The position numbers and the translations under genes are program-made. Below the pieces are notes generated by a model that was not told the DNA's origin, searched no databases, and was given only the letters and a program-made list of their open reading frames with translations. This document shows positions 1 to 64,000 of a DNA stretch of 64,000 nucleotides, piece by piece (positions within the stretch are counted from its first letter, which is position 1; each line of letters opens with the position of its first letter). This stretch comes from Sedimenticola sp. (lineage in GTDB: Bacteria > Pseudomonadota > Gammaproteobacteria > Chromatiales > Chromatiaceae), in contig DRKS01000003.1 in NCBI GenBank assembly GCA_011051655.1, positions 1 to 64,000 of the forward strand, in the 5' to 3' direction.

Positions 1-145
1 ATCGTTCAAGATGCGAAGCCAGATTGTTCCAAAAACCAAATAGGACAGAGTATAAATTAACCGCCATCACCTTATGAGGCCAAGTACATTGAATTTCATA
101 AATTTCTCAATTAACCGGGTCCGCCTGGTGAGAAATGCGGGTTAA
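1..145 (+). repeat. Partial copy 1 of a structured inverted-repeat element
   Basis: This stretch repeats the right part of the element at 33271-33594. Positions 1-25 match 33376-33400 and positions 26-145 match 33473-33592 with only a few base differences. The 72 bases 33401-33472 are missing here. The right terminus, 124-145, is identical to the right terminus of copy 2. The left part lies outside the window. The element ends 36 bases before the PAS/GGDEF gene. No coding capacity is seen; it looks like a non-autonomous element (MITE or decayed IS), not a gene. Confidence 0.8.
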
Positions 146-181
146 TCTTCTGAAACCTCAGGATTTTTAGGGTAGCAACCA

Positions 182-1021
182 ATGAGCCAGAACAATATCG
201 CAGAACAGGAATGGTTCCAGTTATGCCCCGCCGGCCTGCTGGCGCTGGACAGCGGGGGCCACATCCGCGGCATCAATTCCGCCATGGAGGAGATGACGGG
301 CGTATCCGCAGAGCAGCTCCTGGACCAGGCCCCGGACGGCCTTTCCTCTTCAATCCGCCGCCTGCTCGGCGATCAGGGCCTGGTGCATCTGCAGGGCCCC
401 GACCGGGAGCGCTGGCTGCAACGGGAGACCCGGGAACTCGGCGGCCCCGGTGACGAAAAAACCATCCTGCACTTCTACCTGGATGTAACCGAAGCCCAGC
501 AACTGCGCCAGGAGAACGAACGCCTGCTGCGGCATATCGACGAACTCTCCATCACCGACGAGCTGACCGGCCTGGCCAACAGGCAGACGCTGACCCGGAT
601 GCTCGAGAGCCAGGTGGCCCGCAGCCGCCGCTACCAAAACCCCCTCAGCATGGCGCTGGCCGAGGTCATCCCGGGGGATGGCCGGACCCACAGCCTGCCC
701 CGCCTGCCGGACGAGCTGATCGTCATGGTAAGCGGCTACCTGCGCGACCGCCTGCGCTGGGCCGATGTGCTGGGGCGCTGGGACCAGACCCGGTTCATGC
801 TCTTGCTGCCAGAAACCCCCGGGGAGGCCGCCCGGACCCTCATTGACAATATCGGCCACGGGGTTTCCGATATCGCCACGGCGGAGGGCACCGCGGATCC
901 GGCCTTTCGGCTCCGGTTCGGCCTGGTCGAATGGTCCAAAGGGCTGGATGCGCGCAAACTGATCCGCCAGGCCGAGCAGGCGCTGGATGCCGCGGGAACA
1001 TCCGCCGCCGCCGGTTGTTGA
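182..1021 (+). CDS. PAS domain protein with degenerate GGDEF domain
   Basis: 279 aa, soluble, no signal peptide or membrane segment. An N-terminal PAS fold covers about residues 8-110. It is followed by a short helical linker and a GGDEF-type domain that begins with the family hallmark DELTGLANR (126-134). The active-site GGDEF is replaced by DQTRF (201-205), and the acidic metal-binding residue of the first strand is lost (MALAEVIPG). It is therefore unlikely to make c-di-GMP and may act as a sensor or GTP-binding regulator. ATG 182 follows an AGGG motif. The stop is 9 bases before the adenylate cyclase start, so the two genes are probably cotranscribed. The effector it signals to is unknown. 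Confidence 0.85.
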   Translation: MSQNNIAEQEWFQLCPAGLLALDSGGHIRGINSAMEEMTGVSAEQLLDQAPDGLSSSIRRLLGDQGLVHLQGPDRERWLQRETRELGGPGDEKTILHFYLDVTEAQQLRQENERLLRHIDELSITDELTGLANRQTLTRMLESQVARSRRYQNPLSMALAEVIPGDGRTHSLPRLPDELIVMVSGYLRDRLRWADVLGRWDQTRFMLLLPETPGEAARTLIDNIGHGVSDIATAEGTADPAFRLRFGLVEWSKGLDARKLIRQAEQALDAAGTSAAAGC

Positions 1022-1029
1022 GGCGCAGG

Positions 1030-3891
1030 GTGGCAGTGGCGGCGCACTTCAAGGACGGCATAGATCGCAAGAAGCTGCAAAAGATCCGCCGCCGTTTCCA
1101 CAACCTGCAACGGGAGCGGCTCCGCCGTATTGAAAACGAGCTGCGGCCCAACCAGCAAAACGCCCTCAAGCTGCTGCCCCTGCTGTTTCATATCAATCAC
1201 CCCACCCTGCCGGGGTTCGTCAACACCAGCACCCCGGCCGGCGTCTGCGATTTCAAGCCCTCCCGGGAACTGGTGCGCATCGCCCGTTCCTTCAGCCGCA
1301 GCTTCACCTACCGCAACCGGGGCCACCTGCGCTACAACATCCAGGGCATCTACCTCATGGGCAGCATCGGCAGCGTCGCCCACACCAACCAGAGCGATTT
1401 CGACATCTGGCTCTGCCACGACCCCCGCCTCGATGCGGAAGAGCGCGACGCCCTCCACACCAAGGCCATGCGGCTGGAGGCCTGGGCGGAAGAGCTGGGG
1501 CTGGAGATGCACTTTTTCGTCATGGACGCCGACGCCTTCCGGCGCGGGGACCGGGCCACCCTCTCCCGGGAAAGCAGCGGCAGCACCCAGCGGCGCCTCC
1601 TGCTGGAGGAGTTCTACCGCACCGGCATCCTGATCGCCGGACGCTACCCCCTGTGGTGGCTGGTGCCGCCGGAGCAGGAGGCCAATTACAACGAATATGC
1701 AAGCTGGCTGGTGGAGCGGCGCTTCATCGACCCCTGCGACTGCCTGGACTTCGGCGGCCTGGAGCAGGTCTCGGCGGACGAATTCTTCAGCGCCGCCCGC
1801 TGGCAACTGTACAAAGGCATAGAGTCCCCCTACAAGGCCGTGCTCAAGATCCTTCTGATGGAGGCCTATTCCCGTGAATATCCCAACATAAACTGGCTGT
1901 GCCGGGAGACCAAGGCGGCCATCTACGACGGCTGCACCGACCTGGCCGAACTGGACCCCTATGTGCGCCTCTACCGCCGGCTTGAGCAGTACCTGCTGGA
2001 CCGCAACGAGCCGGAACGGCTGGAATTGGCCCGGCGCTGTTTCTATTTCAAGGCGGAACAGTCCCTGAGCCGCCTGCCGGCGCGCAAGAAGGGGGACTGG
2101 AAACCGGCACTGATGCTGTCCCTCACCCGGGAATGGGGCTGGGGAGAGACGGAGCTGCATACCCTGGATTCCCGGCCTCACTGGAAAATCGACCGGGTCA
2201 TGGACGAGCGCAACCGGCTGGTCCGGGAGCTGACCCACAGCTACCGGCTGCTGACCGGCTTCGCCCGGGAGCATGCCGAGGAATTCCACGTCGATCCGGC
2301 CGAGCTCAATCTGCTGGGGCGCAAGCTCTATACGGCGCTGGAGCGCCGGCCGGGCAAGATCGAACGCATCAACCCCGGGATCTCACGGGATCTGGTGGAA
2401 GAGCGGCTCTCCCTGCACCTTGTCTCCCGGCAGGACGGCGGAAGCAGCTGGTTGCTGTACCGGGGGGCGGTAAACGAATCGGCAAGGGAGTATGCAACCC
2501 CCCTCAAGACCTGCGCCAGCCTGGTGGAAATGCTCACCTGGTGCCACATCAACCAGGTCGCCAGCCGCGGCACCGTCATCACCCTGTATCCCAAAACCTG
2601 CCCCATCACGCTGCCGGAAGTCAACGCCCTGCTCGACGCCCTGCGGGAACTCTACCCACCGGGGCAAAAACCGCCGACGCCGCTGAACGCCCTGGCCAAC
2701 GCCCCTTACGCCCTCGCCTGCACCCTCTTCATCAATGTCGGCCAGGATCCCCTGAAGCACCTGGCGAAGGCCGGCAAACAACTGACCAGCGACCGCTGCA
2801 ATCCCCTCAGCTTCGGCGCCACCCATACCAACCTGCTGCTCAACCTGGAGCAGCTCTTCACCACCAGCTGGGGAGAGCTGCTGGTGGCCCGGCACAAAGG
2901 CAAAGAGGGGCTACTGGAGAGCGCCTGCCAATATTTGCAGCTCGCCCTGAAGCGACCGGCCGACGCCCCGGCGCCAAGCATTCGCGCCCGCGGCTTCTCC
3001 TCCATCCGGGCCGGCAGCATTGCCCAGCGGGTGGAGCAGATCTATGGGGATTTGAGCCGCGCCTTCGGCCCCCAGGGCAACGCCGACAGCCGCTACCTGA
3101 TCGAGATCGGCGACGACTTCTTTCTGCTCCAGCAGAACGAAAACGCCTTTTCCTGGTTCGAGGTGGGCGGCCTGGAAGAGTTGCTGGAGGAGCTGAGCCA
3201 CCCCCTGCCCCGCTTCCGTCCCTATGTAGTGGATCCGCTGACCCTGCGGGATTCGCCCCTGCCCGCCATATTGCGGGCAAACCGGCCGGAGCGGATCCAG
3301 GTCTTCTTCCATGTGGCCCGGCCGTATACGGATCTCTACATCCTGGACGAGCAGGGGGCCCTGTTCAGCCAGCGTATCTTCGGCGCCAGCGAACGCCATT
3401 TGCTGACCCAGCAACAACGCTTTTTCGATCAACTGCTGGACCGGCGCAACCTGCTCAACACCGACGGCGACGGCCAGCCGCCGGAGCCTCCCAGCTACCA
3501 CCGGCTGTCGAAAAACAAAGACGGCGCATGGCGCATGAGAAAACGCCGGCCGCCCAGCGGCAAAATCCCTCCCGACTATCTTGAACTGCGCCTGATCAGC
3601 GAAGGAGCCGATCTCGCCCGGGGAAACTACAGCCTGGTCTGCCGCGAACAGGAATTCAGCACCGTGGAACACGGGGACCAGCTCTATGCCGCCGTGGCCG
3701 CCCGGGTCCAGGCCTGGCGCGCCAGCGGCCAGCGCTATCCCCTCTACCTTACCGGCGTCGAACTGTCGGGGCCGGCAGCCCGGCCGGGCGGATCCACCAT
3801 GGAAATACTCCAGCTGAAAAAGCGCCTGGAAACCCAGCTCAACCAGGCGCTGGCCGACCTGAACAACAGCGCCCGGTCACTGTCGGCATAA
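1030..3891 (+). CDS. cyaA: Class I adenylate cyclase
   Basis: About 953 aa, as in Pseudomonas-type class I cyclases. It converts ATP to 3',5'-cAMP in the cytoplasm. The nucleotidyltransferase-like signature GSIGSVAHTNQSDFDIWLC lies at about residues 111-129 and supplies the metal-binding Asp pair. The long C-terminal half is the regulatory region of the family. I chose GTG 1030, which has GAGG at 1020-1023 six bases upstream; GTG 1036 is an alternative. An open frame reaches back to 931 but overlaps the PAS gene. Class I AC is usually near cyaY/lysA in gammaproteobacteria; here it sits some 14 kb from lysA, behind a PAS/degenerate-GGDEF gene. No transcription terminator is evident downstream. 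Confidence 0.95.
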   Translation: MAVAAHFKDGIDRKKLQKIRRRFHNLQRERLRRIENELRPNQQNALKLLPLLFHINHPTLPGFVNTSTPAGVCDFKPSRELVRIARSFSRSFTYRNRGHLRYNIQGIYLMGSIGSVAHTNQSDFDIWLCHDPRLDAEERDALHTKAMRLEAWAEELGLEMHFFVMDADAFRRGDRATLSRESSGSTQRRLLLEEFYRTGILIAGRYPLWWLVPPEQEANYNEYASWLVERRFIDPCDCLDFGGLEQVSADEFFSAARWQLYKGIESPYKAVLKILLMEAYSREYPNINWLCRETKAAIYDGCTDLAELDPYVRLYRRLEQYLLDRNEPERLELARRCFYFKAEQSLSRLPARKKGDWKPALMLSLTREWGWGETELHTLDSRPHWKIDRVMDERNRLVRELTHSYRLLTGFAREHAEEFHVDPAELNLLGRKLYTALERRPGKIERINPGISRDLVEERLSLHLVSRQDGGSSWLLYRGAVNESAREYATPLKTCASLVEMLTWCHINQVASRGTVITLYPKTCPITLPEVNALLDALRELYPPGQKPPTPLNALANAPYALACTLFINVGQDPLKHLAKAGKQLTSDRCNPLSFGATHTNLLLNLEQLFTTSWGELLVARHKGKEGLLESACQYLQLALKRPADAPAPSIRARGFSSIRAGSIAQRVEQIYGDLSRAFGPQGNADSRYLIEIGDDFFLLQQNENAFSWFEVGGLEELLEELSHPLPRFRPYVVDPLTLRDSPLPAILRANRPERIQVFFHVARPYTDLYILDEQGALFSQRIFGASERHLLTQQQRFFDQLLDRRNLLNTDGDGQPPEPPSYHRLSKNKDGAWRMRKRRPPSGKIPPDYLELRLISEGADLARGNYSLVCREQEFSTVEHGDQLYAAVAARVQAWRASGQRYPLYLTGVELSGPAARPGGSTMEILQLKKRLETQLNQALADLNNSARSLSA

Positions 3892-3927
3892 ACCGCCGGT
3901 CCGCAGACAGGCTCTAAGAACACCCGT

Positions 3928-3955
3928 TTGCACCTTCAACTGAACTGTGTATTAT
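3928..3955 (+). promoter_or_regulatory. Sigma-70-type promoter for the HNH/fructosamine kinase pair
   Basis: TTGCAC (3928-3933), a 16-base spacer and TATTAT (3950-3955) resemble a sigma-70 promoter. Transcription would start near 3962, about 40 bases before the HNH start codon, inside the palindrome at 3957-3978. Confidence 0.55.
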
Positions 3956-3956
3956 C

Positions 3957-3978
3957 TAGGGCCTGTTAACAGGCCCTA
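3957..3978. promoter_or_regulatory. 22-bp perfect palindrome at the predicted transcription start (candidate operator)
   Basis: A perfect 22-bp dyad whose half site is TAGGGCCTGTT, centred on TTAA. It starts two bases after the -10 element. A repressor bound here would block initiation; alternatively the dyad forms a hairpin at the 5' end of the mRNA. It has no U-tract, so it is a poor terminator for cyaA. The binding protein is unknown. Confidence 0.5.
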
Positions 3979-4004
3979 AGCGAGTCTCGTGTGAAGTCAG
4001 AATC

Positions 4005-4598
4005 ATGGTGGAACTGCGGCAACAAATCCTGCGTACCGATATTGCGGGCATGCCCCTGGAATGGATCGATTACCGGGATGCGGTGCGCCTGTATTTTCTC
4101 GACCAGATCGCCTACACCTGCGGCAGCGTCGTCTATCGTCTGCGGGGCGGCATAAACGCCCGCACGCATCACCGCAGCATGGTGGAGGTCAACTCCATCA
4201 TCGCCACCCATGGCGACAGCCATGCCCTGTTCAAGATGCGGGCGAAATACACCCCGCCGCTGAACAACCCCGCCCTGTTCCAACGCGACAACCGTCTCTG
4301 TCTCTACTGCGGGCGGCATTTTCACCCCCGGGAACTCTCCCGCGACCACGTGCGGCCCCTCAGCCAGGGCGGGCCGGATCACTGGAACAACGTGGTCACC
4401 GCCTGCACCCGCTGCAACAATTACAAGGCCGGCCGCACCCCGGAAGCCGCCGGCATGGAGCTGCTGGCCATTCCCTTCACCCCCACCCACGCGGAATACA
4501 TCTATCTTCAGGGGCGGCACATACTGGCCGACCAGATGGAGTTTCTGCGCGCCCACTTCCCGCGCACCAGCCCGCTGCACGCCCGGCTCAAACATTGA
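4005..4598 (+). CDS. HNH endonuclease family protein
   Basis: 197 aa, soluble. The HNH/zinc-ribbon core is at about residues 97-142: CLYC (99-102), the DH pair of the ββα-metal motif (D114, H115), conserved N128/N129 in DHWNNVV, and CTRC (134-137) with N138/N139. The two CxxC pairs should bind structural zinc, and the DH/N residues the catalytic metal. ATG 4005 has only a weak upstream purine tract. The stop overlaps the TTG start of the fructosamine kinase, indicating translational coupling. There is no methyltransferase beside it, so a restriction role is not supported; a DNA repair or processing role is only a guess. Confidence 0.85.
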   Translation: MVELRQQILRTDIAGMPLEWIDYRDAVRLYFLDQIAYTCGSVVYRLRGGINARTHHRSMVEVNSIIATHGDSHALFKMRAKYTPPLNNPALFQRDNRLCLYCGRHFHPRELSRDHVRPLSQGGPDHWNNVVTACTRCNNYKAGRTPEAAGMELLAIPFTPTHAEYIYLQGRHILADQMEFLRAHFPRTSPLHARLKH

Positions 4599-5476
4599 CC
4601 CCCTGGCGGCGCATCGCCCAGCACATCGGCCAGGCGAGCGGCGCGCCCTTCTCGCCGGACGGACCCCACCCCATGGGCGGCGGTTGCGTCAACGCGGCGG
4701 TGCGGCTCAGCGATGGGGAACGCAGCTACTTCGTCAAACTGAACCAGGCGCGCCGCCTCGACATGTTCATTGCGGAAAGCGGGGGCCTGCAGGAGATCAG
4801 GGCGACGAAGACCCTCCGGGCGCCGCGTCCGCTGTGTTACGGCACCGCCGGAGACCAGGCCTACCTGGTCATGGAATACATCGAGCTGAACCCCGGCCGG
4901 GGCGCCGCCGGCGGGCAGGCGGGACGCCGGCTCGCGGCCATGCACCGCAACCTGGCCGGCGGCTTTGGGTGGAGGCGCGACAATACCATCGGCGCCACCG
5001 TGCAGCCAAACCGGCGATGCAACGACTGGGTCCGGTTCTGGCGGGAACAGCGCCTGGGATTCCAATTGGAGCTGGCGGCGCGCAACGGCCACGGGGGCCG
5101 TCTGCAACGCCGGGGAGAAAAACTGCTGGCGGGCCTGCCCGCCCTCATCAGCCACGCCCCCGTCCCCTCCCTGCTGCACGGTGACCTCTGGTGCGGCAAC
5201 ATGGCCCGGGATCCGGAAGGCCGGCCCGTCGTCTACGACCCGGCGGTCTATTACGGCGACCGCGAGGCCGATCTGGCCATGACGGAGCTATTCGGCGGTT
5301 TCAGCAGCGACTTCTACGCCGCCTACCGGGAGGCCTGGCCGCTGGATGCCGGCTACGGCGTCCGCAAGATCCTCTATAACCTCTACCACATCCTCAATCA
5401 CCTGAACCTGTTCGGCGACGGCTACCTGGGGCAGGCCGAGGGGATGATCGACCGATTGCTGGCGGAGCTGCATTGA
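4595..5476 (+). CDS. Fructosamine-3-kinase family protein (protein deglycation)
   Basis: About 293 aa, the normal length of the family. These kinases phosphorylate fructosamine (or ribulosamine) adducts on proteins, which makes them unstable and releases the free amine. The P-loop GGGCVNAA is at about 28-35, the catalytic loop HGDLWCGN at 195-202 and the metal site DPAVYYGDREADLAM from 215. Cys31 in the P-loop matches the cysteine that forms a redox-switch disulfide in the plant enzyme (family knowledge). The start is TTG 4595, sharing bases with the TGA of the HNH gene; no strong ribosome site is visible, so coupled translation is likely. It converges with hemE. The dyad at 5501-5521 lies between the two genes. 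Confidence 0.92.
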   Translation: MTPWRRIAQHIGQASGAPFSPDGPHPMGGGCVNAAVRLSDGERSYFVKLNQARRLDMFIAESGGLQEIRATKTLRAPRPLCYGTAGDQAYLVMEYIELNPGRGAAGGQAGRRLAAMHRNLAGGFGWRRDNTIGATVQPNRRCNDWVRFWREQRLGFQLELAARNGHGGRLQRRGEKLLAGLPALISHAPVPSLLHGDLWCGNMARDPEGRPVVYDPAVYYGDREADLAMTELFGGFSSDFYAAYREAWPLDAGYGVRKILYNLYHILNHLNLFGDGYLGQAEGMIDRLLAELH

Positions 5477-5504
5477 GCGCCGGGCTCGCGCCGGCGGGCC
5501 GGCC

Positions 5505-6569
5505 TTATGAATGATAAGGCCTGCTCAGCTCATGCACCGCCTCGATCAGGACGGCGGCATGCTCCGGGTCCACCTCGGGATGGATGCCGTGGCCGAGGTT
5601 GAAGACATGGCCGGGGCCGTGACCATAGCTGTCCAGCACGGAGGCCACTTCTTCACGAATACGCTCGGGGGAGGCGTAGAGGATGCAGGGGTCCAGGTTA
5701 CCCTGGAGCGCCACCTTGTCCCGCACCTGGACGCGGGCATCGGCCAGGTCCGTCGTCCAGTCCACGCCCAGGGCGTCGCAGCCGCTCTCCGCCATGCGGC
5801 CAAGCCACTGGCCGCCGTTTTTGGTGAACAGGATCACCGGCACGCGCCGGCCCTCGCTCTCCCGGACAAGCCCTTCGATGATGCGCTCCATGTAGGCCAG
5901 GGAGAAGGCCGCATAGTCACGGGGGCTGAGGACCCCGCCCCAGGTGTCGAAGATCATCAGGGCCTGGGCGCCGGCGGCGACCTGGGCATTCAGATAGCGG
6001 GTTACGGACTCGGCCAGGATGCCCAGCAGATCATGCATCAACGCCGGGTCGTCGAACATCATGCCCTTGGACTTGGCGAAGTTCTTGGTGCTGCCCCCCT
6101 CCACCATGTAGGTGGCCAGGGTCCAGGGGCTGCCGGAGAAGCCGATCAGGGGCACCCGCCCGTCCAGCTCCCGGCGGATGGTGCGCACCGCATCCATGAC
6201 ATATTTCAGCTCCTGTTCCGGGTCCGGCACGCCCAGGGCCCTCACCGCCGCCACATCCTGCACCGGACGCTCGAAGCGGGGACCCTCACCCTCGCTGAAG
6301 TAGAGCCCCAGCCCCATGGCGTCAGGGATGGTCAGGATATCGGAAAACAGGATGGCGGCGTCCAGGGGAAAGCGGTCCAGGGGTTGCAGGGTCACTTCGC
6401 ATGCCAGCTCGGGATTCTGGCACAGGTCCATGAAGCTGCCGGCCTTCTGGCGCGTCGCCCGGTACTCGGGAAGATAGCGCCCGGCCTGGCGCATCATCCA
6501 GACAGGGGTGATATCAACAGGCTCGCACAAAAGGGCCCTGAGCAGGCGATCATTCTTCAAAGCTGACAC
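5505..6569 (-). CDS. hemE: Uroporphyrinogen decarboxylase
   Basis: 354 aa. It decarboxylates the four acetate side chains of uroporphyrinogen III to give coproporphyrinogen III in haem synthesis. The N-terminal signature [12 protein letters not shown] and the [13 protein letters not shown] and FDTWGG segments are clear. The start is GTG 6569 (protein [14 protein letters not shown], matching the family N-terminus) behind AAGGGGG seven to eight bases upstream; the frame stays open to 6650, but that extension is not conserved in character. A TACAAT -10-like hexamer lies at 6620-6625 on the minus strand. It follows gltBD in the same direction but with a 96-base gap, so it is probably its own unit. 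Confidence 0.97.
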
Positions 6570-6665
6570 GGATGGGCCCCCTTGTTGAGAATCGAATGGT
6601 AAAAAAACAGCGATAGCGGATTGTACCCGGGACTGGCTGCCAACCACCAACCGCTAAAAGCCAAC

Positions 6666-8107
6666 TCACCGCGGCAGATTCGAGGTCCCCATCAGGAACT
6701 CGTCCACCGCCCGGGCGCACTGACGGCCTTCCCGGATGGCCCAGACCACCAGGGACTGGCCGCGGCGCATATCGCCGGCGGTGAAGACCTTGTCGATGGA
6801 GGTGCGGTAATCGGCGTCATTGGCCTCCACGTTGCCGCGGTCGTCCAGCGCCACCCCGAGTTCTTCCAGCATGCCTTCGTGCACCGGGTGCAGGAAGCCC
6901 ATGGCCAGAAACACCCGGTCGGCCGGGAGTTCGAACTCCGAACCTTCTGTTTCGCTCATGCGCCAGGCGCCGGCCTCGTCCTGGTGCCAGTCCACCTTTA
7001 CACAGCGGATGGCCTTTACCCGGCCGCCCTCGCCGATGAACGCCTTGGTGGCCACGCTCCACAGGCGTTCGCAGCCCTCTTCCTGGGAAGAGGAGGTGCG
7101 CAGCTTCCGGGGCCAGTCGGGCCAGGTCGTTTCCTTGTCCTCCTTCTCCGGCGGCCGGGGCAGGATCTCGAGCTGGGTGACGGAAAGGGCGCCCTGGCGA
7201 ATGGCGGTGCCGATACAGTCGGAGCCGGTATCGCCGCCGCCGATGACGATGACGTGCTGGTCGGTGGTGAGGATGGCCTCCTGTTCGGGGATATCATCGC
7301 CGGCCACCCGCCGGTTGCTCTGGGGCAGGAACTCCATGGCGAAGTGGATGCCCTCCAGCTCCCGCCCGGGGACGGGCAGGTCGCGGCATTTTTCGGAGCC
7401 GCCGGCGAGCACCACGGCGTCATATTCGTTCACCAGCCGGGCGGCGGGGATGTCCACCCCGATATGCACCTTGGGGCGGAATTCCACCCCCTCGGCCCGC
7501 ATCTGTCCGATGCGGCGGTCGATGAGGCGCTTGGTCAGCTTGAAGTCGGGGATGCCGTAGCGCATCAGGCCGCCGATGCGGTCGTTCTTCTCGAACAGGG
7601 TGACGGCATGGCCGGCCCGGGCGAGCTGCTGGGAGCAGGCCAGGCCGGCGGGCCCGGAGCCTACCACCGCCACCCGCTTGCCGCTCTTGTGCCGGGGCAC
7701 CTGGGGGGCGATCCACCCCTCTTCCCAGGCGCGGTCGATGATGGCGCACTCGATGGTCTTGATGGTTACCGGGTTGTCATCGATATTGAGGGTGCAGGAG
7801 GCCTCGCAGGGGGCCGGGCAGATGCGGCCGGTGAACTCGGGGAAATTGTTGGTGGAATGCAGCACCTCCAGGGCCCGCTGCCACTCGCCCTTGTAGACCA
7901 GGTCGTTCCAGTCGGGAATGATGTTGTTGACCGGGCAGCCGTTGTGGCAGAAGGGTATGCCGCAATCCATGCAGCGGGCGCCCTGCTGCCTCAGCGCTTC
8001 CTCCGGCAGGGCGATGACGAATTCCCGGTAGTGGGTGATGCGATCCCCGACCGGCGCATAGGTCCGGTCCTGCCGCGGGAATTCCAGAAAACCTGTTGGC
8101 TTGCCCA

Positions 8108-8108
<1 letters not shown>
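6666..8108 (-). CDS. gltD: Glutamate synthase (NADPH) small subunit
   Basis: 480 aa. It passes electrons from NADPH through FAD and 4Fe-4S clusters to GltB. The N-terminal ferredoxin-like segment has the cluster cysteines in [14 protein letters not shown] and CPAPCEASC. The FAD-binding [18 protein letters not shown] and NAD(P)-binding [13 protein letters not shown] motifs follow in order. ATG 8108 overlaps the gltB stop by one base (TGATG), which indicates coupled translation and equimolar subunits. The longer upstream frame to 8225 lies within gltB and is ignored. Confidence 0.97.
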
Positions 8109-12748
<4,640 letters not shown>

Positions 12749-12998
12749 ACAAACCTCTTTAAAGCATTGGGATCGGAAAGCGCGCAAAGGACCATGGTCC
12801 CAGCCGGCGCGTCAACGCCCGGGCAGTCCGGGCTCAAAGAAACCCCGTTAGGCCGGCCCTGAATGCGGGGCCGCACAGAACCGCATAGGGTAGCGGAAAA
12901 TCGCTTTTTTCTCCAGGCCTGATGGCCGGGCTCCGGGGCGGCGGGTTATTTACTGCTGTATGCTTTTGAAATTAAAAGCAAAAACTTGCCACCATCAC

Positions 12999-14450
12999 TT
13001 ATTGGTATTGTTGCTTGATGGCAAGAAACTCGTCGATATTTTCCACCAGGATATCAACCAGCCTGGGATCGAATTGCCTGCCACCTTCCTTCTTGATGTA
13101 GGCGAGCGTCTCATCCAGCGTCCACTTTTCCTTATAGATGCGCTTGGTGGACAAGGCGTCGAAGACATCGGCAAGCGCTGCGATGCGTCCGAAGATATGT
13201 ATGTCTTCGCCCTTCAGGCCGTTTGGGTATCCCGTGCCGTCCCACTTTTCGTGATGCTGGTGGGCAATGATGGCCGCCGATTGAAGGACATCCCGCCGGG
13301 AATGGCTGAGCATGTTGTAACCGATCACAGCGTGGTTTTTCATAACCTCGAACTCCTGTTCCGTCAACTTCCCCGGTTTCAGCAAAATAGCGTCCGGTAT
13401 GCCCAGTTTACCGATATCGTGAAGCGGCGTCGCCACGGCCAGCAGTTCAACCTCTCTTTCCGGCAAACCGTATTTCTCGCCCAACAACCGGCTGTATTTC
13501 GTAACGCGCAGGGTATGGTGATTCGTCTCCTTGGAGCGCTGCTCTTCGATCACGCCCATGGTAAAGATAGTTTCGCGGAGGGTGCCGTCGATTTCGTGGG
13601 TCATCTCCTCCAGTTCCCGGTTCTTTTTTTCAATGACCTCCTGATGGTGCAAAACATCCTGGGTGAACAGGTTGATCTCCTGGGCCACGTGCTCGAACTC
13701 CAGGCATTCGAATTCATCCGCGTTGATGGGGCTTTTTTTGTAATAGGCCTCCTCCCCCTTTTTGATCAGGCGCTCCAGCGGCTCCTGGACATATTTTTGA
13801 ATGGTTCTGAAGTTGTTGGCGATAATCAGAACAATAAAAACCGTCGAAATGATTCCAATCGCCGTCAGCAGTTTCACCGTTACATTTCTGTATTCCGTAA
13901 GGTCCAGCTTCAAATCCAGGGCGCCCAGGACGGTTCCTTCCGCAACCTCATGACACTCCAGGCAGTTAAGCTGCCCCTTTTTGGATGCGATGAAGGGAAC
14001 GATGGCCCGCATATAGGGCTTGAGTTCGATGTCGTTGATGATATAGACGGGCTGCTTGGTCTCGAAGGCCCTTTCCGTAACATGGTCCATTTGTTTTTCC
14101 AGCTCAATGCCGGAGCCGAATTCACTGATGACCTCGGGTGACCGGACGATGCTGACCTCGTCGACCAGGGTGAGGGAGTTTATCTGGGTCAGGAAATAAT
14201 CCCGTGTATCCATGGTTTCCGCCCGCATGTGGGCGGTGATGCCCGCCTTCACGACCTCGGAGATGGCCAGGGCCTTGTCTTCCATGATTCTTATGGAAAT
14301 GGTCCGGAAATTGACCCCCAGGATGACCAGGATTACCACTGAAAGCAGCATCAAAAAGGTAATCAGGTTCTTGAGCGTTATGCGCTTGAGGGTTTGTTTT
14401 TGCTTGGACATGACGGCGTGATTTTTTGCTTCGGATAAAAAAGACTGCAT
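12999..14450 (-). CDS. Membrane HD-GYP protein with periplasmic CXXCH (haem c) sensor region
   Basis: 483 aa from ATG 14450, or 470 from ATG 14411; neither start has a good ribosome site. Membrane segments at about 28-46 and 193-212 bracket a periplasmic domain that carries CLECH (163-167), the covalent haem c motif, in a layout like DUF3365/Tll0287-type sensors. A HAMP-like linker and coiled coil (about 213-300) lead to an HD-GYP domain with intact HD (344-345), HHEKWDGTGYP (399-409) and downstream metal residues, so c-di-GMP hydrolysis is likely. The plausible job is coupling periplasmic redox state, NO or another haem ligand to c-di-GMP level. It follows xerC in the same direction, 27 bases away. 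The sensed signal is inference. Confidence 0.88.
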   Translation of the reverse strand: MQSFLSEAKNHAVMSKQKQTLKRITLKNLITFLMLLSVVILVILGVNFRTISIRIMEDKALAISEVVKAGITAHMRAETMDTRDYFLTQINSLTLVDEVSIVRSPEVISEFGSGIELEKQMDHVTERAFETKQPVYIINDIELKPYMRAIVPFIASKKGQLNCLECHEVAEGTVLGALDLKLDLTEYRNVTVKLLTAIGIISTVFIVLIIANNFRTIQKYVQEPLERLIKKGEEAYYKKSPINADEFECLEFEHVAQEINLFTQDVLHHQEVIEKKNRELEEMTHEIDGTLRETIFTMGVIEEQRSKETNHHTLRVTKYSRLLGEKYGLPEREVELLAVATPLHDIGKLGIPDAILLKPGKLTEQEFEVMKNHAVIGYNMLSHSRRDVLQSAAIIAHQHHEKWDGTGYPNGLKGEDIHIFGRIAALADVFDALSTKRIYKEKWTLDETLAYIKKEGGRQFDPRLVDILVENIDEFLAIKQQYQ

Positions 14451-14477
14451 ATCGATGGCTATATGCTCGCGTGGTTC

Positions 14478-15413
14478 TTATTTGTTTTTCGGGTCTTTTT
14501 TATGCCGCGCCCGGGGATGGGCCTCATCATAGACCTTTGCCAAATGCTGAAAATCCAAGTGAGTATAGATCTGGGTGGTGCCAATGTCCGCATGGCCCAG
14601 CAATTCCTGAACGGCCCGCAGATCGCCGGAGGATTCGAGCAGATGGCTGGCGAAGGAGTGGCGCAGCATATGGGGGTGGAGATGGGCCGGCGCATCTCCT
14701 TCGGCAGCGCGTTTTCGCAGCCGCTGCTGGACCGCGCGGGGGGAGATGCGTCCGCCCCGCCGGCTGACGAACAGGGCCGGCTCCGCCGGCGCTGCAATCT
14801 CAGGACGGATTTTCAGCCAATCCCCCAGGGCGTGCCGCGCCTTGCGCCCGATGGGGATGCGGCGGGTCTTGGAGCCCTTGCCGGTCACATCCACCATGGC
14901 ATCATCCAGGTCGATATCCGCCAAATCGAGGGAAACCAGTTCGGCCAGGCGCAGTCCGGAGGAGTAGAAAAGCTCCATGATGGCCCGGTCCCTCTGCATC
15001 AGGGGATCCTCCGCCTGCCGGTCCAGGAGGCGGCCAATCCGGTCCGCGTCCAGTGTCGGCGGCAGCCTGCGTGGCGCCTTTGGCGCCCGCACGCCAGCGG
15101 CCGGACTGCCCTCCGCCTGGCCCTCCCGCAACAGATAGCGGAACAGGCTGCGCAGGGAGGAAAGCTCCCGCTGCAGGCTCTTGCCCGATATGCCCTGGCG
15201 ATGGCGGGCGGCCACGAAGGCGCGCACCTGGCCCTGGTTCAGGGCGCGCCAATCCCCGATCCCCCGCTCCTGACACCATGTTGCGAGGCGCTGGAGATCC
15301 CGTTGGTAGTTGCTCAGGGTATGGGGGGAAAGGCGGCGTTCGCGCCGCAAATGATCAAGAAAGCGCTCCAGCCAGAACTGAAACGGTCCTTCAGCCAGCT
15401 TTTGTGTGATCAC
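14478..15413 (-). CDS. xerC: Tyrosine recombinase XerC
   Basis: 311 aa. Resolves chromosome dimers at dif together with XerD. The N-terminal SAM-like core-binding domain is followed by a catalytic domain with all active residues visible: Arg in SSGLRLAEL, Lys in GKGSKTRRI, HxxR in HMLRHSF, His in LLGHADI, and Tyr in TTQIYTH. Start is GTG 15413, two bases after the DUF484 stop. It is the usual neighbour of DUF484, dapF and lysA, so assignment as XerC rather than XerD or an integrase is firm. Confidence 0.96.
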   Translation of the reverse strand: MITQKLAEGPFQFWLERFLDHLRRERRLSPHTLSNYQRDLQRLATWCQERGIGDWRALNQGQVRAFVAARHRQGISGKSLQRELSSLRSLFRYLLREGQAEGSPAAGVRAPKAPRRLPPTLDADRIGRLLDRQAEDPLMQRDRAIMELFYSSGLRLAELVSLDLADIDLDDAMVDVTGKGSKTRRIPIGRKARHALGDWLKIRPEIAAPAEPALFVSRRGGRISPRAVQQRLRKRAAEGDAPAHLHPHMLRHSFASHLLESSGDLRAVQELLGHADIGTTQIYTHLDFQHLAKVYDEAHPRARHKKDPKNK

Positions 15414-15415
15414 GC

Positions 15416-16114
15416 CTATACGCCGGGTTCGGAGACCATTTCCAGGCGTTGGCTGACCACCTCACCCAGGCGGCTCAGGAAATCGGTTCCCATGTCGCTT
15501 TGGAAGCGCTCCCGGTCACTGCTGCCGATGGCCAGCATGCCGCAGATGCTTTCGTTGCGCAGGGGGATCAGGGCCGCCGAGTGGATGTGCCTGGCCTCGG
15601 GGCCGAACAGGTAGTCGAGCTGGGGATCGGTGAGACTGCCGCAGAGGGGCTTTCCCTCCTTGAAGAGGGATTGAAAGCAGCCGATGCCCGCCGGGTCCGA
15701 TTCACCGGGACCGGCGGGATCCTCCAGCTCGGAGGGGGTGAAAAGCAGCAGCTCCACGGAATCCGCCTCGAACTCCTCATGCAGATGGTCTTCCAGGACA
15801 TTGAGCACTTCATCCAGGTTGGCGGTGTCGATCAGGGAGAGGGTAAGCCGGTGCAGGCGGTTTATGAGTAAATCGTTCTTCCGCCCGACCTCGATCAAGG
15901 CCTCCAGCCGCTGCTTGTAACGGGCACACTCCTTGCGCAGGCGGGCGAGCTGGCGTTCCACCAGAGAGACTGTGCTGCCGTTGCTGTGAGGCAGCTTGAG
16001 TTCCAACAGCAATTCTTCATGGCGTTCGAAAAAATCCGGGTTGGCCGCCAGATATTCAGCAACTGCGGTTTCCATATCGGAACTTTCTTTAAGGCATTCT
16101 GATTGTGGGGTCAC
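15416..16114 (-). CDS. DUF484 family protein
   Basis: 232 aa, GAF-like fold of unknown biochemical role. The conserved N-terminus [18 protein letters not shown] is present, then a basic coiled-coil stretch, then a GAF-like domain (about 85-225). GTG 16114 overlaps the dapF stop (GTGA) and has GGGAGG eight bases upstream; ATG 16075 is the other possible start. DUF484 is almost always encoded between dapF and xerC in gammaproteobacteria, as here, which suggests a link to XerC or cell division that has not been proven from sequence. Confidence 0.9.
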
Positions 16115-16941
16115 AACTCGATCCTCCCCTCAAAAACCTGGATGGCGGGACCGCTCATCCATACCGGTGCTCTGTCGCCGGCCCAGCTTATCACAAGATC
16201 GCCCCCGGGCAGACTCACCTTCACGCGCTCATCCAGCAGGCCTTGCAGCCGGCCGGCGACGACAGCGGCGCAGGCGCCGGTTCCGCAGGCCAATGTCTCC
16301 CCGGCCCCCCGCTCGAACACCCGCAGGTCGATGTGCTGGCGGTCCCGCACCGCCATGAAGCCGACATTGGCGCGCCGGGGAAAGCGGGGATGACTTTCCA
16401 GTTGCGGCCCCAGGCGCTCCACCGGGGCATCGGCCACGGACCTCACCCGCACCACCGCATGAGGATTCCCCATGGAGAGGGCGGCGATGTCGAGGGGCCC
16501 GCCGTCCACCTCGATGGAATAAAGGACAGACCGGGCCTCGGCCAGAAAAGGGATATGGCGGGGCTCCAGCTCCGGCGGCCCCATGTTGACACGCACCAGG
16601 CCATCATCCTCCAGATACAGGCTGATCTCACCAGAGTGAGTGCCCACTTTCAGTATGTCCTTGTCGCTCAGGCCCTTGTCCCGCACGAAGCGGGCGAAAC
16701 AACGGGCGCCGTTGCCGCACTGGGCCACCTCGGAGCCGTCGGCGTTGAAGATCCGGTAATAGAAATCCGTATCCGGCGAGCGGGGGGGCTCCACCAGCAA
16801 GACCTGGTCGCAGCCAATGCCGAAGCGCCGGTCCGCGATGAATCGGATCCGCCCGGCATCCAGCCGGACCCGCTGGTCGATGGCGTTGATCACCACGAAG
16901 TCGTTGCCCAGGCCCTGCATTTTGGTGAAGGAGAGCATCAT
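16111..16941 (-). CDS. dapF: Diaminopimelate epimerase
   Basis: 276 aa. Interconverts LL- and meso-diaminopimelate for lysine and peptidoglycan. The two catalytic cysteines are in AQCGNGARC and [10 protein letters not shown]. The N-terminus [15 protein letters not shown] matches the family; ATG 16941 or the next codon, ATG 16938, is the start. The ribosome site is weak. It follows lysA with a 32-base gap and overlaps DUF484 by four bases, so lptM-lysA-dapF-DUF484-xerC reads as one operon. Confidence 0.97.
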
Positions 16942-16973
16942 GGCATCAAGATACCGGCGGGGGGCGCGCTGAC

Positions 16974-18221
16974 TCAAGGCAGCAGGGACTCCCCCCGGAA
17001 GAGATCCGCAATGGTTTCCCGCTCCCGCACCAGGTGGGCTTGGTCGCCGTCCACCATGACCTCCGCCGCCCGGGGGCGGGAATTGTAGTTGGAGCTCATG
17101 GTGAAACCATAGGCCCCGCAGGAGCGCACGGCCAGCAGTTCGCCCTGGCGCAGCTTGAGCTCGCGGGCCTTGCCCAGAAAATCGCCGGTTTCGCACACCG
17201 GCCCCACGAGATCGAAACAGCCGGGAATGCCATCGGTGTTTCGCACCACGGGAACGATCTCCTGGGTCGCCTGGTAGAGGGCCGGGCGCAGCAGGTCGTT
17301 CATGGCCGCATCGACAATGGCGAAGTCCTTGTGGGGGGTGGGCTTGATGTATTCCACCCTGGTGAGGAGCACACCGGCGTTTCCGGCAATGGCGCGGCCG
17401 GGCTCGATGCAGATCTCCATGGCGGCATCCCCCAGCCGCTCACGCAGGGCGGCGGCATATTCGGCGGGGGACGGCGGGGTCTCGTCGGTATAGCGGATAC
17501 CCAGGCCGCCCCCCAGGTCGATATGATCCAGGCGGATGCCGTCCCGCCGCAGTTCTTTCACCAGCGCCAGCACCCGGTCCATGGCGTCCAGGAAGGGGGG
17601 CAGGGTGGTGAGCTGGGAACCGATGTGACAGTCGATGCCCACTATGCGGATGTGCTCCAGCAGGGCGGCGCGGCGGTAGACGGCGCGGGCCTGCTCCGTC
17701 TCCAGGCCGAACTTGTTCTCCCGCAGGCCGGTGGCGATATAGGGATGGGTGCCGGCATCCACGTCGGGATTCACCCGCACGGCCACCGGGGCCTGGACCC
17801 CCATTTCACCGGCGATCCGGTTGAGGCGCTCCAGCTCGGGGGCGGACTCCACATTGAAGCAGCGGATGCCCGCCTCCAGCGCCCGGCGCATCTCGTCCGC
17901 CCGTTTACCCACGCCGGAGAAGACCACCCTGGCGGGGTCGCCGCCCGCCGCCAACACCCGCTCCAGCTCACCCACCGATACGATGTCGAAACCGGACCCG
18001 AGCCGGGCCAATACATTCAGCACCGCCAGGTTGGAGTTGGCCTTGACCGCAAAGCAGATCAGGTGCGGCTGGTCCTGAAAGGCCTCATCGAAGGCGCGCC
18101 AGTGGCGCTCCAGGGTGGCGCGGGAATAGACATAGCAGGGGGTGCCCCAGCGCCGGGCGATATCCTCCAGGGGCATCTCCTCCACATGGAGACGATCGCC
18201 ACGGTATTGAAAATGGTCCAT
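16974..18221 (-). CDS. lysA: Diaminopimelate decarboxylase
   Basis: 415 aa. PLP-dependent last step of lysine synthesis, meso-DAP to L-lysine plus CO2. The PLP lysine is in CFAVKANSN (about residue 60), the phosphate/glycine loop in [10 protein letters not shown], the EPGRA motif in [13 protein letters not shown], and the catalytic-cysteine region in PVCETGDF. The gene lies between lptM (12 bases upstream) and dapF, the normal order. No lysR regulator gene is divergent from it. Confidence 0.97.
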
Positions 18222-18233
18222 GGTGAAAACTTT

Positions 18234-18365
18234 CTATGGTTTTTTCTTTTCCTGCTCCTGTTGCGTCTCCTTGTCGGGCATGTACAGATCCCCCTTCTGG
18301 CCGCAGGCGGACAGCAGGCCGCCGGCGACGAGCATCAGGATGATAAGCCAGGGCGTGATTTTCAT
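18234..18365 (-). CDS. lptM: Small lipoprotein LptM (YifL family)
   Basis: 43 aa, too short for many gene callers. Signal peptide with a hydrophobic core and lipobox LLSAC; the lipid-bearing Cys is residue 21. The mature protein starts CGQKGDLYMP, the hallmark of the LptM/YifL family, then a short charged tail rich in Q, E and K. LptM helps mature the LPS translocon LptDE in the outer membrane (known for E. coli). Its position directly upstream of lysA is the conserved one. Translation runs from ATG 18365 to TAG 18234. Confidence 0.9.
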   Translation of the reverse strand: MKITPWLIILMLVAGGLLSACGQKGDLYMPDKETQQEQEKKKP

Positions 18366-18505
18366 GCTGGTACTCCGTCAACCTTTGTTCAATGAGGGCG
18401 CCAGTATAAACCGCCAGCCCGGCAAGGTCAGCAGCCGTTAGCCAAAGCCCCGGGCCGACGGTATACTTGCGCGATTCATTTTCCGGCTGGGAAAAGGATC
18501 AAGAT

Positions 18506-19444
18506 TTGAATACCACAGAGAGCGCTGCGGGCCCCGACGTCACCACATTCCAGGGGCTCATTTTTGCTTTGCAACAATATTGGGCGGATCAGGGCTGCGT
18601 CATCCTGCAGCCCTATGATATGGAGATGGGCGCCGGCACCTTTCATTCGGCGACCTTCCTGCGCGCCATCGGCCCGGAACCCTGGAGCTGCGCCTATGTG
18701 CAGCCCTCCCGCCGCCCCACCGACGGGCGCTATGGCGAAAACCCCAACCGGCTGCAGCATTATTACCAATATCAGGTCATCCTCAAGCCTTCCCCCCTGG
18801 ATATCCAGGAGCTCTATCTCGGCTCTCTCAAGATGCTCGGCATCGATCCGCTGGTGCACGACATCCGCTTCGTCGAGGACAATTGGGAATCCCCCACCCT
18901 TGGCGCCTGGGGCCTGGGCTGGGAGGTCTGGCTCAATGGCATGGAGGTCACCCAGTTCACCTATTTTCAGCAGGTCGGCGGGCTTGACTGCCGGCCGGTC
19001 ACGGGGGAGATCACCTACGGGCTGGAGCGCATTGCCATGTATCTCCAGTCGGTGGAGAGCGTCTTCGACCTGATCTGGGCAAAGGGCCCCCAGGGCCCGG
19101 TCACCTATGGGGACGTGTACCACCAGAACGAGGTGGAGCAATCCAGCTACAATTTCGAGCACGCCAATGTGGAGGCCTTGTTCGCCTGGTTCGACAATTG
19201 CGAAAAAGAAAGCCGGAGCCTGATTGAACAGGGGCTGCCGCTGCCCGCCTATGAGCAGGTGCTGAAGGCCTCCCACACCTTCAATCTCCTGGATGCCCGG
19301 CAGGCCATTTCGGTCACCGAGCGCCAGCGTTTCATCCTGCGGGTGCGGGCGCTGTCCCGGGCGGTGGCCCAGGCCTACTACCAGCGACGGGAGGCCCTGG
19401 GCTTTCCCATGCTGGAGCGGCGGAAGGAAGCGGCCCATGGTTGA
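18506..19444 (+). CDS. glyQ: Glycyl-tRNA synthetase alpha subunit
   Basis: 312 aa. Catalytic subunit of the alpha2beta2 bacterial glycyl-tRNA synthetase. Class II motifs are clear in [35 protein letters not shown] and the [10 protein letters not shown] region. TTG 18506 is preferred, with AAGGA seven bases upstream; a further TTG at 18467 is possible but has no ribosome site and sits in a TATACT -10-like sequence (18462-18467). It is divergent from lptM. The stop overlaps glyS by eight bases. Confidence 0.95.
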
Positions 19445-21509
19445 CAAGCGGGATCTCCTGATCGAAATCGGCACCGAAGAGCTGCCGCCCAGGGCGCTGG
19501 ACCGGCTCTCTGCCGCCTTTCAGTCCGGCCTCGGGGCCCGGCTCGAACAAAGCGGGCTGGGCTTTGAGGCCATCCGGCGCTTCGCCACCCCACGCCGGCT
19601 GGCACTGCTGGTCTCCAAGCTGGATTCCGCCCAGGCGGACCGGATCGTCGAGCGGAAAGGGCCGGCCGTCAGCGCGGCCTTCGACGAGGCCGGCAATCCC
19701 ACCAGGGCGGCCGAGGGCTTCGCCCGCTCCTGCGGCGTGGCCCTGTCCGACCTGGAGCAGGTGGACACCCCCAGGGGCGCCTGGCTGGTTTTTCGTCAAC
19801 GGCAGGCGGGAAAGCATATCGGGGAGCTGGCGCCCGCCATGGTGGAACAGTCCCTCGCCGGCCTGCCTGTCCCGAAACGCATGCGCTGGGGCGAGGGCAG
19901 CGAGGAATTCGTGCGCCCGGTGCACTGGGTGGTGCTGCTGTTCGGCGACCAGGTGCTGGAGGCCGAGATCATGGGCCTGAAAACGGGCCGCCACACGCAT
20001 GGTCACCGTTTTCATCATCCGGGCGCCATCGAGATCCCCACCGCCGGCGCCTATGCCCGGGTATTGCTCGAAACCGGCCGGGTCATCGCCGGCATGGACG
20101 AGCGGCGCGCCAGGATCCGGGAGCAGGTGGAAAAGGCGGCGGGCGATGCCGGGGCGCGGGCCCTCATCGACGACGATCTGCTCGAAGAGGTCACCGCCCT
20201 CAACGAATGGCCCGTTGCCGTCATGGGCGCCTTTGAGGAACGCTTCCTGGAACTCCCCGCCGAGGCCCTGGTAAAGACCATGCAGGGGCACCAGAAGTAT
20301 TTCCCCGTGGTGGATTCCGGCGGCGCCCTGCTGCCCCGCTTCATTACCATCAGCAATATCGAGAGCCGCGATCCCCATCAGGTGCGCGTGGGCAACGAGC
20401 GCGTCATCCGCCCCCGCTTCAGCGACGCGGCCTTTTTCTGGGAGCAGGACCTGAAGCAGCCCCTGGAGGCCTGGATCCCCAGGCTGAAGGACGTGGTATT
20501 CCAGGAACGGCTCGGCTCGCTTTATGACAAGACCGAGCGCATTTCCCTGCTGGCCCAGGCCATTGCCGGGCACCTGGATTTCGACGCCGCCCTGGCCGCC
20601 CGGGCGGCCGAGCTGTGCAAGTGCGACCTGCTGTCCAATATGGTGGGTGAATTCCCGGCGCTGCAGGGCGTCATGGGGCGGTATTATGCCCAGCGTGGCG
20701 GAGAGGTGCCGGATGTCGCCGCCGCCATGGAGGAGCAATACCTGCCCCGCCATGCGGGTGATGAGCTGCCCCGGACCTATTGCGGCCGGGCCATCGCCAT
20801 CGCCGACCGGCTGGACACCCTGGTCGGCATTTTCGCCATCGGCCAGAAACCGACGGGGGAGAAGGACCCCTTCGGGCTTCGCCGGGCCTCCCTGGGCGTG
20901 CTCCGCATCCTGATCGAGACCCCCTTGATGCTCAATCTGGAGGCGCTGATCGAGGCCGCCGCCAGGGGCCTGGCCGGAAAAGTGGATGCGGCGAACGTCG
21001 TCACGGAGGTCTTCGACTATATGATGGAGCGGTTGCGCGCCTATTATACCGACCGGGATATACCGGCGGAGGTGGTGGACGCCGTGCTCTCCCGGCGGCC
21101 GACACAGCCGGCGGACTTTGACCGGCGGATAAGGGCAGTGGCCGCTTTCCAGCGGTTGCCCGAGGCGGAGGCCCTGGCCGCCGCCAACAAACGCATCCGC
21201 AATATCCTGCACAAGGCGAGGGAAGAATTTCCGGATCACCCCGATATCACCCTGCTGACCGAGGCCTCGGAAAAGGCCCTCGCCGCCCAGATCAGCGAAC
21301 TCATCCCCGAGGTCGAACCCCTCTTTGCCCGGGGGCGCTACACCGAGGCGCTGCAGAAACTGGCCGGACTGCGCAGCCTGGTGGATCGATTCTTCGATGA
21401 TGTCATGGTCATGTGTGACGACGAAGCCCTGCGCAAGAACCGGTTGGCGTTATTATCTTCCCTCAGCGCCTTGTTTCTGCGGACGGCCGATCTCTCCCGG
21501 CTGCAATAA
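19437..21509 (+). CDS. glyS: Glycyl-tRNA synthetase beta subunit
   Basis: 690 aa, normal length. The beta subunit binds tRNA-Gly and supports aminoacylation by GlyQ. The family N-terminus [13 protein letters not shown] is present, with the HD-like region and the C-terminal anticodon-binding (DALR-type) domain. ATG 19437 is read across the glyQ stop; AAGGAAG lies seven to nine bases upstream inside glyQ. Translational coupling keeps the subunits balanced. Confidence 0.97.
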
Positions 21510-21576
21510 GGCCGGGCAACTGCTTGGTTTATCCGATGTCTGACGGAAGTGAGTAATTACTGACTTGGGGAAGGCG

Positions 21577-22116
21577 ATGAAGCTTGCAATACTCGATCGG
21601 GACGGCGTGATCAACGAGGACTCGGACGACTTTATCAAGAGCCCGGATGAGTGGATCCCCATTCCCGGCAGCCTCGAGGCCATCGCCCGGCTCAATCACG
21701 CGGGGTACCGGGTGGTGGTCGCCAGCAATCAATCCGGCCTGGCCCGGGGCCTGTTCGATATCGACGGCCTCAATGCCATTCATCAAAAGATGTTCGATGA
21801 GCTCGCCAAGCTGGGCGGCCATATCGATTCCGTGTTCTTCTGCCCTCACGGACCTGAGGATCATTGTGACTGCCGCAAACCCCGGCCGGGTCTTTTGAAG
21901 GCGATTGCGGACCGCCTGGAGCTGGATCTTGCCGGCATCCCCGCCATTGGAGACAGCCTGCGGGATCTGCAGGCCGCCGCCGGCGCCGGCGCTGAGCCCA
22001 TGCTGGTGCTCACCGGTAAGGGCAGCAAGACCCTGTCAAAACTAGAGGATTTTGGCGACGTGCCGGTATATCCGAACCTGGCCGCCGCCGTCGATGCTTT
22101 ATTGCCCGAGGCCTGA
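21577..22116 (+). CDS. gmhB: D-glycero-beta-D-manno-heptose-1,7-bisphosphate 7-phosphatase
   Basis: 179 aa HAD phosphatase for the LPS heptose pathway. The HAD nucleophile motif is DRDGVIN, followed by SNQSG, and the zinc-binding loop CPHGPEDHCDCRKP that marks GmhB within the family. ATG 21577 follows GGGGAAGG; an in-frame TTG at 21565 is less likely. It sits between glyS and plsC, the usual gammaproteobacterial order, and overlaps plsC by one base. Confidence 0.95.
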   Translation: MKLAILDRDGVINEDSDDFIKSPDEWIPIPGSLEAIARLNHAGYRVVVASNQSGLARGLFDIDGLNAIHQKMFDELAKLGGHIDSVFFCPHGPEDHCDCRKPRPGLLKAIADRLELDLAGIPAIGDSLRDLQAAAGAGAEPMLVLTGKGSKTLSKLEDFGDVPVYPNLAAAVDALLPEA

Positions 22117-22865
22117 TGATTCTTCTGCGCTCTACAATCTACTTCGCATCACTGATTGTAAACACGGTAATATTTTCTCTGCTCATCATTACCGTCGGCC
22201 TGCTCCTTCCTTATGAACGACGCTGCCGCCTCGCCAATGCCTGGGGTATGGTCAACCTGTGGCTGCTGTCCGCGATCTGTGGCCTGAACTACAAAATCAA
22301 AGGCCTGGAAAATATCCCGGCTAAAGGCTGCATTATTCTTTCCAAACACCAGTCCGCCTGGGAAACTATGGCCCTTCGCGGAATATTGCCCCCCCAGCAG
22401 GCCTGGGTTTTGAAAAGGGAGCTGTTATGGGTGCCTTTCTTCGGCTGGGCCCTGATGGCCGTTCAGGCCATCGGCATCGATCGCAAGGCCGGCCGGGCCG
22501 CCATGAACCAGATTATAGAATCCGGCCGGCGGCATCTGGAAAAAGGCCATTATGTCGTAATTTTTCCGGAAGGGACCCGGGTGGCGCCCGGGGAGCGCGG
22601 GCATTACGGCGCCGGAGGCGCCATCCTGGCCCACCATACAAAATACCCGGTGATTCCCATTGCGCACAATGCCGGTGTCTTCTGGCGTCGCAGGGATTTA
22701 AAGAAATATCCCGGCACCATAGAGGTCGTCATCGGCCCCCCCATCGAAACAGAGGGATTGAAAAGCTCGGAGATCAACCGCAAGGTCGAGGAATGGATCG
22801 AATCGACCATGGATACCCTGCCGCAGGCCCTGCCACAGCCATCCAAAAAGGGCTCACGCAAATAA
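22116..22865 (+). CDS. plsC: 1-acyl-sn-glycerol-3-phosphate acyltransferase (PlsC family)
   Basis: 249 aa, membrane-bound by an N-terminal hydrophobic segment (about 8-30). Adds the second acyl chain to lysophosphatidic acid. The acyltransferase motif I is HQSAWE, with Glu in place of the common Asp of HX4D, a known variant in this subgroup. Motif III is FPEGTR. ATG shares a base with the gmhB stop (TGATG). The basic C-terminal tail (PSKKGSRK) may aid membrane contact. Converges with gyrB across a 25-base AT-rich gap without a strong hairpin. Confidence 0.9.
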   Translation: MILLRSTIYFASLIVNTVIFSLLIITVGLLLPYERRCRLANAWGMVNLWLLSAICGLNYKIKGLENIPAKGCIILSKHQSAWETMALRGILPPQQAWVLKRELLWVPFFGWALMAVQAIGIDRKAGRAAMNQIIESGRRHLEKGHYVVIFPEGTRVAPGERGHYGAGGAILAHHTKYPVIPIAHNAGVFWRRRDLKKYPGTIEVVIGPPIETEGLKSSEINRKVEEWIESTMDTLPQALPQPSKKGSRK

Positions 22866-22890
22866 ATCCTTTTAAAAACAGCATGTTAAT

Positions 22891-25305
<2,415 letters not shown>

Positions 25306-25317
25306 TTAATTCGGGAT

Positions 25318-25323
25318 ATTATA
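25318..25323 (-). promoter_or_regulatory. Putative gyrB -10 element
   Basis: A perfect TATAAT on the minus strand, 28 bases upstream of the gyrB ATG, in the 75-base recF-gyrB gap. No good -35 hexamer is present, which is common for supercoil-sensitive gyrase promoters (family knowledge; not shown here). Confidence 0.45.
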
Positions 25324-25365
25324 CACTTTGATGAAAAACGCCGTGCAGGAAAGCCATATACCTTG

Positions 25366-26436
25366 CTACGTCTCCCTGTATACCCGTCCTTGTTCCACGT
25401 GAAACAGTCTCTTCTCTCCCAACACTGAAAAACAATCCTTCTCAATGCCTGTAAGGAACACCTGGGTGTCCAATCCTTGAAGCTCGTTGAGAAAGAGCTC
25501 CCGCTTTTCTTTGTCCAGCTCGGCAGGTAAATCATCAATCAAAAAAACAGGCCGAATCCCTTTCTCCCGCCGAACAACCCTTGCCTGGGCCAGATACAGG
25601 GCCGCTATTACCAACTTTTGTTCACCCCTTGATGCGGTTTTTTCAACCTTCTGCCCGGTCATCTCAATTTCTATGTCTGAGCGATGTGGTCCGCTTCCGG
25701 TAAATCCACGGCGGATATCATCATCCCTTCTTCTGATAAGATTCTCCATATACGCCTCTCCCCCCGGCCAACCCTTTTTATACTTAACCAACATTTCCTT
25801 CCCGCTTATCAGCCGACTTACCTCCTCCCTGAATACCGGCACCAATTTTTCAATATAACGACTCCTTTTCGTTTCCATCTCTTCTCCACTCTCGGCTATC
25901 ACCCTATCCCAGGCAAATGCCGTCTTTGGAGAGCCTCTAAGTGCGGCGTTCCTTTGCTTTAAAGCCTGGTGGTACCTATTGGACAGATGCATGAATTCTG
26001 GTTCCACGTGAAACACTCCCCAATCAATAAGCCTTCGCCTATAACTGGACCCTCTTTCCAGGATCTCGTGTGACCTCGGGATGAGTATTTGCAGCGGAAC
26101 CGCTTTTGCAAGAATGGATAATTTTTTAATGTTTTCCTGGTTGAGCCTGATCTGGGCGGCACATTTTCTTTTTTTTCTTATTCCAATGGTTTCAACCGCC
26201 CTGCCTTCCCTCTCAATTCTTCCGAAAATCTCCAGGCCTTCCTGGCCTTCAGCCACTAAAGGTCCTGTCTCCGTTCCCCTGAACGATCTCCCTCTCCCAA
26301 GCATGAATATGGACTCCAGAATCGCCGTCTTACCCGCGCCATTCCCACCCCACAGCACATTTATATCGGCGGAGGGTTCTAATTCTACGTCCTGGAGATT
26401 TCGAAGATTGTGAATTCTGAGCAGACTCAGGGGCAT
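25366..26436 (-). CDS. recF: DNA replication and repair protein RecF
   Basis: 356 aa SMC-like ATPase that helps load RecA at gaps with RecO and RecR. Walker A GGNGAGKTAIL (about 30-40), the ABC signature region ASRGEQKLVIAALYLAQ and Walker B FLIDDLPAELD are all present. ATG 26436 is 16 bases from the dnaN stop, so it belongs to the dnaA-dnaN-recF unit. Its coding sequence contains two parS-like 16-mers (25391-25406 and 26000-26015); both specify FHVE in the protein. The last codons, after HVEQ, are short and differ from many homologues. Confidence 0.97.
   Translation of the reverse strand: MPLSLLRIHNLRNLQDVELEPSADINVLWGGNGAGKTAILESIFMLGRGRSFRGTETGPLVAEGQEGLEIFGRIEREGRAVETIGIRKKRKCAAQIRLNQENIKKLSILAKAVPLQILIPRSHEILERGSSYRRRLIDWGVFHVEPEFMHLSNRYHQALKQRNAALRGSPKTAFAWDRVIAESGEEMETKRSRYIEKLVPVFREEVSRLISGKEMLVKYKKGWPGGEAYMENLIRRRDDDIRRGFTGSGPHRSDIEIEMTGQKVEKTASRGEQKLVIAALYLAQARVVRREKGIRPVFLIDDLPAELDKEKRELFLNELQGLDTQVFLTGIEKDCFSVLGEKRLFHVEQGRVYRET
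25391..25406. other. parS: parS-like ParB binding site 1, in the 3' end of recF
   Basis: TGTTCCACGTGAAACA matches the near-universal parS 16-mer TGTTNCACGTGAAACA, a dyad around CACGTG. It is about 3.7 kb from dnaA. parA and parB are encoded at 36344-38096 in the same window. Confidence 0.85.
26000..26015. other. parS: parS-like ParB binding site 2, in the middle of recF
   Basis: GGTTCCACGTGAAACA keeps the 14-base core GTTCCACGTGAAAC of parS and differs only at the first outer base. It is 609 bases from site 1, in the same orientation, and both encode FHVE in frame. Confidence 0.8.
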
Positions 26437-26452
26437 GTAATCCCTGTTTGGA

Positions 26453-27547
26453 CTAAAGCCGCATGGGCATTACGACATACCGGCTTTCATCCGTGTTCGA
26501 TGCATATATCAAACAGCTGGCATTGGCATCGCTCAGTTCTATCAGAACCTTATCCGTCGGTATTACGGACAATACATCAATGAGGTACCCGACATTAAAC
26601 CCGATGACCAGTTCATCACCTTCATAATGTACCTCGATTTCCTCCTCTGCTTCCTCCTGCTCCGGGTTGTGCGCCAACAGCTCCAATACATTCCTGCCGG
26701 CTTTAAACCTGATGCCCCTGTATTTTTCATTCGACAAAATAGAGGTTCGCTGCAGCGCCTGCTTCAGCTCGTCTCTATCCGCCTCAAGCCTGTTATCCGT
26801 GCTCCTTGGCAGCACTCCCCTGTAGTCCGGGTATTTCCCGTCGATCAGCTTGGTGGTAAAACTCAGGTTGCCGATATCCATCCTGGCATGGTTGCTGCTA
26901 ACCTCAACCCTGACCTCATTTTCAGAATCCGTTAATAACCGTCCAAGTTCCACGACCGCCTTCCGGGGCAGGATCACCTCAATCTCGGACGCCGTCTCGA
27001 AAGGCGCTTCACTCAAGGCCAGCCTGTGTCCATCTGTGGCGACGGTTCTGATCTTTCCCTCTTTCAGCTCCAGCAACATTCCGTTTAAGTAATAACGAAC
27101 ATCCTGTTGAGCCATGGCAAACTGTGTTTTTTCTATAAGCCTCTTCAGCAGTTTTTCAGGCAGCGAGAATCGTTCTCTGCTTATGCTTGATTCGATGGCA
27201 GGAAAATCCTGTGCGGGTAAGGTGCTGAGCGTAAACCTGCTGCGTCCCGCTCTCAGGGTGGCCCTTTCTCCCTCCAGGTTTATATCGATTTCGGAATTCT
27301 CGGGTAAGGCCTTACAAATATCGATCAGCTTTCTCGCCGGCAAGGTGAATTCCTGATCCAGGTCGCTGTCAACCCTGGTCCTGCTTTTGAGCTCTACTTC
27401 GAGATCCGTTGCCGTTATTGTCAGTTCCCCTTTTTCCACCCGGATCAAGACATTGGAGAGAATGGGCAATGTTTGCCTTCTTTCGACAACCCCCCCCACC
27501 TGTATCAGTGGTTTCAGCAGGGTATCTCTGTTTATTTTGACGTTCAT
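26453..27547 (-). CDS. dnaN: DNA polymerase III beta subunit (sliding clamp)
   Basis: 364 aa. Ring clamp that holds DNA polymerase III and other partners on DNA. Three repeated clamp folds span the length, and the C-terminus ends in YVVMPMRL, the family end motif. ATG 27547 starts MNVKINRDTLLKPL, as expected. It lies 227 bases from the dnaA stop, across an AT-rich region with DnaA boxes. Confidence 0.98.
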   Translation of the reverse strand: MNVKINRDTLLKPLIQVGGVVERRQTLPILSNVLIRVEKGELTITATDLEVELKSRTRVDSDLDQEFTLPARKLIDICKALPENSEIDINLEGERATLRAGRSRFTLSTLPAQDFPAIESSISRERFSLPEKLLKRLIEKTQFAMAQQDVRYYLNGMLLELKEGKIRTVATDGHRLALSEAPFETASEIEVILPRKAVVELGRLLTDSENEVRVEVSSNHARMDIGNLSFTTKLIDGKYPDYRGVLPRSTDNRLEADRDELKQALQRTSILSNEKYRGIRFKAGRNVLELLAHNPEQEEAEEEIEVHYEGDELVIGFNVGYLIDVLSVIPTDKVLIELSDANASCLIYASNTDESRYVVMPMRL

Positions 27548-27720
27548 GGCATTCGGGTCTCTAGTAATTAATATTAAGTTAAATAAAACATATCTATTAC
27601 TGTAATTAAGGCATCCAGCATGCTGGGATAACTATAATTTATCTAATATTTTCAAGTAGTTATGTTGTTTTTTATTTCAAACAACCGGCCTCTATTCCTG
27701 ATGCATGGCTGTATAAATAT

Positions 27721-27729
27721 TGTGGATAA
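27721..27729 (-). other. DnaA box, perfect
   Basis: TGTGGATAA on the plus strand, the complement of the consensus TTATCCACA. Confidence 0.8.
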
Positions 27730-27765
27730 GATTTAGATGGTGCCCGGTAAAAAAGCATCACCATC

Positions 27766-27774
27766 TTATCAACA
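27766..27774 (+). other. DnaA box, one mismatch
   Basis: TTATCAACA differs from TTATCCACA at the sixth base. It abuts the dnaA stop codon. Confidence 0.45.
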
Positions 27775-29130
27775 TCAGTTTGTGAGGGTTCTCAACAGGT
27801 TTCCATAATCCTCGGCTATTCTATTGTCGCTTTCCTTGAGTTCGGCGATTTTTCGGGTTGCATACAAAACCGTCGTATGATCCCTGCCCCCAAAGGCGTC
27901 TCCAATCTCCGGCAGGCTGTGAGTGGTCAATTCCTTTGCAAGGGTCATGGCCATTTGTCTGGGCCGCGCGATGGTGCGGCTGCGCTTACTGGAGAGCAGG
28001 TCCGCCGTTCGTATCTTGAAATACTCGGCTACGGTCTTTTGGATGTTTTCAATGGTGACCTGCTTGTCATGGGCGGCCAGCATATCCTTGAGGGCCTCCT
28101 TCGCAAAATCGAGGGATATGGGCTTGCCGGTAAAGCGGGCGCTTGCAATCACCCTCCGAAGTGCCCCTTCCAGTTCCCGGACGTTGGATCTGACCCGCTT
28201 GCCTATAAAAAAGGCCACTTCGTTGGGCAGATCCAGGTTAAAGAGCTGCATCGCCTTCCTTTTTAGAATGGCTACCCGGGTCTCGAGATCCGGGGGTTCG
28301 ATGGCGACGGTAAGCCCCCATCCAAAACGGGATCTCAACCGTTCCTCCAACCCTGTCACTTCCTTGGGGAAACGGTCGCTGGTAAGTATGATTTGTTGCT
28401 GCGACTCGAATAAGGCGTTGAAGGTATGGAAAAACTCCTCTTGTGACCGTTCCTTCCCGGCGAAAAACTGGACATCGTCGATCAACAGGGCATTGACGGA
28501 GCGGTAGCGCCGCTTGAAGTTTTCAATGGTGTTGTTCTGCAGGGCCTTGACCATTTCGGCTACAAAGCCTTCGGAATGCAGGTAAACGACCCTGGCTGAC
28601 GGATTGTTGTTTAGAATCATGTTGCCCACGGCGTGCAACAGGTGTGTCTTTCCAAGCCCGACGCCGCCGTAGATGAACAGAGGGTTGTAGGCAACGCCGG
28701 GATTATCGCCGATCTGTATCGATGCCGCCCTGGCGAGCTGGTTGGATTTGCCCTCGACAAAGGTGTCGATGGTGAAATTGGGGTTTATGTTGCTTTCGAG
28801 GCCCGCGGCCGGTGATTCTTTTGCGGCCTGTTTGGGGGCGCCCTTCATGCCGGGATGAAGAACGCCGGGTGCGGGTGTTTTGGCGGCCGACGGCCGGCTG
28901 CCGATTTCCAGTACGGCGGAGAGGGTTCCGTTCCCGCAAATGTCGTTCAAATAGGCGTTGATCCGGGAAAGGTAATGGCTGTTCACCCAATCGAGCACGA
29001 ACTTGTTGGGGGCCAACAGGCGGATACGGCTGGATTCCTGTATGGCCTGCAGCGGCCGGATCCAGGTATTGAATTGTTGGGGAGGCAGTTCCTCCTCAAG
29101 GCAGCTGACGCACCTCTTCCACTGGTCCAA
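27775..29130 (-). CDS. dnaA: Chromosomal replication initiator DnaA
   Basis: 451 aa. Binds DnaA boxes and opens the origin. Domain I holds [21 protein letters not shown] at the N-terminus in shortened form; a proline/alanine-rich linker spans about 75-110. The AAA+ domain has Walker A GGVGLGKT (155-162) and Walker [10 protein letters not shown] (about 215-223). The C-terminal DNA-binding domain has [11 protein letters not shown]. The start is TTG 29130, ten bases after AGGAG; a weak codon may limit DnaA level. It leads the dnaA-dnaN-recF series. Confidence 0.97.
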
Positions 29131-29278
29131 CGGATTTTATCTCCTAAAGCAGGGGCAGACAGAACTCTAGCAGTGGCCTTGGATGACCCGGATCGGGATA
29201 ACATAGCAGGCAGGCAATAATATCTGCCGCTGTTATTATGGACTGCTGATTCTGCAAGTCTACTCCGGTTGAAAGGAC

Positions 29279-29287
29279 TTATCCACA
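29279..29287 (+). other. DnaA box, perfect
   Basis: TTATCCACA, exact consensus, 23 bases before the rpmH -35 element. Confidence 0.8.
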
Positions 29288-29309
29288 GGGAGTTTCTCGC
29301 TTCTTTATA

Positions 29310-29339
29310 TTGACATGCGGCCGCTTGCATCAGTATCCT
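29310..29339 (+). promoter_or_regulatory. rpmH-rnpA promoter
   Basis: TTGACA (29310-29315), 18-base spacer, TATCCT (29334-29339). The -35 is perfect. It lies 64 bases upstream of the rpmH start. Confidence 0.6.
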
Positions 29340-29403
29340 ATGCGGCCTTTTTTACCGGCTTTTCCGTTTGAACGACGGTTGAGCTGAAATCCGGAAGATT
29401 GTC

Positions 29404-29538
29404 ATGAAAAGAACTTTTCAGCCCAGTAACCTGAAGCGGGCGCGCACCCATGGTTTCCGTGCCCGGATGGCCACGAAAAGCGGTCAGAAAGTCATTAAAT
29501 CCCGCCGGGCCAAGGGCCGGGTTCGCCTGACCCCCTAG
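29404..29538 (+). CDS. rpmH: 50S ribosomal protein L34
   Basis: 44 aa, too short for many gene callers. Sequence starts [20 protein letters not shown] and ends in a run of basic residues then VRLTP, typical of L34. It is the first gene of the rpmH-rnpA-yidC unit, thirteen bases before rnpA. Confidence 0.98.
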
Positions 29539-29551
29539 GCTGGATAATAAT

Positions 29552-29908
29552 TTGGCAGCGGAAACAGATTCTTTTCCGCGCAAAAACAGATTGCTCAAGG
29601 CTGCTGACTTCAGCCGGGTCTTCAGACAACCGAAAAAGTCAGCGGATGAGTGTTTTACCATTCTCTGGCGGAAGAACGATTTAGACTATGCGCGGCTGGG
29701 GCTGGCGATATCGAAGAAAAACGTTCGGCGGGCCGTTGACCGCAACCGGCTAAAGCGCCTGATCAGGGAAAGTTTCCGTCATAAGATCAGCCGTCTGCCA
29801 AGCGTTGATATCGTGATAATGAGCCGCCGCCAGATTGCGGATCGCTCTAATCAGGCCATCTTCAGTTCCCTCAATAAGCACTGGGAAAAACTAATCCGAC
29901 ATGGATAA
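29552..29908 (+). CDS. rnpA: Ribonuclease P protein component
   Basis: 118 aa. Protein cofactor of RNase P, which trims tRNA 5' ends. The RNR-type motif is present in RRAVDRNRLKRLIRESFR. Start is TTG 29552. The stop lies eight bases inside yidC. The small gene yidD, usually between rnpA and yidC, is absent because the two genes overlap. Confidence 0.96.
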   Translation: MAAETDSFPRKNRLLKAADFSRVFRQPKKSADECFTILWRKNDLDYARLGLAISKKNVRRAVDRNRLKRLIRESFRHKISRLPSVDIVIMSRRQIADRSNQAIFSSLNKHWEKLIRHG

Positions 29909-31556
29909 TATTCGCCTTCTGTTAATCGGCGCCTTCGCTATGGTCCTCTTGATGCTCTGGCAGGCGTGGCAGCAAGATTATGGCCCGAAGCCGGCGCCGG
30001 CCACGGCTGCCGGCGCGGCCAAGAGCGGCTCGGCCGGGCCGGAGGCCGTTCCCGAAGTCCAGGTGGCCTCGTCCACTCCCGACAGCGGGACCCAGGCAGA
30101 AGTCCCACAGGCGGATGAGGCCTCCAAGGCCCCTACCATTTCGGTCAAGACAGACCTGCTGGACGTTGAAATCAGCACCAGGGGTGGTGAAATCCTCAAT
30201 GTCTTTCTGCGCGACTATCCAAGCTCCCTGGAAACGCCGGATATCAAATTCCAGTTGTTGAATTCGGGCCCGGAAAACCGCTTCATTGCACAGTCCGGGC
30301 TGATCGGCGCCGATAAAGGAACGGCGCCCACCCATGAAACCCTGTATCAGGCCGAACGGCAGGAATTCAGCCTGGCGGAGGGCGAGGATACAGTGGAGGC
30401 GGCCCTCTTTTGGCAGCATCCCTCCGGCGTCAAGATCACCAAGCGTTATATCTTCAAACGGGGTAGCTATCAGGTTGAACACCGGCATGAGATAGAGAAC
30501 CGTTCGGGCAACATCTGGACGGCCCGGGAGTACCGCCAGTTACAACGCAGCAGGCCCCCTGAGGATCGAAGCAAAGGCTTCGTATACACCTACACCGGTG
30601 CGGCCATTTATAGCCCCGAAGAGAAATATGAAAAGATTTCCTTCGATGACATGGATGACGCCAAGCTCGATCGGGATGTGACCGGTGGCTGGATCTCCAT
30701 GATCCAGCACTATTTTCTTGCCGCCTGGATACCGCCCGTCGACGAGAAGGATCATTTCTACAGCAAGAAACTGCCGGGCAACCGGTATGCCATAGGCATG
30801 TACACCCCCGCCGTCAATGTGGCGGATGGCGCCACCCACAGCTTCTCCAGCCGGCTCTTCATCGGGCCCAAGCTTCAACATCGGATGGCGGAGGCAGCCA
30901 CTGGCCTGGAGCTGACGGTGGACTACGGTTGGCTGACGGTGCTGGCTCAGCCGATTTACTGGTTATTGGAGAAAATACATTCCCTCACGGGTAATTGGGG
31001 CTGGTCCATCATCATCCTCACGATGTTGATCAAGGCCGGTTTTTTCAAGCTCTCCGAGGCCAGTTACAAGTCCATGGCCAATATGCGCAAGCTGGCCCCC
31101 CGCATGCAGGCCCTGAAGGACCGCTACGGCGATGACAAGGCGGCCTTGCAGCAGGCGACGATGAAGCTGTACAAGGAGGAGAAGATCAATCCGCTGGGCG
31201 GCTGTCTTCCCATCCTGGTCCAGATTCCGGTGTTCATCGCCCTCTATTGGGTGCTGCTGGAGAGCGTCGAGCTGCGCCAGGCGCCCTTCATCTTCTGGAT
31301 CAAGGACCTGTCCATCAAGGATCCCTACTATGTCCTGCCGGTGATCATGGGCGTCTCCATGCTGGTGCAGCAAAAACTGAACCCGGCGCCGGTGGACCCC
31401 ATGCAGGCCAAGATCATGATGATGCTGCCCTTTGTGTTTACCGTCTTCTTTGCTTTCTTTCCATCGGGACTGGTGCTCTACTGGGTGGTCAACAACATTT
31501 TGTCCATCTCCCAGCAGTGGTATATAACGCGGCAGATAGAAAAGGCCGCCAAATAA
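29901..31556 (+). CDS. yidC: Membrane protein insertase YidC
   Basis: 551 aa. Inserts and folds inner-membrane proteins, with or without SecYEG; the ATP synthase subunits encoded downstream are classic clients. The N-terminal membrane anchor (about 5-22), an alanine/proline-rich linker, the large periplasmic beta domain (about 80-340) and the five-helix Oxa1-like core (about 355-540) with [20 protein letters not shown] are clear. ATG 29901 lies within rnpA. It is followed by mnmE after about 20 bases. Confidence 0.97.
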
Positions 31557-31576
31557 CACTGACGCCCGATTCGCCC

Positions 31577-32923
31577 GTGCAAGGCCGGGATACCATCGCC
31601 GCCATCGCCACCCCCAGGGGCCGTGGCGGCGTTGGCATCGTCAGGGTATCGGGAAAGGCCTGCGCCGAAATCGCCAACGCCATCCTCGGACAGGTGCCCG
31701 AGCCGCGGCACGCCTGTTTCTCTCATTTCAAAGACGCCTGCGGCGGCAGCATCGACGAGGGTATAGCCCTGTTTTTCCCCGCTCCAAGGTCTTTCACCGG
31801 CGAGGACGTACTTGAACTCCAGGGCCACGGCGGCCCCGTTGTCATGGATCTCCTGCTGGCGCGGGTGCTGGAGCTGGGTGCCCGCCTGGCCCGGCCGGGG
31901 GAGTTCAGCGAGCGGGCCTTTCTGAATGACAAGCTCGACCTGGTCCAGGCCGAGGCCATTGCCGATCTCATTGAGGCCGATACCGCCGCCGCCGCGCGGC
32001 TGGCCAGCCGTTCCCTCCAGGGGGAATTCTCCCGCTGCGTGCATGAGCTGGTGGACGCCATCACCCGGCTGCGCATCTATGTGGAGGCGGCCATCGATTT
32101 TCCGGAGGAGGAGATCGATTTTCTATCGGATGGCAAAGTAAGCGCTGACTTACAGTCTGTCCTCGACCGGCTGAAGGCCGTCAAGCAGAGTGCGGGGGTG
32201 GGCCGGTTGCTGCGGGACGGTATGCAGCTGGTCATCGCCGGCCGCCCAAATGCCGGAAAATCCAGCCTGCTCAACGCCCTGTCCGGCAGGGAGAGCGCCA
32301 TTGTGACGGAAATCCCCGGCACCACCCGCGACCTGCTGCGGGAGCAGATCCAGATCGACGGCATGCCGCTCCATCTCATAGACACCGCGGGCCTGCGCGA
32401 GCATGCGGAAGCGATCGAGCGCGAGGGCATCCGCCGCGCCCGCGAGGAGATTGGCCGGGCCGACCGGGTCCTCTGGGTCTTCGACGACCAGTCGGACCCG
32501 GCGCACGACGCCCTGGATCGCCGCAGTCTCCCTCCGGATATCCCTCTGACCCTGGTGCGCAACAAGATCGACCTTACGGGAACCGCCGCCGGATTACGCC
32601 AAACCGATGCAGGGCCGGAGATCTCCATTTCGGCCACCACCGGCGCGGGCATGGACCAATTGCGGGAGCATCTCAAGCAGAGCATGGGCTACCATGGCGC
32701 AGGTGAGGGGGAGTTCATCGCCCGCCGACGCCACCTCGACGCCCTGGACCGGGCCAGGGCCCATCTTGTTCAGGGGCAGGCGGTTTTGCTCCAGGCCGGC
32801 AGTGGAGAGCTGTTGGCGGAGGATCTGCGCCAGGCCCGGCAGGCCTTGTCGGAGATAACGGGTGAATTCACCTCCGAGGATCTCCTGGGGGAGATCTTCT
32901 CCAGTTTTTGCATAGGAAAGTGA
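31577..32923 (+). CDS. mnmE: tRNA modification GTPase MnmE
   Basis: 448 aa. With MnmG it adds carboxymethylaminomethyl groups to wobble uridines of tRNA. The N-terminus [16 protein letters not shown] is conserved, G1 [10 protein letters not shown] lies at about 221, G3 DTAGLRE, and the C-terminal FCIGK catalytic cysteine motif is intact. GTG 31577 is the best start, because the protein aligns with E. coli from the next residues; there is no strong ribosome site, so coupling to yidC is likely. Confidence 0.95.
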
Positions 32924-32938
32924 GAATGCCGAAAGGGA

Positions 32939-33187
32939 TCAGGCCACGTTCTTGAACTTGACCCTGCCCTGAGCCGGGAAGCTGAGAATACCCTTTTGCC
33001 GGCGCAGCTCCCGCAAGTACAGCTTCCCGGCCCGGTATCCTTCCCGGAAGGAGAGCCGCAACTCCCGGGCCTTTCTTATCTGGCCACCCTTGAGGGCGTG
33101 CAGAAAACCGGAGCAGAAGCGTTGTTCGATGAGATGCCCAGGTATGGCGATGCCGATTTCCTGGGGGGTTGGATAGCGGTGCTGCAT
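32939..33187 (-). CDS. Small basic protein of unknown function
   Basis: 82 aa, rich in Arg, Lys and Gly, no membrane segment or signal peptide, one Cys. I do not recognise the family. Support for a real gene is a strong ribosome site, GGGAGG six bases before ATG 33187, and sensible codon usage. It ends 15 bases from mnmE, convergent with it. A TATAAC -10-like hexamer lies in the upstream 33188-33270 stretch. The repeat element starts at 33271. A function cannot be given. Confidence 0.6.
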   Translation of the reverse strand: MQHRYPTPQEIGIAIPGHLIEQRFCSGFLHALKGGQIRKARELRLSFREGYRAGKLYLRELRRQKGILSFPAQGRVKFKNVA

Positions 33188-33270
33188 GGCGAACCTCCCG
33201 CATGCAATTGATGTTGTTATAAACAGCGGCGGCGGGAGTGAAACCTTAAGGCCTTAGCCCGGCCGCGTAC

Positions 33271-33594
33271 GCTTAACCCGCATTTCTCACCAGGATTTGG
33301 ATTTTTGGGGCAAGCTGGCGAAGCAGGTTGGACGATCGGCCGCCGAAGCATAGCCGTAGCTATGATTCAAGGCTGATCGTTCAAGATGCGAAGCCAGATT
33401 GATGGAATACATCCTTGTATTCCACCCCTTCGGGGTCGCTGCGCGGTCCAAATTCGCTCCAGGCGAATTTGTGTTCCAAAAACCAAATAGGACAGAGCAT
33501 AAATGAACCGCCATCACCTTATGAGGCTAAGTACATTGAATTTCATAAATTTCTCAATTAACCGGGTCCGCCTGGTGAGAAATGCGGGTTAAGC
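33271..33594 (+). repeat. Structured element with perfect 24-bp terminal inverted repeats (copy 2)
   Basis: The ends 33271-33294 and 33571-33594 are perfect inverted repeats of 24 bases, starting GCTTAACCCGCATTTCTC. Inside is an imperfect long hairpin (33315-33397) with apex CATAGC-CGTA-GCTATG (33349-33364). Three short perfect hairpins follow: 33404-33423, 33424-33436 and 33450-33470. The subterminal ATTTGGATTTTTGG (33295-33308) is a near inverted match of 33476-33488. This 442-base gap (33188-33629) has no other gene. It looks like a MITE or decayed IS; no transposase is present. It ends about 35 bases before mnmG. Confidence 0.85.
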
Positions 33595-33629
33595 TAAAAT
33601 AGGCCGCTTTCCCGGCGGTTTTCTGAGCT

Positions 33630-35507
33630 ATGTTTCATGCGGAGTCCTATGAGGTCATTGTAGTGGGTGGCGGCCACGCCGGCGCCGAGGCGGCGCTGGC
33701 GGCGGCGCGCATGGGGGCGCGCACCCTGCTGCTGACCCACAACATCGAGACCCTGGGGCAGATGAGCTGCAATCCGGCCATCGGCGGCATCGGCAAGGGC
33801 CACCTGGTGCGGGAGCTGGACGCCCTGGGGGGGCTTATGGCCAGGGCCGCGGACCGCAGCGGCATCCAGTTCCGCATCCTCAACGCCCGCAAGGGACCGG
33901 CGGTGCGGGCCACCCGCGCCCAGGCGGACCGGGCGCTCTACAAGGCGGCGGTGCGTTCGGCCCTGGAGCACCAGCCGAATCTCGAGATCTTTCAGCAGGC
34001 GGTGGATGACCTAATAGTGGAGGGCGGGCGGGTGGCGGGCGTGGTCACCCGGATGGGCCTGCGCTTCAGGGCGCCGGCCGTGGTGTTGGCCGTGGGCACC
34101 TTCCTGGGGGGGCGCATCCATATCGGCCTTTCCAGTTATGAGGGCGGCCGGGCGGGAGATCCGCCCTCCAACGCCCTGGCCCGGCGGTTGCGGGAGCTGC
34201 CCTTCGATGTGGGGCGGCTGAAGACCGGCACGCCGCCCCGCATCGACGCCCGCAGCATCGACTTCAGCGGCCTGCGGGAGCAACCCGGTGACGAACCGGT
34301 GCCGGTATTCTCCTTTCTCGGCCGGCGCGAAGAGCACCCCCGGCAGGTGAGCTGCTTCATCACCCACACCAATGAGCGTACCCATGAGATCATCCGCGGC
34401 GGCCTCTCCCGCTCGCCCCTGTACGCGGGGGTGATCGAGGGGGCCGGGCCGCGTTATTGCCCCTCCATCGAGGACAAGGTGGTGCGTTTTGCGGACAGGC
34501 CGTCCCACCAGATCTTTATCGAACCCGAGGGGCTGGAGACCACGGAGGTCTACCCCAACGGCATCTCCACCAGCCTCCCCTTCGATGTGCAGCACGAGCT
34601 GGTGCGTTCCATGCGGGGGTTCGAGAACGCCCGCATCACCCGCCCCGGTTACGCCATCGAATACGATTTCTTCGACCCCCGCGGGCTGCGTCCCTCCCTG
34701 GAGACCCGTCACCTGGAGGGGCTGTTTTTCGCCGGCCAGATCAACGGCACCACCGGCTACGAGGAGGCCGCCGCCCAGGGATTGCTGGCGGGACTGAACG
34801 CGGTCCTGAAGCTGCGGGATGAGGACCCCTGGTGCCCCCGCCGGGACCAGGCCTATCTCGGGGTGCTGGTGGACGACCTCATCACCCGCGGCACCCGCGA
34901 GCCCTACCGCATGTTCACCAGCCGGGCGGAGTACCGCCTGCTGCTGCGGGAGGACAATGCGGATCTGCGCCTGACCGAAAAGGGCCGGGAGCTGGGGCTG
35001 GTGGATGACCAGCGCTGGGCCGTCTTCGACCGCAAGCGCGAGGCCATCGAGCGGGAGCGGCAGCGATTGCGGGATTGCTGGGTGCATCCCGGGAAGGTCT
35101 CCGGGCAACAGATCCAGACCCTGTTGCACGGCGCCCTGTCACGGGAGGCCCGGGCCCTGGATCTCCTGGCCAGGCCCCAGGTTTCCTATAGGGATCTGAT
35201 GGGCCTGCCCGGGGTCGGGCCGGGCGTGGAGGACCCCGGGGTGGCCGAGCAGCTGGAGATCCAGGCCAAGTACGCCGGCTACATCCAGCGCCAGCAGGAT
35301 GAGATCGAACGCCAGCGCCGGCACGAGTCGCTGGCGCTGCCGGATGATTTCGACTACGGCCGGGTCCGGGGTCTCTCTTCCGAGGTGCGGGAGAAACTGA
35401 GCCGCCACCGCCCCACCACCCTGGGCCAGGCGTCACGCATACCAGGCGTCACACCGGCGGCGATCTCCCTGCTGCTGATCCAGTTGAAGCGCAAATCGAA
35501 ATGCTGA
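33630..35507 (+). CDS. mnmG: tRNA uridine 5-carboxymethylaminomethyl modification enzyme MnmG
   Basis: 625 aa. FAD enzyme that works with MnmE on wobble U34. The FAD site [21 protein letters not shown] (abridged at about 9-29), [13 protein letters not shown], and the C-terminal helical MnmE-binding domain are all visible. ATG 33630 has no strong ribosome site. It is separated from mnmE by the small gene and the repeat, so it probably needs its own promoter; the repeat lies where that promoter should be. Confidence 0.97.
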
Positions 35508-35547
35508 TGCGCCCCCGCTATGCCGCATCCTCAGCCTTTGCTTTCCC

Positions 35548-36198
35548 ATGGTAAATGAACGAGAAATCGACCCTGTTTGCGGGCAATCGCTGGATGCGGG
35601 GATCAGGGAGCTGGGCCTGGATGTCCCGCCTGAACAGCAGGAGCGCCTGCTGGCCTATGTCGCCCTGCTCCACCGCTGGAACCGGGCCTTCAATCTCACG
35701 GCGGTGCGTGATCCGGCCGAAATGATCCCGCGCCACCTGCTGGACAGCCTGGCGGTGAGTCCTTACTTGCGCGGGGATGCCATCCTGGATGTGGGAACCG
35801 GTCCCGGCTTGCCCGGCATTCCCCTGGCCATCACCCAGCCGCGGAGGCGCTTTACCCTGCTGGACAGCAACGGCAAGAAGATCCGCTTCGTGCGCCAGGC
35901 GCTGATGGAGCTGGGCCTGAAAAATGCGCAGGCGGAGCAGGTCCGGGTCGAGGCCTATGATCCGGCGCAAGGGTTCGAGACCATCGTCACCCGGGCCTTC
36001 GCCTCCCTGCCGGATATCCTGAAGGCGACGCGCCGCCTGCTCCTGCCGGGAGGCCGGCTGCTGGCCCTGAAGGGCCGCCGCCCGGAGGAGGAGCTGGCGG
36101 CGGCGGGCCTGGAGGGGGCGGCGGTCCGGGTGGTTTCGCTGCGGATACCGCGGCTGGCGGGTGAGCGGCATGCGGTGCTGATCGATCTGCGGCGTTGA
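35548..36198 (+). CDS. rsmG: 16S rRNA m7G527 methyltransferase RsmG
   Basis: 216 aa Rossmann methyltransferase that uses SAM to make m7G527 in 16S rRNA. The core motif ILDVGTGPGLPGIPLAI is at about 78-94, and the upstream NRAFNLTAVRDP is conserved. ATG 35548 is 40 bases after mnmG, the usual order. Loss of this gene gives low-level streptomycin resistance in other bacteria (family knowledge). Confidence 0.96.
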   Translation: MVNEREIDPVCGQSLDAGIRELGLDVPPEQQERLLAYVALLHRWNRAFNLTAVRDPAEMIPRHLLDSLAVSPYLRGDAILDVGTGPGLPGIPLAITQPRRRFTLLDSNGKKIRFVRQALMELGLKNAQAEQVRVEAYDPAQGFETIVTRAFASLPDILKATRRLLLPGGRLLALKGRRPEEELAAAGLEGAAVRVVSLRIPRLAGERHAVLIDLRR

Positions 36199-36343
36199 AA
36201 TCCGAGGCCGGCGGCCCGCAAAGGCCTCATTGCCTCTTCCTTGTCGTGCGGCCTGGAGGTATGCTGCACAGTCCTGTTCCCATCCCTGGTCCGCCGCATG
36301 CCTGTTGCGCAAGGGCGGCGGGCGGAAAAAACCGGAAAGAACC

Positions 36344-37141
36344 ATGTCCCGAATCATCACAGTCGCCAACCAGAAGGGAGGCGTAGGCAAGACGACCACC
36401 GCGGTCAATCTCGCGGCCGCCCTGGCCGGGAGGCGGCGCCGGGTGTTGCTGGTGGATCTCGATCCCCAGGGCAACGCCACCATGGGTTGCGGGGTGAACA
36501 AGTATGAGCTGGACCGCTCCAGTTGCGACGTGCTGCTGGGCGAGGCGCGCCTGCATGAGGCGGCGGTCCGCCTCGAACAGCTGGGGCTCGATATCCTGCC
36601 GGCCAACGCCGATCTGACGGCGGCGGAGGTGGGGTTGATGGATGTCCCGCTGCGGGAGAAGCGTCTGAGTCTGGCCCTGGAGGGGTCGCGGGGTGACTAT
36701 GATTTCATCATCATCGACTGCCCCCCCTCCCTCAATATGCTCACCGTGAACGCCCTGGTGGCGTCGGACGGGGTGCTGATCCCGCTGCAGACGGAATACT
36801 ACGCCCTGGAGGGGCTGTCGGCGCTGCTGAAGACCATCGAGCAGCTCAGGGCCAGCCGCAATCCCGGATTGCAGATCGAGGGCATCCTGCGCACCATGCA
36901 CGACCCGCGCAACAACCTGGCCACCGAGGTTTCCGCCCAGTTGCTCTCCCACTTCAAGGATATGGTCTATCACACCGTCATACCGCGCAACGTGCGGGTG
37001 GCGGAGGCGCCCAGCCATGGCCTGCCGGTCTTGCTGTATGATAAATCCTCCCGCGGAGCGGTCTCCTACCTGGCCCTGGCCAGCGAACTCCTGCGCCGCC
37101 ATGAGCAGCGCCAGGCCGGCCAGCTACAGGCCTCGAGCTGA
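36344..37141 (+). CDS. parA: Chromosome partitioning ATPase ParA (Soj)
   Basis: 265 aa. Deviant Walker A KGGVGKTT (about 11-18), Walker A' and B in VLLVDLDPQGNAT and FIIIDCPPSLNML are all present. Acts with ParB-parS to move the origin. ATG 36344 has GGAAAGA four bases upstream; the frame before it is open to 36230 but not conserved in character. It is followed by parB after a 61-base AT-rich gap. Confidence 0.96.
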   Translation: MSRIITVANQKGGVGKTTTAVNLAAALAGRRRRVLLVDLDPQGNATMGCGVNKYELDRSSCDVLLGEARLHEAAVRLEQLGLDILPANADLTAAEVGLMDVPLREKRLSLALEGSRGDYDFIIIDCPPSLNMLTVNALVASDGVLIPLQTEYYALEGLSALLKTIEQLRASRNPGLQIEGILRTMHDPRNNLATEVSAQLLSHFKDMVYHTVIPRNVRVAEAPSHGLPVLLYDKSSRGAVSYLALASELLRRHEQRQAGQLQASS

Positions 37142-37160
37142 AAGACTGGCTGGCCCTTGT

Positions 37161-37195
37161 TTACTTGTAATTTTCAACTTTCAACTTGTAACTGA
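37161..37195 (+). repeat. Heptad-periodic AT-rich repeat before parB
   Basis: The sequence reads in seven-base steps: TTACTTG TAATTTT CAACTTT CAACTTG TAACTGA. It fills the parA-parB gap and ends close to the parB ATG. No Shine-Dalgarno is seen before parB. Similar seven-base periodicity occurs at 42397-42477 and 59523-59629. Confidence 0.45.
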
Positions 37196-37202
37196 TTTCA
37201 CT

Positions 37203-38096
37203 ATGGCAGCAAAAAAGCGCGGTCTTGGCCGGGGGCTCGATGCCTTGCTCGGCGGCTCTGCAGCAGAAGATCAAGCGGTTTCCGGGAGCGGCGGCGAGCA
37301 GCCCGCGGGCGGCGGTTTGAGTACCCTCGCCATTGACCTGATCCAGCGGGGCCGCTATCAGCCCCGGCGGGACTTTAACCCGGACAGCCTGCGGGAGCTG
37401 GCCGATTCCATCGCCGCCCAGGGCGTGGTCCAGCCCATCGTGGTGCGTCCGGTTGAGGAGGGGCGTTATGAAATCATCGCCGGAGAGCGGCGCTGGCGGG
37501 CCGCCCAGCAGGCGGGGCTGAACGAGATCCCGGTGGTGATCCGGGATGTGCCGGATCAGACCGCCATGGCCATGGGGCTGATCGAGAATATCCAGCGGGA
37601 CGATCTGAATCCCCTGGAGGAGGCCGCGGCCCTGCACCGCCTGTTGAATGAATTCGAGCTGACCCACCAGCAGATCGCCCAGGCGGTGGGCAAGTCCCGC
37701 ACCGCCGTAACCAACCTGCTGCGGCTGCTGGAACTCAACGAGGACGTGAAGCAGCTGGTCGTGGCCCGCAGGATCGAGATGGGCCATGCCCGTGCCCTGC
37801 TGGGTCTTCAGGGCGCGGCCCAAAGCGGCGCGGCCCGGGAGGTGGCCCACAAGGGGCTTTCCGTGCGGGAGACGGAGCGGTTGGTGCGGCGGCTCCAAGG
37901 CCAGCAGGGCAAGGGGGCGCCGGAGAAGAAGCAACCCCCGGCGGAAGACCCCGACGTGCGACGCCTGCAGGATGATCTGTCGGAGCGGCTTGGCGCCAGC
38001 GTCAGGCTGCAGCAGGGCGCCGGCGGCAAGGGCAAACTGGTTATCGCCTACAACAGCCTGGATGAGCTGGAAGGCATCCTCGAGCACATCCGCTAG
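37203..38096 (+). CDS. parB: Chromosome partitioning protein ParB (Spo0J)
   Basis: 297 aa CTPase that loads and slides at parS. The N-terminal ParA-interacting tail KKRGLGRGLDALLGG, the ParB/Srx CTP-binding region with GERRWRAA and ENIQRDDLNPLEEA, the helix-turn-helix TQQIAQ-like stretch HQQIAQAVGKSRTAVTNLLRL, abridged, and a C-terminal dimerisation domain are in order. ATG 37203 is chosen from the conserved N-terminus; there is no ribosome site, and the preceding gap is heptad-repeated. Two parS-like sites lie about 11-12 kb away in recF. Confidence 0.96.
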   Translation: MAAKKRGLGRGLDALLGGSAAEDQAVSGSGGEQPAGGGLSTLAIDLIQRGRYQPRRDFNPDSLRELADSIAAQGVVQPIVVRPVEEGRYEIIAGERRWRAAQQAGLNEIPVVIRDVPDQTAMAMGLIENIQRDDLNPLEEAAALHRLLNEFELTHQQIAQAVGKSRTAVTNLLRLLELNEDVKQLVVARRIEMGHARALLGLQGAAQSGAAREVAHKGLSVRETERLVRRLQGQQGKGAPEKKQPPAEDPDVRRLQDDLSERLGASVRLQQGAGGKGKLVIAYNSLDELEGILEHIR

Positions 38097-38135
38097 CCTG
38101 TCGTTCGTTCCCACCGGGGCGGCCGGTCTTATCGT

Positions 38136-38164
38136 TTGACCTGCTATTCGATTACGCATATACT
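38136..38164 (+). promoter_or_regulatory. ATP synthase operon promoter
   Basis: TTGACC (38136-38141), 17-base spacer, TATACT (38159-38164). It is one of the best promoter matches in the window and lies 46 bases before atpI, which fits strong expression of the operon. Confidence 0.75.
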
Positions 38165-38210
38165 GCGCCGCTTTAAATCGCCCGCTATCGGTGCGTCGAA
38201 GGGGTCCCGG

Positions 38211-38573
38211 ATGCAGATCGCAACCAAAAGCCAGGCTGCGAAAGTGGTTCTGATCCAGCTTGGGGCGACTCTGATTATTTCGGCGGCCTTGGGAATGGTG
38301 GCGGCGGTTCACGCCTGTTCCGCGCTGGCCGGAGGGGCGATCGCCACAATCGCGAATGCTTTTTTTTCGAGCCGGGTGTTTTTTGATTATCGGGCCCAGG
38401 AGCTCGACAGGTTGGTTGCGCGGCTTTACGGGGCCGAGATCGCCAAGCTTTTTCTGGTCGCATTGCTTTTCGCGGGCGCCGTGCAGTGGCTCGACCCACT
38501 GAGCGGAGGCGCCCTGTTCGGCGTATTTTTGATTGTCCACCTGCTGCCCGGGTTGATGAGTTTGTTTAACTGA
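38211..38573 (+). CDS. atpI: ATP synthase subunit I
   Basis: 120 aa, four hydrophobic segments. An assembly helper for the c-ring, not part of the final enzyme. ATG 38211 has AAGGGG seven bases upstream. It is the first gene of a nine-gene operon in the standard order I-B-E-F-H-A-G-D-C. Sequence is divergent, as in this family generally, so position is the main support. Confidence 0.88.
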   Translation: MQIATKSQAAKVVLIQLGATLIISAALGMVAAVHACSALAGGAIATIANAFFSSRVFFDYRAQELDRLVARLYGAEIAKLFLVALLFAGAVQWLDPLSGGALFGVFLIVHLLPGLMSLFN

Positions 38574-38590
38574 CAACGGACCCTGTTTGA

Positions 38591-39463
<873 letters not shown>

Positions 39464-39504
39464 GTTTGATTTATCCCTTATTTATCAACTAACTCACCAA
39501 TTAA

Positions 39505-39753
<249 letters not shown>

Positions 39754-39773
39754 ACCTAATTGACTGCGAAACG

Positions 39774-39794
39774 GCTTTCAGTCCGTCTGAAAGC
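39774..39794 (+). other. Intercistronic hairpin between atpE and atpF
   Basis: GCTTTCAG - TCCGT - CTGAAAGC forms a perfect eight-base stem in the 55-base atpE-atpF gap, next to the atpF ribosome site. It may stabilise the upstream atpE message or reduce read-through to atpF, helping the high c-subunit ratio. That role is inference. Confidence 0.45.
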
Positions 39795-39808
39795 GAGGTA
39801 ATGACAGG

Positions 39809-40279
39809 ATGAACATCAATCTAACTCTATTCGGCCAGCTACTGTCCTTCGTTGTGTTCGTTTGGTTCACGATGAAGTATGTCTGGACCCCCATCATGGG
39901 GGCCCTGGAAAAGCGCCGCAGCGAGATAGCCGACGGCCTTTCCGCCGCTGAACGGGGCAAGCATGAGCAGGTGCTTGCCGAAGAGCGTGCGAAAAAGCTT
40001 CTGGTGGAGGCGAAGAATCAGGCGGCTGAGATCAAGAGCCAGGGCCAGAAGCGGGCATCCGAGATCATCGACGAGGCCAAGGAGGACGCCCGCGCAGAGG
40101 GCGATCGCCTGTTGAAAGCGGCCCGCGCCGAGATCGAGCAGGAGGTCAACCGGGCCCGGGAGCAGCTGCGCGAGCAGGTCGCCGCCCTGGCGATAGCCGG
40201 GGCGCAGAAGATCCTCCAGCGGGAAATCGACGCGGCGGCCCATAAGGACGTTGTCGACTCCATCGTCAAGCAGATCTAA
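39809..40279 (+). CDS. atpF: ATP synthase F0 subunit b
   Basis: 156 aa. One N-terminal membrane helix (about 8-25) and a long charged coiled coil (about 35-150) that forms the peripheral stalk. Single-copy b-type; no b' gene is present. ATG 39809 is preceded by a GAGG and an ACAGG stretch, with a hairpin at 39774-39794 just upstream. Confidence 0.97.
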
Positions 40280-40288
40280 GGCGGCGTC

Positions 40289-40828
40289 ATGGCTGGAGAA
40301 ACGACCACAATCGCCCGCCCTTACGCAGAGGCCGTGTTTGGCCGCGCCGTCGAGACCGACAGGCTGGATCACTGGTCCGATACCCTGGGGTTGCTGGCCG
40401 CCATTGTCCGGGATCAAAGGGTGGCGGCGGCGGTCGCCAATCCGAAGCTCGAATCCGGCCAGCGCGTTGCCCTGTTGCTGGACATCTGCGGCGAGCACCT
40501 GGATCAGGAGGGCCAGAACCTGGTCCGCCTGCTGGTGCATAACCACCGGCTCGGCGTGCTGCCGGAGATCGCGGCGCTCTACGAAGAACTGAAAAACGAG
40601 AGCCAGGGCTCCCTCGATGTGAAGGTGATTTCCGCCTACAAAGTGAGCAAGGCCCAGGAGAACCAGCTTGCCAAGGCGCTGAAAAAACGCCTTGACCGCG
40701 ACATCCGGGTTACGAGTGAAATCGACCGTGACCTGATCGGCGGCGTGGTTATCCGCGCCGGCGATCTGGTCATCGACGGCTCTGTGCGGGGCAACCTGCA
40801 AAAGCTGGCCACTGAATTAGGAATCTAA
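40289..40828 (+). CDS. atpH: ATP synthase F1 subunit delta
   Basis: 179 aa. Links the b stalk to the top of F1. An N-terminal helical bundle is followed by the conserved C-terminal [22 protein letters not shown] segment, abridged. ATG 40289 follows atpF by nine bases, with GGCGGCG only; coupling is likely. Standard length. Confidence 0.96.
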
Positions 40829-40842
40829 GACGAGAAGCCAAC

Positions 40843-42384
40843 ATGCAACTCAATCCATCTGAAATCAGCGATCTGATCAAAAGCCAGATCGAGAAATATG
40901 AGCCGGGAACTGAGGTCGGCACCGAGGGCACCATCGTCAGCCTGACCGACGGCATCGCCCGCATCCATGGTCTGGCCGATGTAATGTCCTACGAAATGTT
41001 GGCCTTTCCCGGCAACACCTTCGGACTGGCCCTGAACCTGGAGCGCGACTCCGTGGGCGCCGTGGTGCTGGGTGACTACACCCACCTCTCCGAGGGCGAC
41101 TCGGTCAAATGCACCGGGCGCGTGCTGGAGGTGCCGGTGGGCGAGGGCCTGCTGGGCCGCGTCGTGGACTCCCTGGGCCAGCCCATCGACGGCAAGGGCC
41201 CCATCGAAGCGGCCGCGACCGCCCCCATCGAGAAGGTCGCCCCCGGGGTTATCGCCCGTAAATCGGTGGACCAGCCGGTGCAGACGGGCCTGAAGGCCAT
41301 CGACGCCATGGTGCCCATCGGCCGGGGTCAGCGTGAGCTGATCATCGGCGACCGCCAGACCGGCAAGTCGGCCATCGCCATCGACGCCATCATCAACCAG
41401 AAGGGCACCGGCATCAAATGCATCTACGTGGCGGTGGGCCAGAAGGCCTCCACCATCGCCCAGGTGGTGCGCAAGCTCGAAGAACACGGCGCCCTGGATC
41501 ACACCATCATCGTGGCGGCCTCCGCCGCCGAATCCGCGGCCCTGCAATTTATCGCCCCCTACGCCGGCTGCACCATGGGCGAGTATTTCCGCGACCGGGG
41601 CGAAGACGCCCTGATCATCTACGACGATCTCACCAAGCAGGCCTGGGCCTATCGTCAGGTCTCCCTGCTGCTGCGCCGTCCGCCCGGACGCGAGGCCTAT
41701 CCCGGCGACGTCTTCTATCTGCACTCCCGCCTGCTGGAGCGCGCCGCCCGGGTGAGCGCCGAGCATGTGGAGAAGATCACCAACGGCGAGGTAAAGGGCA
41801 AAACCGGTTCCTTGACCGCCCTGCCCATCATCGAGACCCAGGCCGGCGACGTATCCGCCTTCGTGCCCACCAACGTGATCTCCATCACCGACGGCCAGAT
41901 CTTCCTGGAGGCGGACCTGTTCAACGCCAACATCCGCCCGGCCATCAACGCCGGCCTGTCGGTATCCCGCGTGGGCGGCGCCGCCCAGACCAAGATCATC
42001 AAAAAGCTGGGCGGCGGCGTGCGTCTAGCCCTGGCCCAGTACCGCGAGCTGGCGGCCTTCTCCCAGTTCGCCTCCGATCTGGACGAGGCCACCCGCAAGC
42101 AGCTGGAGCGCGGCGAGCGGGTCACGGAGCTGATGAAGCAGCCCCAGTACTCACCGCTGTCCATCGCCGAGATGGCCGTCTCCCTGTTCGCCGCCAACGA
42201 AGGCTACCTGGATGACGTCGAGGCCAACAAGGTGGTGGATTTCGAGGCCGCCCTGCACGGCTACATGAAGAGCAGCCAGAAGGCCCTGATGGACCAGATC
42301 AACAAGGAGGCCAACTATAACGATGAAGTTGCGCAGTCCCTGCATGCCGCCCTCAAGGATTTCAAGGCCAACCATACATGGTAA
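40843..42384 (+). CDS. atpA: ATP synthase F1 subunit alpha
   Basis: 513 aa. Non-catalytic nucleotide-binding subunit. Walker [11 protein letters not shown] (about 169-178), and the family signature [17 protein letters not shown] in abridged form are present, with the Arg finger region intact. ATG 40843 starts [16 protein letters not shown], the family N-terminus. Confidence 0.98.
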
Positions 42385-42396
42385 TACAAGTTTGCA

Positions 42397-42477
42397 GTTG
42401 ACGGTTTACGGTTACCAGATGAGCGCCTGGCGCGTTAATCGGATAACCGTCAACCGTCAACCGTCAACCGTCAACCG
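42397..42477 (+). repeat. Tandem heptamer repeat between atpA and atpG
   Basis: Four exact tandem copies of AACCGTC (42445-42472) plus a partial fifth end before the atpG ribosome site. The left part (42397-42414) has a matching seven-base rhythm, and 42397-42406 (GTTGACGGTT) is an exact inverted match of 42445-42454, so a stem can form. A small stem GCGCC-T-GGCGC lies between. The gap atpA-atpG is 112 bases, longer than other gaps in the operon. Confidence 0.7.
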
Positions 42478-42496
42478 GATTTTTTAGAGAGCAAGC

Positions 42497-43357
42497 ATGG
42501 CAGGCGCAAAAGAGATTCGCACCAAGATCGCCAGCATCAAGAACACGCAGAAGATCACCTCTGCGATGGAGATGGTGGCGGCCGCCAAGATGCGCAAGGC
42601 CCAGGACCGCAAAGAGGCGACCCGCCCCTATGCGGAAAAGATGAGAAACGTCATCGGCCATCTTTCCCAGGCGCATCCGGAGTACAGGCATGGCTTCATG
42701 GTGGAGCGCGAGGTGAAGCGGGTGGGCTACATCGTCGTCTCATCCGACCGCGGCCTTTGTGGCGGCCTGAACAACAACCTGTTCCGCCAGCTCGTGAAGG
42801 ACATCCGGGCGCAGCAGGAGAGCGGTATCGAGGTGGACTTCTGCACCATCGGCTCCAAGGCCCAGGGGTTTTTCCGGCGCTTTGGCGGCAAGGTGCGGGC
42901 GGAGGTCAGCCACCTGGGCGACGCCCCCCATATCGAGGACCTGATCGGGGTGGTCAAGGTGATGCTGGACGCCTATGAGAACGGCGAGCTGGACAGGATC
43001 TACATCGCCTACAACAACTTCGTCAACACCATGACCCAGAAGCCGACGGTGGAACAGCTGGTGCCCATCGCCGGCAAGCCGGAGGAAGAGCTGAAGCACC
43101 ATTGGGATTACATCTACGAGCCGGATTCCAAGGAGGTCCTGGATGAACTCCTGACCCGCTACATCGAGTCCCTGGTCTATCAGGCGGTGGTGGAAAACGG
43201 CGCCTGCGAGCAGTCCGCCCGCATGGTGGCGATGAAGTCCGCGTCCGACAACGCGGGCGAACTGATCAACGAGCTGCAACTTGTTTACAACAAGGCGCGG
43301 CAGGCGGCCATTACCCAGGAGATCTCCGAGATCGTGGGCGGCGCCGCCGCGGTATAA
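42497..43357 (+). CDS. atpG: ATP synthase F1 subunit gamma
   Basis: 286 aa. The central rotating shaft. The N-terminal helix [20 protein letters not shown] and C-terminal helix [20 protein letters not shown], the two conserved coiled-coil ends, are present (the latter is cut to 20). ATG 42497 has AGAGAG upstream. It follows the heptamer repeats at 42397-42477, which lengthen its leader. Confidence 0.98.
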
Positions 43358-43418
43358 CCCGAATTTATTTAGAACTTACGTTTTCAACCTGAACAGATCA
43401 GGCAAGAAAGAGGAATAG

Positions 43419-44795
<1,377 letters not shown>

Positions 44796-44822
44796 GCCAG
44801 GTTGCGGCCCGGAGGTGACACA

Positions 44823-45248
44823 ATGGCAATGACAATCCACGTGGATATCGTAAGCGCCGAAGGGGCCATCCACTCGGGATTGGCCGAGATGGTCTATGCG
44901 CCGGCGGTGATGGGCGAGGTGGGCATAGCCCCGCGTCATACGCCGCTGGTCACCCGGTTGCAGCCGGGGGAGGTGCGGATCGACGAGGGCGGCGGCAAGG
45001 AGATGCAGCACTTCTATGTCTCCGGCGGCATGCTGGAGGTCCAGCCCCATGTCGTCACCATCCTGGCGGACACCGCCATCCGCGCCCACGACCTGGACGA
45101 GGCCGCCGCCCTGGAGGCCAAGCGCCGGGCGGAGGACGCCCTGGCCGGGCAGGTGGCCGATTTCGAATACGCCAAGGCCCAGGCCGAACTGGCCGAAGCG
45201 GCGGCCCAGTTGAGGGCCATCGAGAAGCTGCGCAAAATGAAGGGCTGA
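44823..45248 (+). CDS. atpC: ATP synthase F1 subunit epsilon
   Basis: 141 aa. Rotor subunit with an N-terminal beta sandwich and a C-terminal two-helix inhibitory hairpin (about 90-140). ATG 44823 is chosen: GGAGGTGA lies five to eight bases upstream, and the N-terminus matches the family; an open stretch to 44802 is ignored. The gene ends the operon and is followed by a strong terminator. Confidence 0.97.
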
Positions 45249-45270
45249 TCAGCGGACCCAAAACAACGCC

Positions 45271-45300
45271 AAAAACGGTTCTCCATGAGAACCGTTTTTT
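45271..45300 (+). terminator. Rho-independent terminator of the atp operon
   Basis: A 13-base perfect stem (AAAAACGGTTCTC with GAGAACCGTTTTT), CAT loop, then a T-run. It lies 22 bases after atpC and separates atp from glmU, which therefore needs its own promoter in 45301-45378. The A-rich left arm means it can also work on the other strand. Confidence 0.92.
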
Positions 45301-45378
45301 GTTTAAGGAATTGTCAGGCAAGCCGTTATCCGGTATACGGCTGTTTTCCAGGCGGTTCATCAAAAACAAGGGAGGTCT

Positions 45379-46749
45379 ATGAAACTCGGGGTTGTGATCT
45401 TAGCCGCCGGCCAGGGTACCCGGATGCGCTCCAGCCTGCCCAAGGTGCTGCACAAACTGGCCGGCCGGCCGCTGCTGGGCCATGTGGTGGATACGGCCCA
45501 CAAGCTGGGGCCGGAAAGGATCGTGGTGGTCTACGGCCACGGCGGCAAACAGGTTCCCGATCTTTTCGCAGCACAGGATCTGGACTGGGTGGAGCAGGCC
45601 GAGCAATTGGGCACCGGTCATGCCGTGGATCATGCGCTGCCGCTGCTGGCCGATGTTGACCGGGTGCTGGTGCTCTACGGGGATGTGCCCCTGATCCGGG
45701 CGCAGACCCTCACCTCCCTGATCCAGGCCGCGGCGGAGACGGATCTGGCGCTGCTGACCGTCGATCTCGATGACCCCACCGGATATGGCCGCATTGTCCG
45801 TGATGCGCGGGGCAAGGTGGCGCGCATCGTCGAACAGAAGGATGCGGGTCCCCAAGAGCTGGCCATCAGGGAAATCAATACCGGTTTCCTGGTTGCGGAC
45901 CGTCGCAGGCTGGAAGGCTGGCTGGCGCGGGTGGGCAACGACAATGCCCAGGGGGAATACTATCTGACCGATGTCACCGCCCTCGCCGTGGCGGACGGGG
46001 TGGAGGTGCATACCGTGCACCCCGCGGACGCCATGGAGGTCATGGGCGTCAACGACCGCGCCCAGCTGGCCGGCCTGGAGCGCCATTTCCAGCGGAGCCA
46101 GGCCGAAGCGCTGATGCGCCGGGGCGCCACCCTGCTGGATCCGGCGCGGTTCGATCTGCGCGGAACCCTGGAGACCGGCCGGGACCTGGAGATCGACATC
46201 AACGTGCTGCTGGAGGGCGAGGTGGTCCTGGGCGACGGCGTGCGCATCGGCGCCAACAGCGTCATCCGCAACAGCCGCATCGGCGACGGCGTGCGGATCC
46301 TGGAGAACTGCGTCATCGAGGATGCCCTGATCGGGCCGGGCTGCCGTATCGGCCCCTTCTCCCGGGTGCGCCCCGGCGCCGAGCTGGCGGGCGGCAACCA
46401 CATAGGCAACTTCGTCGAGATCAAAAAATCCGAAATCGGCGAGGGCAGCAAGATCAATCACCTGAGCTATATCGGCGACAGCAGCATCGGCAGGGGCGTC
46501 AACATCGGCGCCGGCACCATCACCTGCAACTATGACGGGGCCAACAAGCATCGCACCGTCATCGGCGACGGCGCCTTCATCGGCTCGGATTCCCAGCTCA
46601 TCGCGCCGGTGGTGATCGGCGCGGGTGCCACCATCGGCGCCGGCTCCACCATCACGGCGGACGCCCCGCCGGACACCCTCACCCTGAGCCGCGCCAGGCA
46701 ATTCAGCGTCAAGGGCTGGCGCCGGCCGGTCAAGAAAACCGAAACCTGA
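45379..46749 (+). CDS. glmU: Bifunctional GlmU (GlcN-1-P acetyltransferase / GlcNAc-1-P uridyltransferase)
   Basis: 456 aa. Makes UDP-GlcNAc for peptidoglycan and LPS. The pyrophosphorylase loop LAAGQGTRMRSSLPKVLHKL is near the N-terminus; the left-handed beta-helix of hexapeptide repeats (about 250-430) carries the acetyltransferase, with the catalytic-His region NIGAGTITCNYDGANKHRT, abridged. ATG 45379 has GGGAGG. It is followed by glmS after 12 bases, so the two pathway steps are cotranscribed. Confidence 0.98.
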   Translation: MKLGVVILAAGQGTRMRSSLPKVLHKLAGRPLLGHVVDTAHKLGPERIVVVYGHGGKQVPDLFAAQDLDWVEQAEQLGTGHAVDHALPLLADVDRVLVLYGDVPLIRAQTLTSLIQAAAETDLALLTVDLDDPTGYGRIVRDARGKVARIVEQKDAGPQELAIREINTGFLVADRRRLEGWLARVGNDNAQGEYYLTDVTALAVADGVEVHTVHPADAMEVMGVNDRAQLAGLERHFQRSQAEALMRRGATLLDPARFDLRGTLETGRDLEIDINVLLEGEVVLGDGVRIGANSVIRNSRIGDGVRILENCVIEDALIGPGCRIGPFSRVRPGAELAGGNHIGNFVEIKKSEIGEGSKINHLSYIGDSSIGRGVNIGAGTITCNYDGANKHRTVIGDGAFIGSDSQLIAPVVIGAGATIGAGSTITADAPPDTLTLSRARQFSVKGWRRPVKKTET

Positions 46750-46761
46750 GGCAAGACCACC

Positions 46762-48588
46762 ATGTGCGGCATCGTTGGAGCCATTGCACACCGGGATGTG
46801 ACCCCGGTGCTCCTGGAAGGACTGAAGCGGCTGGAATACCGGGGATATGATTCGGCGGGCATCGCCATCCGCACCGCCGGGGGGCGGCTGCACCGCATCC
46901 GCTCCGTCGGCAAGGTGGCGGCCCTGCAGCAGCGCCTGGAGCAAGGCGCGGTGCAGGGAGATCTCGGCATCGCCCACACCCGCTGGGCTACCCATGGCAT
47001 GCCGGCGGAGCGCAACGCCCATCCCCACATGAGCGGCGAGCAGGTCGCCATCGTGCACAATGGCATCATTGAGAATCATGCTGAATTGAGGCATGAGCTG
47101 GAGTCCCGGGGCTATGTCTTCACCTCCGAGACGGATACCGAGGTCATCGCCCATCTGCTGGCCAGCCTGATGGGAGAGGGCCGCGATCTGATGCAGGTGG
47201 TGCGGGACGCCACCGAAAGGCTGGTCGGCGCCTATGCCCTGGCCGTGGTCAACCCGGACGACCCGCAGCGCCTGATCGTCGCCCGCGCCGGCAGCCCCCT
47301 GGTGGTGGGGGTGGCCGACGACGCCAACTATATCGCCTCGGACGTGTTCGCCCTGCTGCCGGTGACCCAGCGCTTCATTTTCCTGGAAGAGGGGGATTTC
47401 GCCGAGGTCCGGCGTGACGGGGTGAGCGTTTTCGACAGCGCCGGCCGGGCCGTTGAGCGCCCCGTGCGGGAGTCGCGCCTGGCGGCCTCCACCGCGGACA
47501 AAGGACCCTACCCCCACTACATGCTCAAGGAGATCTTCGAGCAGCCGGCGGTGATCGCCGAGACCCTGGAGGGGCGCATCTACAAGGGCCGCCTGCTGGA
47601 GCAGAGCTTCGGTCCCGAGGCCAAGGCCCTGCTCGACCGGACCGAGGCGGTGCACATCATCGCCTGCGGCACCAGCTACCATGCGGGCCTGGTGACCCGC
47701 TACTGGCTGGAAGAGGTGGGCGTGCCCTGCAGCGTGGAGGTGGCCAGCGAGTACCGCTACCGCCAGGTGGTGGTGCCGGACAACACCCTGTTCATCACCA
47801 TCTCCCAGTCGGGGGAGACCGCCGACACCCTGGCGGCGCTGCGGGGTGCCAGGGACACGGGCTACCTGGGCAGCCTCTGCATCTGCAACGTCCCCGAAAG
47901 CTCCCTGGTGCGGGAATCGGACGTGGCCCTCATGACCCGCGCCGGGCCGGAGATCGGCGTGGCCTCCACCAAGGCCTTCACCACCCAGCTGGTGGCCCTG
48001 CGCCTGGTCACCCTGGCGCTGGCGCGCCGGCGCGGCATGTCCCCCGAACGGGAGAAGGTGCTGGTGGACGAGCTGCACGCCCTGCCCCGGCAGGTGGAGG
48101 TGGTGCTGGAGCTGTCCGGCAAGATTCGCGAAATGGCCAACGGCTTTGGCGGCAAGCAGCACGCCCTTTTTCTGGGCCGTGGCACCTTCTATCCCATCGC
48201 CCTGGAGGGGGCCCTCAAGCTCAAGGAGATCTCTTATATCCATGCCGAGGCCTACCCCGCCGGTGAGTTGAAACACGGCCCCCTCGCCCTGGTGGACACC
48301 AATATGCCGGTGGTCTGCGCCCTGCCCGACGATCCCCTGCTGGAGAAGGTGCTCTCCAATCTGCAGGAGGTGCGGGCGCGGGGCGGAGAGCTGTTCCTGT
48401 TCAGCGATCAAAGTGTAAATATCGGGTTGGACAACTATCAAAACCTGATCCTGGCCGACATCTGTCCCAGCACCGCGCCCATCGTCTACAGCGTGCCGCT
48501 GCAGCTCCTCGCCTACCACGTGGCCGTATTGAAGGGCACGGACGTGGATCAGCCGCGCAATCTGGCGAAGTCCGTAACGGTGGAATGA
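46762..48588 (+). CDS. glmS: Glutamine-fructose-6-phosphate aminotransferase (isomerizing)
   Basis: 608 aa. First committed step to amino sugars. The nucleophile is Cys2 (MCGIVGA) of the class II amidotransferase domain, then two SIS domains (about 285-430 and 455-600) with SQSGETADTLAALR, and the C-terminus KSVTVE. No glmS ribozyme or GlmZ-type site is recognisable in the 12-base gap after glmU. Last gene of the unit. Confidence 0.98.
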   Translation: MCGIVGAIAHRDVTPVLLEGLKRLEYRGYDSAGIAIRTAGGRLHRIRSVGKVAALQQRLEQGAVQGDLGIAHTRWATHGMPAERNAHPHMSGEQVAIVHNGIIENHAELRHELESRGYVFTSETDTEVIAHLLASLMGEGRDLMQVVRDATERLVGAYALAVVNPDDPQRLIVARAGSPLVVGVADDANYIASDVFALLPVTQRFIFLEEGDFAEVRRDGVSVFDSAGRAVERPVRESRLAASTADKGPYPHYMLKEIFEQPAVIAETLEGRIYKGRLLEQSFGPEAKALLDRTEAVHIIACGTSYHAGLVTRYWLEEVGVPCSVEVASEYRYRQVVVPDNTLFITISQSGETADTLAALRGARDTGYLGSLCICNVPESSLVRESDVALMTRAGPEIGVASTKAFTTQLVALRLVTLALARRRGMSPEREKVLVDELHALPRQVEVVLELSGKIREMANGFGGKQHALFLGRGTFYPIALEGALKLKEISYIHAEAYPAGELKHGPLALVDTNMPVVCALPDDPLLEKVLSNLQEVRARGGELFLFSDQSVNIGLDNYQNLILADICPSTAPIVYSVPLQLLAYHVAVLKGTDVDQPRNLAKSVTVE

Positions 48589-48728
48589 CTCACCCAGGGT
48601 AACTTGCCCTGCTCTTTAACCGCCCCTGATCCCATCGATCACTTTTAAAGATATTTTTCCAACAGCCGAGATAATCCTAACCCGCTTTGCCGGGTCAGGC
48701 CGGGGCTTATTCCCAGGGGATGGCGGCT

Positions 48729-49832
48729 ATGGAAATAATACTGTTGTTTGTTGGCGTTATATTTGCCGCTGTCGGCGGATTCATACTGTACGATCGTGCG
48801 CAATTTATTAAATCAGCCAACCTTTCCAAAGGCTCCGTGGTGGGGGTCAGGACAAAAACCGGTTCAAAAGGTACGGCCATGTATGCGCCGGTCATCGGCT
48901 ATGTGCAGGATGGCGTAGAGTACCAATTCAGCTCAAACACCTACAGTTCAGTGCTGACATTATCCATCGGCGATGAAGTGGACATCCTGGTGAGCAGCAA
49001 TGATCCCGGCGATGCCCGGTTACGCAACAGCCCTGATAAAGTGCTGGGCGGGATCTTTTTGGCGCTTGGTGCGGGATGCAGTATCGCCTTCTTTTTTCTC
49101 TTTGAAATCAATGCATTTTCGCTGGGGATGGCGGCCTTCATCACTTTTGCCCTCGTCTTCCAGTTTGTGGCATCGTTGCGGCGCAACCACATTTATTCCC
49201 TCGATGATCTGAAAAAAGCCATTGGTGAAGTGAGGAAGGGAAATGCAGGGCAGGCATTTGGCAAGCGGGTAAAAGGGAATCGCGGTCCATCCAATGCTGT
49301 TGAAGACGGGGGTGAGCGCATTATTACAGATCCGGCCGCTTTAAAGATCCACAAGGAGAGGTCAAAGGCCCCGGCCTGGGTTGGCGTGATCTTCTTTCTG
49401 GTCGGGATCGGCGTGTTGGTCGGAGGGGGGTTTCTCGCCCAGTCGCGCCAGGAGTTTCTTGAGCAGGCCCTGCCGGCGGATGGGGTGGTGATCTCGCTGG
49501 AATCAAGAACCACATCGTCGTCCAGCGGCGGATCTTCCACGGTCTATTACCCCGTCGTCAAGTATTCGCCTTCCGGGGCCGGGGCCGTCGAATTCACGCA
49601 TGATACCGGCTCCAACCCGCCCTCCTACAGCCGCGGCGAACGGGTAAAGGTGCTCTATTCAGCGGATAACCACCGGGATGCCATTATCGACGAGGGCTGG
49701 GCCAACTGGCTTGGGCCGATCATCATGCTTGCCTTGGGCGCGGTATTTACCTTTGTTGGTTTTTTAGTGGTAAAAAGGCACTGGGCTGGTAAAAGAGAGA
49801 AGCAAACCGGCCGGCTTCGGCTCGATATCTAA
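48729..49832 (+). CDS. Membrane protein with two DUF3592 domains
   Basis: 367 aa. Two similar halves, each with a hydrophobic N-terminal helix, a beta-rich stretch of the DUF3592 type ([19 protein letters not shown] and [19 protein letters not shown]; both cut) and a second helix. About six membrane segments in total. Function unknown. ATG 48729 is nine bases after AGGGG; ATG 48720 is also possible. It is 14 bases before lemA and in the same direction, so a unit with lemA and the M48 protease is likely. A start further out at 48687 is not supported. Confidence 0.8.
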
Positions 49833-49846
49833 AGAAGGAGATTGCC

Positions 49847-50443
49847 GTGGATACATCGACAATGGTGGTGCTGGTGATCATTGGCGTTCTGGCCATCTAC
49901 GTGATCGCCATATTCAACCAGTTGGTTGCGCTCAGGAATCGCTATAAAAACGCCTTTTCGCAGATAGAGGTCCAGCTCAAGCGGCGTTATGACCTGATAC
50001 CGAATCTGGTGGAGACGGCCAAGGGCTATCTCAAGCATGAGCGGAAGACCCTGGAGGCGGTGATCGCCGCCCGTAATGCCGCCGCGGACGGCCTGGCCCG
50101 CGCCGCGGCCAATCCGGGAGACGCCGGGGCCATGCAGGCGCTGGCGGGCGCGGAGGGGGGGCTCTCCGGGGCCCTGGGCAGGCTCAACATCGTGATGGAG
50201 GATTATCCCGATCTCAAGGCCAGCCAGAACATGCAGCAGTTGAGTGAAGAGCTCACCACCACGGAAAACCGGGTCGCCTTCGCCCGCCAGGCCTACAACG
50301 ACCAAGTGATGGCCTACAACACCTACAAGCAGTCGTTTCCCCAAAACATACTGGCCGGTCCCTTCGGGCATGCGGCCGATGCCGGGCTGCTGGAGTTTGA
50401 AGACAGCCAGGCCATTCAGGCCGCGCCGAAGATCTCGTTTTAG
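49847..50443 (+). CDS. lemA: LemA family protein
   Basis: 198 aa. One N-terminal membrane helix (about 5-24) with the remainder a helical bundle, as in LemA. Conserved segments are [20 protein letters not shown] and [19 protein letters not shown] 49847 follows AAGGAG. LemA genes are very often next to M48 proteases, as here. The function is not settled; a role in membrane protein quality control is an inference from that pairing. Confidence 0.93.
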
Positions 50444-50457
50444 AACAAAACCGGGCC

Positions 50458-52389
50458 ATGGATTTCTTCGCGGCTCAAGACAGCGCCCGCAGGAACACCG
50501 CCGGGCTGGTGTTCTATTTTATTCTTGCCGTTGTCACCCTCATCATCCTGACCAACCTGCTGATAATGGGGGTGATGGCCTGGATGGGGCTGAGACCAAG
50601 CGAGCCGCTTACCCCCGCTCGCATTGCCGCGGCCTTTGACTGGCGCACCTTTGCCCTGGTGGGGGCGGGGGTGACCGCCGTTGTGCTGGCCGGCAGCCTC
50701 TACAAAATGATCCAGTTGAACAGTGGCGGCAGGGTGGTGGCCGAGGCCCTGGGGGGCCGGCTGGTGAGTCAGAACACCCGGGATCCCGCCCGCCGCCGGC
50801 TGCTGAATGTGGTGGAGGAGATGGCCATCGCCGCGGGCGTGCCGGTGCCGCCGGTCTATCTCCTGGAGGATGAGGAGGGCATCAACGCCTTCGCCGCGGG
50901 AAAGACCCCGGGAGACGCCGTCATCGGGGTTACCCGGGGCTGCCTGGAGCAGTTGGGCAGGGATCAGCTCCAAGGGGTCATGGCCCATGAGTTCAGCCAT
51001 ATCCTGAATGGGGACATGCGCCTGAATATCCGCCTGATGGGGGTGCTGCACGGCATCCTGATCATCGGCATCATCGGCTACCATATCCTGCGCTCCATGA
51101 CTCACTCCCGGCGGGGCCGCAGCAGCAGCGGCAACGGGGCCCTGGTCCTGCTCGCCCTGGGCGGCGGCCTGATGGCGATAGGCTTCACCGGCACCTTCTT
51201 CGGGAATCTGATCAAGGCCTCGGTGGGCCGTCAGCGGGAGTATCTGGCCGATGCCTCGGTGGTGCAATTCACCCGCAATCCGGATGGCATCGCTGGCGCC
51301 CTCAAGAGGATCGGCGGCTTCAGGGCCCGCTCCTATGTGGAGAGCTCCGCGGCAAGCGAAACCCGTCACTTGTTTTTCTGCCCGGCCATGCACGCATTCT
51401 TTGGCGCCCTGCTGGCCACCCATCCGCCGCTGGAAAGGAGAATAAAGCGCATTGACCCCGGCTGGGACGGCAAGTTTGACGCGGACACCGTCACGGCGGC
51501 GCAACCGCAGGAGCCCCCCGGGCGGAAGGCGGATGCGGTGGCGTCAGCCACCATTGCCACCGCCGCGGCCGACGCCATGCGGGCCCTCGGCTCCGTGGGG
51601 CGGGTGGATGAGGCCCATCTCGGTTATGCCCGGGGTATTCTCGACGCCATCCCGGCGGCCGTTCAGGAGGCGGCACGCGAACCCTATGGCGCCCGGGCCC
51701 TGATCTACGTCTTGTTGATGAGTCCGGCCCGGGAAATCAGGGAGAAGCAACTGGCCCGGCTGGAACAACAGGGGGACACCGGCATCCATGCCCTGACGCT
51801 GAGGCTCTTGCCGGAGATGCATTCCGTGGACGATGGCGCCCGGCTGCCCCTGGTGGATCTCGCCACGCCCTCCCTGCGGCAGCTCTCCCTGCGCCAGTAT
51901 CAACTCTTCAGGCGGAATCTCAGGGCCTTGATGGAGGCGGACAGGCGGATCAATCTGTTCGAGTGGGCCCTGCAGCACATCCTGCTGCAGCATCTGGAAG
52001 CCGCTTTCAGCCGGCGGCCCATGCCCCGGCCCAGGTACGGCTCCCTGCGGGAACTCAGGGAGGAGACTGCGTTGCTGCTCTCTCTGCTGGCCCATGTGGA
52101 GCGGTCCGGGGCGGCGGCGGAGCATGCCTTCAGCGCAGCCAGGGACATCCTGGAGGGCGACGATATGTCATTACTGCCGAAGACCGAACTGAACCTGGCG
52201 CGCCTGGACACCGCCGTGGAGCGGCTGGCCCAACTGAAGCCCCTGGCCAAGCCGCAACTGCTCAAGGCCTGTGTCGCGGCGGTGATGGCCGACGGCCGGG
52301 TGACGCCCCGGGAGTCCGAACTGGTCCGGGCCTTCGCGGCCGCCCTGGATTGTCCGCTGCCGCCGATGCTGGCCCCGCAAAAGGCCTGA
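50458..52389 (+). CDS. M48 family metalloprotease with long C-terminal extension
   Basis: 643 aa. Membrane segments near 16-45 and 64-84, then the zinc motif HEFSH (177-181) with third-ligand region REYLADAS near Glu261, and two further helices flanking it. This N-terminal part (about 1-350) is HtpX-like. The C-terminal 300 residues are outside the usual HtpX length; the end, KACVAAVMADGRVTPRESEL (cut), resembles TerB-like metal-binding helices. Start ATG 50458 is 14 bases after lemA. The likely role is cleavage of damaged membrane proteins; substrates are unknown. It converges with the TPR membrane gene. Confidence 0.88.
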   Translation: MDFFAAQDSARRNTAGLVFYFILAVVTLIILTNLLIMGVMAWMGLRPSEPLTPARIAAAFDWRTFALVGAGVTAVVLAGSLYKMIQLNSGGRVVAEALGGRLVSQNTRDPARRRLLNVVEEMAIAAGVPVPPVYLLEDEEGINAFAAGKTPGDAVIGVTRGCLEQLGRDQLQGVMAHEFSHILNGDMRLNIRLMGVLHGILIIGIIGYHILRSMTHSRRGRSSSGNGALVLLALGGGLMAIGFTGTFFGNLIKASVGRQREYLADASVVQFTRNPDGIAGALKRIGGFRARSYVESSAASETRHLFFCPAMHAFFGALLATHPPLERRIKRIDPGWDGKFDADTVTAAQPQEPPGRKADAVASATIATAAADAMRALGSVGRVDEAHLGYARGILDAIPAAVQEAAREPYGARALIYVLLMSPAREIREKQLARLEQQGDTGIHALTLRLLPEMHSVDDGARLPLVDLATPSLRQLSLRQYQLFRRNLRALMEADRRINLFEWALQHILLQHLEAAFSRRPMPRPRYGSLRELREETALLLSLLAHVERSGAAAEHAFSAARDILEGDDMSLLPKTELNLARLDTAVERLAQLKPLAKPQLLKACVAAVMADGRVTPRESELVRAFAAALDCPLPPMLAPQKA

Positions 52390-52416
52390 GTTCGATCCGC
52401 CCGGAACCCGGCGGCC

Positions 52417-54858
52417 TCAAGGTGTGCTCATCCTGGAGAGGGATTCGATTTTGTTTTTGGCGGCCCTGGAATAGTAACCCGAGGGCTCGAGCGCCACATA
52501 TCGTTGAAAGTGCGCTATGGCCCGGTCATATTCGCCCCGGGCGGCATAGGTCAGGGCAATGCCGTAGTGGGCGTTGGCGTGATTTGGATGATGCCGCAAG
52601 GCCTGCCCGAATTGCTCCAGGGCCTGTCCCAGGCGCTGCTGATCGAAATAGATGAATCCCAGGTTGGTGCGCACCGGGGCATTCTTCGGGTCGGCGGCGA
52701 GCACCTGCCGGAACTCCCGGATGGCGGCCGGGTAACGCTTCTCCGCATAGGCCTTGAGGCCCCGGTTGAAATGGGCCCTGAGGGATGCGCTGGATTTCAG
52801 CCGGGCGTAAACGCCCTCCGTCCGGCGGGCCTCGTCCTTCCGTCCCAGGGCCCGGTAGGCCCGAATGAGCATGGGATAGGTGGCGATGTATTTCGGGTCC
52901 AGTTCACGGGAGCGCTCCAGGTAACCCAGCGCCTCCGCCGCATTGCCGTCTCTGAGGTGGAGCCGTGCCGCCTCGTTCAAGACATGGACATCCTCTTTTA
53001 GCGCCATGGCCTCTCTCAGGTGGGCCAGGCCGGCGGCGGCATCACCGAGCTTCTTGTAGGCATGCGCCATGATGATGTGGGCCTCCCGGGCCATATAGGT
53101 GTTCTCCACCGGCCTGACGGCCTCGATGGCCTCCCGATAGCGCCCCAGTGAGCTGTAGACGACGGCAAGGAAAACCCGCCCCCGTGAAGAGTCCGTCTCC
53201 CGGACATTGCGTTGCAGTTCCGCCAACAGCCCCGGCTTGCCGGGGAGCTGCCGCTGGAAGCCGGCGTAGGTCATGTCCGGGTGGACATGGCGGTACTCGT
53301 CACGTTCGATAAGCCCCCGGTATGGCCCGCCCCGCCTCAGAAAAAGCATGGACACGTCATCCCAGTGGACCAGGGCCCAATCGGGGTGAGAAAAATGGTT
53401 GCCCAGGCGGCTGCGCAGCTCCTGGTCCGCGGCGCCGGTCGAGGGATAACGCATGAGGAGGATCTCGAAGCCATAACGCCGCCACAGCTCATCCAGGATG
53501 GCCGGCGAGTCCCGAAACCGGCCGGCCAGCTCCAGCAGCTCCCCGGAGAGATAACCGCGGGCGTCGATGAACACCGTGCGCCCGGGGTAGCCGCGCCAGG
53601 TTATGTATTGGCCGAAGGTGAAGGGGTTGAGGCTGCGTCCGTAAATGGTGTTCCTGTCCATGTAATCCAGCGCCCCCCTGGGCATGGCGGATTCATCGAA
53701 TGAGAGGCGGTAGCGCAGGTTCGGCAGGCCCAATGGTGTGTGACCCGAGAATATGGCCGCCCAGCACATGAGCAGGAAACCCATGGCAAAAGCGGCGGCC
53801 GCCTTGCCCCGGAACAGGCCCGGCCGGTTTGTGCTTTCGGCAAAGAGGGCGATATTCCTGACAATGACGGGACCCGCCACGATGGCGATCAGGAAAAGGA
53901 ACCGGCGGGCGCTGAAGGGCAACACCATAAAGGGGATGACCAGCAACAGATGTATGAAGGAGAAATGGGCCCTGCTGAGGAGAAAGGAGACAAGGGTGAT
54001 GCCGATGACCAGCCAAAGCACGATCAGGATTTCCCGGGTCGGCGGCAGCAGCTCCACGATCTCCTGTTTATACCAGTCGGTTGCCAGGTATTGGGCGCCG
54101 TGAAAGAACTGGCCGGTAAAATAGGGGCTGAGCAGCGAGGCGGCGATGGACAGGGCGAAGACCAGGCCAAGGGTCTTCAGCTGGGCGGCGGTCGGCGTTG
54201 CCGCCCGGGAAGAAAGGCCCCATCCCCTTTTTCTGAAATAGAGCTGCACCAGCCCCCCGGTGATGAATGCGAGAAAGGGCACGGCCATGACGCTGATGCT
54301 CGAATGGCTGTTGGCCCACAGCCAATGGCTGAGAGGAAGAAGATAGAGATATTTCTTTCCCTCATAGAGATAGGCGTTGAGGCTGAAGATGCTGAAGCCG
54401 AGAAACAGCATGAAAAAGATATCGGGCCTCAGCACGAACCGGCTCTGGGCAAGGATCACGACGGCCGACAGGACAATCACGGCCATGAGGTGATTCCCAA
54501 CGGGCCTGAGGGCGTCGCGCAGCAATAAAAAAAACGCGGCCGTTATGATGGCCGCTTTGAAAAGCACCACGCCACAGGTATTGAACAGCAGGTAGGCGAG
54601 ATAGCAGAGCACCCCGAAAAGCCAGGAGCTGTAGGAGAAGGGCCGGTCGGTGCTCGGGTAGGTGAAAAGCTCATGCTCCGGCAGCCCCTTGAGGGTCCAG
54701 ATCAGCTTGCCGAGACTCAGGTGCAGCCAGGCGTCGCTGTCGTGGATGTCGTTGGCGCTGAAGATGAAGACCGCGGCCAGAAACAGCGTTGACCAGATCA
54801 GGCCGGCGGGATGTTGCCGTAACCGCCGGGAAAGGCCGGCCGGGAGAGATGCAATCAT
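52417..54858 (-). CDS. Polytopic membrane protein with C-terminal TPR repeats, GT-C-like
   Basis: 813 aa. About ten to eleven membrane helices in residues 15-400, with the luminal-loop motif HDSDAWLHLSLGKLIW (about 42-57) near the N-terminus. This D-x-D/WxHL pattern with a following FTYPSTDRP occurs in putative GT-C-type glycosyltransferases. The C-terminal third (about 560-805) is a run of TPR units (for example NAHYGIALTYAARGEYDRAI, cut). ATG 54858 is used; the frame stays open to 55476 but overlaps the divergent glycosyltransferase. The substrate is unknown. The gap 54859-54969 carries GGGGGCA/TGCCCCC inverted repeats (54904-54910, 54939-54945). Confidence 0.8.
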   Translation of the reverse strand: MIASLPAGLSRRLRQHPAGLIWSTLFLAAVFIFSANDIHDSDAWLHLSLGKLIWTLKGLPEHELFTYPSTDRPFSYSSWLFGVLCYLAYLLFNTCGVVLFKAAIITAAFFLLLRDALRPVGNHLMAVIVLSAVVILAQSRFVLRPDIFFMLFLGFSIFSLNAYLYEGKKYLYLLPLSHWLWANSHSSISVMAVPFLAFITGGLVQLYFRKRGWGLSSRAATPTAAQLKTLGLVFALSIAASLLSPYFTGQFFHGAQYLATDWYKQEIVELLPPTREILIVLWLVIGITLVSFLLSRAHFSFIHLLLVIPFMVLPFSARRFLFLIAIVAGPVIVRNIALFAESTNRPGLFRGKAAAAFAMGFLLMCWAAIFSGHTPLGLPNLRYRLSFDESAMPRGALDYMDRNTIYGRSLNPFTFGQYITWRGYPGRTVFIDARGYLSGELLELAGRFRDSPAILDELWRRYGFEILLMRYPSTGAADQELRSRLGNHFSHPDWALVHWDDVSMLFLRRGGPYRGLIERDEYRHVHPDMTYAGFQRQLPGKPGLLAELQRNVRETDSSRGRVFLAVVYSSLGRYREAIEAVRPVENTYMAREAHIIMAHAYKKLGDAAAGLAHLREAMALKEDVHVLNEAARLHLRDGNAAEALGYLERSRELDPKYIATYPMLIRAYRALGRKDEARRTEGVYARLKSSASLRAHFNRGLKAYAEKRYPAAIREFRQVLAADPKNAPVRTNLGFIYFDQQRLGQALEQFGQALRHHPNHANAHYGIALTYAARGEYDRAIAHFQRYVALEPSGYYSRAAKNKIESLSRMSTP

Positions 54859-54969
54859 GAAATCACTATGGCAAAGGGGCGGATAGCCGTCAACGCGGAT
54901 CTTGGGGGCATGGCGTTTTGGCGTGAAATGCCTTAACTTGCCCCCTGGGTGAAAGGCAGAAGTTGTTCG

Positions 54970-56166
54970 ATGGCGATGATGGGTGAGGAAAAGAGCGGCG
55001 CTGTTTCCGGCGGGGGCGTGCCCGAGCTGACCATTCTCATGCCCTGTCTCAACGAGGCGGAGACACTGGCCTCCTGCATCGGCAAGGCAAGGGGGTTTCT
55101 GGCCCGCACGGGCATCGTCGGCGAGGTGCTGGTCGCGGACAACGGCAGCACGGACGGCTCCGCCGCCATGGCCGCATCTCTCGGCGCCCGCGTCGTCAGC
55201 GTGGCCGCACGGGGCTACGGCAGCGCCGTGCGGGGCGGTATCGCCGCGGCGAAGGGCCGCTACATCATCATGGGGGACGCCGATGACAGTTATGATTTCT
55301 CGCGCCTGGACCCTTTCGTGGAAAAGCTGCGGCAGGGCTGCGACCTGGTCATGGGCAACCGCTTTGCCGGGGGCATTGCGCCGGGGGCCATGCCCTTGCT
55401 GCACCGGTATCTCGGCAACCCGGTTCTGAGCGGTATCGGAAGGCTGTTTTTCCATTGCCCCATCGGCGATTTTCACTGCGGTCTCCGGGGCTTTTCACGG
55501 GAGGCCATCGAGGCCCTGGACCTGGCGACCACCGGTATGGAGTTCGCCAGCGAAATGGTGGTCAAGGCCTGTCTGCAAGGGCTCTCCGTGGCCGAGGTGC
55601 CGGTCACCCTGGCGCCCGACGGCCGCGGCCGTCCGCCGCATCTGCGCAGCTGGCGCGATGGCTGGCGGCATTTGCGCTTTCTTCTGTTGTTCAGCCCGCG
55701 GTGGCTTTTTTTCTATCCGGGATTCCTGTTGATGACCCTGGGCCTGGCGAGCATGCTGTGGCTGGCGCCGGGACCCAGGACGCTGGGCGGCCTCACCCTT
55801 GACGTCAACACCCTGGTCTATTGCGGGGCGGCCATCGTTTGCGGTTACCAGGGCGTGATTTTTTCCCTGTTCACCAAGGTCTTTACCATCGACGCCGGGC
55901 TGCTGCCGGACGATCCCAAGGTCGTGCGGGCGGTCAGGATCTTCAGCGTGGAGTTCGGCATCATCGTGGGGGCATTGCTGCTGCTGGCCGGGCTGGGGGG
56001 GTCCCTGTACGCTGTCGGCTATTGGGGCTCGGCCGCCTTCGGGGATCTCGATCCGGTCCGGTCCCTGCGTATCGTCATTCCTGCCGCAACCGCTTTGGTG
56101 GCGGGGCTGCAAACGGTTTTTTCCAGTTTTTTCCTCGGCGTGCTGGGGCTCGGGACCAAAAAGTAG
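54970..56166 (+). CDS. Membrane-anchored GT2 family glycosyltransferase
   Basis: 398 aa. A dolichyl-phosphate-mannose synthase-like GT-A domain (about 15-235) with ILMPCLNEAETL, nucleotide motif VADNGSTDGS and DXD region MGDADDSYDF, then three to four membrane helices (about 240-395). It may make a lipid-linked sugar donor. ATG 54970 is picked from several close starts (GTG 54949, ATG 54976, 54979), none with a good ribosome site. It is divergent from the GT-C-like gene, which could use such a donor; that link is inference. Converges with damX after four bases. Confidence 0.88.
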   Translation: MAMMGEEKSGAVSGGGVPELTILMPCLNEAETLASCIGKARGFLARTGIVGEVLVADNGSTDGSAAMAASLGARVVSVAARGYGSAVRGGIAAAKGRYIIMGDADDSYDFSRLDPFVEKLRQGCDLVMGNRFAGGIAPGAMPLLHRYLGNPVLSGIGRLFFHCPIGDFHCGLRGFSREAIEALDLATTGMEFASEMVVKACLQGLSVAEVPVTLAPDGRGRPPHLRSWRDGWRHLRFLLLFSPRWLFFYPGFLLMTLGLASMLWLAPGPRTLGGLTLDVNTLVYCGAAIVCGYQGVIFSLFTKVFTIDAGLLPDDPKVVRAVRIFSVEFGIIVGALLLLAGLGGSLYAVGYWGSAAFGDLDPVRSLRIVIPAATALVAGLQTVFSSFFLGVLGLGTKK

Positions 56167-56170
56167 CCGC

Positions 56171-57805
56171 CTATCTGGCCCGGATCTCGGTCTGGACGGA
56201 CTCCAGGCTGCGTACCCAGATATCGGGTCGGCGGAGTTTCCTCGGCAGCCTTGAGCGTGCGGCGATTGCGGCCTTGCGGTCGGGGTAGATTCCATACAGC
56301 AGGGGGAACCAGGGCCGGCCTCCGCGGCTGGTCTTGAAATAGGCGGCCTTCCCCTCTAATCCGTGCCGCTTGATGAATTCCCGGATGGCGGGCTCATCCC
56401 GCAGGCCGATCAGTTGCAGCGTGTAGGCGGTTGGTTTCCGTGAGAGCAGCCAGGCCTCCCGCCTGGCGCTTTCCCCGGTCTTTCTGGGGGCGGGGGCCTT
56501 CTTGGTTTCAGCCGCCGGCTTTTCCGGCGCCGGGGGCTTGGGGGGCGGCGTCTGGACGGCTTTTTCCGGGGGAGGTGCCGGGGGCTTCGGCTCCGGCACC
56601 GGCTTCGTCTCGATCTTTTCCGTTGCCGGAGGGGTTCCCGCTGTCGGCGGTGGCGCCTGGGGTGCGGCCGGTGTTGCGGCCTCTGTCCCGGCGGCCTCTT
56701 CAGCCGGCTCTTCGGGCGCCGGTTCCTCCGGGATTTCCCGTATCGGTTCAGGTTCCTCCGCCTCCACAGGCGCCGGCCCGCCGGGCGGTGGAGGGGGAGA
56801 TGTAATCATTTCCGCGGGCGGTTGCTCCGGAACAGGGGGTGGCAGCTCCAGTGGAAGCTCCTTTTGAGCCGTTGCGGTTTCTTCTGTCTGCGCCTGCAGC
56901 TTTTCCGGCGGGGCGCTGCCGGTGAACAGGCTGTTGATCTCGTCCTGAAATATCAACAGCAACAGGATGACGGCAATGAGCCCCAGGCCGCCCAGCAGCG
57001 CGGGCGCCGGCAGATCTTCGAGCAGCAGCCCGAATTTGGGCCGGCCGCTTGAGGCCCGGGGGGTGGCCGGGTGGGCGGGCAATTTTGTCAGCAGATGTTC
57101 AATGCGTCCCGGCACTCCCTGGCTGGCCCGGTGGATTTTGTCGACCTGGCCGGGGGTCAGCGCAAAGGCCTCCAGTGCGCCCCGGGCGGCCAGGGCATGG
57201 GTGATGTAAGCCCCGGTCTGTTCCCGGGTCAGGCGTGGGATTTCCAGGCTGTGGATGTCCTTCGGGTTCAACGCCTTGATCTCCGGGGTTTGGAGCAGGG
57301 CATCGATCCCGGGCAGGGCAAACAGGACGATCCGCAACAAGGGATCGCCTTCTTCCGTATGGGCATGCAATTGCAGCAGTGCGGCCACGGTGGCGGGGGG
57401 CAGCAGATGGGCGTCATCCACGGCCACCACCGGCAGTATGCCGTCGTGGCGTAATCTGCTGAAGTGCTCCAGCAGATGTTCCTCCAGCCGGTCGTCCTCT
57501 TCAGGGACGCCGAAGTGGCGCGCCAGATGACTCAGTAATTGCTCCGGGTGCAGCATGGGGTTGGCGTCGACCCGGCAAACGGACCAGTTTTCGGGGGCCA
57601 ATGACTGGAATTGAAAAAGCAGGGTCGTCTTTCCCGCGCCTTTCCCGCCTGTTACCAATGGAATCAGATGGGTGTTTTCCGTGAGGTGGCGCAGCAGATC
57701 CGTGCATTGAGTCAGTTGCGGACTGGAAAAGAACCGTGGCGGTTTGCCCCCTTGCGGGCCTTCGCCGGAGGGGGCCTGATCCTCAGGATGCCGTTCCATA
57801 CTCAT
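56171..57805 (-). CDS. damX: AAA ATPase-SPOR protein (DamX-like)
   Basis: 544 aa. An N-terminal AAA ATPase domain of the ExeA/GspA type with [11 protein letters not shown] (about 53-63) and Walker B VVAVDDAH, a membrane helix (about 272-290), a long Pro/Ala/Glu-rich periplasmic linker and a C-terminal SPOR domain (about 465-544) that binds denuded septal peptidoglycan. This domain order occurs in pseudomonad-type proteins at the damX position; E. coli DamX lacks the ATPase. ATG 57805 or 57799 overlaps aroB. The role in cell division is by SPOR family knowledge. dam does not follow; a glycosyltransferase converges instead. Confidence 0.88.
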
Positions 57806-58880
57806 TCAGCGTTGCCAGCAGGTCGTCTTGACTGAAGTCGGCCGTGACGAGGGATTGGCCGATGCCCCGGAGCAATACCAGCCGCAGCTCTCCGTCCAGC
57901 ACCTTTTTGTCCACCGCCATCAGCTCCAGGATGCGCTTCGCGTCGAGGCCGGCCGGCGGCGCCACAGGCAGCCCGGCGCGGCCGATAATGTCGACGATAC
58001 GCCTTTTGTCATGATCGGTCAGCCATCCAAGCCGGTGGGAAAGGTCAGCCGCCATGCAAATGCCCGCGCCGACGGCCTCTCCGTGCAGCCAGTCGCCGTA
58101 ACCGACGCCGGTTTCAATGGCATGCCCGAAGGTGTGACCCAGGTTCAGCAGGGCGCGCCGGCCGGCCTCTCTTTCGTCTGCGGAAACGATTTTGGCCTTG
58201 TTTTGGCAGGAGCGCTCTATGGCGTGGGACAGCGCCTGGATGTCCCTCGCCACAATGGCGTCCAGATGCTGCTCCAGCCAGGCGAAGAACTCTGCGTCGG
58301 TGATCAGGCCGTATTTGATGACCTCGGCGAGGCCGGCCGAAAGCTGGCGGTCTTCAAGGGTATCGAGGGTATCCGTATCGGCGATGACACACCGGGGTTG
58401 GTAGAAGGCCCCGATCATGTTTTTGCCCAGGGCATGGTTCAGACCGGTCTTTCCGCCGACGGATGAATCCACCTGGGCCAACAGGGTGGTGGGGACCTGG
58501 ATGAAGTGAACGCCCCGCTGGTAGGTGGCGGCGGCGAAGCCGGCCATGTCGCCGATGACGCCGCCACCGAGGGCCAGGATGGTGCAGCGCCGGTCGAAGC
58601 GTTGCTCCAGCAAGGCATCGAATATGCGGTTCCAGACCTCCAGGGTCTTGTATTCCTCGCCGTCGGGCAGGATCACGGATGCGGCCTGAAAGTCGCTCAG
58701 GGCGGCCAGCACCCGTTGCAGGTACAGGGGGGCGACCGTTTCGTTGGTTACCACCATAACCTGCCGGCCGGGGACATGACGGCGGTATGGCCCGGGGTCG
58801 TCGAGCAGTCCCGGACCTATATAGATGGGGTAGGTCCGTTCGCCAAGATCGACCTGTAGAATTCGAGTGGTGGGATCCAC
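57783..58880 (-). CDS. aroB: 3-dehydroquinate synthase
   Basis: 365 aa. Second step of the shikimate pathway, DAHP to dehydroquinate, NAD- and Zn-dependent. Conserved [19 protein letters not shown], metal residues in AEVIKYG and [12 protein letters not shown] are visible. GTG 58880 is chosen, with GGAG eight bases upstream; GTG 58886 is the other candidate, and the frame is open to 59000 without homology. It overlaps damX by 23 bases. Confidence 0.96.
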
Positions 58881-58986
58881 CGGCACAGCTCCCCAGCATT
58901 GATTGGAATGGCGGCCATTATACCTTCGGAACCTGGCGGCCCAGATATTTTTTTGGGGACGGAAACCAAAAGGCGGGCTGGCGCCT

Positions 58987-59511
58987 TCAGGCCTCTTCAC
59001 TGGAAAAGAGCTTTACGATTTCCCTGGTGACCGCGGCGGCGTTACGCTTCTCGGTGGAGATGACGTAATCCGCTATCTGCCGGTAAAGGGGGTCCCGCTG
59101 GGCCATCAATTCCTGCAATTTGGCCAGGGGATCTTCGGTTTGTAACAGCGGACGGTTGCGGTCCTTCTGGGTGCGCGCGTATTGCTGCCTGGGGGAGCAG
59201 TGAAGATAGACGACCAGTCCCCGCGCTGCCAGATGCCGGCGGTTTTGGGGGTCGAGCACCACCCCGCCGCCGGTCGCCAGCACCAGGCCCTTTTGCCGGG
59301 TCAGTTCGTCGAGAATGGCCTTTTCCCGCTTTCTGAAGCCGGACTCCCCTTCGAATTCAAATATGGTCGGGATGTCGACGCCGGTGCGTTGCTGGATCTC
59401 CCAGTCGCTGTCCTTGAACCTGAGGCCGAGCTTGGCGGCAACCTGTTTTCCTATCGTGCTCTTGCCGACCCCCATGGGGCCGACAAGGAATATGTTTTCA
59501 GGATGTCCCAT
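58987..59511 (-). CDS. aroK: Shikimate kinase
   Basis: 174 aa. Fifth step of the shikimate pathway. Walker [12 protein letters not shown] (about 11-21), shikimate-binding [11 protein letters not shown] and the lid arginine in KDRNRPLL are visible. The ATG has no Shine-Dalgarno and follows the heptad/palindrome element 59523-59629, so translation may rely on other features. It is in the pil-aro-damX operon order. Confidence 0.95.
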
Positions 59512-59522
59512 ATGGAAAGTGG

Positions 59523-59629
59523 GTTTACGGTTTACAGTTGTCAGATTAATTTCTCCGCGGCGACCAGCGGGGATTGAATCCCATGGGATTCAACCGGATC
59601 TCCAACTGATAGGGCTGTAAACCGTAAAC
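59523..59629. repeat. Inverted-repeat element with central 20-bp palindrome between pilQ and aroK
   Basis: Outer arms 59523-59537 (GTTTACGGTTTACAG) and 59615-59629 are exact inverted repeats of 15 bases with a seven-base rhythm. At 59574-59593 there is a perfect 20-bp palindrome centred on CCATGG. It fills the 134-base gap between pilQ (59646) and aroK (59511), and looks like a short mobile or structural repeat, not a terminator, as there is no T-run. Confidence 0.6.
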
Positions 59630-59645
59630 TGTTGTAGCGGCCCTG

Positions 59646-61847
59646 TCAGCGCAGTCCCAGCGTGTCCTTCAGGATCTTGGGGGTCACGAAGATCAGCAGC
59701 TCCTTGTTTTCATCCTGTTCATACTGCTGCTTGAACATGAATCCGACATAGGGCAGGTCGCCAAAAAAGGGCACCCGCTCGCTGCTGTTGGTCTTCGTTC
59801 GTTCAAAAACGCCTCCGAGCACCACCGTTTCGCCATTGTCCACCAGGACGGTGGTTTGGATCTCGCGGGTGTCCACCGGTGGAACCCCCAGCACGGACCG
59901 CGAGAAATCAGGGTTGTCCTTGTTGATGTTGAGCTCCATGATGATGCGGTCATCCGGTGTTATATGGGGCGTGACCTCCAGTTGGAGAACGGCCTCTTTG
60001 AAGCTCACCGTGGTCGCGCCGCTGGACGATGCCTCCTGGTAGGGGATCTCCACGCCCTGCTTGATAATGGCCTTGTTCTGGTCCGAGGTGATGACCCGGG
60101 GGCTGGAGATCACCTCGCCCTTGCCTTCCGTCTGCATGGCGGTCAGTTCGAGATTCAGCAGGTATGAGCCGATTTTGCCCAGCAGAAAGTTGATGCCGCC
60201 GCCCCGGTCTCCGCCTATGGTGGCGGGCAGGTTGACCAGCAGCGCCTCATTGCCGGATGCCGACGGGTTTTCGATGCCCGAATGGGTATAGTTCAGAAAG
60301 GGGCCGGTATCCGCCCCGAATGTGGAAAGCTGTCCGGGCTTTCCTCCGGCGACGAGCAATTCACTTTCGCCCGTGAAAAATGACCGGTTGAATCCAAATC
60401 GTGCGCCGATGTCCTTGGCGAAATCATCGTTTGCGATCACCACCCGGGACTCGATGAGCACTTGCCGTATGGGGATGTCCAGCTTGCGCACCAGGCGGCG
60501 GACCTCCTCCAGCTTGGCCGCCGTGTCCTGGACCAGCAGGGTGTTGGTCCGGTCATCGATGGTTACGTTGCCGCGCTCGGAAAGCAGCTTGTTTTCCTCG
60601 CTTTTCAGCAGGGCGGCGAGGTCCGTCGCCTTGGCATAGTTGATCTGGATGAATTCGGAATGCAGCGGGGCGAGTTCTTCGATTTGCTTCTGGGACTCCA
60701 GCTCCAGCTTCTCGCGGGCCGCGATTTCTTCAGTGGGCGCCACCAGGATCACGGTATCGGTCTGCCGCTTCGACAGCCCCTTGGTTTTCAGAATGATTTC
60801 CAGGGCCTGATCCCAGGGGACATTCTTCAGCCGCAGGGTGATGCGGCCGGTTACCGTATCGCTGGTCACCATGTTCAGCCCGGTGAAGTCGGCCAGCAGC
60901 TGCAGGACGGCGCGCACCTCGATGTCCTGGAAGTTCAGGGACAGCCGTTCGCCGGTGTACACGAGTTTCTTTTTCTGAATGGCCTCTTTTTCCTCCTTGG
61001 TCAGGGGCCGGAACTCGACGGTATACAGGTTGTTGGCCTGATAAGCGAGATGCTCATAATCGCCGCCGGGGATGATTTCGATATGGACGTTGTTGTCCGA
61101 TGGCGAGACCTCGATGCTTTTGACCGGCGTGGCGAAGTCGGTTACGTCGTATTTGCGCATCAACCGCTCCGGCAGTGAGGCGTCGAGGAAATCCAGGATG
61201 ACGCGCCCGCCTTCCTCACGCATATCGACCAGGGTGGCGGGGTCCGACAGGGTAATCATCACGCGCCCTTCCCCCGCCTCACCCCTGCGGAAATCCACGT
61301 TTTCAATGGCGCGGCCCGCCATTGTGCCGGCGGTTTGTGCTGGCTGGGTTTTCCCGGCTGGTGCTGGCGCCGGTGCGGTGGCCATGGCCGCTTCAGTGCC
61401 TTCTATAGTGATAATGGCCTGGTTGCCCTGGATACTTATGTCGTGAGGCGCGGAAGACACCAGGTTGACGACGATGCGGGTACGGTTGCCTGCTTCAATG
61501 GCGGTAATGCTGCGGGCCATGCCGACGCCGATGGACTGGGTCTTTTTTTTCAGCCCGCTCTTCATGCCGACGAAATCCAGGGCGATGCGGGATGGATTGT
61601 CCGTGGTGAAGCTCCTTGGCTGGGCCAGCGGTCCGGAAGCGGTGAGAACGATCTGAACCTTGTTTCCCGGCAGGGCGGAAAAGCCGATGTCCTGCAGCAC
61701 CACGCTGTCCGCCGCATGCGCCTGAACCAAGCCAAATACCATAAAAAACATTAAGACAACCGGGACCCGCGCTGGTGCGCGGAGGAACGGTCTCGTCCTT
61801 CTGTCGGTCCGTTGTCGTTGTCCGGAAATAACCGGCTTGCTGTTCAT
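59646..61847 (-). CDS. pilQ: Type IV pilus outer-membrane secretin PilQ
   Basis: 733 aa. The pore for the pilus. A signal peptide ends near AHA-ADS, two AMIN domains (about 45-250) bind peptidoglycan, then secretin N0/N1 regions and the secretin core (about 480-730) with VPFFGDLPYVGFMFK. ATG 61847 has AGGGG eight bases upstream; ATG 61853 and 61871 are alternatives, the last overlapping pilP. No separate pilF or tsaP gene is near. Confidence 0.96.
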   Translation of the reverse strand: MNSKPVISGQRQRTDRRTRPFLRAPARVPVVLMFFMVFGLVQAHAADSVVLQDIGFSALPGNKVQIVLTASGPLAQPRSFTTDNPSRIALDFVGMKSGLKKKTQSIGVGMARSITAIEAGNRTRIVVNLVSSAPHDISIQGNQAIITIEGTEAAMATAPAPAPAGKTQPAQTAGTMAGRAIENVDFRRGEAGEGRVMITLSDPATLVDMREEGGRVILDFLDASLPERLMRKYDVTDFATPVKSIEVSPSDNNVHIEIIPGGDYEHLAYQANNLYTVEFRPLTKEEKEAIQKKKLVYTGERLSLNFQDIEVRAVLQLLADFTGLNMVTSDTVTGRITLRLKNVPWDQALEIILKTKGLSKRQTDTVILVAPTEEIAAREKLELESQKQIEELAPLHSEFIQINYAKATDLAALLKSEENKLLSERGNVTIDDRTNTLLVQDTAAKLEEVRRLVRKLDIPIRQVLIESRVVIANDDFAKDIGARFGFNRSFFTGESELLVAGGKPGQLSTFGADTGPFLNYTHSGIENPSASGNEALLVNLPATIGGDRGGGINFLLGKIGSYLLNLELTAMQTEGKGEVISSPRVITSDQNKAIIKQGVEIPYQEASSSGATTVSFKEAVLQLEVTPHITPDDRIIMELNINKDNPDFSRSVLGVPPVDTREIQTTVLVDNGETVVLGGVFERTKTNSSERVPFFGDLPYVGFMFKQQYEQDENKELLIFVTPKILKDTLGLR

Positions 61848-61863
61848 TTTCATTTCCCCTGCT

Positions 61864-62403
61864 TTATTCATTCAATGCCAGTGAGGCTTGCCGTTCCAGG
61901 TATCCCCCCTGGCCGTCCGGCAGGATTTCCGTTAACTCGATCCGGTCCTCCAGGATACGGGTGATCCGTCCGTAATTCTGGCCCATATAGTTACCCGGCT
62001 GCACCCGGTAGATGGTTCCGTCCTTCGTCTGGACCAAGCCCCAGGTGGAGCCATGCTGTTCCAGGGTCCCCACCATGCGGATGGTGTCCAGCGGGAAGGC
62101 TTCCAGTTCCTCCTTCCTGCGCAAGGTGTCCGGCCGTATGCCGTTATCCGATGCCTCCGAGACCATCTCTTCCTCTATGCCTTCGGAAAGGACAAAGGGG
62201 TTGCGCTTGTTGGATGCGGTATAGACAAAGGTCTCTATCGGCTTGATTTGAGGCAGAGGCGCAATGCGTCCGGGCGGGCGGGATTTCACCTCCTCCACGA
62301 ATTGCTGCAGGTCATTCATCTGGTTGTTTTCACAGGCGGCCAGCAGCATGCCCAGGCATGCGCTCGTGAACCCTTTCAGGAAAAGGGGGGCACGGCTACC
62401 CAT
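61864..62403 (-). CDS. pilP: Type IV pilus assembly lipoprotein PilP
   Basis: 179 aa. Signal peptide with lipobox LLAAC, so lipid-anchored to the inner membrane. Residues NPFVL and the C-terminal beta domain that binds PilQ (about 95-170, with GTLEQHGSTWGLVQTKDGT, cut) fit PilP. It links the PilMNO platform to the secretin. Two bases after pilO. Confidence 0.95.
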   Translation of the reverse strand: MGSRAPLFLKGFTSACLGMLLAACENNQMNDLQQFVEEVKSRPPGRIAPLPQIKPIETFVYTASNKRNPFVLSEGIEEEMVSEASDNGIRPDTLRRKEELEAFPLDTIRMVGTLEQHGSTWGLVQTKDGTIYRVQPGNYMGQNYGRITRILEDRIELTEILPDGQGGYLERQASLALNE

Positions 62404-62405
62404 GA

Positions 62406-63032
62406 TCAGCCCTCCTCCTCGAGATAGCGGTAGGTCTTGGCCGTTGCCTCCAGCGTCAGCTTGGCCGCCGGGGAGGCGTTCCTGGCGGCCCGACCGCGGC
62501 GCCGGTTCGATTTTTTCTCCCGCGTGATCTTGACGTTATGAATGGTGACAATGCGCGGCAAGGCGGCCAGCCCGCTGATAAATTCGCCAAACTCATGGTA
62601 TCCGCCGTGCACTTTGAGCAATATCGGCAGTTCGGCATAGAATTCCCTGGGCACCTCTCCGGTGGGCTTGAACAGCTCGAATTCGAGTCCGGCGGCCAGG
62701 CCGGTCTGGGAAACATCCACCAGCAGTTCGGCCACCTCGGTCTTGTTCGGCAGTTGGCGCAGCATGGCGCCGAAGGATTGCTTCATCTCCTCCAGTTGTT
62801 GCTTGTATTTTTCCAGATTGACGGCCTTGGCCTGCTTTTCCTCGAAGTCTTTGCGTAATGCAAGCTCCTTTTTTTCCACCTTTTCGAGCTGGATGAGTTG
62901 ATCCTGGGTGTCCAGGTAGTACCAGCCAACGGTGACCAACGCACAGAGCAGGAGAATCAGGATAATCTTGACGGCCCAGGGCCAGTCGCCGATATCCCCA
63001 AAATCCAGTTCGTTGAGTTCGTCAAGGTTCAC
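62406..63032 (-). CDS. pilO: Type IV pilus inner-membrane platform protein PilO
   Basis: 208 aa. One membrane helix (about 22-42), a coiled coil (about 50-90) and a ferredoxin-like periplasmic domain (about 100-190). Forms a heterodimer with PilN. GTG 63032 overlaps the pilN stop by four bases (GTGA). The C-terminus has a basic RRRGRAAR patch that is unusual for PilO. Confidence 0.95.
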   Translation of the reverse strand: MNLDELNELDFGDIGDWPWAVKIILILLLCALVTVGWYYLDTQDQLIQLEKVEKKELALRKDFEEKQAKAVNLEKYKQQLEEMKQSFGAMLRQLPNKTEVAELLVDVSQTGLAAGLEFELFKPTGEVPREFYAELPILLKVHGGYHEFGEFISGLAALPRIVTIHNVKITREKKSNRRRGRAARNASPAAKLTLEATAKTYRYLEEEG

Positions 63033-63589
63033 TGAGCGTCCTCCTCAGTTTTGTTGATTTGCTGGGCGCTCATCCGGAAATGGCTCAGGCCGGTTCCGGT
63101 TTTGTCCTTGGTTTCAATAACCAGCAGCTTGGGGGCACCCAGCCACTCGGAGGCCTCTATGTTGCGCATGTAGGCCGATACCCGGGCGTTTGATTGGGCC
63201 CGGCCTTCGATCTGGATGTTTTTCCCGCTTTGGGCCACCTGAGTGAGGTACACCCCTTCCGGGACGGTTTCCACCAGCTCCTGGAACAAATGCACCACGC
63301 CGGGGCGGCTGCTTTGAAGCTCTTGAATGACCTCCATGCGGGCCAGGAGTTTCGCCTTGGTCGATTCCAGGTTTTTGATTTCAAGAATCTTCTCCTCCAC
63401 AGTGGCGATCTCTTTTTCCAGGAAGCTGTTCCGCTTGTTCTGGTTGCTGATCATGCCGGCTATATGCAGGTGGGACAGGAACAGCAGCAGCAGGGTGATG
63501 ATTAACATCCCTCCCACCGCAACGCCGAACTCCCGCTGGCGCTTTTTGCGCAGGGTCTCTCGCCAGGGTAGAAGATTGATATGCGCCAT
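63029..63589 (-). CDS. pilN: Type IV pilus inner-membrane platform protein PilN
   Basis: 186 aa. The cytoplasmic tail INLLPWRE that docks on PilM is at residues 4-11, a membrane helix follows at about 25-45, then coiled coil and a ferredoxin-like domain. ATG 63589 is chosen from that conserved N-terminus, one base after the pilM stop; the longer frame to 63625 lies in pilM. Confidence 0.96.
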   Translation of the reverse strand: MAHINLLPWRETLRKKRQREFGVAVGGMLIITLLLLFLSHLHIAGMISNQNKRNSFLEKEIATVEEKILEIKNLESTKAKLLARMEVIQELQSSRPGVVHLFQELVETVPEGVYLTQVAQSGKNIQIEGRAQSNARVSAYMRNIEASEWLGAPKLLVIETKDKTGTGLSHFRMSAQQINKTEEDAQ

Positions 63590-63590
63590 C

Positions 63591-64000
<410 letters not shown>

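Follow-up and report, generated by a model that had tools for sequence, protein, structure and literature searches.

A multicopy MITE with IS1380-type ends and a covarying internal fold lies upstream of mnmG in Sedimenticola sp.

Results

The element in front of mnmG and its ends

The window analyzed here is a stretch of 64,000 nucleotides from Sedimenticola sp. (assembly GCA_011051655.1, contig DRKS01000003.1, positions 1 to 64,000), in which a MITE, i.e., a short non-coding element with terminal inverted repeats (TIRs), a target duplication, many copies and ends in common with IS1380, is located 41 bp before the start codon of mnmG. An open reading frame of 82 amino acids (32939-33187, minus strand) lies between mnmE and the MITE; it has no match in Pfam, and no counterpart was seen close to mnmG in the relatives examined. 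The features of the locus are as follows.

33273-33276, no strand: left target duplication TTAA; YTAR is duplicated in other copies, including non-palindromic cases (TTAG/TTAG, CTAA/CTAA)
33277-33588, plus: MITE copy of the 312-bp class, ends from the alignment of 19 complete copies
33277-33294, plus: left TIR, CCCGCATTTCTCACCAGG, from the inverted repeat and the copy alignment
33295-33354, plus: 5' arm of hairpin P2, from covariation
33349-33364, plus: apical hairpin of P2 (CATAGC CGTA GCTATG), the most conserved part of the covariance model
33359-33399, plus: upper part of the 3' arm of P2, from the core alignment and covariation
33400-33471, no strand: nested 72-bp hairpin repeat, inserted in the basal 3' arm of P2 and not present in the classes of 158 and 240 bp
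33472-33488, plus: basal part of the 3' arm of P2, from the copy and core alignments
33490-33493, plus: 5' strand of helix P3 (GGAC), within the conserved motif AGGACARACYGT; third pair complementary in 42/43 elements
33494-33565, plus: variable loop of P3, its length roughly kept, its sequence not
33566-33569, plus: 3' strand of P3 (GTCC), from the same complementarity test (42/43 elements)
33571-33588, minus: right TIR, from the inverted repeat and the copy alignment
33589-33592, no strand: right target duplication TTAA, from the comparison of copies
33595-33600, plus: TAAAAT, putative -10 box of mnmG, 2 nt past the right target duplication

A preliminary description of the locus had delimited the unit as 33271-33594, with perfect TIRs of 24 bp. 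The terminal segments (33271-33294 and 33571-33594) do match at 24/24 positions, but the comparison of copies places the ends at 33277 and 33588, so that the proposed unit extended 6 bp too far in both directions and the true TIR is 18 bp long. The remainder of the 24 bp consists of the palindromic TTAA and two outermost bases (GC/GC) that agree by chance. Since non-palindromic pairs (TTAG/TTAG and CTAA/CTAA) flank other copies, the TTAA outside the TIR is the target duplication rather than a part of the repeat. Across the aligned complete copies, the element reads CCCGC...GCGGG at its ends, and its 158-312 bp contain only chance reading frames, none of them for a transposase. The TIR pattern has three matches in the window, as compared to 0.04 expected by chance. 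A second, truncated MITE copy with a TTAA duplication is found at positions 1-145, where the contig also begins.

Copies in the genome and the site upstream of mnmG

The 324-nt stretch has dozens of relatives within the same assembly. We count about 50 copies of this jumping repeat, the one in front of mnmG included, and 91 sites that match the TIR pattern, as compared to none for the reversed control. Many of these are half-copies, because a large number of the contigs in this assembly terminate within a copy. The complete copies fall into size classes of 158, 240 and 312 bp. The smallest consists of the TIR and a hairpin, a bare palindrome that lacks P3 and yet has spread; the second adds a variable region to this plan, and the third adds the 72-bp insertion to the second.

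The insertion sites are YTAR tetranucleotides (TTAA, CTAG, TTAG, CTAA). The 4-bp duplication is exact in 13 of the 18 complete copies from this genome and one transition off in 4 more, and the flanks of other copies read CTAG/CTAG, TTAG/TTAG or CTAA/CTAA. The same is seen in a single-contig genome of 3.0 Mb (G144:C1), which contains 429 sites of a related TIR and about 200 elements. These results show the mobility of a multicopy MITE, in agreement with the earlier suggestion of a non-autonomous mobile element.

If the stretch were a regulatory region of mnmG kept in place, such as a leader or an attenuator, this would account for its position 41 bp from the start codon, and relatives would be expected to have it at the same site as their only copy. 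With about 90 TIR sites and dozens of copies elsewhere, with a target duplication, and with the element lying upstream of the -10 box, we find this reading extremely improbable and consider a regulatory region specific to mnmG refuted. Moreover, no element was seen upstream of mnmG in 13 relatives of the same family, as judged by eye and by a check for the TIR over 120 bp. Boxes of the form TAnnnT, similar to the putative -10 box, are present upstream of mnmG in several relatives at about -34 to -43, and this MITE copy probably sits between the -10 box and the former upstream region, which it has probably replaced. A promoter and terminator scan of positions 32900-33700 gave nothing above chance and no strong -35 box. 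In a relative (L418, genome G005), mnmG is preceded by CTATTCTCGGACAGGCTCC, which resembles one terminus of the second MITE scaffold described below and would be a different repeat at the same gene.

Relationship to IS1380

Fragments of an IS1380 transposase (PF13701, a family related to piggyBac) were identified at the ends of contigs C43 and C14, directly inside the same TIR as that of the MITE. The left end of the insertion sequence on C43 reads TTAA followed by CCCGCATTTCTCACCAT and then MKTECTPKQLAFQSLGRREV, and its fragment is assigned to IS1380 by NCBIfam NF033539 (E = 1.6e-22), with a score below the whole-protein cut-off because the contig holds only 107 amino acids of the protein. 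The IS1380 of this genome is known only from such left ends at contig breaks. Complete elements were recovered from two other genomes. One of them, G364, has an IS1380 of 1761 bp with the TIR CCCGGATTTCTC and the flanks CTAG/CTTG, and the MITEs of that genome carry the variant CCCGGATTTCTCACC, which is the same as the TIR of its insertion sequence. The other, G180, has an IS1380 of 1763 bp, the TIR of which is perfect over 30 bp and the flanks of which read CTAG/CTAG.

The TIR CCCG(C/G)ATTTCTCACC and the YTAR duplication are common to the MITE, the G364 insertion sequence and the left ends in the Sedimenticola genome, from which we infer mobilization of the MITE in trans by an IS1380 transposase. 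The MITE differs from the family in having no transposase and in an interior that has nothing in common with the insertion sequences beyond the terminal 16-18 bp. The 137-nt core described below was not found inside the complete elements of G364 and G180, and we therefore rejected the idea that the MITE is an internal-deletion derivative of the insertion sequence.

A PF01609 transposase on contig C10 was set aside as a partner, with no matching TIR in the 1.7 kb examined. The PF13701 profile search gave no match in several of the core-bearing genomes. In G144, it gave no match above the cut-off and four weak ones, to frames of identical length (398 amino acids), which may be the transposase of that genome.

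A conserved core with compensatory changes

The folding energy of the 324-nt strand is -154.3 kcal/mol (z = -10.2), a stability that none of 100 shuffled sequences attained. The conserved core begins at 33292, with a covariance model match (model R1) at 33292-33430, and consists of 137 nt. It forms P2, a long and imperfect hairpin whose internal loops, symmetric as well as asymmetric, are fixed and kept in all lineages. The 12 sequences of the first comparison all gave a core length of 137-138 nt, leaving out an extra insertion in one of them. The nested pair that had been noticed at 33295-33308 and 33476-33488 is the basal helix of P2.

RNAalifold on the aligned cores yielded 65 pairs, 32 of which have double changes. 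For the named P2 structure of 48 pairs, 95.1% of the cells are paired as compared to 84.1% after shuffling, and 25 of the pairs have double compensatory changes as compared to 10.9; none of 500 shuffles reached the observed values for pairing or double changes. Within one genome, 42 cells are double-changed, as compared to 14.6 in shuffled data. The covariation shows that the fold is conserved through compensatory changes across gammaproteobacterial genera. Nothing in Rfam reaches the gathering score, the only match being a chance one (18.5 bits versus 70).

The second helix, P3, joins the motif AGGN.., which follows P2, to N'CCGCC, which precedes the right TIR; the two are separated by a region of about 72-82 nt that is not conserved in sequence. 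In 43 elements, the variable base pair was C-G in 16, A-U in 15, U-A in 7, U-G in 3 and G-U in 1, with one mismatch, as compared to about 46% complementarity expected from the base frequencies alone (our arithmetic on those counts). The evidence for P3 is this position-specific test at the conserved motif only; a generic complementarity count in a loosely set window did not exceed that of shuffles.

Distribution of the core and nested repeats

Searches with the interior against 369 genomes of the class gave matches in 26, some only via the nested 72-bp repeat, and the covariance model matched 22 of the 369 at E <= 1e-5, many with several copies. A different sample of genomes from the phylum added just three with matches to the model, and these were weak. 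Detected TIR pairs that enclose 225-275 bp, mostly 240-245 bp, surround 54 of the 77 distinct core sites, and the core lies 15-16 nt from the element end in nearly all TIR-paired sites. The TIR varies by lineage yet keeps CCCG-AT-TT--CA, with CCCGGATATTGCACCAAGG as one variant around the core in relatives. Named carriers of the core are Thiodiazotropha, Tamilnaduibacter and gammaproteobacterial MAGs, and the closest interior from a named host is that of Candidatus Thiodiazotropha (L261; 90% over 114 bp). A Thiodiazotropha symbiont and Tamilnaduibacter salinus are, like the present species, rich in copies. Contigs from many phyla contain the same TIR start, frequently in pairs of MITE size that are flanked by YTAR duplicates. 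Distant blastn searches of plasmid and phage records gave no match to the element; one viral contig in IMG/VR has the TIR pattern (L269:84-102).

The preliminary description listed one long imperfect and three short perfect hairpins. The long one is P2, but two interior hairpins (33400-33471) belong to the later 72-bp insertion, a multi-hairpin repeat that is present in only about 13 copies and is possibly a separate mobile palindromic repeat. MITEs in G144 (L448:17970-18286 and L449:9492-9808) have a 72-bp hairpin insert at a nearby place that looks related and has the opposite direction. Stretches similar to the 72-bp repeat also stand alone in over ten other genomes.

A second kind of MITE scaffold (L336, L380, L383, L384), about 150-159 bp in length, has unrelated ends, (GAGG)CTGTCCGAGAATAG and CAGTCTGTCGGACTTAGG. 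Its hairpin has a weak match to the same covariance model, centered on the apical ATAGC..GCTAT.

Strand preference of the fold

We compared the counts of G-U and A-C. Across 57 clusters, G-U was recorded 188 times versus 69 for A-C, and 133 versus 68 once GU-rich columns were dropped, in alignments that were fitted to a plus-strand model and among copies of shared ancestry. At two pairs in the G144 copies, U-G is more frequent than any other state, with A-C in few copies. The copies from the Sedimenticola genome gave 3 against 3, being too alike and with few changes. In a cruciform, no preference for G-T over A-C would be expected, and the excess is thus suggestive, though only suggestive, of action as one strand, most simply RNA. 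The orientation relative to neighboring genes was unbiased in 25 copies from G144, with genes called by a crude open reading frame method, and a strand-specific role in cis is therefore not favored.

Both observations bear on the alternative in which single-stranded DNA or a cruciform is the active form of the fold, for example by helping transposition or replication. The unbiased orientation agrees with it, as does the folding of the whole element, TIRs included, as one unit. A cruciform uses both strands, however, and would tolerate G-T and A-C equally, which is not what the counts show, and ends and target duplications of the same kind occur in IS1380 elements without the core. We consider a role at the DNA level improbable.

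According to another alternative, the element is an ordinary MITE that is mobile and nothing else, its arms kept complementary by template switching or gene conversion and its occurrence in several genera due to horizontal transfer. Long palindromes are prone to arm-to-arm correction, the copies in the Sedimenticola genome differ very little, as they would following a recent burst, and the 158-bp class is a bare palindrome. Such correction would nevertheless erase internal loops, whereas those of P2 are kept, and the loop that P3 closes is variable and not a palindrome. The constant length of the core and the preference for G-U over A-C also argue against it. This explanation is somewhat unlikely in our view.

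Discussion

We consider it very likely that the element is a MITE moved by an IS1380-type transposase and carrying a selected structured cargo that most likely acts as RNA. An IS1380-family transposase acting in trans would recognize the TIRs, excise the MITE and insert it at YTAR, thereby duplicating 4 bp. The interior would be a separate structured cargo rather than a shrunken insertion sequence, with a three-way arrangement closed by the TIRs, in which P2 is the long imperfect hairpin and P3 the short helix that closes the variable loop. Selection would keep this fold across gammaproteobacterial genera while the TIRs change by lineage. The RNA would most likely come from the plus strand of the element, by read-through from neighboring genes, and it would alter the processing or stability of host transcripts or aid the persistence of the element, as proposed for some bcr elements of Bacillus cereus. 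The earlier suggestion of a folded, RNA-bearing repeat is borne out as regards the fold, which is kept by covariation across genera; a function as RNA, with an effect on transcripts, is what we infer from the sequences.

A bolder reading, which we put forward tentatively as one that may or may not hold, is that of a previously undescribed mobile structured RNA of the Gammaproteobacteria. A three-way junction of fixed length would ride between successive, diverging IS1380-type ends, and perhaps also in a second, unrelated MITE scaffold, and would act in transcripts, so that the cargo and not the ends would be the conserved unit.

Short intergenic hairpin repeats in many copies are also known as REP/BIME, ERIC and Correia (NEMIS) elements, which differ from the present MITE in size, ends and target sites. 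A structured RNA inside a mobile element, as proposed here, is found in HEARO, the omega RNA of IscB-type elements; the present element differs in that it has no Rfam match and no nuclease gene. Among the repeats bcr1-bcr18 of the Bacillus cereus group, bcr1-3 are MITE-like, bcr10 and bcr18 have conserved secondary structures and are predicted to be functional RNA elements, and about half of all copies are located in mRNAs (PMC3446304). As MITE-like repeats, some with conserved RNA structure, that are present in mRNAs, they provide a precedent for the present MITE, but they are confined to one species group, whereas the core described here is found in many genera with different TIR variants. 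We know of no sequence relation between the two. In the open-access literature covered by our search, we found no description of this TIR or of an IS1380 MITE with this structure.

MITEs are usually viewed as decayed insertion sequences that are defined by their ends, whereas here the ends change and the internal fold is held by compensatory mutations. This suggests that the cargo of a non-autonomous element can be a nucleic-acid structure under selection. Some species offer a test case, in that their natural insertions number in the hundreds per genome (a genome of 3.0 Mb has 429 TIR sites) and the effects of these on neighboring transcripts would be readable by RNA-seq.
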